From a virus: a stretch of 50,042 bases of DNA. Where the stretch lies: IMG/VR virus record IMGVR_UViG_3300025133_000164, positions 1 to 50,042 of that record. One strand, 5' to 3'. Numbering within the stretch: position 1 is the first letter of the stretch; each line of letters begins with the position of its first letter. The notes below the pieces were generated by a model that saw only the letters and a list, made by a program, of their open reading frames with translations, was not told the origin of the DNA and searched no databases. Shown piece by piece: positions 1 through 50,042 of the stretch. The translations under genes and the position numbers were made by a program.

Positions 1-2921
1 TCGTCCCCGACCCGACCCACACCGGCCTCTCCGATGAGGGAGCGCTGGTAGATGAGGTTGATCTTGTCTTCGTTCTTCCGGATGGCAGCAGCCATGGTCC
101 GGTAGGATTCAGCCTGAGCCTTGGCCACGTCCTCCATGATCTGAGGGAGGATCTCTTCATAGGCAGCGTTGGACCAGTTCTTGGTCTCGGCCTTGAACTT
201 CTTGACCAGACTCCAGTACGCCTTCTCCGCACCCTTCCCGGCCTTCTTCATCGGGCCGAGAGCCTTACGCATGGCGGTCTCGGCTTCCTTGGCCTCCTTC
301 ACCTTCGCTACCCAAGCGTCTCGGTGAGCCTGAAGCTGGACGTAGGGGCGTAGCTCCGCCTCACGGGTGCGAGCCTTCTTCTTCCTGTTGGCGAGCTTCT
401 TCCGCTCCTGGTGGAACTTCTTGTGCTCCGCCTGGACCTGGCGCAGATACTTCTTCGCCTCCTTCACGTCGTTCTGGAGGGCCTTCCGTTCAGCCCGCAG
501 GTCCTTGATCTGCTGATTGGTGCCCTTGATCTTGGCGTTGATCGCAGTCCGGTTCGCACCAGCACCAGCCTTCGACTGCTGGAGCGCCTTGACGTGCTCC
601 TGGCCCTTCTTGATCGCCTGCTCCAGGGCGGGGGCGTTCGTCGCCAACTCCTGGTTGGCGGTTTGGACCGCTGAGTGGCCGGCCTTCTCGCGACGGAACT
701 TGGCGCTGTTGCTGAGGTTGAGCTTCCGCTCAGCCTGGATGATCTCAGACAGCTCCTCGGTGACCCGCTCGTGGGCCTGAGCCCACTGCTTGCGGGAAGC
801 CGTCTTGGTGTCCACCCCGTGTAGCTGAGCCTGCGTCTCGTAGGTCTTCCGCAGCTGCTCGGCGTCGCGCTCGTGAGTAGCCCACTCGTCGACCTTGCCG
901 GCGTAGTCTGCGTGAGCGACTCCGGTCTCCGTAGCCTGAGCTTCGAAGTCGGTCTTCAGCTTGGTGAGGGCTTCCTCGCCGTCCTCGATCGCCTTCTTCG
1001 TCCTCGGAGCCCGGGACATCATCTGGTCGACGTAGGGTCCGACCTCACCACCACCGACCTTGTACGACGGATCTGCTTCTCCGACCAACTCCGCACGGCG
1101 GTACTGGAGGGTCTCGTCGACAGCCTCGGACATGACGGCGATCGTCTCGTCCTGCCACAGCCGATGGGCGATGTCGTCCCGACGCTGAAGCTGACGGCTG
1201 ACCTCGGTAGCGGAGGATGCACGGACCTTCTCGGCCGTGACGATGGTGTCGAGCTTGGCGGCGTCTGCCATGCGCCAGCCTCGGAGGACCTTCGCCCCCT
1301 TCTGGGCAGCAGCACCAGGACCAGCCACGCCCAGCGAAACCGGGTCGGGCTCGATGAGGATGAGCCCCACAGCCCAGCCCGTCATGTAGTTGGCAGCCTG
1401 CTCCTGCATCCAGGTGTCGTTCTTGATCGCGTCCGGCAGGACTTCGGACTCCCGCACCCTCCGACGAGCAAGCTCCTGGAGGTAGGGGAGCGCATCGATG
1501 ATCTCGCCACCCGACATGATGTAGGCGACGTAGTCCTCGTTGACGAAGTCCCCCGCCATCGTGGACATCACGTTGTCCAGCTCGGGGTTCAGCACAGCCT
1601 GTCGAGCAGCGGCACCGATAGCCGTCGATCCAGCCAACCGCCCGAAGGAGTGGAGGAAGGACTCGCTCCGAAGCTCCCGCCCAGTGACGGCGAACTCCGA
1701 CGCGGAGTCCCCATGGATGCGCTTCGCCTCGTAGGTGTTCGCCGGAGCCGAGATGGCACGAGCAGTGACCATCGGCGCACTCGTCCGGATCGCCTCGGGC
1801 AGGGATTCGAAGCCCGGCATCCGACCGATGATGTCGATGTCGGCTTCGCCTTCCAGCACCTTCGTCGGGCTGGGGCTACCGCCCTTACCCACGACGGGGA
1901 TCCCACGCATGGTGCCCTGGACCTTCTCAGCCCACTGCGAGCGGTAGGCTTCAGCAGCCTGGGTGACGTCCGTCCACTCGCGAGCCTGGTTGACTGCCTG
2001 CCTGGAACCCGCTGCGTCTTCCAACGCCTGCGCTTCCTCGTCCCGCCCCTTCTTGCGGAGGGCGTCAGCCTTGGCGATGGCATCGATCATCGCGTCATGG
2101 GGGCGGAGCGTCTCGTACTGAGGCAGGCTCATCCCCGCTTCACGCAGCGCCTTGTGGAGCGAGAGCTTCTGCATCTCGTTCTTCATCTTGTTGACGTCGA
2201 GGATGACGCCCTTGCCGGGGACGTAGATCAACGACGTCGCCGCCTTGTCGAACGCCGTTCGGTAGTCCTCGCCGGCTTCGTAGCGCTCACGCTGACCGAC
2301 AGCAGCAGCGCGCAGCTGCTCGCCCTTGGAGACAGCACCCTCCCCACGAGCTTCGCGCTCACGAGCAGCTTCCAGTTCCGCTACGGGATCGCCCTTGTCG
2401 GTGGTGGGCTGGAGTCCCTGACTGCGTTCCAGCATGGACATCTGACGGCTCTTGTCGCGAGCCATCTCGATGGCCTTCGCCCGAGCGGCGGGGCTCAGCT
2501 TGTCGACATCCTCCGGTCCACGGAACGGGACAGGCTTCGCCTCCGTAGGCTGCATGTCCGACTCGGCAGCCAAGGTCCGACGCAGCAGATCGTTTCGGGA
2601 CTTCGTCAGCGAAAGATCGAGAGGCTCCGGCGATCGGGCGGGCGGACCTTCGATATGCCGATCCACTCCCCGGCCCGACTTGGCCCGGATACCCGACGAC
2701 GGCAAGTCGCCGCCAGGAGCCGACTGCGGCGCGCGGTTGGCATCGTGCGGGCCGATGACGACCCCCTCCGGGCCGAGGCCGTAAGCCGGATCACCGGGCT
2801 GGCGTCCGGCTCGAACCTGCTCGGCGACGTGCTGAGATTCCGGCGTAGGTGCAGGATTCTCTGCGGCCTTCTGTTCCCGGAGGTACGAGCGCAGGCTGCT
2901 GTAGTCGAACTTCTGTCCCAT
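1..2921 (-). CDS. giant internal virion protein (T7 gp16-like position), C-terminus cut by window
   Basis: An uninterrupted minus-strand frame of at least 973 codons starts at ATG 2921 and runs off the left edge. It is mostly alpha-helical and highly charged. The stretch encoded by roughly 150-900 is a long predicted coiled coil rich in Lys, Glu, Gln and Ala; a shorter, more hydrophobic part is encoded around 1300-1600. The ATG overlaps the stop of the 585-residue gene upstream by one base. It is last in the series small (181 aa), medium (585 aa), giant, which matches the order and size trend of the T7 ejectosome proteins gp14, gp15 and gp16. I infer a protein ejected into the cell with the DNA. 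I see no lytic transglycosylase motif in the visible part; such a domain may lie beyond the edge. Confidence 0.6.
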   Translation of the reverse strand, partial: MGQKFDYSSLRSYLREQKAAENPAPTPESQHVAEQVRAGRQPGDPAYGLGPEGVVIGPHDANRAPQSAPGGDLPSSGIRAKSGRGVDRHIEGPPARSPEPLDLSLTKSRNDLLRRTLAAESDMQPTEAKPVPFRGPEDVDKLSPAARAKAIEMARDKSRQMSMLERSQGLQPTTDKGDPVAELEAAREREARGEGAVSKGEQLRAAAVGQRERYEAGEDYRTAFDKAATSLIYVPGKGVILDVNKMKNEMQKLSLHKALREAGMSLPQYETLRPHDAMIDAIAKADALRKKGRDEEAQALEDAAGSRQAVNQAREWTDVTQAAEAYRSQWAEKVQGTMRGIPVVGKGGSPSPTKVLEGEADIDIIGRMPGFESLPEAIRTSAPMVTARAISAPANTYEAKRIHGDSASEFAVTGRELRSESFLHSFGRLAGSTAIGAAARQAVLNPELDNVMSTMAGDFVNEDYVAYIMSGGEIIDALPYLQELARRRVRESEVLPDAIKNDTWMQEQAANYMTGWAVGLILIEPDPVSLGVAGPGAAAQKGAKVLRGWRMADAAKLDTIVTAEKVRASSATEVSRQLQRRDDIAHRLWQDETIAVMSEAVDETLQYRRAELVGEADPSYKVGGGEVGPYVDQMMSRAPRTKKAIEDGEEALTKLKTDFEAQATETGVAHADYAGKVDEWATHERDAEQLRKTYETQAQLHGVDTKTASRKQWAQAHERVTEELSEIIQAERKLNLSNSAKFRREKAGHSAVQTANQELATNAPALEQAIKKGQEHVKALQQSKAGAGANRTAINAKIKGTNQQIKDLRAERKALQNDVKEAKKYLRQVQAEHKKFHQERKKLANRKKKARTREAELRPYVQLQAHRDAWVAKVKEAKEAETAMRKALGPMKKAGKGAEKAYWSLVKKFKAETKNWSNAAYEEILPQIMEDVAKAQAESYRTMAAAIRKNEDKINLIYQRSLIGEAGVGRVGD

Positions 2922-4678
2922 CAGACAAGACCGCCCTGCTGCTCTTCGCCCTTGAGGAGATCACGGAGCGCACGCGCACGACGCGCAGCCTTCGTAGGTA
3001 GCACAGCGAGGCCCGTACCTTCGTCGCCCGGAAGGCGAGTCGGAGCCGGCTCGGAAGTCGGAGCCTTGGGTGCAGCACCCAGTGGACCCGAACCCGGGAG
3101 GCCGGTGCCCTCATACTTCTGAGGCTTCGCTTCCTTGCGAGCAGCCTTCTTCTCCTCGCGGGCACCCTTGCGCGTCGTCGGACCGACTTCGCCCAAGCGT
3201 TCTTCCAGGGCAGCGCGGTAGTGCTCCGGAGACTGCGTCTCCTCGGGATCCATCTGCGGGGGCTGCCCGAAGGTCGGCTCCGGAGTCGTCATCTTCGTCG
3301 AGCCCGGCACGTACTGGGGCTGCTCCATGCCTCCAGCCCCTGCCGTTGCACGGGCAGCGTCCGAAGCATCGAGCGCACCCAGCTGGTGCCTGAGGGCGTC
3401 AGCCTTTGCCTGGTTCGCGGACGGGATCGCACCGACACCACCCAAGTGGTTGGCGGCGATCGCTGCACGGTCGTTCCGCTTCAGCTGACGCTGGCGGGAC
3501 TGCTCCTCCCGCATGAACTCGCGGAAGGCGACGTCCTTGTTCTGGAGTCCGCGCTCGTCCATGAAGGTCTGGAAGGCAGGCGTCCCCTGCACCCGCTGCT
3601 TGTACTCCAGCAGGGGAGCGTTCGGCTCCCCGTCGGTCTGCTCCCAGACCTCGTAGAGCTTGGCGATGTCGTCATCGATCTTACCCGACAGCTCGGGGAG
3701 CGGACGACCAGCAGCAGCCTCCGTCAACTCCGCCATCGCCTCGTCGTGCTGCGGATCCTCCGGGTTCATCGCCTTCTGGTAGAAGTCCCACTGCGCTGCG
3801 AAGCCTTGACCAGCCTTGGCCTGGATTGCCACGCGGGTCTCGCGATGCTGGTCGCGGATCGCTTCCTGCTCGGCGATCTTGTCCTCGACCTGTGCCAGGT
3901 CGGAGAGCTTGTCGTCGATGGTGATGTAGAGAGCATCAGCAGCAGTCGGCTCACCGATGTGCTTGGAGCCTACGACCCAGCTGCCCTTCTCCTTCTCCTT
4001 CTCCTTCTCCCGCCGGGCTGCGTGCAGGCCCATGAAGCCGCCCACCTCGGGCATGGCTCCTTCACTCCGCGACATGATGGCGGCAGCCGTAGCCGGATCG
4101 GCAGCAGCGAGGATGTCTCGCATCTTGCCGACGGACTCGCCATCCTGGAGCATGGCCTGTCCCCGCCCACCAACCATCAGCTGTTCGGCGGCGTCGTAGA
4201 GCTTCCGCTGCTCCTGGTCCAGCTGGTCAGGATCGGAGACGTACGGGTTCAGTCGGCGGACCTCTTCATCCGCCACCATCTCCTGCTTCATCCCCTCCAA
4301 GGCGATGTCCAGCTCCTTCTGGGTCAGATCGGCCTGGTTGTTCATGGCCGTCTTCATCAGTTCCAGGAGCGCATCCATGGATGCACCCTTCATCGCCATT
4401 GCCTGCCGCTCGGTGGCGGCATCGTCAGCATGCAGCCCAGCCTGAATGTCGCGCAGGTTCGCGATGATCCGAGCCAGCTCTGCACGAGCTTCTGCGACTT
4501 CGGCGGGCGTCATCGCCCCCGTGTACCAGTCGTAGAACTCCGGCCCCGACACATCGGGGTCCATGCCTGCCAGCTTCTGGGCGAGCCGCTGACGACGCAG
4601 CTGCCGGTAGCCGGGAGCTTCCGACGACAGCTGAGGGTCCAGTGTTGCGCCCTCGGGCGCTCCAGTCAGGTCTGCCAC
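2921..4678 (-). CDS. internal virion protein (T7 gp15-like position)
   Basis: The 585-residue product starts with GTG at 4678, with TAGGAG placed correctly upstream. It is alpha-helical, rich in Ala, Glu and Gln, and has no signal or membrane segment. Near residue 225 there is a run of alternating Lys-Glu. The last 140 residues are Pro/Gly/Lys-rich and look disordered. It lies between a small protein with a hydrophobic N-terminus and a giant coiled-coil protein, the place of the middle ejectosome protein in T7-like phages. Function is inferred from size, composition and order; no specific motif proves it. Confidence 0.5.
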   Translation of the reverse strand: MADLTGAPEGATLDPQLSSEAPGYRQLRRQRLAQKLAGMDPDVSGPEFYDWYTGAMTPAEVAEARAELARIIANLRDIQAGLHADDAATERQAMAMKGASMDALLELMKTAMNNQADLTQKELDIALEGMKQEMVADEEVRRLNPYVSDPDQLDQEQRKLYDAAEQLMVGGRGQAMLQDGESVGKMRDILAAADPATAAAIMSRSEGAMPEVGGFMGLHAARREKEKEKEKGSWVVGSKHIGEPTAADALYITIDDKLSDLAQVEDKIAEQEAIRDQHRETRVAIQAKAGQGFAAQWDFYQKAMNPEDPQHDEAMAELTEAAAGRPLPELSGKIDDDIAKLYEVWEQTDGEPNAPLLEYKQRVQGTPAFQTFMDERGLQNKDVAFREFMREEQSRQRQLKRNDRAAIAANHLGGVGAIPSANQAKADALRHQLGALDASDAARATAGAGGMEQPQYVPGSTKMTTPEPTFGQPPQMDPEETQSPEHYRAALEERLGEVGPTTRKGAREEKKAARKEAKPQKYEGTGLPGSGPLGAAPKAPTSEPAPTRLPGDEGTGLAVLPTKAARRARALRDLLKGEEQQGGLV

Positions 4679-4687
4679 GATCTACTC

Positions 4688-5233
4688 CTACGCCGGAACG
4701 GCGAGCTTGCCGACCTGGGACGTGACTTCGCTGGTCGTGTCCACCACGGAAGGCACGCCCTCGCTCGTCCAGTACTGGGCGTTCTCTCGGTTCCGGTCCT
4801 GCTGGCCCGACAGGGCAGCGCGGAACTGCTGCTGCTTGTAGAGGGCCATCTGCTGGTCCCGCTGGTCGACGTCCGCACGGGACTGGGCTCCCAGCTCACC
4901 GACAGCAGCCAGCTTGTCCAGCTTGTTGTCCGTCTGCTCGCCCATTCCGTGGTGGCTCATCAGGGCCTCCCGGTTGGCTTCGGGGCCGAAGTACTGCTCC
5001 ATCGCCTGGGCACCAGCACGAGAAGCCTTCCGAGCCTGGGAGTCCTTCTCGGCTTCCGAGGAGTGGAACCCGGTATCCTTGTAGGTGTCGTAGTCCTGGA
5101 GCAGAAGCTCCTTGGCCTTGCGCGGCGCACGGATGGAGCCGGTCATGCTCCCCTGGCCGCCCTCCTTGACTTCCTTCCGATCCTTCAGGACCTTGTAGGT
5201 TCCAAGAGCAGCTGCACCCAAAAGAAGAGACAT
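4688..5233 (-). CDS. small internal virion protein (T7 gp14-like position)
   Basis: 181 residues from ATG 5233. The N-terminus (residues 2-15) is hydrophobic and followed by a Lys-rich turn; the rest is polar and helical with many Gln, Arg and Ala. T7 gp14, which forms the outer-membrane pore of the ejectosome, is of similar size and first in the same three-gene order. The gene is 9 bases from the next gene and 7 from the previous one, so they are surely co-transcribed. The assignment rests on context. Confidence 0.5.
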   Translation of the reverse strand: MSLLLGAAALGTYKVLKDRKEVKEGGQGSMTGSIRAPRKAKELLLQDYDTYKDTGFHSSEAEKDSQARKASRAGAQAMEQYFGPEANREALMSHHGMGEQTDNKLDKLAAVGELGAQSRADVDQRDQQMALYKQQQFRAALSGQQDRNRENAQYWTSEGVPSVVDTTSEVTSQVGKLAVPA

Positions 5234-5240
5234 GTTGACC

Positions 5241-5915
5241 TCAGCGGAAGTAGACGTAGTTCAGGGACCGGCACCGAACACGGCAGAGCCCGCCTCCCCG
5301 CATGGCGGGGGCGACGTCCCGGGCGAAGTCGTGTGCGATCCGGAGGGAGACGTTGTGCCAGCCGGCAGCCAGGCCGGCTCGTAGGTCCGACCCGGAGTAG
5401 AGCCGATCCCGCTCACCACCGTAGCGGGTGGTGCTGAAGATAGCGGGACCCATGTGCCGACGGGTGTGTTCGATGGCTGTGCCATCCACGAAGAACTTCA
5501 GGACCCCCTGCTCCGCAGCCCCGTTCCCGTCGTTGGCGATGGCGATCGACCACGTAAACAGGGTGAACCCGGGCGAGAACGGCAGGTAGAACCGCATGCT
5601 CGCGCCGGGGATCGGCTGGAAGTAGTTGTTGTCCTCGGACCCCTGGTCGGGGTCGGCGTCGAAGCTCTGGAACAGGTCGACGGAGTAGTCGAGGTTGGCC
5701 GTAGCGCCGACCATCTTCCCCCCGGTCCACGTCCCCCGCTGGAAGTGCCGACGCAGCATGTCGACACCAGCATCGAAGTTCGTCAGTTCGACGTTTCCGT
5801 TGAAGGTCTCCAGGCTGTTGTCACCACCCAGGGGGTCGTACGTGTTCTCCGAGACCTCCAACCCCGTCGGCGTGGTGCCGTCTGCGAAGGTGGTGCTGAA
5901 CGTGATCTGGCCCAT
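5241..5915 (-). CDS. fibre-like structural protein (third of three)
   Basis: 224 residues starting at ATG 5915. Composition is rich in Thr, Gly, Phe, Asp and Asn with alternating hydrophobic residues, typical of beta-sandwich virion proteins. The end (motif WHNVSLRIAHD followed by a short aromatic tail ending YVYFR) resembles the end of the 218-residue protein at 6749-7405 (SWHTSAAIGVD, ending CIQLFR). This suggests that these proteins share a C-terminal jelly-roll-like fold. It lies between the nozzle and the internal virion proteins, a place fit for head fibres, tail fibres or receptor-binding proteins. The exact role is unknown. Confidence 0.5.
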   Translation of the reverse strand: MGQITFSTTFADGTTPTGLEVSENTYDPLGGDNSLETFNGNVELTNFDAGVDMLRRHFQRGTWTGGKMVGATANLDYSVDLFQSFDADPDQGSEDNNYFQPIPGASMRFYLPFSPGFTLFTWSIAIANDGNGAAEQGVLKFFVDGTAIEHTRRHMGPAIFSTTRYGGERDRLYSGSDLRAGLAAGWHNVSLRIAHDFARDVAPAMRGGGLCRVRCRSLNYVYFR

Positions 5916-6008
5916 GCTGGAAGGCTATCACCGGTGTGAGTGCAACAACAGACTACTAAACGTGTACCAATACTTGACCCCGCCCTCGCTGCCCGAGGCG
6001 AGAGATTG

Positions 6009-6707
6009 CTACGTCGGGTAGTCGGCGTAGAGTGGGATGCCGATGAGGTTGCCCTTCCGGATCCAGGCCCCGAGGGTGTCGGCGTCGACCGTGTTCACGT
6101 AGGAGGCGACCGCCCGGATCTCGCGGATGGCGTTGGTCGTCGTGTCCGCACGGGTGATGAGCGTCCGGATGGGGATGTCCATGTTGATGTACTGGGTCTG
6201 CGATCCCTGGCTGACGAACCGCTCCGTCCGCCCCATCGGGTGCCACGTACCACCACTGTCCTTCCACTCGATGGCGAAGGCGATGTACTGCCCGGTGTTG
6301 ACCGTAGCGTCGACCGTGTCCTGGATCCGTTCCAGGTGGACGTTCAGCAGGACCAGGATGCCCGTCAAGCCCATGCTGCCCTGGGCAAGGAGTGTCAGAT
6401 CTGACCCGAAGTCGTACTGGAGGTTGGTCGTGCCGTCGTTGATGACGGTCCAGCCGAGAGTCTGGTAGCCAGGGTAGAGGGCGACGGCGTGCAGCCGGGG
6501 CGCACCCAAGTCGTAGACGTCCTGTCCCGCACCGGAGACGGGGGTCACCCCAGGGTTGATGTGCGGATCTCCGACAGCGCCGTCCTTCAGGGCGTAGGTC
6601 GGCAGGTCGTCGATGCTGTTGCCCACGCCCGTGAAGCGCGAGTTCACGCTCGCAGCATCGAAGGCGTCCTGGTCCTCGACCGGGGTGTAGGTCACATCAA
6701 CAGGCAT
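6009..6707 (-). CDS. fibre-like structural protein (second of three)
   Basis: 232 residues from ATG 6707. The N-terminal part (NSRFTGVGNSIDDLPTYALK, then GAVGDPHI) resembles the head-attachment segment of small fibre or spike proteins, in which short helices precede a beta-rich distal part. The rest is beta-type, with many Thr, Val and Tyr. It starts just downstream of a 41-base AT-rich island. A role as a trimeric fibre or tail appendage is an inference from composition and position. Confidence 0.5.
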   Translation of the reverse strand: MPVDVTYTPVEDQDAFDAASVNSRFTGVGNSIDDLPTYALKDGAVGDPHINPGVTPVSGAGQDVYDLGAPRLHAVALYPGYQTLGWTVINDGTTNLQYDFGSDLTLLAQGSMGLTGILVLLNVHLERIQDTVDATVNTGQYIAFAIEWKDSGGTWHPMGRTERFVSQGSQTQYINMDIPIRTLITRADTTTNAIREIRAVASYVNTVDADTLGAWIRKGNLIGIPLYADYPT

Positions 6708-6748
6708 GGATCACCATTTCCTGAAAGTTAATCATAAATATTGATATA
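6708..6748 (-). promoter_or_regulatory. AT-rich intergenic island, possible promoter or leader
   Basis: This 41-base gap is strikingly AT-rich (TAGTATATCAATATTTATGA on the minus strand) in an otherwise very GC-rich genome. It could give a local promoter for the two genes to its left, or an unstructured, well-translated leader. TATGAT is a fair -10 hexamer but I see no matching -35. Confidence 0.25.
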
Positions 6749-7405
6749 CTACCGGAACAGCTGGATGCAGATCAGCTCTCGGCTGTCGACCCCGATGGCC
6801 GCGCTCGTGTGCCAGCTGCCGTCGAGGATCCTCCCCAGAAGGCTGACGGAGTACTTGCCCTCCGGGAGGGGGAGCAGCAGCTGGCTCGCCATGGGCATCC
6901 GACGACGAGTCGGTGCGTAGGTAGAGTCGGAGGTTCCGGTGGTGACGGCGAGCCCACCGCGCGTGGTCAGTTCGTTGTCTCCCTCCACCCCACCCAGGAT
7001 CGTCTCCGGGATGGCCTGGCTCTCGACACTCAGGGCGTAGAGCGTGCCAGGACCGTCGATGGCGTGCTGCCACGAAGCGTGCACCATGAGGATGCAGCCT
7101 GGGGAGATGATGTCCGTAGTCGTGGTGGCGATGATCTCCCAGCTGTTCGTCCTCGGGATCCCGAAGCGCCCACCGGGACTGGAGAAGCCAGCCGGGTCTG
7201 ATGCGAACCCCACCTCAGACTTCGCCAGACGCATGACTGCGCCCCCATCGACACGGGCGATGTCGGTGAGGAAGTTCTGCTTCAGGTTCTGCTCGTTGGT
7301 CGCTCCACCGACCTCGTCGGCGAACTCCTGGACGTTCTCGTTGAAGTCCTCGGTCGACACCACCTGGAGGTTGGAGATCGGCCAGGGCGGGTACTTGTGA
7401 GCCAC
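6749..7405 (-). CDS. fibre-like structural protein (first of three)
   Basis: 218 residues. A GTG start at 7405 is chosen because TAGGAGGG lies just upstream and the preceding gene stops at 7414; the frame is open further upstream but would overlap the nozzle gene widely. The N-terminal 60 residues are polar and helical (NENVQEFADEVGG), then beta-rich. The C-terminus ends in an aromatic tail like that of the 224-residue protein at 5241-5915. A virion appendage is inferred. Confidence 0.5.
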   Translation of the reverse strand: MAHKYPPWPISNLQVVSTEDFNENVQEFADEVGGATNEQNLKQNFLTDIARVDGGAVMRLAKSEVGFASDPAGFSSPGGRFGIPRTNSWEIIATTTTDIISPGCILMVHASWQHAIDGPGTLYALSVESQAIPETILGGVEGDNELTTRGGLAVTTGTSDSTYAPTRRRMPMASQLLLPLPEGKYSVSLLGRILDGSWHTSAAIGVDSRELICIQLFR

Positions 7406-7413
7406 AGGCCCTC

Positions 7414-9534
7414 CTACGGTGGGGTGCTTGCGCCGCCCTTGTTGTGGGGGATCTCGGTGAAGGAGAGTCCGATGAACTCCCAGTCGGTGGTCTGGCTGAG
7501 CCGCAGCTTGAAGACCTCGCAGTCGGGGATGTGGACCCAGACCCTGCGCCAGTAGGGACGACGCTTCGCCCACGTCGTGTCCGCAGCCCCAAGCTCTGCC
7601 GTACCCCAGAAGTCCGGGGTGTCGTCGGCGGGGTACATCAGCGGAGCCTGCTCGGTCGAGTTGGCGTCGACCGTGTACAGCACCGTGTTCCGCCAGTCGC
7701 GCATCACCTCGACGGTGAGGCTGGCGTTCTGAGTCTCCCGAAGCCAGAGCCAGACGGTCGTAGGGCTGCCTCGACGCTGACTGTCAGGAGTCCGAATCCA
7801 GCCCGTCTCCACCATCGAGGTGCGGGCACCCGGGGTGTAGTCGTGCTGCTGGTGATCGAGGACCCAGACCCCGCGAGTCGGGACGGTCTCGCTGACGGCA
7901 ACCACGTACTGGCGATGATCTCGGGTGACGCACACGGCAACGGCATCGACGTCGGTACGGCGGCGGAGGTTGTCCCCGTCGTAGACGATGCAGAGGGTGT
8001 TGGTGAGCGCCCCGTCGACGGGGACCCAGCAGCGGTACTCGCCCGACTTCGGATCGACGGCTGCACACGCCTGGAGGCGGCGAGCCTTGTTGAGCCGACG
8101 GAGCAGGTTGTCCGGATCCTCCAGCTTCGACACCGTAGGCGCGGCGTCCTTGCTCGCGGGAGCCAAGCCGTAGAAGCCGCCGCGACCCAGCCAGATGGTG
8201 ACGCCGTTCTCCATCGTCTGGATGGAACTGGGTGCCACGCAGCCCACGGTGGAACTGAGCGTCAGCCAGCGGAACCGCTGGCCGTCGTCGGACGGGACGA
8301 TGAGGAAGGTGCTGACCTCGGTGAACGCCAGAAGACCGGCAGAAGTACTATGGAGACCGGTGATCTCGTGCCCACCGGGGTCAGGACGTAGGTCGTCGCC
8401 ATCGACGAAGGTCCCCCACCGACCGGGGACGGAGGCGTAGAGCCTGCCCGGATCTGCTTCCGTGTTCGCCACCCAGCATCGCCCGAAGGCGAGGCAAGCG
8501 AGCTTGAAGCGGGGGACGGAGATGGTGTCGAGCGGTTCCTTGAACACCCAGCTGTCGGGGATGTTGTCGGGGAAGACCGTCGTGACGTTGTCGGGCAGCG
8601 TAGCGAAGTTGAACACGCCCTCAGCAGCGTAGCTGGGGAGTTCGAAGAGCTTCTGCGTGCCAGAGTGGAGTTCGTCCTGCGTACGGGCGAGCCCTCGACC
8701 GATGCAGTGAGCCGGTCCGGGTGACACGCTGGTCACCAGCACCTGCTTCGGGAGGAGATCGACCTGGGCGTTGGCCGACTCCTGGACCCAGGATACCCGG
8801 GCGGATCGCCCAGAGAGGGCCGACTGGTTGCCCCAGTAGTCCAGCCAGTAGGCGGCGTATCGGACGCCACCACGCTCCAGGATCCCCGACTCGTCGTCGC
8901 TGGCGCTGTTCCCACGGGCAGTACCCAGGCGGCCGTAGCAGAAGTCGGGGTTCATCACCCCGCCGTCCATGTGGTAGCCGCTACTGTTGGACCCAGTGAG
9001 GTCCGTCAGCGTCTGGGGACCCACCGGCTGCGGAGGTGCGGGCCGCTCGTCGAAGCCGAAGGGCGCAGCGACGGTGCCATCGTAGAAGTATGCCCGCGCC
9101 TTCGGGCCTTGGGGGATGATGATCACCCCGCTGGGCGTCGCCACGAACTGGGTCGGGAATCGGGGGACCTGATCGTCCGTCAGTTCCGCTTCGACCAGCG
9201 GGTTCGCAGCCGACTCCCCAATGATGGTCTTCCACGTCGAGGCCCAGCCCTGGAACTCCTCCACCCGCACACCGGAGTGCAAGAGCAGAATGTCCCGGCT
9301 GCCGTTCTGGAGCAGGCAGTGAAACACACCGTGTACACGGCTGAAGGTGGGCGCACCCCCATTCCGCTTGTCGGGCTGGAGGGGGCAAGGACCCACGACG
9401 CTGCGGAGGGTGGCGTCCTCCGTCAGCATCATGTTCTCGATCCGAGCGCCGACCTCGTCCGGCAGGAAGAGCTTGCCGCTCTCCCCCCGGATGACGAGGG
9501 GACCACGTTCCTGCTGGACGGAGAGATCAGCCAT
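7414..9534 (-). CDS. tail nozzle protein (tail tubular protein B-like)
   Basis: 706 residues from ATG 9534. The protein is beta-rich and begins with a plug-like segment (residues 1-50, MADLSVQQERGPLV), followed by blade-like repeats of short beta strands with Trp, Gly and Asp turns, as in the beta-propeller nozzle proteins of short-tailed phages (T7 gp12 family). It follows the adaptor gene, with two small genes between them, as nozzle genes do. In the virion it would form the distal tail channel. The family call is based on size, fold-type composition and order. Confidence 0.65.
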   Translation of the reverse strand: MADLSVQQERGPLVIRGESGKLFLPDEVGARIENMMLTEDATLRSVVGPCPLQPDKRNGGAPTFSRVHGVFHCLLQNGSRDILLLHSGVRVEEFQGWASTWKTIIGESAANPLVEAELTDDQVPRFPTQFVATPSGVIIIPQGPKARAYFYDGTVAAPFGFDERPAPPQPVGPQTLTDLTGSNSSGYHMDGGVMNPDFCYGRLGTARGNSASDDESGILERGGVRYAAYWLDYWGNQSALSGRSARVSWVQESANAQVDLLPKQVLVTSVSPGPAHCIGRGLARTQDELHSGTQKLFELPSYAAEGVFNFATLPDNVTTVFPDNIPDSWVFKEPLDTISVPRFKLACLAFGRCWVANTEADPGRLYASVPGRWGTFVDGDDLRPDPGGHEITGLHSTSAGLLAFTEVSTFLIVPSDDGQRFRWLTLSSTVGCVAPSSIQTMENGVTIWLGRGGFYGLAPASKDAAPTVSKLEDPDNLLRRLNKARRLQACAAVDPKSGEYRCWVPVDGALTNTLCIVYDGDNLRRRTDVDAVAVCVTRDHRQYVVAVSETVPTRGVWVLDHQQHDYTPGARTSMVETGWIRTPDSQRRGSPTTVWLWLRETQNASLTVEVMRDWRNTVLYTVDANSTEQAPLMYPADDTPDFWGTAELGAADTTWAKRRPYWRRVWVHIPDCEVFKLRLSQTTDWEFIGLSFTEIPHNKGGASTPP

Positions 9535-9546
9535 GCCGACAGCCTA

Positions 9547-9816
9547 TCAGGCGGAAGCCTGCTCGACAGTGCCATTCACGGGCGGGAAGTCTTCGAAGGT
9601 TGCCCCGTCGGCCATCTGGGAGTGGGTCATCTTGTCGACGAGCTTGCCGAGCACCTCCTCGCACTTCGGACAGAGATCTCCGAGCGAGAGTTCGCGGCGT
9701 CCCAGGCGGACAAAGATGGAGGGGAGCGTACGCGAGGTGGGGGCCTGCTCTTCACCGACCTCCACGGTCTTGGCGCAGCGGTCGCACTTGAGGGCCTGGA
9801 TGGTGACGATAGCCAT
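9547..9816 (-). CDS. small zinc-ribbon protein
   Basis: 89 residues from ATG 9816, two bases after the stop of the gene upstream. Two CxxC knuckles (CDRC near residue 11 and CPKC near residue 50) are spaced like a zinc ribbon. The remainder is polar. It lies inside the tail module, but such proteins are often regulators or assembly helpers. No function can be assigned. Confidence 0.6.
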   Translation of the reverse strand: MAIVTIQALKCDRCAKTVEVGEEQAPTSRTLPSIFVRLGRRELSLGDLCPKCEEVLGKLVDKMTHSQMADGATFEDFPPVNGTVEQASA

Positions 9817-9818
9817 GA

Positions 9819-10352
9819 TCAGACGACCTTCTTCGGGGCACGGGTGTTGGAGCGGCGGGGGGCGGCCTTGGGGGCAGGGGCCTTCGTCGCAGTGGCGAGA
9901 GCCTGGGCGACGATGGTGTTGACCTTCTCCGTCAGTTCGACGGTCTTGGCGGCGACGGCAGCTTCGACCATCGGCTTCAGCGTACGCTTCACTTCGAACT
10001 TGAGCTTCTCCTCGATGCCCTCCCACAGGGACTCATCCGAGAAGATGACGGTGGAGCTGTACGTGACGTTGCCCTTGTCGTCGGTGTGCTCCGCGTAGGA
10101 GCACTCGACGTTGACGGGCGCGGAGATGAGGGTGAACTTCGCCAGACGCTCGGAGCCCTCGGCGATCTCTTCGTCGCGGTAGCCGGCGCGCCAGAAGACG
10201 CCCATGTTCTTGTTCGACTTCACCCGGATGGCGACGCAGGTCACCGTTTCCGCACCCTGGTGCGTGGGATCGAGGGCGTAGACACCGCCCACGACGATGG
10301 GCGGGCACTTCCAGTCCGTCTCGGACTGCGGGAGTGGCGCGTTGTTGGCCAT
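9819..10352 (-). CDS. hypothetical protein with basic C-terminal tail
   Basis: 177 residues from ATG 10352. The first two thirds look like a mixed alpha/beta domain. A helix (about residues 125-150, Val/Ala-rich) leads to a Lys/Arg/Pro/Ala tail that could bind nucleic acid. It lies between the adaptor and nozzle genes and is presumably co-expressed with them. I do not recognise the family. Confidence 0.55.
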   Translation of the reverse strand: MANNAPLPQSETDWKCPPIVVGGVYALDPTHQGAETVTCVAIRVKSNKNMGVFWRAGYRDEEIAEGSERLAKFTLISAPVNVECSYAEHTDDKGNVTYSSTVIFSDESLWEGIEEKLKFEVKRTLKPMVEAAVAAKTVELTEKVNTIVAQALATATKAPAPKAAPRRSNTRAPKKVV

Positions 10353-10399
10353 GATGTAGATTCCTTGGTTGGGGACCTACAGAGTAACACGGCTACTGA

Positions 10400-11908
10400 C
10401 TAACTGGGGAGCGTATACCACCTACGCCAGCCGCCCTTTCGGAATCGGCTGGGCGTAGCACGAGCAGCGTGCTTGGAGACCGGCGTACTTGCCGGGCGCA
10501 GATCGCCATAGCGCTTCGCCATCAAGAACAGGCCCTCGTCGTAGCGAACCTTCGCCATGGCGGAGCCGGTCTTGTCTCCCTGCGTCTCGTACATCCGCAT
10601 GAGGACGGCGTCGATGAGGATGTCCACTGCTTCGGGGCGGAGCCTCGGGGCGTCGGCGTCGTTCGTCAGCTTCGTCGGCCGACGGATGACGCGGAGATCG
10701 ACCTCGTAGCGAGCATCCGGGCGCGGGGACAGGAACAGCGTCTCGTAGACGCCGTGATCGTCGCGCAGTCGACGGTGGTAGTCCGGGGTCACCGTACCGT
10801 CGTCGTCCCACGTCGTGGCGTGGCCATTGATGTCGGCGATCAGGTAGTAGGTCTCGTCGGCTTCGACACGCGGGTTGCCTGCACTGGTGGTGTCCAGGAC
10901 ATGGCGACGACGCCAGATCCGCTTCCGCCAACCGGCGTGGTGGTACCGGGCGGTGGCGCTGCCACCGAAGCCCTGCATGTAGTGGAGATCGGGGCTGGTG
11001 ACCCGCACGGCGTTGCCGTTGTGGGTGACGGTGACGGTGCTGCTCGCCGTGCTGGGGCTGGATTCCCAGCGAGGCTCTTCGCGCACCATGTTCACAGCAT
11101 CCCAACCAGGGTTCTGCCACTCGTCGTCGCGCTCGGCCCAGTAGTAGGTGACCCGGTAGGAGAACTGCCCGACAGGCTGGGCCGTCGCCAAGCTCGCATC
11201 CCAGGTACCGGCAGCCACAGCCGTCGCAGCCGTCGGTGCAGTCGACGGTGCAGGCACGGGAGCCTCGATCTTCCGTCGGAACATCAGCCGGGGAACCCCA
11301 GCGACATTGGTCGACGGAGTGTCTGCAAGGCTCCACTCCTCCGCTTCGCCCTGGTCCACGACGGCGAGGGGCCAGTCCTGGTTGTTCTTGTAGAGCCGAG
11401 CAGAGTGGATCTGGAGGACGTCGCCAGGCACGGAGTACTGAGGCGTGAAGATCCGCCACGTCATCCCGGTGTCCGTGACGTTGTGCCACGGCGTCATCAG
11501 GGAGATGTGGTCCTTGGTGCCCGTCTGGTCGCTGTCGGCGGTCCAGATCTCACGAATCTGGTGCCGGTGAACCGTGCCGTCGGACTCGGTGACTTCAATC
11601 CAACGACCCCAGTGGGTGGGATCGGTGTTCCAGTTCGTCTGCGGGGTCGTCGCCGACGCCAACGTCTTCTGGAGGACCCACCGGTCCGAAGCGTGGACGC
11701 GGCAGGTGTCATCGGCGTCCGCGTTCACCAGATCGGGCTGCGAAGCGAAGTGGACCTTGTCCTGGAAGAACAGGTACGGGGCTTCCATCGCCATGCGGAA
11801 GTAGGCGCGGTTGATGAACTCGTTGGCGCGGTCGACCGCAGTCGTTGCCTGGGCAGGGCTCCAGTCCAGCTGGGCCCACACTGCCTTGCGGATGTCTTCA
11901 CGGTTCAT
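10400..11908 (-). CDS. head-to-tail adaptor (tail tubular protein A-like) with inserted domain
   Basis: 502 residues from ATG 11908. The start (helices with EFINRAYFRMAMEAPYLFF) and the end (ILIDAVLMRMYETQ, then KVRYDEGLFLMAKRYG) are typical of the helical bundle of podoviral adaptors such as T7 gp11 and P22 gp4. Between them, roughly residues 60-400, lies a beta-rich region with a Pro/Ala/Thr linker near 220. This makes the protein much longer than T7 gp11 (196 residues). It would form the ring below the portal. The insertion may decorate the tail or bind fibres. Confidence 0.65.
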   Translation of the reverse strand: MNREDIRKAVWAQLDWSPAQATTAVDRANEFINRAYFRMAMEAPYLFFQDKVHFASQPDLVNADADDTCRVHASDRWVLQKTLASATTPQTNWNTDPTHWGRWIEVTESDGTVHRHQIREIWTADSDQTGTKDHISLMTPWHNVTDTGMTWRIFTPQYSVPGDVLQIHSARLYKNNQDWPLAVVDQGEAEEWSLADTPSTNVAGVPRLMFRRKIEAPVPAPSTAPTAATAVAAGTWDASLATAQPVGQFSYRVTYYWAERDDEWQNPGWDAVNMVREEPRWESSPSTASSTVTVTHNGNAVRVTSPDLHYMQGFGGSATARYHHAGWRKRIWRRRHVLDTTSAGNPRVEADETYYLIADINGHATTWDDDGTVTPDYHRRLRDDHGVYETLFLSPRPDARYEVDLRVIRRPTKLTNDADAPRLRPEAVDILIDAVLMRMYETQGDKTGSAMAKVRYDEGLFLMAKRYGDLRPASTPVSKHAARATPSRFRKGGWRRWYTLPS

Positions 11909-11946
11909 GGTCAGGCTCCCGAGTCAGTGTACCAGAACGAAGATGA

Positions 11947-11982
11947 CCCCAGGCCGACGGCAGGGGGTACCGTGACCTGGGG
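11947..11982 (-). terminator. hairpin between decoration-like and adaptor genes
   Basis: CCCCAGG (11947-11953) pairs with CCTGGGG (11976-11982), and the stem can be extended inward through a partly matched CACGG/CCGNNG segment. It lies in the 110-base gap downstream of the capsid-decoration gene on the minus strand. There is no real T-tract after it. It may be a leaky terminator that lowers expression of the tail genes below the capsid genes, or an mRNA-stabilising structure. Confidence 0.4.
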
Positions 11983-12020
11983 CCAAAGCCCGCCTGAGCT
12001 GGAGGAGGGGGCCGGGGGGA

Positions 12021-12545
12021 CTACCAGCCGCAGTCGATCACCGCGAGGCCCGTCGCGCTCGCCGCGATCTCGGCGATCGGGAAGGCGATGACGGCGATGT
12101 TCTCGTTGGCGGTTCCGTCGGCGTATTCGAGGAGAGATCCGACCTCGGCACCACCGGTGGTGGCGGCGGTGTCCGCAGACAGGACCGCACCGGAGCCGGC
12201 GAGGACCGAACCCACACCCTTGCGGAGGACGAAGCCGTAGCTGCCGACCGCGATGGCGTGCTGAGCGACACCGATGACGCTGATCTTCGGCTGGTGGACG
12301 GTCACCGGAGTGATCGTCGCACCGAAGTAGTCTTCGGTAGCCGCCGACGGGTCGCGGTAGACCGCCGTACCGAGGGCGAAAGCGTTGGCGGGGTCGTCGT
12401 TGAAGACGTAGACCCACTCCTGCTCACCACGGTCGGCACGGTCGTGCCCACCGCTGGTGGCCGGAAGCTTGAGGACGAAGCCAAGAGGGCACTGCTGGTC
12501 GGTCGAGACCAGGGTGACGCTGATGCCGGCACCGGACTGGGACAT
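12021..12545 (-). CDS. capsid decoration-like protein
   Basis: 174 residues from ATG 12545 with CAGGAGAC upstream. It is rich in Gly, Ala, Val and Thr, beta-type (repeated GVAQHAIAVG, GSYGFVLRKG patterns), with no helices of note. It comes directly after the major capsid gene, as do small beta-barrel proteins that decorate or cement heads, for example DUF2190-type proteins. The role is inferred from composition and location. Confidence 0.5.
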   Translation of the reverse strand: MSQSGAGISVTLVSTDQQCPLGFVLKLPATSGGHDRADRGEQEWVYVFNDDPANAFALGTAVYRDPSAATEDYFGATITPVTVHQPKISVIGVAQHAIAVGSYGFVLRKGVGSVLAGSGAVLSADTAATTGGAEVGSLLEYADGTANENIAVIAFPIAEIAASATGLAVIDCGW

Positions 12546-12581
12546 GAGGGTGTCTCCTGAAGATGAGGTAGGGTCGTCGCC

Positions 12582-13664
12582 TTAGGCGATCGAGGAACCC
12601 TCGATGACGCCGTTGCAGCGCAGCTGGTTGCAGTGGATGCCCCGGTAGTCGACGATCTCGTACCGGAAGAGGTCCTGCTCGGGGAGCCGGAAGGGACCAC
12701 GGAGGCTGAAGTCGCCCTTGGTCTCCTTGCTGGCGTCGTGGCCGAGGGTGTACATGTGCCAGGAAGCGGTCTTCATGAAGTAGATCACGCCGTTCCGGCC
12801 CGCACCACTGTTGAAGGCGGTAGCCGCCGGGCGGAGAGCGTCTTCCAGGAAGAAGTCCGCGTCGAGGAACTTGACGCCCATGCGGACGTTGCCCGGAACG
12901 TGGTCGTTCTGGACCGCCGTGGTCCGGACGTGATCGTCCAGATCCTCCAGGTAGTTCAGGTACGAGGTCTCGTCACCCAGCATCAGGTCGACGGGACCCA
13001 TCGACTTGCCCTGGCGCGAACAGGCGTAGTAGACCTGGCGCATGGTCGAGCGACCGTCGGTGGCGAAGCTGGTGACCTGGCCGTACTGGTTGTGCCAACC
13101 GGCGAGGCCGCCAGCCGCAGCCGGCTTGCCGAGACCGAAGACAGTCGAGGACTGCGCCGTGGTCGCAGCGAACTCGAAGACGCCAGTGCGAGCGGTGCCG
13201 TTCGGGTTGTAGGTCGTGTCGCCGTTGAGCGTGAGCAGGCCACCGACATCGGTGCCATCACCGGTCGCCAGCTGGTCCGCGTAGCGCTCGTGGAAGTCCG
13301 ACATGCCCAGTTCGGGGTAGTCGCGGAGGATCCGAGCGAGATCCTGTTCACCGTTGGCCTCGGCGAGGTCCTTGCCGGGGACGTCGAACGCGTAGATGAG
13401 CCGGGGGGCGTAGGTGTCACCGCGCGAGGCGTTCTGGCGGCGTCCGCCAGCGATGACCTCGGAGCCGGTCAGGACCTGGGTCACCGAGCCGGGGCCGTCG
13501 GTCACGACGGTGAACTCACGGTACGGTCCGGTGAGGACCGACTTGGTGAGGTTGCCCTTGAGGACGATCTTCTCCAGGATCGGATGCCACTGAACGAACA
13601 GCTCGCTGTACTTCGGCATCAGCTCCTGAAGAGCGGTGGCGAGAACGTCTGCGGAGATGGCCAT
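12582..13664 (-). CDS. major capsid protein
   Basis: 360 residues from ATG 13664, three bases after the scaffold stop. The order scaffold, this gene, decoration-like gene, adaptor is diagnostic. The sequence has an N-terminal helical part (residues 1-35), then beta-rich and loop segments (GDGTDVGGLLTLNGD), a long central helix region, and a terminal basic or aromatic part, compatible with the HK97 fold. It would assemble around the scaffold into the procapsid. No cleavage site or protease gene is apparent, in line with T7-like heads. Confidence 0.75.
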   Translation of the reverse strand: MAISADVLATALQELMPKYSELFVQWHPILEKIVLKGNLTKSVLTGPYREFTVVTDGPGSVTQVLTGSEVIAGGRRQNASRGDTYAPRLIYAFDVPGKDLAEANGEQDLARILRDYPELGMSDFHERYADQLATGDGTDVGGLLTLNGDTTYNPNGTARTGVFEFAATTAQSSTVFGLGKPAAAGGLAGWHNQYGQVTSFATDGRSTMRQVYYACSRQGKSMGPVDLMLGDETSYLNYLEDLDDHVRTTAVQNDHVPGNVRMGVKFLDADFFLEDALRPAATAFNSGAGRNGVIYFMKTASWHMYTLGHDASKETKGDFSLRGPFRLPEQDLFRYEIVDYRGIHCNQLRCNGVIEGSSIA

Positions 13665-13667
13665 GTT

Positions 13668-14606
13668 CTACTTCCTTCGGCTGGACCCCTTGAGGGCCCT
13701 CTTGACTGCGATGTTGCGGATGTCGTCCATGGAGTTGGCGCTCTGCATCGGATCGATCGGTGCAGGCGTTCCAGCCTTGCTGTCGCCTTCGGCACCGGAG
13801 GTGACTTGGGCTGACGATCGAGGAGCGGGTCGCTCTACTGGAGGTGTACCAGATCCCTGAGTCTCCAGCAAGGAGAATCTCACGGCGTGGTGCTGCGGAA
13901 CGCCCTGCTTCCACAGGGCGGTAGCCGCTTCGATGACTTCCTTGGGCTGAGAGAACAGCTGGACAGCCAGTTCGGGGTCCCAGTCCTGGTTGATCAGGTC
14001 GAGGATGCCCTTCTTGGAGGTCTTGTCCTTCAGGATGTCTGCGTGTCGGGCGTTGAACGCCGTCACCCAGTCCCGAGCTTCGTCGTCCGCCTGCTTCTGG
14101 ACGCGTTCCTTGTAGGTCGCGAAGTCGGACGTCAGCTTCTCGTGGTCTCCACGCCACTTGTCGCGCTCGGAGGTCAGGGTTCCGACTCGCGGATCCTCCT
14201 GCCCCTGGAGCATGGCGTCGTAGACGGTCTGGAGGCTGTTGAAGCTATCCTCGGCGGCCTTCACCCTCGGCTGGTAGTAGCCGTGGAACTTGTGGGCCAT
14301 CGTCCGATGCTCTTCGGGGAAGGTCATCAGATCCCCGTCCCACTCCTCCCAGCCGAAGTCGTCGTACCAGGGGGTCTCTGGCGGAGCGGCGACACCCGAC
14401 GTCGGGGACGAGGTCACGGAAGGGGGGGTTGAAGAGGCTCCGGCGTCGGAAGCCGCCTCTCCACCAGAGGTTTCGGAGTCCGACCCGGAGGTCGCAGACT
14501 CGGATCCACCGGCACCGCTGGTAGCGGACTCTCCGCCCCCAGCATCACCAGCAGGAGCGGATCCCACATCCGCAGTAGGTTCGTCTTCCAGCTCGTAGAG
14601 GTGCAT
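13668..14606 (-). CDS. capsid assembly scaffolding protein
   Basis: 312 residues from ATG 14606, which overlaps the preceding stop by one base. The first 80 residues are a low-complexity acidic Ser/Gly/Ala/Glu tract. The middle (about 100-200) is a charged coiled coil (SERDKWRGDHEKLTSDFATY). The end is basic (KRALKGSSRRK), the usual coat-binding tail of scaffolds. It lies immediately upstream of the major capsid gene. It would direct procapsid assembly and leave before DNA packaging. Confidence 0.75.
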   Translation of the reverse strand: MHLYELEDEPTADVGSAPAGDAGGGESATSGAGGSESATSGSDSETSGGEAASDAGASSTPPSVTSSPTSGVAAPPETPWYDDFGWEEWDGDLMTFPEEHRTMAHKFHGYYQPRVKAAEDSFNSLQTVYDAMLQGQEDPRVGTLTSERDKWRGDHEKLTSDFATYKERVQKQADDEARDWVTAFNARHADILKDKTSKKGILDLINQDWDPELAVQLFSQPKEVIEAATALWKQGVPQHHAVRFSLLETQGSGTPPVERPAPRSSAQVTSGAEGDSKAGTPAPIDPMQSANSMDDIRNIAVKRALKGSSRRK

Positions 14607-14962
14607 CAGATGTCCTCGCCCTTGTCGTCGGCCTCACCCTCGGACTTGTCGTCGGACTTGCTCTTCTTCTTGGGCGGACCGCCGTCGGCGTCGTCCTTCC
14701 CGAAAGCCTTCTTCACCGCGCCCATCCGCATGGACTCGATCGACATCGGCTCTTCGTCCGGAGGACCGCCAGCCAGCGGGTCGCCCATCGGAGGTCCACC
14801 CAGGGGGTCGGCACCCAGATCGCCCATCGGAGCTTCACCAGCGCTGGGAGCCAACTCGTAGCCCTCCATCTGGAGGAGCGACATCAGGGCCTGCCCGTCT
14901 GCGGGAGGGGCGGAAGCCAGCTTCTGAGCCAGGGCATCGTAGCCGGCGGGATCCATGGGCAT
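14606..14962 (-). CDS. acidic Gly/Pro-rich protein upstream of scaffold
   Basis: 118 residues if started at ATG 14962, preferred because AAAGGA lies eight bases upstream; a start at 15010 is possible. The middle is a degenerate repeat of GGPPMGDPLAGGPPDEEP type. The C-terminus alternates Lys and Asp/Glu. It is almost certainly unfolded. It overlaps the scaffold start, so translation is probably coupled, and it may act in head assembly. No known family recognised. Confidence 0.5.
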   Translation of the reverse strand: MPMDPAGYDALAQKLASAPPADGQALMSLLQMEGYELAPSAGEAPMGDLGADPLGGPPMGDPLAGGPPDEEPMSIESMRMGAVKKAFGKDDADGGPPKKKSKSDDKSEGEADDKGEDI

Positions 14963-15014
14963 GAGAACGTCCTTTGAAGAGAGGGTATGTGGTGTCCGAT
15001 CAGCTGTCAACTAC

Positions 15015-17633
15015 CTAAAACTCGTCGCGTTCGCCGGTCAGGTAGCGGTGTGCACGGGTGAAGGGGGACTGCGGGGGTGCAGTCTGGATGACCTCACCGG
15101 AGTGCTTCATCACCTGGGCGAGAACCTCTTGCGAGATCGCCCCGTCCTTGTGCAGCTGTTGTGCCATCGGCTTGGAAGCTGCAAGAGCAAGCAGCCCCTC
15201 CTCGGAGAGGTCCCCAGGCTGAAGGGGCTTGCCCATCCGAAGAGCCTGGTGACGGAACTGGTTGCTGACCTCGTTGATCGCCTTCAGGTTCTCAGCAGCA
15301 AGAAGAGGGATGATGGCGACAGCTGCTGCGGCAGGGGATCCGGCAGCCATAAGCGCCTTGCTACCCAACGAATCCGGGGTGAGCTTGGCTTTCTCCCCCA
15401 GAAGGGCGTACTCGGAGGCCCGATTCCGGGCGTCGGCAAGGTTCATCTCCTCGATCTTCAAGTCCTGAGGAGCCAACTCGGCGGCTGGAGTCCCGAGCTT
15501 CTGCACCGAAGGGTCGAACCAGGGCTTCAGCTGGTCGCCTTCGAAGAAGTGGGCGTGAGGCTTAGTGCCGGGGGTTAGGCCAGACATGCCCCCCTCTGCT
15601 GTCAGCAACCCGTCGTAGCCCAGGGCCCGGATCTTCTGGTTCAGAGGCTCCAAAGTCTGCCAGTTGCCGTGGGCGGACACGAAGGAGTCAAACAACTCCC
15701 TGTTGTGCGGTAGTTTGACCGGCTCAATCAACTCCGGAGAAGACACAGGGAAGGACTTGAAGATCTGAGAAGGCATCAGATGAGTGCCTGAAGCAATCCC
15801 GGCCTCCAGATGCTGGATGAGCTTGCCTCGGTCCATCCAGGCCGTCTTATTCACCTCATCGGGCATGATCTCGACAAGGCTCGCGTAGACTTGGCCGTCG
15901 GAACTGGTGTAGGCAAGGACGGGCACCTTTTCAGGTAGCGCCTTCTTCAAGTACTCGACAGAGTCTGAAATGTCCTCAAAGCTGTACGTCGCCTTCAAAA
16001 GTTCATCATGGGGCAGCGCCCCACCCCACTGCTTCAAGTCGGGGTAGCTATCCATGACCGCTTCGTAGACATCCGGTTCGATCTTCGAAAACAGGTCGCC
16101 CTCTTCCTGCGGAGTCAACGACTCCCAGAGGCTGGTTCGATGTGCGGAATCCCACGGGTCGAACAGGTTCTTCGCACCCCCAACCAGCGGCAAAATCCGG
16201 GCGTACTGGGTCCTCTTCAGCAGAGGATCCGGATCGAAGGACTCCACTGCCGCCTGCCGAGGGATCGCTTCGGCTACTTCTACCGGCAGCAAGATCCGGC
16301 TATTCGGCTTTGGGTCCTCTTGGTAGAGGATGAGCTTGAGCGCCTCCTCTTTGGGGATCAGGACCCGATCGCCCAGGTTCCCCGAATCGGGGCCAAACCG
16401 AATCTTGACCGCAGGCTCTCCAGATACGAGGTCCTTCCCAGGTACTGAGACCCAAGTTGCGGTGACCTGCTCGGGAAGCTCCTGCTCCAAAAAATAGCGA
16501 ACAGCACGCGTGTTGCTGGGGTCTAACCGATAGCGTTGCTGGGCCTTATTGATTGCATCCACGCTCTTCACGTACTCAGGCGAATCCCAGTCCCATGGAG
16601 GGTCATAAGTACGCATGGCGTCGTGGACGGTGTTCTCGTCGTAGCCGATCCAATGAGAAGCAAACTCTGGACGCAGTGTTGTGGAGATCTGAGGCTCTGC
16701 CGCCAACCCCGGCTGGCGCGGCTCCAGGGTGATCTCCTTCTGCATCGTCGGAGACGGAACGTTGGGGAACCCCCGAACCTCAACAAGGTGCGACTCAAAG
16801 TCGTCTCCCGAAACGTGGAACTCCACCTGATCAACTTCGTTCTTCAGCATCTCTACGACTTCTCCCGAATACTCGTGAAAAAGCCCCCGACTTACAAGAT
16901 GAGTGACTGAATCCGCATCATCAGGCACCCCCACCAGCAAGGTTGCGGGGAACCCCCCCGCCCCCGGTTCGGCCTCGCGCATGCTGACTGGAACCCAGTC
17001 CGGGAAGAACCGATTGATGTGGGCATCCGCATCCTGGACGCTGGTAAGCCCGCCGTGAAACACCCGACCAGCCAAAGTATCCCAACCCTTTATGGCCCGG
17101 GCATGCAAGTAGGGCAGCTCCTTGCTTGTCAACTCTGAGAACCTGGCCCGATCAACCTCTTCGATTGGGAGGGCAGCGGTGCCGTGGTAGAGCCGCTCCG
17201 GCTTGCCTTCCTCGGTCTTGAGCTTCGGGTCGGTGCCCTTCCACCACTCCTGGGTGTCGACCAGATCCTGAAGCTCAGCCTGCTTCAAGGCGGATTGGGC
17301 TGCCTCTTGCCGAGCGACGGCGACCTTGTTCTGGGGAAGGGTCCGCTCGTAGGCGGCTTCCTTCATCCCTGGAGGCTGCCTCTTGAGGCCCTCCTTCATG
17401 ATCGTGTGCTCCAAGACGGGGAGCGGCGCGACCCAGTCGACCGCACGGGCGGCGATCCGCTTGCCCTGATCGGACTCCCAATCCTGGAGCCCCTGGAAGC
17501 GGTCGTCGTCCGTCTGCGTGCCGAGCGCCTTCCGAGCCGCACCCAGCCGATCATCCTGAAGCTCCTGGCTGGCAGACTTCTCCTGCTCGGGAAGGCCGTA
17601 GTGCTGCCGGATGCTCTTGTAGGGATCGGCCAC
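15015..17633 (-). CDS. large virion-region protein with YHGT motif, possible ADP-ribosyltransferase-like
   Basis: 872 residues. The GTG start at 17633 is chosen because AAGGAG precedes it and the previous gene stops two bases away. The N-terminal 145 residues are helical. Then comes RLYHGTAALP (Y149, H150), followed by RVFHGG near residue 190. Far downstream are GYDGLL (672-677) and HAHFFEGDQLKPW. The YHGT and GYDG...F..DQLK signatures recall phage MuF-type and polyvalent-protein ADP-ribosyltransferase domains, but they lie over 500 residues apart and the Ser-Thr-Ser and Glu motifs are not clear. An Ala-rich hydrophobic stretch occurs near residue 770. Its place between portal and scaffold is where injected MuF-like effectors occur. 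Confidence 0.45.
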   Translation of the reverse strand: MADPYKSIRQHYGLPEQEKSASQELQDDRLGAARKALGTQTDDDRFQGLQDWESDQGKRIAARAVDWVAPLPVLEHTIMKEGLKRQPPGMKEAAYERTLPQNKVAVARQEAAQSALKQAELQDLVDTQEWWKGTDPKLKTEEGKPERLYHGTAALPIEEVDRARFSELTSKELPYLHARAIKGWDTLAGRVFHGGLTSVQDADAHINRFFPDWVPVSMREAEPGAGGFPATLLVGVPDDADSVTHLVSRGLFHEYSGEVVEMLKNEVDQVEFHVSGDDFESHLVEVRGFPNVPSPTMQKEITLEPRQPGLAAEPQISTTLRPEFASHWIGYDENTVHDAMRTYDPPWDWDSPEYVKSVDAINKAQQRYRLDPSNTRAVRYFLEQELPEQVTATWVSVPGKDLVSGEPAVKIRFGPDSGNLGDRVLIPKEEALKLILYQEDPKPNSRILLPVEVAEAIPRQAAVESFDPDPLLKRTQYARILPLVGGAKNLFDPWDSAHRTSLWESLTPQEEGDLFSKIEPDVYEAVMDSYPDLKQWGGALPHDELLKATYSFEDISDSVEYLKKALPEKVPVLAYTSSDGQVYASLVEIMPDEVNKTAWMDRGKLIQHLEAGIASGTHLMPSQIFKSFPVSSPELIEPVKLPHNRELFDSFVSAHGNWQTLEPLNQKIRALGYDGLLTAEGGMSGLTPGTKPHAHFFEGDQLKPWFDPSVQKLGTPAAELAPQDLKIEEMNLADARNRASEYALLGEKAKLTPDSLGSKALMAAGSPAAAAVAIIPLLAAENLKAINEVSNQFRHQALRMGKPLQPGDLSEEGLLALAASKPMAQQLHKDGAISQEVLAQVMKHSGEVIQTAPPQSPFTRAHRYLTGERDEF

Positions 17634-17635
17634 TT

Positions 17636-18142
17636 CTACTCCTTGGCGGGGCCTTGCCCACCACCTTCGAAGGTGTGCATCGCCGTAGCCCGCTCTTGCA
17701 GTTCGGGGGCCTTCTTGGCTTCGGGCGTTCTGTTGTGGAGGTCCGCACTCTTGTAGTAGGCGTCCCCGGCGTCGGCTACCTGATCCCGATGCTCCGACCA
17801 AGCCCGGTAGTCATCCATGTCCGACCTGAAGTCAGGCGAAATCGTGATCATCCCCTTCTGCTCCAAGAGCCGAGCTGTCTCCAGCGCGTTGATGATGTCC
17901 CGACTCCAGCCTTGAGGGAGGGGCGTCCCGGGATGGTCCTCGGGATCGAAACGCTCCTTCAACCCCCAGGCGCTACCGATACGCTCTGCCGAAGAAAGCT
18001 GCCGATCGTAGAGAGCGTCTCGCTTTTGGCCCAAGTCCTTATAAGCAGCAACATCTTCCTGCGCGCGTTCAGCCGAATCCCGAGAAGCTGTGATGGCGTC
18101 GCGTGCGGCACTGTCGCGCCAGGACTTCAGTTCATCCGACAT
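17636..18142 (-). CDS. hypothetical helical protein
   Basis: 168 residues from ATG 18142 (GAGTAG upstream). Almost wholly alpha-helical and highly charged, without membrane segments or cysteines. It ends two bases before the 872-residue gene and probably works with it, as a chaperone or virion component. Family not recognised. Confidence 0.55.
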   Translation of the reverse strand: MSDELKSWRDSAARDAITASRDSAERAQEDVAAYKDLGQKRDALYDRQLSSAERIGSAWGLKERFDPEDHPGTPLPQGWSRDIINALETARLLEQKGMITISPDFRSDMDDYRAWSEHRDQVADAGDAYYKSADLHNRTPEAKKAPELQERATAMHTFEGGGQGPAKE

Positions 18143-18164
18143 GGATCTACTCCTTTCTCTGCTG

Positions 18165-18590
18165 CTATCCTACATGGGGGACGGGTGTGCTGTCTCCAAC
18201 TGCGCGCTTCTTCTCGGCTTCCTTCTTCGTGTACTCACGGCGGTGGTTCAGGTCGCGGAAGCCAGCTTCCTTCGACCGATCCTCAGCCAGGTTGCGGACG
18301 TGGTCGTAGTGGTCTCGCCACTCCTTGTCCTTCGGGTCGTGGAAGACGCCGTGCTTGCCCTCGTACTCCCGAAGCTGACTCTTCGTCGTGAAGGTCTTGC
18401 CAATCTGATCCACCCTGAAGGGGTGAGTGTCGGTGGGGCCTGACTGGACGGTCGGAAAGAGGACGTTGCTGGCGGGACCGCCACATTCCTCGCACCGGTG
18501 GCCATGCTCCTCGATGTCGGCCAGCTTCCAGTAGGTCTCCTGCTCGATGCCGCATTCCGGATCCAGGCAGCGTTCCATGTAGACAGGCAT
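18165..18590 (-). CDS. FmdB-like zinc-ribbon protein
   Basis: 141 residues from ATG 18590, overlapping the previous stop by one base. It opens with MPVYMERCLDPECG and has a second knuckle CEECGG near residue 36, the pattern of FmdB-type regulatory zinc ribbons common next to portal genes in phages. The remaining 100 residues are charged and helical, ending in a Lys/Glu/Arg-rich segment. Its function in such phages is unknown. Confidence 0.55.
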   Translation of the reverse strand: MPVYMERCLDPECGIEQETYWKLADIEEHGHRCEECGGPASNVLFPTVQSGPTDTHPFRVDQIGKTFTTKSQLREYEGKHGVFHDPKDKEWRDHYDHVRNLAEDRSKEAGFRDLNHRREYTKKEAEKKRAVGDSTPVPHVG

Positions 18591-18868
18591 CAGCCGTTCT
18601 CCTCGATGCCGTCCTTGAACATCTTGCTCTTGCACCAGTCCATAGCGTAGTAGAGGCGGGCGAGACCGGCGTCTCCGGGATCGAGTTGGGTGAGGTAGGT
18701 CAGCCCCTCCTCACCGGGCATGTCGACCACGGCGACGAGCGCGTACCCTTCCAGGTACCCGGCCTCCGCAATGTTGAGCATGTTGGTGAGGAACTTCTCG
18801 GCGGTCTCGCAGCTTGTCTTCTTCGTGGTCGCAGCCAGGATCGGCGCGCCAGCGGTGTCGTTCTCCAT
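18590..18868 (-). CDS. hypothetical protein
   Basis: 92 residues from ATG 18868 with AAGGAG ten bases upstream. An alpha/beta mix with one hydrophobic core strand (YALVAVVDM), three Cys and no clear motif. It follows the portal gene by 24 bases and is coupled to the zinc-ribbon gene by a one-base overlap. Confidence 0.55.
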   Translation of the reverse strand: MENDTAGAPILAATTKKTSCETAEKFLTNMLNIAEAGYLEGYALVAVVDMPGEEGLTYLTQLDPGDAGLARLYYAMDWCKSKMFKDGIEENG

Positions 18869-18892
18869 GAGGTCCAGCTCCTTGGGTTTGGG

Positions 18893-20764
18893 CTACAGGG
18901 GGGATCCGGTCGGGCTTCCTTGGAAGCCGGCTTCGATGTCGGCGGGCAGGGGCGAACCCTGAGCAGGCCCCGGACCACCCGTCGGGAGGGCGGGAGGCTC
19001 GACGCCGGGAGGGAGATCCCCACCGGCCATGTTCGGGAGCGCACCGACGGGGCCACCAGCGGCGGGCGGACCCTCCGGAGCCGGGGGCTGCATCTGCTGC
19101 ATCTCCATCTGCTCCAGCATCTGCTTCACCATCTGGAGCTTCTGGTCGTCGACCATGATGTCCGTCATCTGGAGCGCCTGGAGCATCTTCTGGTAGAGCT
19201 TGATCTTGTCGACGATGGGCGAGTTGACCAGCATCTCCATGAAGTTCTGCATGTTGTTCAGCTGGACGAGGCGGTTGTTCTCCGTCGGGGAGTAGGGCAC
19301 CACGTCGTAGTCGTAGTCGAAGACGCCTTCGCCTCGGAAGTCCCGAAGCTCCTTTGCCCCGATGGCACCCATGTCCTTCCGGGTGACGTTGACCACCTCG
19401 CGCGAGTCCGTCAGACGGATCGCAAGCTCGGCGTCGTCCGCCATGAACTCCTCGTAGAGCGAGACGGCGGCGTGCGACATCCAGCCCACGGTGTCGTAGA
19501 CCTCCTTCATCCGACGCCCGTTCCGCGTACGAGTAGCGGTGTCCGCGAGCGCCACCTCGGTAGCGACGTCGGTGGTACCGACCGCTCCACGGGTGTATGC
19601 CGGGATGCCGAGCACGAACTCGATGATCTCGATGCAGCGGGCACGCATCTTGTCGAAGCTGGGCGACAGCTGCGGAGTCGGAGTCTGGCCGATGATGTCC
19701 TGGAGCGGCACGTTGTGCCGGCCATTCAGCTGGACCATCATGCCAGGGCTGACCGCGTTCCGCAGAGCAGCCATCGCCTGCTCGACGTTGTCGCACAGCC
19801 CGGCGTTCACGAGCAGGACAGGGATGGTGGTGTGGACGAACCACAGCTCCAAGCTGTCGATCTCGTTCAAGCGCTCCTGCACCGGAGCGATGAGCTTCAC
19901 ATCGGAGACGCCACCGATGTCCTGGATGGCATCGTTGAAGGTCATCAGGTGGAAGTTGCGCTTCAGCAGCCGGTACGGGAGGTCGTCCGACATGAGCGCG
20001 TCGGGGACCTCGTCGGCGTAGTGGAAGACCTTGTCGACGGTGTAGTCGTGGAACTCGTAGACGATCACCCACTTGAAGGCGTCCTTCGCCGGCTTCCCGG
20101 AGAAGTGATCCTCCCGGACTTGGTCTCGCAACCACTCCGGGTAGCCGGTGGCCTGGACCTTGTCGGAGGTGGCCTTGTCGTAGACGCCCTTGCCCTTGCC
20201 CTTCTTGTAGCGGCCGGGCGTCTTCACCCGCTGCTTGAACTCGGACTTGGTCATCGTGGTGACGTGGATGAAGTAGCGGATGTTCTCCCACCGATCCGCC
20301 GTCATGTCGAACCACCCACGGCGGGGGTCGATGCTGACGAACTCGGGGCGCGAGCGCTTGAAGTTCCACACTGCCTTCTGGAGGCCACGTCCGGTGATGG
20401 ACGCCTGGGTCGCCATCCGCCAGATGGCCTTGTGAGCCTTCTGATCCTTCAGCGTCGTGTTGGCGAGAGCCTCCCGGAAGATGGCCATGGGCTGGAGGGC
20501 CTTCCGTCGAGCGTTCACCGTCACCTGCGGGTTCGTCGGGCAGACGTTCGCGACCATGGTGTCGATGTAGGCGTACGGGTAGTTGGTCTCCAGGCTGAGG
20601 TCGCCATCGGACTCGGCGTCGCCACCGCTACCGGAGGGGCTGTCGACCGCAGGAGCGTTGTACTCGGACAGATACCAGCTCTGGTACCGGTCCCACTCCT
20701 CCCGCTCGTCGCGAGCCTTCTCCTTGTGGATCTTGATGATGTCGAGGTGCTCGGAGGTGTCCAC
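18893..20764 (-). CDS. portal protein
   Basis: 623 residues, GTG start at 20764. Helical N-terminus, then a wing-type region with IDPRRGWFDMTADRW, a linker with KQRVKTPGRYKKGKGK, and the helical core with LNEIDSLELWF, ATEVALAD and RRMKEVYDTVGWM. These features are typical of podoviral and siphoviral portals, which form a dodecameric ring at one head vertex and serve as the DNA channel. The C-terminal 120 residues begin with a Met/Gln-rich coiled coil (barrel) and then become Pro/Gly-rich and disordered. It lies 73 bases after the large terminase gene. Confidence 0.8.
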   Translation of the reverse strand: MDTSEHLDIIKIHKEKARDEREEWDRYQSWYLSEYNAPAVDSPSGSGGDAESDGDLSLETNYPYAYIDTMVANVCPTNPQVTVNARRKALQPMAIFREALANTTLKDQKAHKAIWRMATQASITGRGLQKAVWNFKRSRPEFVSIDPRRGWFDMTADRWENIRYFIHVTTMTKSEFKQRVKTPGRYKKGKGKGVYDKATSDKVQATGYPEWLRDQVREDHFSGKPAKDAFKWVIVYEFHDYTVDKVFHYADEVPDALMSDDLPYRLLKRNFHLMTFNDAIQDIGGVSDVKLIAPVQERLNEIDSLELWFVHTTIPVLLVNAGLCDNVEQAMAALRNAVSPGMMVQLNGRHNVPLQDIIGQTPTPQLSPSFDKMRARCIEIIEFVLGIPAYTRGAVGTTDVATEVALADTATRTRNGRRMKEVYDTVGWMSHAAVSLYEEFMADDAELAIRLTDSREVVNVTRKDMGAIGAKELRDFRGEGVFDYDYDVVPYSPTENNRLVQLNNMQNFMEMLVNSPIVDKIKLYQKMLQALQMTDIMVDDQKLQMVKQMLEQMEMQQMQPPAPEGPPAAGGPVGALPNMAGGDLPPGVEPPALPTGGPGPAQGSPLPADIEAGFQGSPTGSPL

Positions 20765-20837
20765 TTGTCAAGTCTCTTTCGGTAATATTCTCGCCGCCCA
20801 GCCCGTGGTGTGAGAAGGGAGCTTGGTGGGGCGCGAA

Positions 20838-22640
20838 TTACTTCCGTCGGCGGTTCCGACCCACCCTAACACGCTTCCGGCGGGACGATTCTCGGTGCCT
20901 TTCTTCCTTGAGGCGGTACTCCTGCACCTGATTCCAGGTCAGGTCCTTGAACAGGACAGCGTTTCCGGCCTTGTCGACCGCCTTTCGGGGCTTGATTCGC
21001 CTCGGAGCGAACCTCGCGCCCACCACTGCCATCATCAGGGCGCTGATCTTGTCCCAGTGGTGCCTGTCGCGGCGTCCCTTGCCCACCTTTCCGCGCGCTG
21101 TCTCCGCTCGGGCGCTGTCTTCGATGAGCTTGTCGTTCCGGTAGGTGACCAGCTGGCTGACGGTGTCCTTGTCGAGCAGAATCAGCTCGTCCTTCAGCCC
21201 GTCAGAGAGCCATCCGATCATCTCGTGGAGGCTCTTGCTGGTAGTGGCGAACCCAGGGCGGCGGGGCTTCTCGTAGAAGAGGTTCCGGTAGCCGCTCTGC
21301 TGGATGGAGGTGATCACGGCCTGTCCAACACCGTTGGACTCGACGATGATGTTGGCGTTGTTGTACCGCTCAGCCGTCAGGAGGAGGTGTCGGGTGAACT
21401 CCAGGGGAGGGCTGTGATCCGCGAAGGAAGCGACCTGGGTCCACTCCCCGTCCCACACCTTCAGCACCTGATAGGCGGCATGATCTCGGGCGGTGGAGCC
21501 TGCGGGGTCGACGCCGATGATGTACTGCGCCGCATCCTGCGGAGGTTCGAACTCCTTGTAGGGACCCTCCCACTCCTGGAGGTCCGGATTCTTCTGGTGC
21601 TTCTCGATGAGCGTCGGGTGGATGGCAGACCGGGAGGTGGCGACCCAGCAGGTGACGTCGTCGAAGGGGTAGAAGACGCGGAAGAGGTCGGGGTTCCGAC
21701 GGATCTCTGCGTCGGTGTCCAGCATCAGGCGCCGGAACTGGAGGTTGTCCCTCGTCAGGTAGATCCCGAACCTGCCGTGGGTGTCGGCGCTGTCGTCGGG
21801 GTTGCCGTTGGGGTTGCCGTACTGCTGGAGCATCTGAAGCTCCTCGTCGGTCAGCTTGTTCCGCTTGTCCCATGTACGGGCGTTCAGCTTCCCGTCCCAG
21901 AAGGGGAAGAAGCCGTAGACCAGCCGCCCCTTCCGGAGCTTGGCGTCCCGGCAGTGATCCTGCCACCACTCCACGGAGGGCTCGTCCGCCGGTGCGGGCG
22001 TCGCCTCGTTGATGACGAAGGCGTTGTCGCGCTGGATCATCGAGGGCCAGAAGTAGTTGAACTGCCCTGCCGCATCCGACCAGAAGGGAAGCTCGCTCCC
22101 GTGGAAGGAGTCGGGGGACTGCCCGATACCGACAGCGCCAGCCTCACCTGACAGGACGCGCATCCGCCCACCGACCTTGTCGTGGAAGGTCAGCTGGCGG
22201 CTCTCCCTCACAGGCAGCGTCGGGGCGCGTAGCTCCGCAGGCCATCGAGAGTGGAGGAAGTGGACACGGCGGTGGAGGTAGTCGGCGCGGTCCCTGGTAT
22301 CGGCGATCGTCAGATGGTCCCAGCCCGGAGTGTAGGCGGCCTTGGTGTAGCAGCCGTACTCGGCGGTCAGGGACTTGCCCCCCTGCCGGTAGCCGAGGCA
22401 GACATAGAAGGCGTTCTGCCCGTTGACCTGTGGAGGGTTCGACATGTACGCCAGCATCGACAGCTGGAGTCGGTGCGTGATCGCCTTGGGGTCGTAGTCG
22501 ACGAAGCTCGCGGTTCGGATGTCGTGGACCTGCCCCCACATGGGGAGGGACTGGATCGGAGACCGGAGCGTCGTGAGCAGCTTGCGCGCCGCAGCCTGCT
22601 GGGCCTTACTCGTGGAGCCAGGCTTGCTGAGGATGCTCAT
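20838..22640 (-). CDS. terL: terminase large subunit
   Basis: 600 residues from ATG 22640, overlapping the preceding stop (ATGA). An ATPase half carries a Walker-A-like GYRQGGKS (residues 83-90, Lys89). The nuclease half begins with IIGVDPAGS (Asp378), then IIVESNGVG, and a late WDKISALMMAVVG segment that supplies the last acidic residue. The tail is strongly basic (RRKRVRVGRNRRRK). It pumps DNA into the procapsid through the portal and cuts the concatemer. The first gene after it is the portal. Confidence 0.88.
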   Translation of the reverse strand: MSILSKPGSTSKAQQAAARKLLTTLRSPIQSLPMWGQVHDIRTASFVDYDPKAITHRLQLSMLAYMSNPPQVNGQNAFYVCLGYRQGGKSLTAEYGCYTKAAYTPGWDHLTIADTRDRADYLHRRVHFLHSRWPAELRAPTLPVRESRQLTFHDKVGGRMRVLSGEAGAVGIGQSPDSFHGSELPFWSDAAGQFNYFWPSMIQRDNAFVINEATPAPADEPSVEWWQDHCRDAKLRKGRLVYGFFPFWDGKLNARTWDKRNKLTDEELQMLQQYGNPNGNPDDSADTHGRFGIYLTRDNLQFRRLMLDTDAEIRRNPDLFRVFYPFDDVTCWVATSRSAIHPTLIEKHQKNPDLQEWEGPYKEFEPPQDAAQYIIGVDPAGSTARDHAAYQVLKVWDGEWTQVASFADHSPPLEFTRHLLLTAERYNNANIIVESNGVGQAVITSIQQSGYRNLFYEKPRRPGFATTSKSLHEMIGWLSDGLKDELILLDKDTVSQLVTYRNDKLIEDSARAETARGKVGKGRRDRHHWDKISALMMAVVGARFAPRRIKPRKAVDKAGNAVLFKDLTWNQVQEYRLKEERHRESSRRKRVRVGRNRRRK

Positions 22641-23053
22641 TCGGCTGCCGCCATCTCAGAGAGGATGGCTTCCGCCTCGTCCATCAAGTCGAGGGTGACC
22701 GCGACCTTCTGGTCCTCCAGCTGGGCGGGCTCCGCTGCCACCTCGATGGCACCCGCCCGGCGCGCCTGCTCCAGGTGGGCCTCCCGACTCTCCCCCTCGT
22801 TGGCGAGGGTGATGAGCTGGTTGATCTGGACCACGTTCCCCCCCGCCTCTGCGGGGCGACCAGCGGCGATGCACGCGAGGCAGAACTCCATGTGAGCACG
22901 CAGCTCCTTGGAGATCGTAGACTTCAGCTGCCCCTGGACCAGAGCGAGCATGACCTCCCGCGACAGGTCGATCAGGTCTTCGGGCTCCCGGATCTCCTCC
23001 CGCAGCATGGGGAGGTCGGCGGGCGGAGTCGGCGGTCGGGGGTTGCGCGCCAT
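22637..23053 (-). CDS. putative terminase small subunit
   Basis: 138 residues from ATG 23053, with GAGGAAG upstream; the frame is open further upstream but lacks a better start. Mostly helical, with a short Pro-rich N-terminus, a helical core (about 20-85) and a charged C-terminus. No clear helix-turn-helix can be read by eye. It is the first gene of the leftward operon and overlaps the large terminase by four bases, the standard location of the DNA-recognition subunit. Confidence 0.6.
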   Translation of the reverse strand: MARNPRPPTPPADLPMLREEIREPEDLIDLSREVMLALVQGQLKSTISKELRAHMEFCLACIAAGRPAEAGGNVVQINQLITLANEGESREAHLEQARRAGAIEVAAEPAQLEDQKVAVTLDLMDEAEAILSEMAAAE

Positions 23054-23128
23054 GTCTTCCTCGTTGTATACAGCGTAGTACCACACTGGGGACTGCCCAG
23101 GGGTGAGAGAATCGACTATGGAGGATCG
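23054..23128. promoter_or_regulatory. divergent control region between virion and rightward arms
   Basis: These 75 bases separate the leftward terminase start from the rightward ribbon-helix-helix gene, so promoters in both directions are expected here or nearby. The only AT-rich element is TTGTATACAGCG, containing the palindrome GTATAC, which offers a weak -10 (TATACA) for the leftward operon. GGAGG upstream of 23129 is the rightward ribosome site. No strong -35 is visible. Confidence 0.35.
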
Positions 23129-23443
23129 ATGCCTGAGTCTACCCGGTCCGATGCGCAGCTGACTGAAGCCGTTGAGGGCCTTGCGGAAGAGAAGCTCCGG
23201 GCATGGGAAAGGGAAGAGGAAGAGTTGCGCGCCGCACGAGTCGGTGAGCACAACACCTCCAAACTCGTCTCCGCCCGCATCCCCTACCTCCTGCTGGAGG
23301 ACGTCCGAGACTTCCAGGCGTACCTCGCAGGTCGACTCCCTCCGGAGGCGGCGAACACCGTCAACCGGACGACCGCCCTGACCGTCCTCCTCCGGTGGGG
23401 GCTGGCGAAGTGGCGACAAGAACACGGCACCACGGGCGGATAG
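23129..23443 (+). CDS. ribbon-helix-helix-like DNA-binding protein
   Basis: 104 residues from ATG 23129, chosen for the strong GGAGGATCG ribosome site; the frame is open upstream but there overlaps the terminase gene on the other strand. After a charged 40-residue helix come a short strand (KLVSARIP), a helix (LLEDVRDFQAYLAG) and a second helix (RTTALTVLLRWGLAKW), the layout of Arc/MetJ-type ribbon-helix-helix repressors. Located at the divergent junction, it is well placed to control the virion operon or its own arm. Inferred from pattern only. Confidence 0.5.
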   Translation: MPESTRSDAQLTEAVEGLAEEKLRAWEREEEELRAARVGEHNTSKLVSARIPYLLLEDVRDFQAYLAGRLPPEAANTVNRTTALTVLLRWGLAKWRQEHGTTGG

Positions 23444-23569
23444 CCGGTGCCCTGCCGGACCCTACCAACCGTAGGACTTGTCACACACGCTGACGGGATG
23501 GCCCGAGAGGTCGGCGAGGTGTGTGGATCCCCATCTTCGGTGGTGGCCGGACGGCTCGCGGGGTTGTAG

Positions 23570-24361
23570 ATGCCTCCGACTTGGAGTCCGTTCTCGGCGA
23601 TCGCTGGTCTGAGTCTCGCCGGTCGGCAGTGTCCGCCCGCTGGCTACTTCGACCTCGTCTTGGCGGTGCGCAGGTTCCCGCCCTACCTCAAGGGGCGCAG
23701 CCTCCAGCACACGGGGGTGTCGAAGTTCTACTTCAGGCACTTCAGGGAGGTCTCTCGCCTCAACCACTACCGGAATCGCCTGCTCACCGCCCCTACGGAC
23801 TGGCCCCCGATGGTGCGCGCTGCCTTTCGGCTCCGTTCACCGCCCACGCCCTACGAATGCGCGTGCTGCATGATCATGGATCCGCCCGGTACGCTCTCCT
23901 ACTGGAGGGGCGCGCACCAAAAGGACCTCCCGCTCGACCTGCGCCGCCGGCATTGGGCCCTCTGGTGGGGCTTCCTGGTAGGCTTTCCGCTACCCTACCT
24001 GGAGCGTCAGCTCGGACTCGACCCCATCCCCACGCTCTCTGCCCAGGTGCGCTGGATGATGACGTCCTCCCTACGCTTTGCAGCGTGGGCGCTGTCTTCC
24101 GACCTCACCCCAGCCGCCGTTTCGCCCTGGGAAGCGAAGGCCATCCTCGGGATCCAGACCGGCACCTCCTTCACAGCCTACGGAAAGACCGGCCCAGATG
24201 GAGGGACCTCCAGATCAGCAGGATGGCACCTGCCAACCCACGCCGCACAACGAGTCCTACGCTCCCCCCTGGTGAGAAGCCAGCTTCTATCTGGGGTTGC
24301 ACTGCATCCAATCCCACGCCCAGTGTATAGACCGGGCCTGGTATTCGGAGGACCAGAGTAA
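23570..24361 (+). CDS. hypothetical protein
   Basis: 263 residues. ATG 23570 directly follows a stop in its frame, so it is the first possible start; a later start (near 23660) is conceivable. Codon third positions are strongly G/C in this frame, while the overlapping 269-codon frame is not. The protein is rich in Arg, Leu, Pro and Trp, with a CACC-type Cys cluster near residue 100 and no recognisable family. It lies alone between the divergent region and a large control region. Confidence 0.5.
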   Translation: MPPTWSPFSAIAGLSLAGRQCPPAGYFDLVLAVRRFPPYLKGRSLQHTGVSKFYFRHFREVSRLNHYRNRLLTAPTDWPPMVRAAFRLRSPPTPYECACCMIMDPPGTLSYWRGAHQKDLPLDLRRRHWALWWGFLVGFPLPYLERQLGLDPIPTLSAQVRWMMTSSLRFAAWALSSDLTPAAVSPWEAKAILGIQTGTSFTAYGKTGPDGGTSRSAGWHLPTHAAQRVLRSPLVRSQLLSGVALHPIPRPVYRPGLVFGGPE

Positions 24362-24484
24362 GAAGCAGGGGAGATAGTAGGACCCCCAAAACGCTCCCCG
24401 CATGAAGGGACATGTCCGGCTTTAAAAAACCGGCCCCCCAAAGGGGGGGGTACCCCCCTCCCGCGCAGGGGCTGGAGGGCTCAC

Positions 24485-24564
24485 TGCGCAGGTGTTCAGG
24501 TGCACGGATGCGCAGGTGAACGGGGTAGCGCCTGAACGGGCGCACCGCTGCGCACGTGTTCACC
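24485..24564. repeat. inverted repeats with GGTGAAC/GTTCACC half-sites
   Basis: TGCGCAGGTGTTC (24485-24497) and TGCGCAGGTGAAC (24509-24521) are direct relatives. GGTGAAC (24515-24521) is matched by GTTCACC (24558-24564). They share the GGTG/CACC core with the dyads at 24597-24700, so the whole 220-base stretch may be a series of binding sites for one protein. Confidence 0.4.
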
Positions 24565-24596
24565 GGGGAAACCCCCCCCGATCCCCCCGGGCTCCA

Positions 24597-24700
24597 GGTG
24601 CGAAAACCGTTACGCACCCCCCCGGCCCTAAGTGCTCGAGATCCTTACGGTTTTCGGTAGTGCGTAGCGGGCTACGCAGGTGCGAACGGGATTACGCACC
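24597..24700. promoter_or_regulatory. two copies of dyad GGTGCGAA-N5-TTACGCACC
   Basis: The first copy is at 24597-24618 and the second at 24679-24700. Both have six-base arms (GGTGCG and CGCACC) with exactly ten bases between, of which the outer AA and TTA are also shared. The copies are 82 bases apart, close to eight helical turns. They lie about 40 and 120 bases upstream of a sigma-54-type promoter, the usual distance range for enhancer-binding activator sites. The activator is unknown. Confidence 0.55.
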
Positions 24701-24740
24701 AACGATCGCCGTAAGTGCCTGAAATCATTAGGGTTTCCGC
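24629..24740 (+). repeat. imperfect 29-bp direct repeat
   Basis: 24629-24657 and 24712-24740 both begin TAAGTGC and align at 22 of 29 positions without gaps. Each copy starts 10-12 bases after one of the GGTGCGAA-N5-TTACGCACC dyads, so the unit dyad plus tail (about 60 bases) is duplicated as a whole. The second copy ends exactly where the sigma-54-type promoter begins. Confidence 0.55.
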
Positions 24741-24756
24741 TGGCACGGGGCTTGCA
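24741..24756 (+). promoter_or_regulatory. sigma-54-type (-24/-12) promoter
   Basis: TGGCACG (24741-24747), four bases, then TTGCA (24752-24756) matches the RpoN consensus TGGCACG-N4-TTGCW at every fixed position, with the GG and GC elements at the right spacing. Transcription would start near 24768 and run into the accessory tract from 24933. No equally good match was seen in the other non-coding parts. Sigma-54 promoters need an enhancer-binding ATPase; the dyads upstream fit that. Presence of the motif is direct; use in vivo is inference. Confidence 0.6.
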
Positions 24757-24838
24757 CTACTTGCCCTCCCCCCTGGCGTCGGTCAGGGGGCGGCCCGCTC
24801 CTTCTCAGTCCCCCATACGTGTGTGTGCTGCTCTCCCT

Positions 24839-24914
24839 GAGAGACAGGCTCCAGGCTCAGTCTGGAGTCTCTCTCTCAGGTGAGAGCCTGAGACAGGAAC
24901 CACGGTGGTTCCTG
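24839..24914 (+). promoter_or_regulatory. structured mRNA leader with two hairpins
   Basis: First hairpin: GAGAGA (24839-24844) and CTCCAG (24849-24854) pair with CTGGAG (24862-24867) and TCTCTC (24868-24873). Second hairpin: CAGGAACC with GGTTCCTG (24894-24914), ending 18 bases before the ATG at 24933. The two lie downstream of the sigma-54-type promoter, in the leader of its transcript. They could protect the mRNA 5' end or regulate translation. Confidence 0.45.
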
Positions 24915-24932
24915 CACTGTAGAGAGAACATC

Positions 24933-25445
24933 ATGGACAACAACAAGTCCAAGAGCAAGTCCAAGAGCAAGTCCAACGGTTCGAAGAACATCGTGACCCG
25001 TGTCCAGTTCAGCGAACACAAGGTGGTCTTCCTGCCCTGCTGGTCGCCCGTCAAGGGGTCGGCCACGGACGAGGATGGCAACAAGTGCCTGCCGGCGTTC
25101 AAGCCGACCGGCTTCGTCGTGGCCCTGGAAGGGCCCGACGGAACGCTGACCATCGACCGCAACTGCGGAAACGGCCCCCGCCACGAGGATGCGCAGGACA
25201 AGAGCCTGTTCCCCTCCGGCCCGCGCTTCTGGTCCGCCGTCGCTCCCGGCTTCGCGTCGGGCACCGCGAAGGTGTCGTGGTTCGACCGCCAGCGCGACGC
25301 GGCACAGGATGCGGCGGAGCGCATCTGGCCGGACCTCTTGAACGTCGCACCGGAGGACGTCTCCATCGCCGACCGTGAGGCGGAAGCGGCCCGACTGGAG
25401 GCCGAATTCCGCGCTGAACTGCGCAAGTCGCTGGGGCTGGACTGA
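24933..25445 (+). CDS. hypothetical protein with Ser-Lys repeat N-terminus
   Basis: 170 residues from ATG 24933, chosen over upstream in-frame codons because it follows AGAGAGAAC and the leader hairpins. Residues 5-14 are five Lys-Ser dipeptides, making the N-terminus strongly basic. The rest is a mixed alpha/beta domain with three Cys and an Ala/Glu-rich C-terminal helix. As first gene after the sigma-54-type promoter it may be strongly made. The basic tail could bind nucleic acid. No family recognised. Confidence 0.6.
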   Translation: MDNNKSKSKSKSKSNGSKNIVTRVQFSEHKVVFLPCWSPVKGSATDEDGNKCLPAFKPTGFVVALEGPDGTLTIDRNCGNGPRHEDAQDKSLFPSGPRFWSAVAPGFASGTAKVSWFDRQRDAAQDAAERIWPDLLNVAPEDVSIADREAEAARLEAEFRAELRKSLGLD

Positions 25446-25491
25446 GAGAGGAGAGAGGGGAGAGCAGCACACCACGTAGGGAACCCCGAAC

Positions 25492-25543
25492 GGCTCCACC
25501 CGGAAACGGGTGGGGCCAGTTTCGGTCCAGGCTCGACAGCCTG
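25492..25543 (+). promoter_or_regulatory. two intergenic hairpins, first with GAAA tetraloop
   Basis: GGCTCCACCCG (25492-25502) pairs with CGGGTGGGGCC (25507-25517) around a GAAA loop (one G-T pair). CAGGCT (25528-25533) pairs with AGCCTG (25538-25543) around CGAC. GNRA-capped stems are very stable in RNA. They lie in the 170-base gap between two small genes. There is no T-tract, so an intrinsic terminator is less likely than an mRNA-processing or stabilising site. Confidence 0.5.
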
Positions 25544-25615
25544 TAGCTAAGAATCCAGGGCGTGCTTCCTGGGTTCCTACCTGCCTACTGTCAGCGGCAG
25601 CGAAAGGAAGACACA

Positions 25616-25834
25616 ATGCGAACGGCAACCCTCGCGAACCGGACGCGCGACCTGTACGCAGGTGCAGCTATCTGCCTGTACCGGCGCCAGTCCAGCATCG
25701 CCAACAGCATCGGCTCGACGGCGGACAAGATGCACCGCCAGCTGGAAGGGGTGAAGCTGGACAGCTGGGTGCGCGACGACCTGGAGAAGGAACGTCGGAA
25801 GTGGCAGGAAGCCCTCGCTGAGCACCGCTCGTAG
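25616..25834 (+). CDS. small hypothetical helical protein
   Basis: 72 residues from ATG 25616 (GAAAGGAAG upstream). Helical and charged, with a basic N-terminal half and an amphipathic C-terminal helix. Stands alone between two hairpin-bearing gaps. No family recognised. Confidence 0.5.
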   Translation: MRTATLANRTRDLYAGAAICLYRRQSSIANSIGSTADKMHRQLEGVKLDSWVRDDLEKERRKWQEALAEHRS

Positions 25835-25845
25835 TCAGACGGGAG

Positions 25846-25876
25846 GGGAGACGCTGGGTTCTACCTGGCTTCTCCC
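25846..25876 (+). promoter_or_regulatory. intergenic hairpin
   Basis: GGGAGA (25846-25851) pairs with TCTCCC (25871-25876). Inner pairing GCTGGGT with ACCTGGC and outer pairing with TTCT extend it. It is followed by CGCCTGTCTACTGACAGG, a tail whose relatives follow the other hairpins of this tract. Confidence 0.45.
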
Positions 25877-25936
25877 TTCTCGCCTGTCTACTGACAGGGG
25901 CCAGCCACGGTGGCTGGTCTACCCTTGGAGCTACCC

Positions 25937-26059
25937 ATGCTTCCCACGATCTACCTGCTCGCCATGCTGGTGAGTGAACAGGCCGAAGAAGACAGCGCCA
26001 CCCACTACGTGGTGACGGACAACGACACGCAGGACCAGACGCCCCCGGCGGACTCCTGA
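25937..26059 (+). CDS. 40-residue peptide, hydrophobic start
   Basis: ATG 25937 (TTGGAG upstream) to TGA 26059. A short hydrophobic start (MLPTIYLLAMLV) precedes a polar acidic tail. It overlaps the next ATG by one base. The hydrophobic part is rather short for a membrane span, so the peptide may be peripheral or exported. Function unknown. Confidence 0.45.
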   Translation: MLPTIYLLAMLVSEQAEEDSATHYVVTDNDTQDQTPPADS

Positions 26060-26397
26060 TGCCCCGTCCCTGGCATCTGGCCGAACAGGCCGTCATCGCC
26101 CGTAGGGAGGGGCGAGTCTCCGACGCTCTCTTCCTGTTCCGTGCTGCTGCTGAGCAGTCCAGGCGAGAGAGCGAGAGCGGGCGGGCGACCGACCCCTCCG
26201 GTCTGGCCGCTGTCCAGTACGACAGCGCAGCGGAGGCACTGCTCTCCAAGCTGCCCGATGGTGTGACCGAAGCCTCCCTGTCGGGTCACAGCTACGCTCC
26301 CTCCCTGGTGCACGCCGGAGAAGAGGTGTGCAAGCGCTGTCAGGTCGTCATCGCTGTCGGTGACAGCCAGGCCGGTGTGTGTGGGGGTGTCCGATGA
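26059..26397 (+). CDS. hypothetical protein with C-terminal Cys motif
   Basis: 112 residues from ATG 26059 (TGATG overlap). The N-terminal 60 residues form helices resembling a TPR-like pair (LAEQAVIARREGRVSDALFLFRAAAEQ). The end has CKRC and a third Cys near the C-terminus, possibly a half zinc knuckle. No family recognised. Confidence 0.5.
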   Translation: MPRPWHLAEQAVIARREGRVSDALFLFRAAAEQSRRESESGRATDPSGLAAVQYDSAAEALLSKLPDGVTEASLSGHSYAPSLVHAGEEVCKRCQVVIAVGDSQAGVCGGVR

Positions 26398-26570
26398 CCG
26401 CCTTCGCTTCCGTGGACAAGCTGATGCTGCTCGTCATCCTGTGGTCGTCCTTCGGTGTCTGCCTGGGCATGGTCGGGGCCAACGTGGAGCGTCTCTTCAA
26501 GAGCAGCGCCGACAGTGAGGGCGAGTCGACCTACTTCCTGCTCGACAGGGGGAGTGATGGACGGGAGTGA
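26394..26570 (+). CDS. 58-residue single-span membrane protein
   Basis: ATG 26394 overlaps the previous stop (ATGA). Residues 9-27 (KLMLLVILWSSFGVCLGMVG) are a clear membrane segment; the C-terminal half is polar. It lies in a run of consecutive small genes of which several encode hydrophobic peptides. Could act on the host membrane; not recognised. Confidence 0.5.
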   Translation: MTAFASVDKLMLLVILWSSFGVCLGMVGANVERLFKSSADSEGESTYFLLDRGSDGRE

Positions 26571-26733
26571 CCAGCTGGTCCTGGCGCTGGCACTGGTAGT
26601 GGTGCTCCTCTTCGGGTGGGCATGGTCGACCCAAGCTGAGTGCGTCCAGGCTTGCCTCCCCTACCGGGGAGAGGCGCACACCTTCGGGTGCTTCTGCGAC
26701 ACGACCAAGCGCCAGTCTCAAGGGCTGGACTGA
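26557..26733 (+). CDS. 58-residue exported or membrane Cys-rich protein
   Basis: ATG 26557 lies within the end of the previous gene, after AGGGGGAG. Residues 6-24 are a membrane segment or uncleaved signal (LVLALALVVVLLFGWAW), followed by a short domain with four Cys (ECVQAC, then CFC). In the periplasm these could form two disulphides. A small secreted effector, superinfection-exclusion or lysis-control peptide is possible, but nothing proves it. Confidence 0.5.
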   Translation: MDGSDQLVLALALVVVLLFGWAWSTQAECVQACLPYRGEAHTFGCFCDTTKRQSQGLD

Positions 26734-26742
26734 GACGGGAGA

Positions 26743-26774
26743 GCAGGGGGCTACGCTACGGCGTGGCTCCCTGC
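26743..26774 (+). promoter_or_regulatory. 14-bp hairpin with TACG tetraloop
   Basis: GCAGGGGGCTACGC (26743-26756) pairs fully with GCGTGGCTCCCTGC (26761-26774), counting two G-T pairs, around TACG. UNCG loops are exceptionally stable in RNA. It is followed by CTTCTCGCCTCTACTACTGG and the ribosome site of the next gene. It lacks a proper T-run. Confidence 0.6.
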
Positions 26775-26806
26775 CTTCTCGCCTCTACTACTGGAAGGGA
26801 GAGAGC

Positions 26807-27103
26807 ATGAAGAACATCGAAGTCGTGCGCGCCTGGCTGGCTGGTCAGGCTGCTGTCAACGGCGGAGCAACCCTGCGTACGGACGGGCGCTCCCTGTGGA
26901 GCTACGATCTGCTCATTGGGGACAGCGCCGTCGGCGAGAGCCGACACTTCTGCCTGGACTACAGGGGAGAGGTGTCCCACACCACGTCGTGTCACATCTG
27001 GCTGTGTGTGCGGCTGAGCGTCCCGCTCATCAAGCCGCCCCGGTTCCTGGTGGAGCAAGCGAAGAGCCAGCTGTCAACGGACTGGCCCATGGAGGTGAAG
27101 TGA
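26807..27103 (+). CDS. hypothetical protein
   Basis: 98 residues from ATG 26807 with AAGGGAGAGAG upstream. An alpha/beta composition with central strands (SLWSYDLLIG, HFCLDYRG) and three Cys. Not recognised. Overlaps the next gene by one base. Confidence 0.5.
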   Translation: MKNIEVVRAWLAGQAAVNGGATLRTDGRSLWSYDLLIGDSAVGESRHFCLDYRGEVSHTTSCHIWLCVRLSVPLIKPPRFLVEQAKSQLSTDWPMEVK

Positions 27104-27501
27104 TGGCAGCCTACAGCAGCTGGGCCTACGAGGTGCAGGAGCCCAACCAGAACGTCGAGGTGAACGTCGACGTCGACGGCGAAGCTGAGATGGAGGTGGA
27201 CGGTGGTGACCTGGGCACACACAACGTGTGTGGTTCCGTCAGCCTCGTCGACGAGGACGCGAGCTACGTCAACAGCTGCACCGTGGAGTTCACCGCTGAG
27301 GAGGTGGCTCTCTGCCTGGGGTGGGAGGATGCAGTGGAACTGGCTGGTGAACTGCTCGTGGCTGCCATGCTGGAGAACGGGGTGAAGACCTACGCTGAGA
27401 TGCTGGAGCTTCTGGGGTCGGCGGCTGCCGGGTGCCTGGGCAACGGCATGGCGGAGGGTGTCGCTCACCTGGACGTGGGTGCGCTGGGTCCGAAGGGCTA
27501 A
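27103..27501 (+). CDS. acidic hypothetical protein
   Basis: 132 residues from ATG 27103 (TGATG). The first half is very acidic with a strand pattern VEVNVDVDGEAEMEVDGG; the second half is helical and Ala/Leu/Gly-rich. Strong negative charge could mean DNA mimicry, a known way to block DNA-binding host proteins, but this is speculation from charge alone. Confidence 0.5.
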   Translation: MAAYSSWAYEVQEPNQNVEVNVDVDGEAEMEVDGGDLGTHNVCGSVSLVDEDASYVNSCTVEFTAEEVALCLGWEDAVELAGELLVAAMLENGVKTYAEMLELLGSAAAGCLGNGMAEGVAHLDVGALGPKG

Positions 27502-27514
27502 GCCTGGGGTGGAC

Positions 27515-27547
27515 GAGAGAGTAGGGCTGGCTTGGCCCTACTCTTTC
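27515..27547 (+). promoter_or_regulatory. 14-bp hairpin upstream of MoxR-like gene
   Basis: GAGAGAGTAGGGC (27515-27527) pairs with GCCCTACTCTTTC (27535-27547), one or two G-T pairs, loop TGGCTTG. The following TTTCGCC gives a very short T-run, so a weak terminator is possible. The tail CGCCTGTCAACAGG matches that after the hairpin at 25846. Confidence 0.55.
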
Positions 27548-27615
27548 GCCTGTCAACAGGAACGTTGAACGGGTACAGCTGGCGCGGTGCTGGCTGTAAG
27601 AAGGGAGAGAGAAAG

Positions 27616-28749
27616 ATGAGCAAGACCCCCGATGTGGTCAACGCATTCGCACTGGCCGTCCAGGCTGGCGTCGCACCCTACGCCGAAGGTGAGCCCGGCA
27701 CTGCCAAGTCGGCGCTGCACGAGGCCATCGCCCGGCAGCTGGGCTTCCACCTGGAGCCCGTGGTGGCGTCGTTGTTGTTCGATTCGTCGGACGTCAACGG
27801 CATCAACTACGTCACGCCGGACGGTGGCCTGGGCCACGTCATGGCCCCGTTCGTACAGTCCTGCATGGACGCCTCGGCGGAAGGGCTGGTGCCCTGGATG
27901 TTCTTCGACGAACTGCCCACCGCTGCGCAGGCGGTGCGCGCTGGCCTGCTGCGTGTCGTGGTGCAGAAGGACGTCAACGGCATGGCTCTGCCGGAGGAGA
28001 TTCGCTTCTCCGCTGCCGGCAACCCGCTGGAGCAGGGCGAGGGAGGCAGCCGCCTCTCCGCTGCGATGGCGAACCGCTTCTGCCACCTGGACTGGAGCCT
28101 GCCGGCGGAGTGGCGTGTCTCCCAGATGATGGCGGGCTACCCCGACCCGCCCGTCACCCTGGTGCCCGAGGGGTGGGAGGAGTGGCTGGAAGAGGCACGC
28201 CTCCTGTCGGGACAGTTCATCCTGTCTCCGGCGGGGAGCGACCACTTCCAGAAGTGCCCCAGGGAGCGCAAGCTCCAGTCCGGAGCGTGGCCGTCGGGTC
28301 GCTCGTGGGAGAACGCGAACCGCTGCGTCGCAGCGTGCGCCTCCACGGGGCTGCTCGGTTCCATCGTGGAGTCCCTCCTGCTGGAGGGCTGCGTCGGGTC
28401 GGCAGCTGCGCAGCAGTTCCTCTCCTGGCGCAGGGAGTTGGCGCTGCCCGACCCCGAAGACGTGCTGCGCAAGCCTCGCGGCTGGGCTGCCGACCGGGGT
28501 GACCGTGTGCTCGTGACCCTCTTCGGTGTGGTGCGCGCGGTGGCGACATCGAAGACGCAGGACCGCTACGACGCAGCGTTCCAGGCGTGCCTGTTCGCGG
28601 AGCAGCAGGGCTTCCTCGACGTCGCAGCCATGGCCGCCGGCAAGCTGTGCGCGCTCCGCTCCCAGAAGGGAGGGAACGTGCTGGTGGCGAAGCCCAAGAT
28701 GCTGACCCCCTTCGTGCCCTTCCTCCGGCAGGCCGGGTTCATCGGATGA
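27616..28749 (+). CDS. MoxR-type AAA+ ATPase
   Basis: 377 residues. ATG 27616 is chosen for GGGAGAGAGAAAG upstream. Walker A is GEPGTAKS (25-32), Walker B is MFFDEL (Asp98, Glu99), the sensor-1 Asn is in AAGNP (136), and an arginine is in MANRFCHLDW (154), the signature of the AAA_5/MoxR clade to which RavA, NorQ, CbbQ and CobS also belong. Such ATPases act as hexamers that remodel a target through a VWA-domain partner. A VWA gene lies one gene downstream, which strongly supports a functional pair. The C-terminal part (after 220) is helical. Confidence 0.8.
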   Translation: MSKTPDVVNAFALAVQAGVAPYAEGEPGTAKSALHEAIARQLGFHLEPVVASLLFDSSDVNGINYVTPDGGLGHVMAPFVQSCMDASAEGLVPWMFFDELPTAAQAVRAGLLRVVVQKDVNGMALPEEIRFSAAGNPLEQGEGGSRLSAAMANRFCHLDWSLPAEWRVSQMMAGYPDPPVTLVPEGWEEWLEEARLLSGQFILSPAGSDHFQKCPRERKLQSGAWPSGRSWENANRCVAACASTGLLGSIVESLLLEGCVGSAAAQQFLSWRRELALPDPEDVLRKPRGWAADRGDRVLVTLFGVVRAVATSKTQDRYDAAFQACLFAEQQGFLDVAAMAAGKLCALRSQKGGNVLVAKPKMLTPFVPFLRQAGFIG

Positions 28750-28817
28750 CGACCGTGGGTGTGACCATCGCCGTGGTGTGTGCCGGCTGCTTGCTGCTGG
28801 CCTGCTTCACGGACTGA
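28746..28817 (+). CDS. 23-residue membrane peptide
   Basis: ATG 28746 overlaps the stop of the MoxR-like gene (ATGA), so it would be translated by coupling. Sequence MTTVGVTIAVVCAGCLLLAC is almost wholly hydrophobic. It may be a membrane peptide that tethers or regulates the ATPase system, or a chance frame. A similar coupled 25-residue peptide follows the other ATPase at 43773. Confidence 0.4.
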   Translation: MTTVGVTIAVVCAGCLLLACFTD

Positions 28818-28826
28818 TGTAGTCGG

Positions 28827-28858
28827 AGAGGGACAGGTCCTTCGGGGTCTGTCCTTCT
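28827..28858 (+). promoter_or_regulatory. 14-bp hairpin with TTCG tetraloop
   Basis: AGAGGGACAGGTCC (28827-28840) pairs with GGGTCTGTCCTTCT (28845-28858) around TTCG, with three G-T pairs. Another UNCG-capped stem at the head of a gene; the tail GGTCTGCAACAGG follows. Confidence 0.6.
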
Positions 28859-28881
28859 GGTCTGCAACAGGAGCAACCCCG

Positions 28882-29676
28882 ATGGGTGACAAGAGAGACT
28901 ACTTCCACCCCCCTGTGATGGGGCAGGTCAAGCACTGGACCATGGGTGTGGGCAAGCGCAAGCTTCGGCGTGCGCTGCGTCAGATGGACAAGCCCGACCA
29001 GCAATGGCGTGTCCGCTGCGAGGCTGGTGCCTGGGAGAAGCGCCTGTCCCACGGAGGTGCCCGAACCGTGAGTGCGTGGGTGACCGCCCTGAAGGAAGAC
29101 GGCACTGTCCAGGGGCAGAACCACACCATCACCCTGTGGCGTTCGGGCAAGCTGACCTCCTGCTGTGGCTTCGCCGGCCCTCGCTGTCGGGAGGTGCTGG
29201 GTGCGTGGCGTGCAACGCTGCACGCTGCCAGTTGGGACCGGAAGAAGGAAGCCGCTGCCCTCCCCAAGAAGATGCGGGAAGCAGCCCTCCTTCTCGGGGC
29301 CACACGCCCCAAGGGGCTGAAGGACCGGAGTGAACCGACCAGGAGTGAGGCTCTTTGGAACCAGCCCTACAACCTGGGAAGGTGGGCGCGGGCCAGGGGG
29401 CTGTTCGGCCGCGGCCCGTTGAGCAAGCGCCTGTTCATCGAGGTGGTACGGCACGGCATGTACCGGATGCCCGTCATGTTCTCCGACCTGTTCACGCGCT
29501 GCGGTGGGACGGTGGTGCGTGCTGACTGGAGTAACGGCGTCTGCCTCGTGGACCCGCTGGGATCTGGAGGGTCTGCGGGCTGGGTGTGGGCAGACATCGT
29601 GCCCGACGGTGAAGGCAGCCACATCATCGTGGTCCGGAAGCTGCCACCGGCAGGTGGTGCGGCGTTGAAGTTCTGA
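28882..29676 (+). CDS. hypothetical protein between MoxR and VWA genes
   Basis: 264 residues. ATG 28882 is preferred (CAGGAG ten bases upstream and directly after the hairpin). The protein is basic, with an N-terminal domain holding SCCGFAGPRC and a C-terminal beta-rich domain (VMFSDLFTRCGGTVVRADWSN). It could be the third component or the substrate of the MoxR-VWA pair. No family recognised. Confidence 0.55.
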   Translation: MGDKRDYFHPPVMGQVKHWTMGVGKRKLRRALRQMDKPDQQWRVRCEAGAWEKRLSHGGARTVSAWVTALKEDGTVQGQNHTITLWRSGKLTSCCGFAGPRCREVLGAWRATLHAASWDRKKEAAALPKKMREAALLLGATRPKGLKDRSEPTRSEALWNQPYNLGRWARARGLFGRGPLSKRLFIEVVRHGMYRMPVMFSDLFTRCGGTVVRADWSNGVCLVDPLGSGGSAGWVWADIVPDGEGSHIIVVRKLPPAGGAALKF

Positions 29677-29685
29677 AGCTGGACA

Positions 29686-29723
29686 AGAGGGAAGCAGGTG
29701 GGGTGACCTGCCTGCTTCCTTCT
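29686..29723 (+). promoter_or_regulatory. 13-bp hairpin upstream of VWA gene
   Basis: AGAGGGAAGCAGG (29686-29698) pairs with CCTGCTTCCTTCT (29711-29723) with one G-T pair. The arms close with the same AGAG...TTCT pair as the hairpin at 28827. The ATG of the VWA gene follows 27 bases later, after GGAAGGAGAGG. Confidence 0.55.
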
Positions 29724-29750
29724 GGCCCAACATCGGGAAGGAGAGGAAGA

Positions 29751-31268
29751 ATGTCCTTGCAGATCGATACCACCCAGCTGCGCCCGGCGAAGCCGTGGCC
29801 CACGGAGATGCAGGTCGCACGCATCCGAGCACAGAAGGTCTACCCGTTCTTGTCGGACTGGCTGTTCAGTGTGTCGCTCATCGTGTCGGAGCAGGTCGCG
29901 CTCCCTCGTGGAGAAGGCAAGCCGCCCCAGCCCACGATGGCGTGCGATGCGTACGGTCGGGTGTACGTGCACCCCAGCCTGCTGACGGGCGACGACGCCT
30001 GGGACCGGGACGTCCTGGGTGGTGTCCTGCTCCACGAGATCGGACACCTCGTCCGTGACCACGCCAAGCGTGGAGCGAAGGCAGTGTGGCAAGGAGTGCG
30101 CGTGCACCCCACCGTCTACAACATCGCCGCCGACGGCGAGATGAACACGGGCCTGGAGCGTGACGGTGCGAAGCTGCCGGATTGGGGCGTGTTCCCCGGA
30201 CGGATGGCACCGGACGGAGGGGAGACTCTCCTCTCCGATGCTGTTCCGGGGCTCCTGGCTGAGCAGTACGTCGACCACATCATGAAGAAGCTCCAGCAGC
30301 AGGTGCAGCAGGGTGGGGCGACGGGTGACTCCGACGATCCCAACGCCGTGCCCGTGCCCATGCCGGGGGGGTCGGGTGGCGGCGCTTCCTGCCCGAAGGG
30401 TGAGGGTGCGAGCGGAGGTGAGTGCGGCTCCGGGGGTGGCGGTGAGAAGCAGCCGTGGGAACTGGACGCGCCGGGGCAGGGCTCATCTGATGGTGAGTCA
30501 GACTCATCTGATAGTGAGCCTGGGGGTTCGTCGGAGCAGGGTCGTCAGTCCCTGCGCGACCAGCTGAAGAGCCAGCAGGACCCGACGGGTGGGATGTCCG
30601 AACAGGAGATGGACACCCTGCGCAGGGTGACGGCGGGCAAGGTCCAGCAGTGGGCGAAGGGTCGCGGCCACGGTGCCGGTAGCTGGTCCATGTGGGCTGA
30701 CTCCGTGCTGGAGGAGCCCCCCGTCTCGCCGGAGGAACTGCTGCGCGACGCGCTGAACCAGGCCAGGGAGTGGGCGTCGGGTCGGGGTGACTTCACCTTC
30801 GGACGCATGCCCCACCGGCGCAGGGTGGTGGGCGGTGGTGGCATCGTGCCCCCCGGTGTCGTGCGCCCCGTGCCCCGTGTCATCCTGATGGTAGACACGT
30901 CCGGTTCCATGGGTGGCGACGGGCCGCAGGTGCTGGGCTGGGTCGATGCCTTCTGCCGTGAGTCGGCGACCCCCGTGGAGATCTTCTGCGTGGACTACGA
31001 CGTGAAGAGCACGGGTATGCAGAACGTGTCGGACGTGAGCGATGTCCAGTGGACGGGCGGCGGTGGCACCGACATGCGGGTGGGGTTCCAGTACCTGATG
31101 AAGACGGGGAACATCCCCGATGTCCTCGTGGTGGTGACCGACGGCTACACCCCGTGGCCCGCACGGGAGCCCGGCTTCCGCACGGTCATCGCCCTGACCC
31201 AGGACAGCGGCTCCCACTACAAGCCCCCCTCGTGGGCGGACGTGGTGGAGTGCAAGGAGAAGGTGTGA
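29751..31268 (+). CDS. DUF2201-like metallopeptidase region plus VWA domain
   Basis: 505 residues from ATG 29751. The N-terminal domain has HEIGH (95-99), a zinc-peptidase motif, and NIAADGEMN (about 124-132), typical of the DUF2201 N-terminal family. A low-complexity Gly/Ser/Asp/Gln linker covers about 185-290. The VWA domain (about 375-500) has a complete MIDAS metal site: DTSGS (Asp382, Ser384, Ser386), Thr440 in GGGGTD, Asp464 in VVTDG. DUF2201-type proteins are usually encoded next to a MoxR ATPase, as here (27616). The pair probably recognises and remodels or cleaves a protein target. Whether the peptidase is active is unknown. Confidence 0.8.
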   Translation: MSLQIDTTQLRPAKPWPTEMQVARIRAQKVYPFLSDWLFSVSLIVSEQVALPRGEGKPPQPTMACDAYGRVYVHPSLLTGDDAWDRDVLGGVLLHEIGHLVRDHAKRGAKAVWQGVRVHPTVYNIAADGEMNTGLERDGAKLPDWGVFPGRMAPDGGETLLSDAVPGLLAEQYVDHIMKKLQQQVQQGGATGDSDDPNAVPVPMPGGSGGGASCPKGEGASGGECGSGGGGEKQPWELDAPGQGSSDGESDSSDSEPGGSSEQGRQSLRDQLKSQQDPTGGMSEQEMDTLRRVTAGKVQQWAKGRGHGAGSWSMWADSVLEEPPVSPEELLRDALNQAREWASGRGDFTFGRMPHRRRVVGGGGIVPPGVVRPVPRVILMVDTSGSMGGDGPQVLGWVDAFCRESATPVEIFCVDYDVKSTGMQNVSDVSDVQWTGGGGTDMRVGFQYLMKTGNIPDVLVVVTDGYTPWPAREPGFRTVIALTQDSGSHYKPPSWADVVECKEKV

Positions 31269-31525
31269 GTACCAAGCCCGAGGTCATCCTGCTGTCCCGC
31301 AACTACAGCTGGGTGGTGGAGTGGAGCTGGCCGGGGCTCCGGTGGGTGTTCTCCGGCGCTTCCTTCCGGGAGCCTACTCTGGAGGAGAAGGTCCGGCTTC
31401 CCTCCCACCCCGGCCGACCTAAGGGTGTGGACAGGACGGCGTGGAGTATCGAAGTCCTGCGCCAGCACGGGTGGGAAGCCGAAGCAACGGAAGCCGCGCT
31501 CCTCCTCCTGAACAACAGCCTGTGA
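31265..31525 (+). CDS. hypothetical protein
   Basis: 86 residues. GTG 31265 overlaps the VWA stop (GTGA) and has AAGGAGAAG before it. Trp-rich N-terminus (WVVEWSWPGLRWVFSG) and a helical end. Translationally coupled to the VWA gene, so it may belong to the same system. Not recognised. Confidence 0.5.
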   Translation: MSTKPEVILLSRNYSWVVEWSWPGLRWVFSGASFREPTLEEKVRLPSHPGRPKGVDRTAWSIEVLRQHGWEAEATEAALLLLNNSL

Positions 31526-31531
31526 CGACTC

Positions 31532-31582
31532 AGCCCTGTCCGTCTGCCACCTCCCTTCCTTTCTGGGTGGACGGGCAGGGCT
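31532..31582 (+). promoter_or_regulatory. long hairpin
   Basis: AGCCCTGTCCGTCT (31532-31545) pairs with GGACGGGCAGGGCT (31569-31582) with two G-T pairs and inner extension. It lies seven bases after a stop codon and 22 before the next gene, the last of the series of hairpins in this tract. Confidence 0.5.
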
Positions 31583-31604
31583 TCGCCGCTACAAGGATGC
31601 ACTG

Positions 31605-31910
31605 ATGCTTCATCGTGGACCCCCCCACTTCTACGTCGTGCTCGACTTCCGGGACGATGACATGCGCTCCAACGCCCACGCCTACGTGTGCTGGGGCCTG
31701 ACCTTCGAAGAGACAGGCGGCTACGGTGGCGGCACCGATGCCTGGATGGTGGACGACGCCAAGCTGGAGTCGGTCCCCAAGCTGGGAGAGGCTGGCTTCT
31801 GGATGGGCGAGGAGCCGGAACGTGAGTGGTGGGATCGGGAGATCCAGCCACTGCTGACGGAAGAGAAGAAGGTGGAGCTGGCCTTGCAGCTGCTGGGGAG
31901 GCTGACGTGA
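31605..31910 (+). CDS. hypothetical protein
   Basis: 101 residues from ATG 31605 with AAGGA upstream; ATG 31597 is in another frame. Acidic, Trp- and Gly-containing, ends in a charged helix. Overlaps the next gene as GTGA. Not recognised. Confidence 0.5.
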   Translation: MLHRGPPHFYVVLDFRDDDMRSNAHAYVCWGLTFEETGGYGGGTDAWMVDDAKLESVPKLGEAGFWMGEEPEREWWDREIQPLLTEEKKVELALQLLGRLT

Positions 31911-32281
31911 GCTTCAAGTACAACCCACAGGACTGCGCCATCGTCGTCCGTCGAGACCTGAAGTGGAGCCCCGCCAACACGTACGCCGTGACCGTCAGCC
32001 GCTGGGCATGGAAGAGGCCGGGGTATAGCAGACCCGGCTGGCTCCTGTGCGGCCCTTCGATCGAGGCCAAGACCATCACCGAAGCCCGCGTGCTCGCGGC
32101 ACGTATGGCTACGACGTACTCCCTCCCGAAGCTGAGGACCATGATCCCTCCCCGGAAGGAGATGGAGATCAGGCAGCGGCTGGGCGGCCCCCTATTCCCC
32201 TCGTGGTTCGAACAGCTGGACTGGGAGCACAAGCTCATCGAGTACCAGCTGATGCAGCTGGTGGAGGGCCTGGATGTCTGA
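31907..32281 (+). CDS. hypothetical protein
   Basis: 124 residues. GTG 31907 overlaps the previous stop. Strands followed by a helix (YAVTVSRWAWK, ITEARVLAARMATTY), then a helical C-terminal third. The strand-helix layout recalls other small proteins of this genome (41663, 41986). Not recognised. Confidence 0.5.
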   Translation: MSFKYNPQDCAIVVRRDLKWSPANTYAVTVSRWAWKRPGYSRPGWLLCGPSIEAKTITEARVLAARMATTYSLPKLRTMIPPRKEMEIRQRLGGPLFPSWFEQLDWEHKLIEYQLMQLVEGLDV

Positions 32282-32314
32282 CAGGTACAAGACTACTTGA
32301 AAGGAGAGAAGAAG

Positions 32315-33178
32315 ATGCAAGACAAGAAGACGCTTCAAGTCACCGGTGCCGTGACCCTCTGGTCGCTGTCCGCCTACACGGCGTACGGCCCCATCGCCCA
32401 AGCCTGGTCCGACCTGGGACTGGAGAGGCTGGTGCCTCGCAGGTCGACGCTGACCGACGCAGTGTCGTGGGCACTGCGCTCGTCCTTCTCGGAGCAGCGC
32501 TTCCTCGTCCGCGCCCTGCCCGGTGGGTGGAGTGTGCAGGAGGAGCAGGTCATCGACGGTGGGCTGGAGTACCGCGAGGTGTGCCGGGTCAAGCTCGATG
32601 CCCGGACCACGGTGGAGACGGACTACTTCACGCTGGGCTCCGGCGCTGACGAGAGCACCATCGAGCGTGTCGTCAAGACGGTGACCTTGGCTACCCGGGC
32701 GCTGGGCTCCGTCCCCCGGAAGCATGTGACGGCTGCGCTCGTGTCGCTGGTCCGCTCGTGCGGCGGCATCCCTCTCCGTGACCGGGGTGGCGTCTACTAC
32801 ATGCCCGAGTGGGGCATGGAGAAGTGGGAGAAGGCAGCAGCTGCCGTCGAGAAGGCAGCCATGACGGGGAGCAACTCCATCTACCTGCTCCGTGTGAAGA
32901 AGGACGCCGACGGTGCGCGTGCCATCATCGCAGCGCTGACCTCCGAGGTGTACTCCGAGATCAGCACCATGCGACAGGAGATCGAGGCCAAGGGACTGAG
33001 CGGCAGCGCGCTCACCCGACGCCAGTCCAAGGCACGGCGCGTGCTCTCCAAGGTGGAGAACTACGAGGAACTGCTGGGCTCGGAGATGGATCTGCTGCGC
33101 GCAGCGTGCGCCGAGGTCGAGCCCGACGCTGCGGCGGAAGCCCTGACCGAACTGGGTTCCCTGTTCGGCGACCTCTGA
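32315..33178 (+). CDS. hypothetical 287-residue protein, possible MoxR/VWA system partner
   Basis: ATG 32315 is chosen for AAGGAGAGAAG directly upstream. N-terminal alpha/beta part with a Tyr/Thr-rich region, middle with several short strands (GGVYYMPEWGMEKW), and a helical C-terminus (RRQSKARRVLSKVENYEELLGSEMDLL). It resembles the DUF6744-type proteins encoded near ATPase genes in some phages; this is from memory of composition and should be treated as tentative. Last larger gene of the accessory tract. Confidence 0.45.
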   Translation: MQDKKTLQVTGAVTLWSLSAYTAYGPIAQAWSDLGLERLVPRRSTLTDAVSWALRSSFSEQRFLVRALPGGWSVQEEQVIDGGLEYREVCRVKLDARTTVETDYFTLGSGADESTIERVVKTVTLATRALGSVPRKHVTAALVSLVRSCGGIPLRDRGGVYYMPEWGMEKWEKAAAAVEKAAMTGSNSIYLLRVKKDADGARAIIAALTSEVYSEISTMRQEIEAKGLSGSALTRRQSKARRVLSKVENYEELLGSEMDLLRAACAEVEPDAAAEALTELGSLFGDL

Positions 33179-33270
33179 TGGGCCTGCGGCAGGGGAGGGC
33201 TGGCGCGTGCATCCTCGACACGCCTGAGGATCCGTACTTCAAACAGCGAACGCTGACCTTGGAGCTGTGA
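33178..33270 (+). CDS. 30-residue peptide
   Basis: ATG 33178 overlaps the previous stop (TGATG) and the frame ends at 33270. The peptide has a basic start and ends TLTLEL. No ribosome site other than coupling. Could be a minor product or chance frame. Confidence 0.35.
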   Translation: MGLRQGRAGACILDTPEDPYFKQRTLTLEL

Positions 33271-33347
33271 TGAAGATCGTACGGCACCGATCCGACCGCC
33301 GACGTAAGGAAGCGGATCGTAAGCGGCGCGCCGAAGAGGCCAGCTGA
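33270..33347 (+). CDS. 25-residue highly basic peptide
   Basis: ATG 33270 overlaps the previous stop. Thirteen of 25 residues are Arg, Lys or His (MKIVRHRSDRRRKEADRKRR), so it should bind RNA or DNA. It lies right before the repeat-rich non-coding region. Such coupled small basic peptides are often overlooked. Confidence 0.4.
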   Translation: MKIVRHRSDRRRKEADRKRRAEEAS

Positions 33348-33405
33348 TAGTGGTCAGTCGGTAGGACCCCTGAAATTGAGTGACTTCCATATCGCGCAAG
33401 CCCTT

Positions 33406-33843
33406 GGAATCATTCAGTAGTAGGTCACCGCGACCCACTACCATGTGGGTCCTACCGAGTAGCAACCATCTGCTGTCAACAGACTACTAATGATCCCGGG
33501 CCGACCCGTAACCCCCCGGAATCATTCACATCCCGCACCAACCCGCTATCGTCAAGCTGCCGCACCCTCCCCATTAAAAAAGAAACCATATTACTATGGT
33601 ACTACCATATAGGATAGTAGTGGGGTGGTGGCACCTGATTACAGGTACTTAGCTATGGTAGTGGGTAGGTATGATTGTTTCCCTGGTGAGGAGAATGGGG
33701 TTCAAGGGGTTGGTAGGGGAGGGGTCGGCCGGCAATGATTCCAGGTACTTACGGCGACGCCGGTAGGACTTGGTTGCATTCGGTTGTTAGTCGGTAGCAC
33801 CCACTTGGTGGGGGGATGCTGGGGGGTAGTCCTGAATGATTCT
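33406..33843. repeat. four copies of TGAATGATTCC element
   Basis: GGAATCATTCA occurs at 33406-33416 and 33518-33528. The reverse complement appears at 33733-33742 (nine matching bases) and 33833-33843 (ten of eleven). Two copies in each direction, placed symmetrically about the middle of the region, look like iterons for an initiator or sites for a regulator. Confidence 0.5.
33595..33609. promoter_or_regulatory. palindrome TATGGTACTACCATA
   Basis: Seven-base arms around one base. The half-site recurs as ACTACCAT at 33437-33444, TATGGTAGT at 33654-33662 and TATGGTAGG at 33951-33959, the last overlapping a candidate -10 box. Likely an operator or a DNA-unwinding element neighbour. Confidence 0.4.
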
Positions 33844-33927
33844 AAGGGGTTAGGGTTAGGCAAAGTCGGGGGTCCTACCGACTGACTATTGACTTGCCAA
33901 TGATGATCCACTCCCCAAACAACCTAC

Positions 33928-33956
33928 TTGCATCTGTCCGATGATAGTGATATGGT
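33928..33956 (+). promoter_or_regulatory. candidate sigma-70 promoter for replication arm
   Basis: TTGCAT (33928-33933), 17 bases, then TATGGT (33951-33956) preceded by TGA, an extended -10. Transcription would start near 33964, 40 bases before the gene at 34005. The -10 overlaps a TATGGTAG element, which would allow repression. Confidence 0.35.
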
Positions 33957-34004
33957 AGGAGAGTAAGCCGGCCGACCTCCCGGCCCGGCCGACCGGAGAT
34001 CCGC

Positions 34005-34463
34005 ATGTCCGAAGCCCCGCTGACCACCGACCCGACGGCGCTGCTGCGCTACCTGCACGAGCAGATGGGACTCACCCGCCCAGAGCAGACCATGGACCAG
34101 ACACTGGTCGCAGCGCTCCGCTGCTACGCAGCAGTCCTGGGTGTCCACCACGAGTACGAACCTCTCGCGGACCCGATGCACCCCGAGCACCGGGACATCG
34201 AACAGGTCCTGATGCAGGCATCCGACCTTGCTGCCATGGGTCCTTTCATGCTGGACGAACTGATGGCTGCAACGTGGCCTGTCCAGATCTTCGTGGCACC
34301 CAAGGTGATCAAGAACCGAATTGCCCGGTGGCTGCGAGCCGCTGGCTACACGTCCAAGCAACGAGAGATCGGCGGTCAGCGGTCCATCTACTGGGACCGG
34401 GCCCTTCCCGGCAAGCTCATGCGCCAGTCAGCAGCCCGCTACCGTGCGCTTCAGGAGGAGTAG
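34005..34463 (+). CDS. hypothetical protein, possible winged-helix
   Basis: 152 residues from ATG 34005 (CGGAGATC upstream). Helical N-terminal two thirds. The last 50 residues (KNRIARWLRAAGYTSKQREIGGQRSIYWDRA) have the helix-turn-helix plus wing look of phage DNA-binding proteins. First gene after the repeat-rich region, so possibly a replication or regulatory factor. Confidence 0.5.
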   Translation: MSEAPLTTDPTALLRYLHEQMGLTRPEQTMDQTLVAALRCYAAVLGVHHEYEPLADPMHPEHRDIEQVLMQASDLAAMGPFMLDELMAATWPVQIFVAPKVIKNRIARWLRAAGYTSKQREIGGQRSIYWDRALPGKLMRQSAARYRALQEE

Positions 34464-34670
34464 GTGTCTGACATGAAACCCGTGCTCGACTTCTCCAAGC
34501 CCATCCGTGCTGGCGAACAGCAGCCCGCCGATGCGCTCGCCGACATCCGGAAGGAAGCTCTCCGCTACGAGGTACGCAAGCTGCGCGCCCGACTGGAGAA
34601 GCTGAAGGACCTGAGCCAGAAGATGCAGTCCATCTTGGACGAGGTCATCGATGAGCTGGAGTCAGGCTGA
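34464..34670 (+). CDS. small coiled-coil protein
   Basis: 68 residues from GTG 34464, directly after a stop and preceded by AGGAGGAG, a nearly ideal ribosome site. Residues 25-65 form a leucine-heptad coiled coil (RYEVRKLRARLEKLKDLSQK). Overlaps the next gene by one base. Confidence 0.55.
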   Translation: MSDMKPVLDFSKPIRAGEQQPADALADIRKEALRYEVRKLRARLEKLKDLSQKMQSILDEVIDELESG

Positions 34671-35071
34671 TGCAGCCCTGGGAGCAGGAGCCCGACCAGC
34701 TGGAGTGGGAGCACCTGGGGCTGAAGTGCCTCATCCTGCGGCACCCTACGATGCGCCACCTCTGCGGCTACGTCCGGATCCCGATGTCCAACCCGATGTC
34801 CAACCCCGGAGAGGAAGCCTGCTGGGACCTGGATGTCCACGGGGGGATCACCTGGAGTGGCAGCGGTCGTCCGCCCCGGGGTGACAGGAGCCTCGACTAC
34901 TGGTGGCTGGGCTTTGACTGCGGTCACGCAGGGGACTGGACGCCGGGACTGAAGGACTTCATCAAGAAGCTGCGGATCCCTCACGACGGCACCTACCGGA
35001 CGCTCGACTACGTGAAGAACGAATGCGAACGGCTGGCAGAGCAGCTGGCCTTTGGAGTAGGGGATGGATGA
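34670..35071 (+). CDS. hypothetical protein
   Basis: 133 residues from ATG 34670. Contains a short tandem repeat in protein and DNA (PMSNPMSNP, from a repeated 12 bases near 34780-34805) and Trp/Gly/Asp-rich strands (GFDCGHAGDWTPG). A beta-rich small domain. Similar proteins are common in phage replication arms without known function. Confidence 0.5.
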   Translation: MQPWEQEPDQLEWEHLGLKCLILRHPTMRHLCGYVRIPMSNPMSNPGEEACWDLDVHGGITWSGSGRPPRGDRSLDYWWLGFDCGHAGDWTPGLKDFIKKLRIPHDGTYRTLDYVKNECERLAEQLAFGVGDG

Positions 35072-35414
35072 CAAGCCAGTGTGGCGTACGGTGCGCGAGG
35101 TCCTGCTGGCCCGCCCAGCTGTGACAGTAGAAGAAGCCCTGGTCAGTCTGGTCGAGCCCAAGGTGGAGGCCGCCCTCGCCCACTGGAACGTCGAGGTCGT
35201 CGGCCCCACATCTTGGTCGGGGCCGCGCCTGGCGGTGATGGTGCGGCTGGTCGTAGACGGCGTTCCTTTGGAACGTACCCTTACGCGATTCTACCGGCCG
35301 ACTCAGAGCAGCCGAGCCCACCTTGTTCACGCTGAGCGCTCCGTCTCCTTGGAGATTACCGGAGCCGACGGCTTGGCGATCCGCTCTGCCCTCAGCATCG
35401 ACAACGTTCGGTGA
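35064..35414 (+). CDS. hypothetical protein
   Basis: 116 residues from ATG 35064, overlapping the previous gene by eight bases, with GGAGTAGGGG upstream. Alpha/beta with a central strand pair (LAVMVRLVVDGVPLERTL). Not recognised. Confidence 0.5.
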   Translation: MDDKPVWRTVREVLLARPAVTVEEALVSLVEPKVEAALAHWNVEVVGPTSWSGPRLAVMVRLVVDGVPLERTLTRFYRPTQSSRAHLVHAERSVSLEITGADGLAIRSALSIDNVR

Positions 35415-35525
35415 CGGGGAAGCCTGTTCACCCGCACACCCGTTCAGCTACCGCCACCATGCCCGGTGCGGTACTCTGCTAAGACTCGCCCTGCTTCAAG
35501 GGCTCGACGAGAGGCACTCTCTTCC

Positions 35526-37766
35526 ATGCTTCCCTGGTCGTTCTCGATCTTCAGGGGTGGGTTCACCGATACCCAGCCCCAACAAGTGAACCTGCCTTCA
35601 GCACAGGCGATCCGCAGACTCTTCGAACGACCTCCCCAGAAGCCGAGCAGCTACTACAAGCGCCGGCTCCCGTGCTGGTCACCAGCCCTGTACCCGCAGG
35701 GCAAGACACGCAGGAACGACAACGTCCAGGGGCTCACTGCCCTGGTGCTGGACGTGGACGACGGCAGCGTCGGTCCCAAGGAAGCGGGTCACCTGCTCCA
35801 GGCTCAGAGCCTGAACCATGCGGTCTACTCGACGTGGAACCACAGCCTGTCCCGGCCCAAGTACCGGGTGGTGATCTTCGTCAACAGGGTCATCAAGGCT
35901 CACGAGTTCTCCTCCCTTTGGCAGTACGCCCAGAAGATCCTGGGTCACGTAGGTGACCAGGCGTGCAAGGATCTGGCCCGCCACTACGCCCTGCCGATCC
36001 GACGTCGGCGTGCCGAGGAGTACGTCGGCACCGTCTGGCTGGACGGCCAGGACCTCGACGTGGACAGGATCCTCATCGAGCAGAAGGTTCACGGTCAGCA
36101 GACCAACGCGCAGGGTGGCACCACCAAGGCTGCCAAGCTCACGGAGAAGGAACCTCCGATTGCGCTGACCAAGACGACGCCCATCACCCTGAACTCAGGG
36201 AAGACCATCACCCCCGAGGTGCTGATCAAGGCGGGCGAGGCCAAGTACAAGTGCTTCTGCCCGTGGGAGGATGGAGCCAGCGCAGGGTCTGCCTTCGTCC
36301 GCGTCATGGCAGACGGGCGCTGCTTCCTCCGCTGCACCTCCACGGGACACAGCCATCCGGGTCGGCAGTGGTGGGTCAGCAACACGGCGAAGAAGGGTGC
36401 GGGTACACGATCCGTCTCCGAACGCCGCAACCTGCTGACCGAAGTGCCCCCGGACATCGCCCGGTACGCGGAAGCGTCCCTCGCCTACAACCTCCAGCAG
36501 CAGGCGTTCTTCCGTCGGCAGCGGGGGAAGTGGTTGATCGGCTCACCGCTCCGGAAGAACGACCTCACTGATCACCTTGTTGGACTTCTGCCCGAGGGGT
36601 GCGGGCAGAAGCATGCTATTGCGCTGGTAGACCACGTTCTGAGCAGGCAGACCTACGGTTACGATGTAGTCTCAGAAGGACTACCGATCGTATCACGCGA
36701 TGGTCAGCGGATGATGAACCTGTACGCCGAGCCGAAGCTGAAGCCGAAGCCGCACCCCTTCCCTACCCTGAAGGCGATGCTGAAGGTGCTCGCTGCCAGC
36801 GACCCTGGCGCTGAGAAGTGGCTCGTCCACTGGTCAGCAGCCCTGGTCCAGGCACCCGAGCGCCGAGGCATGACCGCTGTCCTGTGCATGTCCCCTCAGC
36901 AGGGGATCGGCAAGAGCATGTACGGTCGGATCCTCTCCCACATCATCGGGGAAGGGAACACCGCCGTCGTCTCCAACCGCGCACTCCGGGACAACTTCAA
37001 CGCCAGCTACGTCACTGCGCTCTTCATCCTGGCCGACGAGGTCGGCATCCATCCTGCGGCGAAGGACGTCGTAGCTGAGATCAAGACCTACATCACGGAT
37101 GAAGAGGTCCACCTTGCTGCCCCCTACGCTGCGAGGACGAAGACGAAGAACCGCATGACGTGGTGGATGACGAGCAACGAACTTCGCCCCCTGCTCATCG
37201 AGCAGGACGACAGGCGGATGACGGTGCTCGCTTCCGGCACGGCGTCGGTCGACTACAAGCTGAGCTTGCGGGATGCCTTCGACTCCAAGACGGGGACGTT
37301 CACGGAAGACTTCCAGGCAGAGGTGTGCGGGTTCGCCCACGCCCTCCGCAAGCTGAAGGTGGACTGGTCTCTCATCGCCAAGCCTTACGAGACGGGAGCC
37401 AAGCGCCTCCTCTTGAAGGCCAGCCTTGGTAGCCTCACTGCCTACAAGAAGCTGCTGGAGCAGATCGGCATCGCCGGAACCCTGTCCTCCTACCCGCCCA
37501 ACCACGACGCCAAGCAGCTGATGCAGCTTGCAGCCCGTGGGACGGCCACCTGTCAGACAGCCTACTCGTCCTACCGGACGTGGTGTCAGCGGCACGGTCG
37601 ACGTGACGAGCGTCCCGAAGCCGAGTTCCAGCTCGTCATGCTCTCGATCCAGGGTGTCACGGTGAAGACCCTGCATCGAGGAGGGGAGTACATCGATGTC
37701 TACCGAGGACTACCTCAACGTCGGGGGAACGACCGCAAGGGCCAAGTGGTTAGCCTACCTGGATAG
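35526..37766 (+). CDS. primase-helicase (AEP-like primase domain plus SF3 helicase)
   Basis: 746 residues from ATG 35526 (GAGAGG upstream); 20 more codons are open upstream. The N-terminal region has LVLDVDDG (Asp76, Asp78), then YSTWNHSL and KYRVVIFVN, matching the metal and His motifs of archaeo-eukaryotic-type phage primases. A Cys/His stretch (KCFCPWEDG...CFLRCTSTGHSH, about 235-275) may be a zinc-binding site. The helicase part has Walker A PQQGIGKSM (Lys463), Walker B FILADE (Asp504, Glu505) and WWMTSN, as in SF3/D5-type helicases. It would unwind DNA and make primers at the fork, next to the family A polymerase at 44890. Confidence 0.75.
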   Translation: MLPWSFSIFRGGFTDTQPQQVNLPSAQAIRRLFERPPQKPSSYYKRRLPCWSPALYPQGKTRRNDNVQGLTALVLDVDDGSVGPKEAGHLLQAQSLNHAVYSTWNHSLSRPKYRVVIFVNRVIKAHEFSSLWQYAQKILGHVGDQACKDLARHYALPIRRRRAEEYVGTVWLDGQDLDVDRILIEQKVHGQQTNAQGGTTKAAKLTEKEPPIALTKTTPITLNSGKTITPEVLIKAGEAKYKCFCPWEDGASAGSAFVRVMADGRCFLRCTSTGHSHPGRQWWVSNTAKKGAGTRSVSERRNLLTEVPPDIARYAEASLAYNLQQQAFFRRQRGKWLIGSPLRKNDLTDHLVGLLPEGCGQKHAIALVDHVLSRQTYGYDVVSEGLPIVSRDGQRMMNLYAEPKLKPKPHPFPTLKAMLKVLAASDPGAEKWLVHWSAALVQAPERRGMTAVLCMSPQQGIGKSMYGRILSHIIGEGNTAVVSNRALRDNFNASYVTALFILADEVGIHPAAKDVVAEIKTYITDEEVHLAAPYAARTKTKNRMTWWMTSNELRPLLIEQDDRRMTVLASGTASVDYKLSLRDAFDSKTGTFTEDFQAEVCGFAHALRKLKVDWSLIAKPYETGAKRLLLKASLGSLTAYKKLLEQIGIAGTLSSYPPNHDAKQLMQLAARGTATCQTAYSSYRTWCQRHGRRDERPEAEFQLVMLSIQGVTVKTLHRGGEYIDVYRGLPQRRGNDRKGQVVSLPG

Positions 37767-38334
37767 GCGGCCCATCCTTCGCGGAGACATGCCCCAGCGC
37801 CGAGCCGCAACCCGTGAGCTGGTGAGCAGCTGGGAGCGTAGTTTCTGGTGGCAGGCCCCTCTCCGGATCGTGCTCACCACACCGGAGAAGATCTCCGAAA
37901 GCGCGCTCATGCAGCTGGCCAACGAAGGCCAACCCGCCGACGTCAACGACGACTGCCTGTGTGGTGGCCGGCTCTACGAGGTTTGGGAGACCCTCCCCGA
38001 GGAGGGAGTTCTCTGCCCGTGGGAGTTCTGCACCACCTGCAACACCCACCACTACTACTTCGGAACTGGAGACCAAGTTGCCTCTCTTCTCGTGGCAGAA
38101 GACGATCCCGAACCACTGGCTGGAGGTCCCGGGAGTCTACAAGAACAAGCGCAACGACGGTGGGCGAGTCCCGCACAACGCGCATGGGATCTTGGGGCTG
38201 CCACCTGTGGTCCCAGCCAGTGGTGGCCTGAGGACGTTCGACAAGCTCGTTACATCCGCCTGCTTCCCCTCGTGGATGAAAAGCCTCCCGACGGAGTACC
38301 AACGCCGAACTACGGCTGGCGCACTGAGTCGTGA
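37696..38334 (+). CDS. hypothetical protein with Cys-rich motif, overlapping helicase gene
   Basis: 212 residues from ATG 37696 (GAGGGGAG upstream), starting inside the end of the primase gene. Residues 85-120 carry CLCGG and LCPWEFCTTC, a likely zinc-binding site. After about residue 127 the frame overlaps the SNF2 helicase frame for 257 bases and loses the G/C third-position bias, so the C-terminal 85 residues may not be a conserved part. Either a true long overlap, or a frameshift that joins the zinc domain to the helicase. Confidence 0.5.
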   Translation: MSTEDYLNVGGTTARAKWLAYLDRRPILRGDMPQRRAATRELVSSWERSFWWQAPLRIVLTTPEKISESALMQLANEGQPADVNDDCLCGGRLYEVWETLPEEGVLCPWEFCTTCNTHHYYFGTGDQVASLLVAEDDPEPLAGGPGSLQEQAQRRWASPAQRAWDLGAATCGPSQWWPEDVRQARYIRLLPLVDEKPPDGVPTPNYGWRTES

Positions 38335-39679
38335 AGGCTTCCACGCCTGGGCTCCTCCGGGTGCAGGCAAGACCCTGATGGGCTTGATCTGGCTCGCAGC
38401 TGCGAGGCAGGCTCCGAAGCTGGTCATCACCCGAGCGCATGCCCGGTGGAACTGGAAGGAGGAGGTGCGCAAGTACACCCGCTTCCGGCCCGTCATGCTC
38501 ACGGGGAAGACACCGCCCCCCGACTTCAAGGTCGACCCCCGGTGCATCTACATCACCAGCTTCTCGACGATCATCGACTGGCGCGAGACTCTGCTTCAGA
38601 GCTTCAAGGGCGGCTGGCTCTGCATCGATGAGATCCACTGGTGCAAGAACCGGAAGCGGGTCAAGCCCGTCGTCCAGCCCGATGGCTCCACCAAGTGGCA
38701 GCCCCTGGGCAACCAGGCAGCAGCGATGCACCAGCTGTGCGGCGTCACGGCCCGAAGGTTCGGCCTGACGGCGACGCCCGTACCGAACAGGCTCTCCGAC
38801 CTGTGGGCGCAGCTGGACCTCGCAGAGCCTTGGCAGTGGGGCAACTTCCACGGCTTCGGCGTCCGCTACTGCGGTGCGTGGCAGGACACCTACGGCTGGA
38901 AGTACGACGGGATCAGCAACAAGCGCGAGTTGAAGCAACGGCTGAACCACTGCCGCCGAGTCACTCCGCAGTCCGACCTCGCCCGTATGCTCCCCCCCTT
39001 CCGCCGGCAGCTGATCCGCTTGCCGCACTCCGAGCAGGACAACCCCGCCCGGATGAAGGAGTACATGAAGAAGATGCTCCGAGGCGGAAGTGCCTGGGAG
39101 GGGCTGCTTGCCGAGGCTGCTACCCGGAAGCGTACCTACGTCACCCGCAAGGTGGTGGAGGAAGCCAAGGCAGGGATGAAGATCGTAGTCTTCACCGGAC
39201 GACGGAAGGACTGCGAGTCCCTGGCCAAGGCCATCCGGAGGAAGCTGCCGGACCAGATCCCTATGTGGTGGGCGCACGGTGGCACCAGCGGCGAGGAGCG
39301 GCACCGCATCCGGGACGAGTACATGGCCCACCAGGGAGCCTGTGTCCTCGTCGGCACCGGCAACGCCTGGGGTGAGAGCATCAACCTCCAGGACACCGAC
39401 CTCGCCCTGATGGTCATGCTGCCCTGGGAGCCCGAGAAGCTCCGGCAGTGGGAGGGTCGCTTCCCCCGCCTGGGTCAACAGCGTCCGGTCGTGGTCAGCT
39501 ACATCATCTGCGAGGGCACCGCCGACGAGCGGATGTCCGAGACCATGCTGGAGAAGCTCCCCATCGTCGGGCTCGTTGCCGACGACGAGGAAGCCCAGAA
39601 GCTGGAGGAGACTCTGGCCGACACCAAGGAGGGGGACTCGCTGCTTCAGCAGCTGATCTCCAGGGGGCAACGGAAGTGA
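38078..39679 (+). CDS. SNF2/DEAD-like helicase
   Basis: 533 residues if started at TTG 38078, preceded by CTGGAG at good distance; third-position G/C bias begins at about this point. ATG 37961 lies in the same frame upstream without such bias, and ATG 38276 is a later alternative. Motif I is PPGAGKT (Lys98), motif II is IDEIH (Asp184, Glu185), motif III is LTATP, and motif VI is EGRFPRLGQ near residue 475, the order seen in superfamily 2 SNF2-type enzymes. Acts on DNA in replication, recombination or packaging start. Confidence 0.75.
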   Translation: MPLFSWQKTIPNHWLEVPGVYKNKRNDGGRVPHNAHGILGLPPVVPASGGLRTFDKLVTSACFPSWMKSLPTEYQRRTTAGALSREGFHAWAPPGAGKTLMGLIWLAAARQAPKLVITRAHARWNWKEEVRKYTRFRPVMLTGKTPPPDFKVDPRCIYITSFSTIIDWRETLLQSFKGGWLCIDEIHWCKNRKRVKPVVQPDGSTKWQPLGNQAAAMHQLCGVTARRFGLTATPVPNRLSDLWAQLDLAEPWQWGNFHGFGVRYCGAWQDTYGWKYDGISNKRELKQRLNHCRRVTPQSDLARMLPPFRRQLIRLPHSEQDNPARMKEYMKKMLRGGSAWEGLLAEAATRKRTYVTRKVVEEAKAGMKIVVFTGRRKDCESLAKAIRRKLPDQIPMWWAHGGTSGEERHRIRDEYMAHQGACVLVGTGNAWGESINLQDTDLALMVMLPWEPEKLRQWEGRFPRLGQQRPVVVSYIICEGTADERMSETMLEKLPIVGLVADDEEAQKLEETLADTKEGDSLLQQLISRGQRK

Positions 39680-40077
39680 AGAGTAGCGAGGGGTGGACGT
39701 CGGATGACGTCATGCAGCTTTGGCAGCAGTTTGTCACCAGATGTCTCCGCCGCTATCGAGCCGGCGATCCGCTATCGGATCGTGTTACACTTGGTAGTAT
39801 GAAGACAGCCCGAAGCGAAGGAGTGGTAATGGCCCTTTGGCCATCCCGCTCCGCCTTCGATCACTGCTTCGCAGTCTGGTCGGAGGCAGGTCAAGTGAGC
39901 TACTTCATCCCGAACACCCTTGTTGGTGGGCTGGGTGCACTGAACTCCCCCAACCCCTGGTACCCGTTGGACCAGCTGACGGCGTGGGTCGAGGAGAACG
40001 TAGCTTCGGACCCGAAGCTCATCGAGCTTCTCGATGCCACCGACGCCCTTCAAGGGCTGGAGCGACTCAATGGGTGA
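39676..40077 (+). CDS. hypothetical protein
   Basis: 133 residues from GTG 39676, overlapping the helicase stop (GTGA). ATG 39799 is an alternative start, preceded by a small inverted repeat GATCCG-CTAT-CGGATC (39767-39782). Alpha/beta composition. Not recognised. Confidence 0.45.
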   Translation: MKSSEGWTSDDVMQLWQQFVTRCLRRYRAGDPLSDRVTLGSMKTARSEGVVMALWPSRSAFDHCFAVWSEAGQVSYFIPNTLVGGLGALNSPNPWYPLDQLTAWVEENVASDPKLIELLDATDALQGLERLNG

Positions 40078-40432
40078 CACCGTCCACGGGAAAGAGTTCG
40101 GCACCCGCTTCCGTAAGCGGGACGGCCCGCTGAAGGTCACCTACTACAAGATGCCTTCGGGGATCATCGCCGCCAGGGCCCACAAGAGCTGGACTCTGCC
40201 TCGTGCCTGGCACGCCAGCATCGCCCGAGTAGGAAACAGCCATCGGCAGGTGGCAGACTTCACCTCCAAGGAAGAGGCCGTCGAGTGGATCGAGATGAAC
40301 CTGGGGTTCATGGAACTGAACGGCGACTTCGACGCCTCTCCCTGGGAGAACCAGTACGCCGACACGTCGTCCTTCACCGCAGCCGGGCGAGCCATGCTGA
40401 AGGCTGCCTACAACCGAGCCAAGAATGCCTGA
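40070..40432 (+). CDS. hypothetical protein
   Basis: 120 residues from ATG 40070, overlapping the previous gene by eight bases. A basic N-terminus, then a strand-strand-helix unit (RVGNSHRQVADFTSKEEAVEWIE) seen in several small proteins of this genome, then a helical end. Not recognised. Confidence 0.5.
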   Translation: MGDTVHGKEFGTRFRKRDGPLKVTYYKMPSGIIAARAHKSWTLPRAWHASIARVGNSHRQVADFTSKEEAVEWIEMNLGFMELNGDFDASPWENQYADTSSFTAAGRAMLKAAYNRAKNA

Positions 40433-41264
40433 GCTTCTTTTCTCCGGACCCTCCCCCCGAGGGTCCCACCGCATCGGACAGGCTGCCTTCTGCCTGAGGC
40501 TGCACGCCTTCAGCGTGGCTGGCATGGTCGACCGGAGCGGAGCGATGCCCCTCATCCGAGGGTCGCTCCTGCACATGGCTGCCGCCCACCACTACCGGCG
40601 CATGCAGGCAGTGCAGGAAGGCGAGGATCCGGAGCGGTGGTACACCCCGAAGGCTGCGCTGTACGCGCTCGCCAAGCAGGAGTTGGAAGCCGGCGGCCCA
40701 GCGATGTGGAAGGACCTGATCCCTCTCGTCTGGAATGCCTGGGAGGCGTACGAGAAGTACTACCCCTACGACCACGAAGAGTGGGAGATCCTCCAGGTGG
40801 AGGAGTACTTGCAGGCCAACGTCGGCAAGGGCAAGCACCTCTACACGCAGCGTCCCGACCTCGTGGTCCGTGACCGTAGGACCGGCAAGGTCTACATCGT
40901 CGACCACAAGACAGCCTGGAGGCTGGACCACAGCACACTGACCCAGCACCTGCTGGGCATCCAGTTCTTGGGCTACCAGCTGTTCGGCAAGGCCAAGTAC
41001 AAGCGAGCCTTCGGCGGCATCCTGGTCAACAGGATCAAGGTCAAGGCTCCCGTCCAGTTCAGCCGCACGCTGCTGGAGCGTTCACCCCACGCCATCCGTT
41101 CCTTCCCTACGTTCATCGACTTCTGGGAAGAGCAGATCGCCCGCTTCACCAAGACGGCTGAGTCTCCCTGGGACTGGCCGCCCACCTTCGACGAGCGTTG
41201 TTGCGTCTCCAAGTACGGAGCCTGCCCGATGTTCGAAAGCTGTCGTCATGGCCCAAGCAAGTAG
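40425..41264 (+). CDS. Cas4/RecB-family PD-(D/E)XK nuclease
   Basis: 279 residues from ATG 40425. The nuclease core shows PDLVVRD (Asp145) and VYIVDHKTA (Asp160, Lys162), the metal ligands and catalytic Lys of the PD-(D/E)XK fold; QFLGYQLFG supplies the later motif Gln-x3-Tyr. The C-terminus has four Cys (CCVSKYGACPMFESC), as in Fe-S cluster members such as Cas4 and AddB. In phages such nucleases work with annealing ATPases and ssDNA-binding proteins in recombination; both types are encoded nearby. Confidence 0.75.
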   Translation: MPELLFSGPSPRGSHRIGQAAFCLRLHAFSVAGMVDRSGAMPLIRGSLLHMAAAHHYRRMQAVQEGEDPERWYTPKAALYALAKQELEAGGPAMWKDLIPLVWNAWEAYEKYYPYDHEEWEILQVEEYLQANVGKGKHLYTQRPDLVVRDRRTGKVYIVDHKTAWRLDHSTLTQHLLGIQFLGYQLFGKAKYKRAFGGILVNRIKVKAPVQFSRTLLERSPHAIRSFPTFIDFWEEQIARFTKTAESPWDWPPTFDERCCVSKYGACPMFESCRHGPSK

Positions 41265-41538
41265 CGGAAGCATGAGCACCCACCTGGAAGTCGCGATCCG
41301 AGAGCTGACGCGCGAGACCGAGGACTTCGCCGATGCCCACCAGTACCTGGACGAAGTCGTCGAAGACGTGGGCTGTACGGAAGCTGCCGCGTTGCACGCC
41401 CTGTACGCGCACTACGGCGACGAGGTACCTGTCGACCAGGCTGCGGAATGCCACGAATGCGGCGCACCTGCGCCGACGGGTGTGTACCAGTGCCCGGCAT
41501 GCCGCGCCGTCGCATGCGCAACGCAGAACACGCTGTGA
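41248..41538 (+). CDS. small zinc-ribbon protein
   Basis: 96 residues from ATG 41248; ATG 41272 is an equally possible start that avoids the 17-base overlap. Helical N-terminus; the end has CHECG and CPACRAVAC, a zinc ribbon. Not recognised beyond that. Confidence 0.55.
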   Translation: MAQASSGSMSTHLEVAIRELTRETEDFADAHQYLDEVVEDVGCTEAAALHALYAHYGDEVPVDQAAECHECGAPAPTGVYQCPACRAVACATQNTL

Positions 41539-41666
41539 GAGCGCACCTGGCGCGCCAACCCAGTGGGTACATCATCGGCCGCCGTAAGAGCCGGGAAGCT
41601 GCCGTTCGTACCGTTGAGCGGCACGCCGCAGATCTGGTACTTGCTTCTTTGGTGGAGGGCCTATGA
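41535..41666 (+). CDS. 43-residue basic peptide
   Basis: GTG 41535 overlaps the previous stop in the GTGA form used elsewhere here; ATG codons at 41499 and 41514 are alternatives. Arg-rich helix-forming peptide (IIGRRKSREAAVRTVERHAA). Overlaps the next gene by four bases. Confidence 0.4.
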   Translation: MRAHLARQPSGYIIGRRKSREAAVRTVERHAADLVLASLVEGL

Positions 41667-41986
41667 GCATCAAGGCCAAGGGCCTGAACAGGATCCAGAC
41701 TGGCTACGAGGACCTGAACTTCGGCCCCAAGCTCATCGAGCCAGACCCTGTCCGGTGGAGGCACGTAGGTCGGCTCACGACAGCGCTCATCATCCACCAG
41801 AAGGTGGTGGGCTACATCGAGTACACCTACCTGAGCAAGAACGACTACCACTACGAAGGCAAGACCCCCCTCCGGGGTCCCGGACGTAGGATCATCCTTG
41901 TGTCGAAGGACAAGGCCGAGGTGATGCGAGCCATGGAAGCCCACTTCGCCGCCGAGATCCTGGAAGCTACGATGGGGAGCCTCTGA
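41663..41986 (+). CDS. hypothetical protein, relative of next gene
   Basis: 107 residues from ATG 41663 (GGTGGAGGG upstream). Two beta strands around a membrane-free core, ending in a helix AMEAHFAAEIL. The next gene ends in a very similar ENHYAEEIL helix, and both have RWRHVGRLT/RRRGFYLGS openings, so the two look like diverged tandem duplicates. Confidence 0.5.
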   Translation: MSIKAKGLNRIQTGYEDLNFGPKLIEPDPVRWRHVGRLTTALIIHQKVVGYIEYTYLSKNDYHYEGKTPLRGPGRRIILVSKDKAEVMRAMEAHFAAEILEATMGSL

Positions 41987-42288
41987 TGGCGTGGCACTGG
42001 GGTGAGTGGGAAGACCTGGCAGGCGGCTGGCGGCGTAGAGGCTTCTACCTGGGCAGCATCTGCATGGCCATGGTCATGGACAAGCCGCTCGACAGCGGCA
42101 ACCACCGCCGTCGGATGGAGATCCGAGTTCGTGGCAAGGACATAGGCTCAGCACAGCTGATCGGCACTGCCGATTACGCCCCGGGACTGAACGCAGTGGA
42201 GTACGAGAACTGCTGGAAGAGCGTCCAGTACAAGGTTGAAAACCACTACGCGGAAGAGATACTATCGATGTCCTTCCGAGATTTCTGA
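41986..42288 (+). CDS. hypothetical protein, relative of previous gene
   Basis: 100 residues from ATG 41986, overlapping the previous stop by one base. Trp-rich start (MAWHWGEWEDLAGGW). Same strand-helix plan as the gene before it. Function unknown. Confidence 0.5.
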   Translation: MAWHWGEWEDLAGGWRRRGFYLGSICMAMVMDKPLDSGNHRRRMEIRVRGKDIGSAQLIGTADYAPGLNAVEYENCWKSVQYKVENHYAEEILSMSFRDF

Positions 42289-42335
42289 GAGAGCGAGAGC
42301 AACCGAACAACCGAGACGAGTCAACAGGAGAGATC

Positions 42336-42878
42336 GTGAACATCGCAGCTTCGCCCGGCACTCTTGCCGAGCGCATCGCGTCCATGAAGCGGGACGAGGC
42401 ACGGAGTGCCGTCCGTTCGTGTACGCACATGGCAGAGGTCAAGGAAGTCAGCCGGGACGACACCCGGAAGACCATCCGAGACATCGCCTACCACCGGCTC
42501 CTCCAGCTGGAGGTCCTCGACCTGACCGGCGACGAGGAGGTCGTGAAGGCCCCGAAGAAGGCCAAGAAGGTCAAGGCTCCCAAGCCCAAGAAGGCCCTGC
42601 CGGATGTGCCCGAGGGGCACAAGTGGTGCCCGAAGTGCCTGGTGTTCCACCCCCTGGCCGAGTTCGGCACGCGGAAGATGAAGCGGACCCGCAAGGACGG
42701 GGAAGTGATCGTCACCGAGCGCCCCCAGAGCTACTGCACCCGGGCTCGCAACGGCCACGCCAAGGCGCTGCGCCAGAAGCGTGCAGCCAAGAAGCGGGCA
42801 GCCGAGGCGGAGATCTCCGAGGCTACCGTCGAGGACTTCACCGCAGCGCTCAAGGCGCAGCTGGCAGGTGAAGAGTGA
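42336..42878 (+). CDS. zinc-finger protein, possible nuclease-related
   Basis: 180 residues from GTG 42336 with CAGGAGAG upstream. A Lys/Ala/Pro-rich linker (VKAPKKAKKVKAPKPKKALP, about 69-88) leads to WCPKCLVFHPLAEFG and then SYCTRARNGH. The spacing is that of the treble-clef or zinc-ribbon head of HNH/endonuclease-VII-type phage proteins, but the expected fourth Cys is absent and His may replace it. No catalytic HNH motif is visible. Coupled to the ATPase that follows (GTGA). Confidence 0.5.
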   Translation: MNIAASPGTLAERIASMKRDEARSAVRSCTHMAEVKEVSRDDTRKTIRDIAYHRLLQLEVLDLTGDEEVVKAPKKAKKVKAPKPKKALPDVPEGHKWCPKCLVFHPLAEFGTRKMKRTRKDGEVIVTERPQSYCTRARNGHAKALRQKRAAKKRAAEAEISEATVEDFTAALKAQLAGEE

Positions 42879-43783
42879 AGCGGGGTGAGACCGGCATCCT
42901 CCTCGCCCTGTACGCCCCCTCCAAGTCAGGCAAGACCTTGGCCACCCTGTGCGCCGCCTTCCACGGCAAGTGGGTAGCGGAGAAGGGAGCCCTGCTGCCG
43001 GCGAACGAGTTCGGGATTCCGATCCCGGACGCTGTTCGTGCTCCCGAACTGCCTGACGTGGCGAAGTACGTGAGCACCCTGGTGAAGCAGAAGACCGTCA
43101 TCCCTGCGCTCGTCATCGACGACATGAGCCTGATCGTCCAGCGCACGCTGAGCCGCCTGGAGAACGAGGGTGTCGGCGTCGCCATGTGGGGTCGGATCCG
43201 ACAGTGGGTCATGTCCATCGCCTACGACGCCAAGGAACTGACGGAGCGTGGAACCCACGTGATCTTCAACTTCCACGAGCAGCCCCCGAGGACCTCGTCC
43301 GGCAAGTACATCCGGGGTGGACCCCAGATGCCGGGGCAGCTGCCCGAGCAGTTCAGCGCCGAGTGCTACGTCGTCTGCCGTGCAGTCTTCGACCCGACCG
43401 CCGCCCCCTGGAAGTACGTCCTCCACACCGGCCCGTCAGGTACACACATCCACGGTGACCGCATGGGCGTCTTCCCGGACGTAGGTCCGATGAACCTGCG
43501 AGAGGGCCTGATCCAGGCTGGCTACGACATCCCCCGCCCCAAGGGCATGGAGTGGATGGACAGCGTCGTCGAGAAGATGAGCGAGAAGCTCCTGGCCGAC
43601 GACAACCTGGAGAACTGGAAGCAGGTGCTGAAGGCTCCAGCCGTGAAGCTGGCGCAGAAGCACGGCTCCGGTCCCGTCCGGTGGGCGGTGCAGGATACGG
43701 TCCACAGGGCGGTGATCAAGCACCACCTCGCGGAGGGTGCCCTGATGAGCCTCTTCGAAGACGGGGGCGAAGATGACTGGTAG
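42875..43783 (+). CDS. Sak4/RecA-like ATPase
   Basis: 302 residues from GTG 42875, overlapping the previous stop. Walker A APSKSGKT (14-21) at the very N-terminus and Walker B ALVIDD (Asp82, Asp83) give a compact RecA-like core such as in phage Sak4 single-strand annealing ATPases. Later strands (HVIFNFHEQPP) fit motif positions of that fold. It stands between a zinc protein and the ssDNA-binding-like gene, with a Cas4-like nuclease upstream, a recombination set. Confidence 0.7.
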   Translation: MKRGETGILLALYAPSKSGKTLATLCAAFHGKWVAEKGALLPANEFGIPIPDAVRAPELPDVAKYVSTLVKQKTVIPALVIDDMSLIVQRTLSRLENEGVGVAMWGRIRQWVMSIAYDAKELTERGTHVIFNFHEQPPRTSSGKYIRGGPQMPGQLPEQFSAECYVVCRAVFDPTAAPWKYVLHTGPSGTHIHGDRMGVFPDVGPMNLREGLIQAGYDIPRPKGMEWMDSVVEKMSEKLLADDNLENWKQVLKAPAVKLAQKHGSGPVRWAVQDTVHRAVIKHHLAEGALMSLFEDGGEDDW

Positions 43784-43850
43784 CGCCATCGAGACCGTGC
43801 TGGTCATCGCCGCCACCCTATTCCTCCTGTCGATGCTGTTCGGCAAGTAG
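43773..43850 (+). CDS. 25-residue membrane peptide
   Basis: ATG 43773 lies inside the end of the ATPase gene. MTGSAIETVLVIAATLFLLS is a good membrane segment with a polar cap, followed by MLFGK. Comparable to the 23-residue peptide after the MoxR-like ATPase. Confidence 0.4.
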   Translation: MTGSAIETVLVIAATLFLLSMLFGK

Positions 43851-43910
43851 TTTCCCTGGCCCAGGGTACGGGCATTTCTGACAACAACAACCATGCCAAG
43901 AGGAAAGAGC

Positions 43911-44426
43911 ATGTCTGATCTGAGCAACGTCGCGATCGACTTCACCGACGCGACCCCCGCAGGTGGCTTCGGCTACCCCAAGATGGGCCTGAACACGGCC
44001 CGCATCACCGAGTGGAAGCACTACCCGGCTGGTGATCGTGGGGGAGCCGTCTTCTACCTGTACATGGTGACCGATGGGATCCAGCACCGTGAGCGCTTCG
44101 GCGTCGAGCGGGGCCTGCCCTTCATGCTGTCCGCCCTCATCTCCGCCGGAGCGCCCGAGAAGGCCGTCGTCGGGAAGAAGGTGACCGGCAAGATCCTGGA
44201 GAAGACCACCGGCAAGCGCGTCTTCTTCCACTACACCCCGCCCGAACTGGACCCCAACGGCAAGGCTCGCAAGGGGAGCTACCCGTCGTACTCCTTCTAC
44301 ACGAAGGATCGCTACGACGCGATGGTGAAGGACCAGGAAGACGAGAACCTCGACGACGTCGGTGACTCCGAGGGCGACGACGACTTCGACTTCCTGAACG
44401 AAGACGAAGACGAGGCCGCCAAGTAG
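43911..44426 (+). CDS. ssDNA-binding-like protein with acidic tail
   Basis: 171 residues from ATG 43911 (AGAGGAAAGAG upstream); ATG 43893 is in frame but lacks a ribosome site. The N-terminal 130 residues are a beta-rich domain (GGAVFYLYMVTDG, RVFFHYTPPE) of OB-fold-like size. The last 35 residues are almost all Asp and Glu, the partner-binding tail typical of phage ssDNA-binding proteins such as T7 gp2.5. Placed between the recombination ATPase and the polymerase. Confidence 0.6.
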   Translation: MSDLSNVAIDFTDATPAGGFGYPKMGLNTARITEWKHYPAGDRGGAVFYLYMVTDGIQHRERFGVERGLPFMLSALISAGAPEKAVVGKKVTGKILEKTTGKRVFFHYTPPELDPNGKARKGSYPSYSFYTKDRYDAMVKDQEDENLDDVGDSEGDDDFDFLNEDEDEAAK

Positions 44427-44600
44427 ATCGGTACCAACGGCAGGTCAGCTGCTGAGTTGTGCTCCTCTCAGTGGCTGATCACCGAGAAGGCTTGGCCCCC
44501 ACCTTCTGCCAAGAACGGGGGCACCTCCGATGACAGTCGGGCCGGACCCAACCTACGGTCCTCACCCTCCGCCCGGCCCGGCTGTCTTCAGAGGTGACAC
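44427..44600 (+). other. 174-base gap with hairpins
   Basis: Contains CTTGGC (44491-44496) pairing with GCCAAG (44508-44513), and CGGGCCG near 44538 pairing with CGGCCCG near 44575, which precedes the ribosome site GAGGTGAC. A terminator followed by a structured leader is possible. There is no T-run. No gene seen. Confidence 0.4.
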
Positions 44601-44906
44601 ATGAACGAGGAAGTCGAAGCTGTGTTCACCCAACTGGCGCTGATGCAGGCTGGTGGGGAGCGGCTCGTGCTCAACGAAGAAGACTTCGCCACGTACACCA
44701 AGTACCTGGAGAGCCAGTGCCGGGTGTCGAGCGCGACGACGATCGCGCTTGGTTGTGACAGCAGCGCTGTTGTGTCACCTACATCCGTGATGCAAGCCAA
44801 GATCAGCGCTTGGTACCAGAGGCCGACCACCTCCTTCCGGGGCGAGCGAGTCTACTCCCGTTCCGAACTCACCATGTGGACGCAGGCGTATGCAACCAGG
44901 AAGTGA
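44601..44906 (+). CDS. hypothetical protein upstream of DNA polymerase
   Basis: 101 residues from ATG 44601 (GAGGTGAC upstream). A helical N-terminus and a Ser/Thr/Val-rich middle. It overlaps the polymerase gene by 17 bases. Function unknown. Confidence 0.5.
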   Translation: MNEEVEAVFTQLALMQAGGERLVLNEEDFATYTKYLESQCRVSSATTIALGCDSSAVVSPTSVMQAKISAWYQRPTTSFRGERVYSRSELTMWTQAYATRK

Positions 44907-47577
44907 CTGCCAAGACTGTGCCTTGGGCCAGTACCACAAGCGGAAGGAGACCTTCTGCCCGGTGTTGGGGGAGGCGCACGCCAACGACAAGTACCTGATC
45001 ATCGGCCTCTTTCCTGGCTCACACGAAGTACAGGAAGGCAGGCCCTTCGTCGGTCCTTCGGGGATCGAACTGATGCAGGCGCTGGAGGCTACCGGCATTT
45101 CTCGTGACGAGTGCCACATCGAGCACGTGATCTCGTGCCAGCCCCCCGAGAACAACCTGGAGAAGTTCAGGTACCAGCTGAAGAAGAAGACCAAGGCCAG
45201 GAAGAAGAAGGATCCGGGGTGGGTAGCCCCACTGGACCCTCACCGCGCGTGCCAAGGGCACATCCACCAGCTGGACTACTCCAAGTACAAGGGCATCATC
45301 TGCCTGGGCAAGGAAGCGATGCAGCTCTTCCGGAAGCAGTCCTCCATCATGACGATGCGTGGGGCGTGCGAGGAAGTGCAGCAGGGATCGGGCGTCAGGG
45401 GCACCATCCGGCCCGTCAAGGTCGGGTACACCCTCCACCCTGCCTTCGTGTCTCGCTCACCGGAGTGGCGTGACGTCTTCCAGTCCGACATCGCCAAGGC
45501 GTTCCGATACTTCAGGGGAGACCTCCGCTGGCAGTGGCCGGACGTCCAGATTGCGGTCCAGGACCCGAAGCGCTGGCGCGATACGCCGCACGGACCCTAC
45601 GGAGCGGCCCACGTCAAGTTCACAGACATCAGCGGCGACCTGGGTCCCCTCGTAGTCGAGGCTTTGATCCAAGAACTCGTCGATGACGGCGAGCCGGTGG
45701 TCTACGACCTTGAAACCGACTCCAAGTACCCGATGGTCGCCAACATCCGGTGTGTCGGCTTCGGCAACCGCAAGCGGGCTGTCGTCTTCCCGATCAACGA
45801 CCTCCGGAACCACCCCATCTGCCCCGACTGGCTCGGACCTCGCGTCGGCAAGCTGCTTTCGGACCCCCCCTTCAAGCTCATCGGGCACAACGCCGGGCAG
45901 TACGACCGGGCAGTGATGGAAGCGCACGGTGTGACGCCCAGGTTGGACGGCGACACCATCCTCATGCACCTGCTCGCCGACAACGAGCAGAGCCACAGCC
46001 TGGGCTTCTTGGGCAGCTACTACACCGACAACATCGAGGCGTGGAAGGCGGATCACACCGCTACGGAGGCCAAGGACAACGTCGAGCTTTGGGTCTACAA
46101 CGCCAAGGACTGCGTAGTCAACGCCAGGATCATTCCACCGGTCATCAAGCAGGTTCGCCGCCGCAAGCAGGGCCACCTCCTGAAGCGGGAGCACATGCTC
46201 CAGGACGCGGGTGCTGGAATGACGAGGCTGGGCCTGGCTCTCGACGCCGGGAGGCTGGAGAAGATCCGCCAAGCAGTCGACACCAAGCGGCACACCAGCG
46301 CGACGGTCACCAGCCGCATCGCAGCTGGAGTGAACCCCCTGTCCTCACAGCAGCTGTCCAGGCTGCTCTTCGACACCTGGAAGCTGCACCCCGTAGGCTA
46401 CTCGGAGAAGACCGGAGAGCCTTCCACGGACGACGCGACCCTCCTTCGGATGCTGACGACCTACGACCTGACCTCAGACCAGCGTGAGTTCATCACAGCT
46501 GTCAGGTTCCTGCGTCGCTGCTCCAAGGTGAAGGGCACCTACCTCACTCCCTTCTCCAACCTCTCAGGGCTGTACGAAGACAAGCGGCTCCACCCGTCCT
46601 ACAACAGGCTGCCCGCTACAGGGCGCTACTCGTCCTCCAACCCCAACGCCCAGACGGTGCCCATGTACCTGCCCGGGATCGGATGGGTGGATGCGGACGA
46701 GGTGTACCACCCGCTGGCGCTGCGTTCCTGCTTCATCCCCCAGAGAGGGAGCGTCTTCGTCGGCGCAGACATGGACCAGCTGGAGCTTCGGGTCATCGCT
46801 GAAGAGGCGGAAGCCTCCCGGCTACTGCGGTCCTTCGAAGACGGCAGCGACCCGCACAACGACACCATGGAGATGATCTACGGCACCGGGATCTGGAGAA
46901 TGGACGGCGCTCCCGTAGACGCCGACGGCAACACCGACCGCTACGGGAAGGGCGGGGGCATCTTCAAGCAGACCCGAGGCATCACCAAGACGGTGCGCTA
47001 CGCCTGGCAGTACGCCGCGAAGGCCCCCAAGATTCACGAGCAGATCATCGGAGTCGAAGACCCGGTTTCCGGTAAGTTCCCGTATGGCCACTACACGATT
47101 CCAGATGTCCGCTCGATCTGCAAGGGCCTGGACAAGGCTGACCCCGAGATCCCACGCTGGTGGGAGCGCATCGTCGCAGGCTACCGGAGGGACGGCTTCG
47201 TAGCTGACACCCTCTGGGGCCGTCGTCGGGATTTCAAGGGCGACGAGAAGATCAACGAACTCGTCAACCACCCGATCCAGAGCAAAGGCGCGAGCATCGT
47301 CCACGAGGCGATGATCGAGCTTCTCTACGGAGAGCAGCCCTGGTTCACGACGGAGAAGGCAAGCGGCAACGGCAGGCGGGAGACGATTCCCTTCGACTTC
47401 AAGAAGAAGTACGGGCTCGTCAACCAGTGCCACGACTCGCTGGTGTTCGAAGTGCCTGAAGCCGACGCTGAACGCGTAGCAGAACTGATGACGGACGTCA
47501 TGACCCGCAAGGTGAAGGGCGGATCCGTCGTGTACTCGGCTGAGGCCGACATCGGAGAACGCTGGAGCGACGTCTAA
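44890..47577 (+). CDS. uracil-DNA-glycosylase-like domain fused to family A DNA polymerase
   Basis: 895 residues from ATG 44890. The first 200 residues match Fe-S uracil-DNA glycosylases: CQDC (Cys7, Cys10), GLFPGSHE (39-46), GRPFVG, CQPPENN and TLHPAF. In family 4 enzymes the first motif is GE.PG; here Leu40 replaces the Glu, nearer to family 5, so activity is uncertain. A DnaQ-like exonuclease follows (YDLET, Asp273, Glu275; IGHNAGQYD; YNAKDCVVN). The polymerase has motif A ADMDQLELR (Asp627), motif B with Arg696, Lys700, Tyr704, Tyr708, and motif C CHDSLVFE (Asp849, Ser850). Tyr704 sits where T7 polymerase has Tyr526; Ser850 replaces the usual Glu. Chief replicative polymerase. Confidence 0.88.
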   Translation: MQPGSDCQDCALGQYHKRKETFCPVLGEAHANDKYLIIGLFPGSHEVQEGRPFVGPSGIELMQALEATGISRDECHIEHVISCQPPENNLEKFRYQLKKKTKARKKKDPGWVAPLDPHRACQGHIHQLDYSKYKGIICLGKEAMQLFRKQSSIMTMRGACEEVQQGSGVRGTIRPVKVGYTLHPAFVSRSPEWRDVFQSDIAKAFRYFRGDLRWQWPDVQIAVQDPKRWRDTPHGPYGAAHVKFTDISGDLGPLVVEALIQELVDDGEPVVYDLETDSKYPMVANIRCVGFGNRKRAVVFPINDLRNHPICPDWLGPRVGKLLSDPPFKLIGHNAGQYDRAVMEAHGVTPRLDGDTILMHLLADNEQSHSLGFLGSYYTDNIEAWKADHTATEAKDNVELWVYNAKDCVVNARIIPPVIKQVRRRKQGHLLKREHMLQDAGAGMTRLGLALDAGRLEKIRQAVDTKRHTSATVTSRIAAGVNPLSSQQLSRLLFDTWKLHPVGYSEKTGEPSTDDATLLRMLTTYDLTSDQREFITAVRFLRRCSKVKGTYLTPFSNLSGLYEDKRLHPSYNRLPATGRYSSSNPNAQTVPMYLPGIGWVDADEVYHPLALRSCFIPQRGSVFVGADMDQLELRVIAEEAEASRLLRSFEDGSDPHNDTMEMIYGTGIWRMDGAPVDADGNTDRYGKGGGIFKQTRGITKTVRYAWQYAAKAPKIHEQIIGVEDPVSGKFPYGHYTIPDVRSICKGLDKADPEIPRWWERIVAGYRRDGFVADTLWGRRRDFKGDEKINELVNHPIQSKGASIVHEAMIELLYGEQPWFTTEKASGNGRRETIPFDFKKKYGLVNQCHDSLVFEVPEADAERVAELMTDVMTRKVKGGSVVYSAEADIGERWSDV

Positions 47578-47741
47578 GGAGAGTAGTCGGTCGGCAGACA
47601 GGCTTGAGCAGGCAACGGCAAGCGCAGCAACGGGTAGCCGGCACCCGGTAGATGTGCTCCTCTCCCGTCGGATTGGTACCCTACCCGGGACCTGCGAGAC
47701 CGGCTGACAAGTCCGGGGTTCGATTCCCCTACTCTCCCCCA
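47578..47741 (+). ncRNA. 164-base tRNA-like element
   Basis: GGAGAGTAG (47578-47586), directly after the polymerase stop codon, pairs perfectly with CTACTCTCC (47729-47737). The 3' part reads like a tRNA end: T-arm GGGG-TTCGATT-CCCC (47715-47729), the acceptor strand, discriminator C and an encoded CCA (47739-47741). A normal tRNA is 73-95 bases; here about 90 extra bases lie between, with hairpins such as CGGGT/ACCCG (47630-47646). I could not place D and anticodon arms convincingly. It may be an intron-bearing or decayed tRNA, an attachment-site copy of a host tRNA end, or a new tRNA-like RNA. Confidence 0.45.
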
Positions 47742-47759
47742 TTTTCAGGAGCAAAGAAC

Positions 47760-48227
47760 ATGACCTACATCTGGACACACCCCTCCGGCAAGCAGAAGGC
47801 GGAGCTGGTGGCTGAAGCGCGGAAGCTCGCGCTCGACATCGGGGACAAGGTCGTCCCCTCGCTGAAGGACTACAGCGCCTACTTCAAGGGCGACTGGAAC
47901 GCCTGGGCGACGAGCATCCCCCGCCGACAGAACACGACGACAGGGAAGCCCCTCTACCAGGGTGTGCTGCTGACGCAGCAGGTCCTGGGCAAGGCCACGG
48001 CTCAGATCGTGAACGCCGGCCTGCTTGCCGGGCTGCCTGTCCGGTGGTGGGACGGGAAGGTGCTGATCGAGATCGGCTCCGTCCGCACCACCGACCCCAA
48101 CAACTGGCAGGCGGGCTGGGAAGCCATGCCCAAGACCCCGGAGTCAGCAGAGGACGACGAGTCCGCTGCCGACTTCAAGCTCAACGACGACCCCTTCGCC
48201 GACCTCTTCGAACCGGACCTGTTCTAA
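47760..48227 (+). CDS. hypothetical protein with acidic aromatic tail
   Basis: 155 residues from ATG 47760 with CAGGAGC upstream. Mixed alpha/beta core with Trp-rich segments (YIWTHPSGK, DWNAWATSIP) and an acidic tail ending DPFADLFEPDLF, which looks like the hydrophobic-acidic tips by which ssDNA-binding proteins bind partners. It may be a replication accessory factor. It ends in the last codon of a converging gene. Confidence 0.5.
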   Translation: MTYIWTHPSGKQKAELVAEARKLALDIGDKVVPSLKDYSAYFKGDWNAWATSIPRRQNTTTGKPLYQGVLLTQQVLGKATAQIVNAGLLAGLPVRWWDGKVLIEIGSVRTTDPNNWQAGWEAMPKTPESAEDDESAADFKLNDDPFADLFEPDLF

Positions 48228-48466
48228 GCGCCCCAGCGATCCTTCGCTTCGTTGAAGAAGGCGACGATCATGTCGACGAGAGCACCGATGAGCTTGGCTT
48301 CGACAGCCTCCCCGATGACGGGGATGTCGATCAGCTCGTTGACCTTCTCGACGACCCACGCCTTCTTCGCCGCGCCGGACTTCTCCCCGAAGAGGTCTTC
48401 CGCCGTACGGATGAGGTTCTTGATGATCGAGAAGAGCTTCTCGGGTGCTACCTTGCGCTTGGCCAT
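48224..48466 (-). CDS. holin-superfamily-like small protein
   Basis: 80 residues from ATG 48466, preceded on the minus strand by CAGGAGAAGAAG. The pattern KLFSIIKNLIRTAEDLFGEK, then KKAWVVEKVNELI, then AKLIGALVDMIVAFFNEA resembles the cytosolic part of LL-H-type phage holins, but the usual N-terminal membrane span is absent. Its 3' end overlaps the end of the 155-residue gene on the other strand by four bases. Neighbouring amidase supports a lysis role; otherwise unknown. Confidence 0.45.
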   Translation of the reverse strand: MAKRKVAPEKLFSIIKNLIRTAEDLFGEKSGAAKKAWVVEKVNELIDIPVIGEAVEAKLIGALVDMIVAFFNEAKDRWGA

Positions 48467-48557
48467 CTTCTTCTCCTGCCCACTGGGCACCAGCTACTAA
48501 CTGTACCGCTTGTCACACAGCTCGCTGAGACTGCCCCGCGAGTGAGAGAGGTCTACC

Positions 48558-48878
48558 ATGAACAAGTTCATCGCGTGGCTGCAATCCCAGTCGCGACGCC
48601 AGGATGAGATCGGCGTCGTCGCCGTTGCCCTCCTCCACGAGTGCGAAATCGTGGGTGCGCCCAAGCACTGGCAAGGCATGCTGAACCTCCTTCGGGGCGT
48701 CCTCCCGGGCAGCACCCACGAGGTGGAACGGATGTTCGCCCACGCCTACGACGAGTGGTGGCTGACGGTGAATCCTCGTCACTGGACCCAGTGGGGAGCA
48801 GACGGCCACTTGGATCCTACCAAGCTCACACCTGCTGTGATACATTCCCGCATAGCGGGGGCTCCCCCCGAGGAGTGA
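48558..48878 (+). CDS. hypothetical protein upstream of amidase
   Basis: 106 residues from ATG 48558 (GAGAGAGG upstream). Helical, with Trp residues and a short Pro-rich end (SRIAGAPPEE). It ends two bases before the amidase gene and is probably co-translated with it. No membrane segment, so not a holin. Confidence 0.5.
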   Translation: MNKFIAWLQSQSRRQDEIGVVAVALLHECEIVGAPKHWQGMLNLLRGVLPGSTHEVERMFAHAYDEWWLTVNPRHWTQWGADGHLDPTKLTPAVIHSRIAGAPPEE

Positions 48879-48880
48879 TC

Positions 48881-49345
48881 ATGCAGGTCGAGTGGATTGT
48901 CGTACATTGTTCGGATGCGCCCCCCAAGTACGGAGCGGCCGACATTCGTGCCTGGCACCTCGATCAGGGCTGGAGTGACATCGGCTACCACCGAGTCATC
49001 TCCAAGCCGGACGACCACTGGTTCACCGAACTGGGCCGGAATGAAGCAGTTCCCGGCTCCCACGCCTACGGGCTGAACAGCCGAAGCCTGGGCATCTGCG
49101 TCGCCGGCAAGTACGACGACGAAGCCCCGGAGCAGTCTCCCTGGGACCTTGCCGCGCGGATCTGCGCGATGTGGTGCATGGAGTACGGCCTAAATTCTGA
49201 GAGAGTCATTGGCCACCGTGAGGTGGATCGTGCTGGAGCACCCAAGACTCTCAAGACGTGTCCTGGGAAGATGTTCGACATGGACAGCTTCCGCGACGAG
49301 GTCCGCACGGTGGTGGACCTGCTTGAACGACTGGAGCCAGCATGA
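48881..49345 (+). CDS. N-acetylmuramoyl-L-alanine amidase (T7 lysozyme-like endolysin)
   Basis: 154 residues from ATG 48881 (GAGGAGTG upstream). Co-linear with T7 lysozyme: VVHCSDA (zinc His9), ADIRAWHLDQGWSDIGYH (Tyr36), GRNEAVPGSHAYG, IGHRE (zinc His112) and TLKTCPG (Lys125 and zinc Cys127). All catalytic and zinc residues of the amidase_2 family are kept and there is no wall-binding domain, typical of Gram-negative hosts. It cuts the bond between muramic acid and L-Ala in the periplasm. T7 lysozyme also inhibits its phage RNA polymerase, but no such polymerase is seen here. Confidence 0.88.
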   Translation: MQVEWIVVHCSDAPPKYGAADIRAWHLDQGWSDIGYHRVISKPDDHWFTELGRNEAVPGSHAYGLNSRSLGICVAGKYDDEAPEQSPWDLAARICAMWCMEYGLNSERVIGHREVDRAGAPKTLKTCPGKMFDMDSFRDEVRTVVDLLERLEPA

Positions 49346-49428
49346 AGAATCAGCCTACCTGCCCCAACGGGCACCCCGCAGACGGGAAGCCCTGTACCGA
49401 GTACCAGTGCGAGCGGGTGAAGCGGTGA
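49342..49428 (+). CDS. 28-residue Cys-containing peptide
   Basis: ATG 49342 overlaps the amidase stop (ATGA). MKNQPTCPNGHPADGKPCTE with a third Cys shortly after; the CPNGH...C...C pattern is that of a small zinc knuckle. Overlaps the next start as GTGA. Confidence 0.4.
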   Translation: MKNQPTCPNGHPADGKPCTEYQCERVKR

Positions 49429-49703
49429 TCCGCCGAATCCTGAACGGTACCGTCCGCCACCTGACCCGCCCGAGCCGCCGCCGCTTCGAACAGCTGGAGG
49501 AGCAGAACCTGCGGCTCCAGGCCCAGGTGGCCCGCGAGACGAAGCGCCGGGTGCAGACCTTCGACAAGCTGCAAGACCTCCGCTTCGCCGCGAAGCGTGC
49601 AGTCATCAACGCCACCCGAGCAGGGGATGGGACCGTAGTCGAGGTCGAGTACGACTTGATCGCGACGCTCGTCGCCCTCCTCCCCACCGACAGGATGGAC
49701 TGA
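49425..49703 (+). CDS. coiled-coil protein in lysis region
   Basis: 92 residues from GTG 49425, overlapping the previous stop. Strongly basic N-terminus, then a coiled coil (RFEQLEEQNLRLQAQVARE). No membrane segment or lipobox, so spanin function is not supported. Overlaps the next gene by one base. Confidence 0.5.
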   Translation: MIRRILNGTVRHLTRPSRRRFEQLEEQNLRLQAQVARETKRRVQTFDKLQDLRFAAKRAVINATRAGDGTVVEVEYDLIATLVALLPTDRMD

Positions 49704-49942
49704 TGCACGACCATGACCTCTTCTGCCTCTTCGGGCTGTTCTGCTTTCTCTTCTTCACGATCCCCGCTGCCGTGGTGTGGTTGCGCGAGCCGCTCCCGCC
49801 GAGGCCCTTGGCCCCCTGGCCTGGCTTCTTCCGGGCAAGCGCCGCCTACATGGCCGGGCACCCCCGGTGGGTCTTCTTGGCGGGGCTGCCACGCGCATGG
49901 TGGCGGTTCCAGGTGGTGGCCGAGGTGGTGGCCGATGGCTGA
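49703..49942 (+). CDS. small membrane protein, holin candidate
   Basis: 79 residues from ATG 49703. Residues 6-27 (LFCLFGLFCFLFFTIPAAVVW) form one strong membrane span; a second, weaker hydrophobic stretch lies near 55-65. Close to the amidase, it is a candidate holin, but a single clear span and a Pro-rich tail leave this open. Confidence 0.45.
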   Translation: MHDHDLFCLFGLFCFLFFTIPAAVVWLREPLPPRPLAPWPGFFRASAAYMAGHPRWVFLAGLPRAWWRFQVVAEVVADG

Positions 49943-50042
49943 CCTCGACGTGCTCGTCCACGTCTTCGACTCGATCATCGACGGCGACCGCTTCTGCATC
50001 CACTGCAACCACTGGTCGCTGCTCTCCGCCCCCGTGTGCCCC
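49935..50042 (+). CDS. zinc-ribbon protein, cut by window end
   Basis: ATG 49935 overlaps the previous gene; 36 codons are visible. It contains CIHCNHW and a further Cys at the edge, a likely zinc knuckle. Start by coupling (ATGG within the previous end). The rest lies beyond the window. Confidence 0.45.
   Translation, partial: MADLDVLVHVFDSIIDGDRFCIHCNHWSLLSAPVCP

Follow-up and report, generated by a model that had tools for sequence, protein, structure and literature searches.

Bacterial sigma-54 promoters need an activator that reads a signal, and a viral early arm placed behind such a promoter would tie the infection programme to the state of the host. The closest described systems are bacterial promoters with enhancer-binding-protein sites, for example those of the NtrC or DctD type; the dyad sequence reported below was matched to no described regulon. 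No description of a phage promoter of this kind was found in the open-access literature searched. We analyzed a stretch of viral DNA of 50,042 nt (IMG/VR record IMGVR_UViG_3300025133_000164), hereafter called the window, which carries a candidate for such a promoter.

The putative -24/-12 element, TGGCACGGGGCTTGCA, occupies positions 24741-24756 of the + strand, in a gap of 571 nt. It is a perfect TGGCACG-N4-TTGCA and contains the invariant GG and GC of TGGCAC-N5-TTGC. The original prediction of a sigma-54 site at this position was borne out, and the site proved to be the sole zero-mismatch sigma-54 match of the entire window. The chance expectation for the perfect full consensus is 3.4e-5 on the + strand of the gap, and that for a perfect consensus on both strands of the whole window is 0.0066. 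A search for a sigma-70-like promoter at 24300-24960 found none.

Upstream of this element lie three putative UAS dyads of the general 18-bp form TGCGWA-N6-TWCGCA: TGCGAAAACCGTTACGCA at 24599-24616, within an extended palindrome at 24597-24618, TGCGTAGCGGGCTACGCA at 24661-24678, and TGCGAACGGGATTACGCA at 24681-24698, within an extended palindrome at 24679-24700. They are the only perfect copies of this form in the 50-kb window, all inside 100 bp, and they start at -60, -80 and -142 relative to TGGCAC, in the enhancer-like range of 60-200 bp upstream. The two extended palindromes had already been recognized as GGTGCGAA-N5-TTACGCACC dyads 82 apart, and both stand; the count of two does not, the dyad at 24661-24678 having been missed.

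Between the dyads and the promoter, a GAAATCATTAGG box is found at 24721-24732 (+ strand); it turns up in other viral contigs as well, close to dyads or to sigma-54 sites. Its role as a specific sigma-54 companion was rejected, since the 18-mer form in viral contigs mostly occurs without sigma-54 sites. The exact 18-mer GAAATCATTAGG(CTTTTT) is present in 18 viral contigs of diverse GC, some of them duplicates (contigs concerned: the window, L119, L163, L165, L166 and L257-L271). Downstream of the promoter, the predicted 5' leader (24767-24932, + strand), whose start is deduced from the -12 element, is strongly structured, with a minimum free energy of -90.9 kcal/mol (z = -5.3) and a long predicted hairpin at about 24829-24892. 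An Rfam search of this leader returned no family; judging from its predicted fold, it may act as an attenuator or bind a protein. Elsewhere in the gap, at 24485-24565, repeats of the form GTGTTCAGGTG / GGTGAACGGG were observed, and a distant relative, G006, has similar repeats (CCTGTTCACCTGAACGCCTGTTCACC) at the equivalent intergenic site (about 43350-43450, reverse).

The left part of the window holds leftward structural genes and the right part a rightward arm, in which small genes of no assigned function are followed by a MoxR-VWA module, primase, helicase, exonuclease, a Sak4-like protein and DNA polymerase. The first gene downstream of the promoter (24933-25445, + strand, as are all those that follow) encodes 170 amino acids with no family match. 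Further along are a MoxR-like AAA+ ATPase (PHROG 1297, 27532-28749) with no sigma-54 activator domain match, a VWA/metallopeptidase-like protein (DUF2201, 29703-31268), a primase/helicase-like protein (35466-37766), a SNF2-type helicase (37961-39679), a PD-(D/E)XK exonuclease (40425-41264), a Sak4-like annealing ATPase (42875-43783) and a UDG-exonuclease-DNA polymerase A fusion (44890-47577). The promoter had been proposed to control an accessory set including the MoxR-VWA module; the module is indeed present, but the tract is not accessory only, as it comprises the whole rightward early/replication arm, primase and DNA polymerase included. The AAA+ domain of bacterial enhancer-binding proteins (bEBP; PF00158) was found in 0 of 12 virus records, the window's own included, which may be incomplete. 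On the other side of the gap, the + strand ORF at 23570-24361 weakly resembles (25-34%) ORFs that, in four relatives, lie on the opposite relative strand, which suggests an inversion or a spurious frame.

Conservation was first sought among relatives of this virus. The closest record is identical across the shared 32.5 kb and, for that reason, gives no independent evidence of conservation; in a phage collection, neither the region nor the terminase nor the box recovered a close relative. Absence from related phages had been set beforehand as a refuting criterion, and the scan found no linked dyads and sigma-54 site in ten more distant, moderately related contigs (capsid protein 50-74% identical), not all of which extend over the matching region. 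The module thus does not go back to the ancestor of the sampled group and is, on the sequences compared, a lineage-specific, host-matched feature. In the divergent region of one relative (G007), a sigma-70-like TTGACA-N16-TATAGT was recognized by eye, as was a similar element in that of G006.

Viral contigs were then scanned for the dyad alone and for two dyads in tandem, the sigma-54 motif being left out of both scans. Clusters were defined as at least two dyads, with one mismatch allowed, and a sigma-54 core was sought in the adjacent 200 bp. Such a core, with at most one mismatch, was found beside 5 of 11 dyad clusters against 0.35 expected from dinucleotide shuffles, the cluster counts being small and the dyad pattern having been defined on this window. 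The shuffle maximum was three clusters with a sigma-54 core, and the observed five were reached in 0 of 400 shuffles. Perfect cores stood beside two of the clusters (0.005 expected), and the remaining six had no core with at most one mismatch nearby. One of the five cores, that of G017, is 13 bp from the dyad and less convincing. When records were read whole, there was essentially one dyad cluster per genome, and any linked sigma-54 core lay to a single side of the cluster and pointed away from the dyads. A combined scan for dyad and sigma-54 site added three further phages (L119-L121), which are not independent evidence because the sigma-54 motif was used to find them. In two phages, one from the dyad-only scan (G012) and one from the combined scan (G024), the first gene past the promoter encodes a sigma-70-family factor; these two have proteins in common. 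The dyad phages range from 43 to 66% GC, and most have no protein in common with the window; distant replication proteins are shared by G015 and a few others. A whole-phage tblastx comparison was swamped by composition.

Other arrangements were also noticed among viral contigs. At about 6930-7110 of L166, a different repeated dyad (CGCAA-N3-TTGCG) is followed by a perfect sigma-54 site with a GAAATCATTAGG box, and this dyad is possibly a second phage enhancer type. A phage of 36% GC (L163/L165) lacks TGCGWA dyads and carries a pair of perfect sigma-54 sites separated by 222 bp.

The dyad-sigma-54 unit was also found in bacteria. Among 25 bacterial genomes carrying the exact dyad, two had the dyad with a sigma-54 site, both ahead of orthologues of one gene of about 60 amino acids (gene A), for which no convincing family match was found. 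In one class, 7 of 71 genomes carry the unit, mostly ahead of gene A (two other target promoters, in G060 and G070, precede a different short gene), and all seven genomes encode RpoN; a reversed-pattern control gave 0 matches in the same 71 genomes. This class is Myxococcota-like, uncultured and known here from assembled genomes alone. Its phylum is called Myxococcota by inference, because two of the 379 genomes in a wider sampling of that phylum are recorded as Myxococcales (G026, G044); that sampling yielded one match outside the class, again ahead of a gene-A-like ORF. Homologues of gene A were detected in 56 of 67 class genomes. Thirty loci were fetched and a script located the gene in 27, all of which had at least one dyad (at most one mismatch) upstream, and 26 a sigma-54 core (at most one mismatch), with dyads most commonly starting at about -69 together with -94 or -103 from TGGCAC. 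The dyad-sigma-54 unit as a whole was found before 26 of the 27 readable gene A orthologues.

Outside this phylum, a sample of 398 Pseudomonadota gave two matches, one inside a different, longer palindrome and neither with gene A. In L255, from Pseudomonadota, a perfect sigma-54 site accompanied by TGCAAAATGCGAA...TTCGCATTCTGCA precedes a gene whose product may resemble a heme NO-binding protein. The exact 22-bp dyad was set aside as a probe of all genome contigs, its 49 matches, against roughly 30 expected by hand estimate, being mostly chance. A few conserved dyad sites were found in Myxococcaceae, where the only sigma-54-like core nearby, a TGGCACG-N4-TTGAA on the other strand, is non-canonical. 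In several of these loci (L061, L070, L097 and others) a double dyad is conserved ahead of a FAD-dependent oxidoreductase-like gene, and there the TGGCACG-N4-TTGAA on the other strand is conserved as well.

No bEBP was found beside gene A, and in one genome (G096) with 17 PF00158 matches, of which 12 are strong, the strong loci had no dyads nearby and none of the PF00158 proteins could be assigned to the dyads. From the shared operator, the host of the phage would be placed in this bacterial class with moderate confidence at best. Bacterial target loci are of 64-72% GC and several dyad phages of 43-51%; these low-GC phages suggest that the activator may be more widespread than the class. The tetranucleotide signature fitted two class loci best (r about 0.7) and, being noisy across loci, was not relied on.

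The dyads could instead be operators of a repressor or another non-bEBP regulator, of phage or host, acting by repression or steric effect, perhaps with the sigma-54 site in use all the same. Palindromic operators at regulatory junctions are typical of phage repressors, and the six clusters without a nearby sigma-54 core fit this explanation; we nevertheless judge it unlikely, as the bacterial dyads keep conserved positions upstream of the sigma-54 site that are typical of enhancers and no DNA-binding repressor was recognized among the window proteins scanned, which cover part of the ORFs. Less probable still is that the dyads belong to a replication origin or another structural element at the transcriptional divergence: the cluster does lie close to where leftward structural genes give way to rightward replication genes, with more repeats at about 24485-24565, but these dyads are also found in bacterial chromosomes, ahead of one conserved gene that has a sigma-54 promoter. 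Coincidence of sigma-54 match and dyads, with a degenerate promoter elsewhere in the gap driving the operon, is equally implausible, for although many motifs could catch a reader's eye and the gap is rich in GC and in symmetric sequence, the expectation in the gap is minute and the arrangement recurs independently in unrelated phages and in bacteria.

Taken together, a sigma-54 promoter with enhancer dyads is well supported by the dyads that accompany sigma-54 sites both in unrelated phages and in an RpoN-bearing bacterial class. The dyads most likely serve as sites for a sigma-54 activator of the host, the phage having copied a host promoter architecture for its early/replication arm. We hold it probable, from sequence comparison, that this is an enhancer-dependent sigma-54 promoter through which a host bEBP and RpoN drive the rightward arm, with an operator copied from a Myxococcota-like sigma-54 regulon. 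The host bEBP would bind the three TGCGWA-N6-TWCGCA dyads, the DNA would loop between these and the promoter, and ATP hydrolysis would allow the host RpoN-RNA polymerase to open at 24741-24756; transcription would start near 24767 and enter the rightward early/replication arm, whose first gene begins at 24933. The dyad itself would be the operator of a sigma-54 regulon of the uncultured Myxococcota-like class, a host architecture taken over by the phage. The broader proposal is that the operator of a single host sigma-54 activator was acquired repeatedly by unrelated phages and serves to gate their early or regulatory genes, a phage sigma factor in two or more cases; infection would then proceed only with the host sensor on. 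This proposal has in our view an even chance of being right. For viruses that metagenomes alone have revealed, an operator common to unrelated phages and a bacterial class yields a host prediction that can be tested; the gene A promoters constitute a conserved, uncharacterised bacterial regulon to identify.

Compared with known systems, the locus resembles bacterial sigma-54 promoters with enhancer-binding-protein sites in its -24/-12 element, its tandem palindromes 60-140 bp upstream and RpoN, encoded by all seven dyad-sigma-54 genomes of the presumed host class; it differs in lying in a phage, where it would drive the early/replication arm. The presumed early promoters of G006 and G007, which would use host sigma-70, share its position before the rightward arm, whereas they consist of a sigma-70-like element recognized by eye and have neither dyads nor a sigma-54 site there. 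The gene A sigma-54 regulon has the same dyad, the same order of dyads, promoter and gene, and similar offsets, but its promoters usually have two dyads, whereas the phage has three and a GAAATCATTAGG box.

What the first reader, a model, noticed from the sequence alone, without database searches (positions are those of the whole stretch)
27616..31525. Phage MoxR ATPase with DUF2201-like peptidase/VWA partner and an unknown third gene
All key residues of the AAA+ ATPase (GEPGTAKS, FFDEL, AAGNP, Arg154) and of the VWA MIDAS (DTSGS, Thr440, Asp464) and the HEIGH motif are intact. In bacteria MoxR-VWA pairs remodel or activate target proteins, and such pairs also occur in predicted conflict systems. 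Here the pair comes with a 264-residue unknown protein between, a coupled 23-residue membrane peptide and a coupled 86-residue protein. A phage-borne version could counter host defence, mature a virion or host enzyme, or itself exclude other phages.
Basis: partly seen in the sequence, partly recalled or inferred. Interest (0 to 1): 0.78.

Follow-up and report, generated by a model that had tools for sequence, protein, structure and literature searches.

The report
Phage MoxR ATPase–VWA metallopeptidase module
A phage carries an ATP-driven ring protein and its protease-like adaptor, a pair already known from many phages, and a neighbouring gene of an unknown family (DUF6744) that also sits next to such pairs in three bacterial phyla may be their overlooked third partner.

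Summary
In detail: MoxR-type AAA+ ATPase (27616-28749) and a DUF2201 zinc-metallopeptidase/VWA protein (29751-31268), all catalytic motifs intact, with the 23-, 264- and 86-residue ORFs as described. The pair itself is not new: it is the N4 gp24/gp25 pair (core in N4-like phages) and was described in jumbo phages in 2021. In 71 of 79 viral loci with the MoxR, the VWA partner lies downstream on the same strand; HExxH and MIDAS residues are invariant in 30 of 30 representatives. Two things are new here. The window's pair falls with Actinomycetota-type cellular pairs, not with N4-like phages (grouping rejected, p-AU 2e-7), so it was acquired separately. And a DUF6744 gene just outside the reported interval (32315-33178) is a better candidate third partner: in 7 of 8 bacterial genomes with a clear DUF6744, from three phyla, a MoxR gene lies within 8 kb, usually in the order MoxR-VWA-DUF6744. 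Best mechanism (inferred): ATP-driven, MIDAS-targeted remodelling or cleavage of a protein complex during phage replication. New variant of a known kind.

The parts
27616..28749 (+). MoxR-type AAA+ ATPase, 377 aa, Walker A of the alanine variant GEPGTAKS
   Evidence: translation; PHROG 1297 E 3e-29; invariant motif columns; MoxR tree
28746..28817 (+). 23-aa hydrophobic ORF overlapping the MoxR stop (ATGA); reality and role uncertain
28882..29676 (+). 264-aa orphan between the pair; not a conserved component
   Evidence: no Pfam, PHROG or PADLOC match, one NCBIfam hit only at E 0.07, far below cut-off; no relatives; single-sequence model unusable, pLDDT 36.9
29751..31268 (+). DUF2201_N zincin-like metallopeptidase domain + Gly/Ser-rich linker + VWA (MIDAS) domain, 505 aa
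   Evidence: Pfam; 30-row alignment; fold match; zincin profile match
31265..31525 (+). 86-aa orphan, start overlaps the VWA stop (GTGA)
31605..31910 (+). 101-aa ORF of unknown family between VWA and DUF6744
31907..32281 (+). 124-aa ORF coupled by GTGA to the previous one; the longer frame from 31826 has no family match
   Evidence: ORF list; start context; families
32315..33178 (+). DUF6744 (PF20529) protein, 287 aa: proposed third partner, outside the reported interval
   Evidence: Pfam E 8.8e-7, 28.6 bits vs cut-off 27; next to MoxR-VWA in other loci
37961..39679 (+). SNF2-type helicase on the same strand; SNF2 genes also follow MoxR-VWA-DUF6744 in two Actinomycetota genomes; link to the module tentative

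Best explanation
A MoxR AAA+ ring and its VWA adaptor, which here also carries a zinc-metallopeptidase domain. The ring (hexamer by analogy with NorQ) hydrolyses ATP; the VWA domain docks on it and uses its metal site (MIDAS) to grip an acidic residue of a target protein; the ATP-driven movement opens or unfolds the target, and the adjacent HExxH domain cuts it, or cuts something in the complex. It acts in the replication (middle) phase of infection, on a host or phage nucleic-acid-handling complex rather than mainly on the virion. DUF6744 is likely the third member, probably a target-recognition or regulatory subunit. Shown here: gene identities, intact motifs, conservation of the pair, separate ancestry from the N4 pair, DUF6744 linkage. 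Inferred: hexamer, docking, proteolysis, timing, target, role of DUF6744.
For: Pair conserved in 71 of 79 viral loci, same strand. HExxH, MIDAS and D128 invariant in 30 of 30, so selection keeps both the peptidase and the target-binding site. The N-terminal profile matches solved zinc peptidases: M48 family 3c37 E 1.8e-5, BepA 0.0012, MJ1213 0.014. VWA fold confirmed, with matches to NorD in the NorQD complex (9qhe, E 0.015) and human MDN1-MIDAS/NLE1 (E 0.0013); the MoxR profile matches Midasin AAA domains (E 2.5e-15). NorQD passages (PMC9976466) give the ring, 'finger' and MIDAS mechanism and propose it as general. Neighbours of phage pairs are mostly RNA polymerase, DNA polymerase, helicase, exonuclease, primase and thymidylate synthase families; N4 gp24/gp25 are middle transcripts (PMC4193335, passages). 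In the window the pair lies on the replication arm, not the minus-strand structural arm.
Against: No target is known; the search for DUF2201 in print gave 4 papers, none of which looks from the listing like a functional study. Terminase families also occur near phage pairs (phrog_38 in 3 and phrog_4758 in 2 of 131 neighbour ORFs; phrog_2 near L008), and in phage RPP1 virion genes lie near gp24/gp25 (PMC4193335). HExxH could serve only zinc binding. The peptidase domain's fold was not tested alone. DUF6744 is separated from the pair by three small genes in the window.
Confidence: 0.45

Rival explanations
1. Virion assembly chaperone-protease: the pair matures or assembles capsid or tail proteins, as proposed for jumbo phages and the archaeal virus ATV.
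For: Proposed for the same architecture in group 2.2 jumbo phages (PMC7824862, passages); ATV p618 MoxR binds VWA protein p892 and virion proteins (PMC4124505, passages); in cyanophage S-TIM54 the pair is one gene away from one annotated virion structural protein.
Against: Most annotated neighbours are replication, transcription or nucleotide-metabolism genes; N4 gp24/gp25 are middle, not late, transcripts (PMC4193335); in the window the pair is on the opposite strand from the structural genes.
Confidence: 0.22
2. Conflict module: the phage carries the core of a MoxR-vWA counter-invader machine and uses it for exclusion of other phages, or as a dominant-negative or counter-defence version of the host's.
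For: Separate acquisition from cellular-type pairs; P-loop GEPGTAKS fits the GXXXTAKS form noted for FtsH and beta-propeller conflict systems (PMC7159879 section 22); DUF6744 with MoxR, VWA and a CHAT protein in G196 and with SNF2 helicases in G506 and G548.
Against: No PADLOC match; no VMAP, FtsH or beta-propeller third component was recognised in the window ORFs scanned; the alanine P-loop is also, by recall, that of the housekeeping ATPase RavA; the function of the DUF6744 loci is unknown.
Confidence: 0.2
3. Pure maturation chaperone without proteolysis, e.g. metal or cofactor loading of a phage or host enzyme, as for NorQD or CbbQO; HExxH only structural.
For: Studied MoxR-VWA pairs act as chaperones (PMC9976466, passages; PMC3893208, abstract start in the listing); a Bacillus phage pair was annotated as a metalloprotein chaperonin (PMC2147016, passages).
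Against: The full zinc-site set, including E96, is invariant in 30 of 30, which a merely structural zinc site would not need.
Confidence: 0.1

Closest known systems
N4 gp24/gp25 pair of Schitoviridae (PHROG 1297 / PHROG 1314)
   Same: Same two-gene order and domain content; core genes of N4-like phages, middle transcripts (PMC4193335, PMC7650795, passages)
   Different: N4 proteins are 21% identical to the window's; separate ancestry, grouping with N4-like rejected; window has the alanine P-loop and DUF6744
MoxR + metallopeptidase-vWA pair of group 2.2 jumbo phages (Iyer et al. 2021, PMC7824862)
   Same: Same architecture: vWA fused to an N-terminal metallopeptidase, paired with MoxR
   Different: Different phage type (podovirus-like, 50 kb contig) and DUF6744; the jumbo-phage sequences named there were not fetched
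Actinomycetota DUF2201 MoxR-VWA operons (e.g. Planotetraspora L091, Actinomadura L088)
   Same: Closest relatives by identity of both proteins: L091, 38% and 36% over aligned columns
   Different: Cellular two-gene operons; no DUF6744 match in the genomes of L088 or L091
MoxR-vWA-centric ternary conflict systems (Kaur et al. 2020, PMC7159879)
   Same: MoxR + vWA + third component; GXXXTAKS P-loop form
   Different: None of the four named third components recognised; no beta-propeller on the VWA protein
NorQD, RavA-ViaA, CbbQO
   Same: MoxR ring with VWA/MIDAS adaptor
   Different: No HExxH peptidase domain reported in the passages read

Membership tests
MoxR AAA+ ATPases | Walker A lysine/serine, Walker B DE, sensor-1 Asn, arginine finger, sensor-2 Arg (motif labels recalled) | tested here: met
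   K31 S32, D98 E99, N136, R154, R229 invariant in A1. Pfam AAA_5, AAA_3 and bpMoxR scores are below their curated cut-offs
MoxR AAA+ ATPases | Placement among MoxR proteins with a VWA partner gene | tested here: met
   tree; partner downstream
DUF2201 metallopeptidase-VWA proteins | Both Pfam domains over cut-off | tested here: met
   61.8 vs 23.2 and 45.5 vs 26.4 bits
DUF2201 metallopeptidase-VWA proteins | HExxH and DxSxS-T-D residues intact | tested here: met
   invariant in 30 of 30
DUF2201 metallopeptidase-VWA proteins | Peptidase activity | not testable with these tools
   needs purified protein
N4-type gp24/gp25 lineage | MoxR groups with the N4-like phage proteins | tested here: not met
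   AU test p 1.78e-7 for window + 8 N4-like rows; group chosen after seeing the tree
Kaur et al. beta-propeller ternary system | VWA protein with C-terminal beta-propeller | tested here: not met
   protein ends at residue 505, VWA domain spans 377-500
Kaur et al. ternary systems | VMAP, iSTAND or FtsH third component | tested here: inconclusive
   none seen among window ORFs scanned with Pfam, but not every ORF was scanned and no dedicated models were used
MoxR-VWA-DUF6744 set (proposed here) | All three genes, same strand, order MoxR, VWA, DUF6744 within 8 kb | tested here: met
   window 27616-33178; same order in G196, G212, G506, G548, G660, G885 and phage L036
MoxR-VWA-DUF6744 set (proposed here) | Physical complex of the three proteins | not testable with these tools
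   needs co-purification

The most novel reading that the evidence does not exclude
MoxR, VWA and DUF6744 form a three-protein ATP-driven machine that has not been recognised as such. It is shared by Planctomycetota, Actinomycetota, Chloroflexota and at least three phages, works with more than one type of MoxR-VWA pair, and in cells is teamed with CHAT protease or SNF2 helicase genes as a conflict system. This phage captured a version, separately from N4-like phages, and uses it in phage-host or phage-phage conflict.
Probability: 0.3. Interest if true: 0.75.

Novelty: new variant of a known kind. Interest (0 to 1): 0.5.

Why it matters
A MoxR-VWA-metallopeptidase pair is core in N4-like phages and occurs in hundreds of other viral contigs, yet no target turned up in the papers searched here. 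Showing that phages acquired it more than once, that its peptidase and target-binding sites are kept, and that a specific unknown family (DUF6744) recurs beside such pairs in three phyla gives concrete, testable partners. It could reveal both what phages remodel or cut during replication and a new component of bacterial ATP-driven conflict systems.

Tried and rejected
(1) The 264-aa gene as the third partner: no relatives by tblastn in phages at E up to 1, only the identical contig in viral contigs, nothing significant among loci. The genes between MoxR and VWA in other phages are of mixed families; one family of about 295 aa recurs in four loci of another clade, and phmmer found no significant link to the 264-aa protein. 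(2) A plain N4 origin: rejected. One origin for all phage rows: also rejected, p-AU 1.24e-6. Both groups were named after the tree was seen, several rows have odd amino-acid make-up, and the VWA tree is a quick one. (3) A known defence system: no PADLOC match for four products. (4) A universal phage neighbour: none; the largest neighbour family is in 8 of 33 representatives. (5) DUF6744, results against: absent from 50,697 phage records with two queries; a profile scan of viral contigs was impossible; single-protein scans found only their own contigs; absent from 13 of 14 cellular genomes with a window-type pair and from 2 of 4 viral records; next to a PF00004 AAA gene without MoxR within 8 kb in G094 and in the below-cut-off G159 and G074; nothing found beside the weak partial hits in G125 and G573. 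In phage L010 it is about 7 kb from the pair on the other strand. (6) No solved structure resembles DUF6744 by sequence (best E 0.89). The peptidase domain is not covered by the fold-match rows: not tested, not absent. (7) Zero papers name DUF6744, and a 2026 BREX paper with MoxR/vWA passages does not name it; the supplementary source data of Kaur et al. 2020, whose main text mentions unnamed linked proteins, were not readable here.
Full report
1. The observation. The record is a 50,042-base virus contig, 61-67% G+C, with no DNA relative in 50,697 phage records at the distant setting for 25001-33000. The ATPase has GEPGTAKS, FFDE, AAGN and R154 in conserved columns. The VWA protein exceeds Pfam's cut-offs for DUF2201_N and DUF2201. 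A second viral contig, IMGVR_UViG_3300006923_000066, is identical over the 14,930 bases compared, so it adds no evolutionary information.

2. What kind of phage. The minus-strand arm (2.9-23.4 kb) gives weak to moderate matches to terminase large subunit, a head-tail adaptor, an internal virion protein and a tail protein. The plus-strand arm gives primase, SNF2-type helicase, exonuclease, a Sak4-like protein and a family-A DNA polymerase. This suggests a podovirus-like phage of a divergent group (inference). The MoxR-VWA module stands near the start of the replication arm.

3. The pair is known and widespread in phages. tblastn of the ATPase finds 310 phage records, all below 60% identity. In phage N4 the same two genes are gp24 (ATPase) and gp25, the latter labelled 'HNH endonuclease' in the record, although it aligns with the window protein and shares its HExxH and MIDAS residues. 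Papers, seen as passages: N4 gp24 and gp25 are among 14 core genes and are middle transcripts (PMC4193335); AAA+ gp24 and gp25 appear in the pan-proteome table (PMC7650795); roseophages have them (PMC2784036), and so does Delftia phage RG-2014, with DUF2201_N (PMC5735904); a two-subunit MoxR in a Bacillus phage was noted in 2007 (PMC2147016); and the exact architecture, vWA fused to an N-terminal metallopeptidase and paired with MoxR, was described in group 2.2 jumbo phages with a proposed role in virion assembly and processing (PMC7824862).

4. Conservation. A profile scan of viral contigs found at least 528 with a relative of the ATPase and kept the best 80; L007 is the identical contig. In the other 79, the DUF2201-VWA gene lies downstream on the same strand in 71; of the 8 without it, 7 have 1,591 bases or fewer left on the contig and one (L028) has 9.7 kb and lacks it. 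With a better profile L030 also shows a partial partner. Gaps run from -4 to 2,147 bases. In 30 representatives at 70% identity, H95, E96, H99, R107, D128, N132, D382, S384, S386, T440 and D464 are invariant. The N-terminal profile resembles solved zinc peptidases (3c37 M48 family 1.8e-5; BepA 0.0012; MJ1213 0.014; projannalysin 0.57). The C-terminal domain is a VWA fold by model.

5. The other genes in the interval. The 264-aa product has no relatives in the phage records, in viral contigs or among the loci; the 86-aa product none in the phage records or the loci; the 23-aa product none among the loci (not searched elsewhere). A structure of the 264-aa protein could not be obtained (pLDDT 36.9). 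In 33 representative loci the genes between MoxR and VWA are absent or of mixed families. They are best seen as lineage-specific cargo.

6. Ancestry. Trees of the VWA protein (100 rows, quick) and of MoxR (55 rows, careful) both place the window within a well-supported group of mostly Actinomycetota cellular pairs, with viral contigs L008, L036 and L075 (and L010 in the VWA tree) in it or at its edge, and away from the N4-like and other phage groups. Holding the window and 8 N4-like rows together is rejected (p-AU 1.78e-7), as is one clade of all 24 phage rows (1.24e-6). Caveats: groups named after seeing the tree, rows with unusual make-up, long branches. In cells the pair is a common operon: of the 80 cellular loci fetched, 66 show a MoxR match in the stretch held.

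7. A better third gene: DUF6744. Window 32315-33178 matches PF20529 just above its cut-off (28.6 vs 27 bits), and by phmmer matches genes next to the pair in phage L036 (MoxR-VWA-DUF6744), in a Pirellulaceae genome (DUF6744-MoxR-VWA) and, about 7 kb away on the other strand, in phage L010. Family searches then gave clear (over cut-off) DUF6744 in 4 of 294 Planctomycetota, 2 of 346 Actinomycetota, 3 of 39 genomes of one Actinomycetota order, two of them already counted, and 1 of 251 Chloroflexota: 8 genomes in all. In 7 of these 8 a MoxR gene lies within 8 kb: G003, G196, G212, G506, G548, G660 and G885; a VWA gene lies between in G196, G212, G506, G548, G660 and G885. G094 instead has a PF00004 AAA gene beside it. 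With the observed number of MoxR-like hits per genome, six or more of eight within 8 kb would arise with probability about 2e-9 if placement were random; the eight include relatives from one order, so they are not fully independent. In G196 a CHAT-domain gene follows after one other gene; in G506 and G548 an SNF2 helicase gene follows; the window also has an SNF2 helicase further down the same strand, but such helicases are common in phages. The P-loop of the window MoxR (GEPGTAKS) has alanine in place of the usual glycine, as in the DUF6744-linked MoxR of L090 (VAKT), L204 (AAKS) and L205 (CAKS), and in viral L008 and L075, whereas nearly all other pairs here, including DUF6744-linked L036 and L010, have GK. 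Kaur et al. 2020 (sections 21-22 read) note a GXXXTAKS form in two of their conflict systems. By recall, E. coli RavA also has an alanine there, so this is suggestive only.

8. How it probably works. NorQD work (PMC9976466, passages) shows a MoxR hexamer with a VWA partner whose finger is assigned to the pore and whose MIDAS is proposed to grip acidic residues of the target. By analogy the window pair would use ATP to distort a target held by the MIDAS, and the HExxH domain, invariant in the phage set, would cut. Neighbours of phage pairs lean to transcription, replication and nucleotide metabolism (of 131 ORFs in 13 loci: RNA polymerase phrog_414 in 6, DNA polymerase phrog_17 in 5, N4-like RNA polymerase phrog_2166 in 5; terminase phrog_38 in 3; primase and polymerase families again in 57 ORFs of 4 loci of the window's group, beside endolysin and terminase). 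I therefore favour a replication-phase target over virion maturation, without excluding the latter.

9. Verdict. The pair is a known phage module, here in a separately acquired version; the reported third gene is not conserved; the DUF6744 association is the new lead. No paper in the library names DUF6744, though it may be described elsewhere under another name. New variant of a known kind.

Noticed in passing
window 44890-47577 (+): Family-A DNA polymerase with an N-terminal uracil-DNA-glycosylase domain (UDG E 1.1e-13, DNA_pol_A 2.6e-43).
   Followed up: no
PHROG 1314; phage N4 NC_008720.1 gp25: DUF2201 metallopeptidase-VWA proteins are labelled 'HNH endonuclease' in PHROGs and in the N4 record; alignment shows HExxH and MIDAS residues instead. 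Probably a spread annotation error.
   Followed up: partly
L193, L194, L195, L196 (Planctomycetota genomes G094, G159, G074): DUF6744-like genes stand beside a conserved AAA+ ATPase gene (PF00004; Ycf46-like by eye, recalled) instead of MoxR, so DUF6744 may be a more general AAA+ partner.
   Followed up: partly
L191 2100-11459 (G196): CHAT-domain gene, an unknown 336-aa frame, DUF6744, VWA and MoxR in a row on one strand, resembling a conflict-system operon.
   Followed up: partly
L205 5193-13656 (G506) and L204 (G548): MoxR-VWA-DUF6744-SNF2 helicase gene order in two Actinomycetota genomes; whether these are prophage-borne was not tested.
   Followed up: partly
window 29751-31268, residues 225-227 of the protein: A CGS motif in the Gly-rich linker between peptidase and VWA domains is invariant in the five-member phage group of the window.
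   Followed up: no
L012, L018, L046, L085 between MoxR and VWA: A conserved gene of about 295 aa in another phage clade; the L012 copy has no PHROG match.
   Followed up: no
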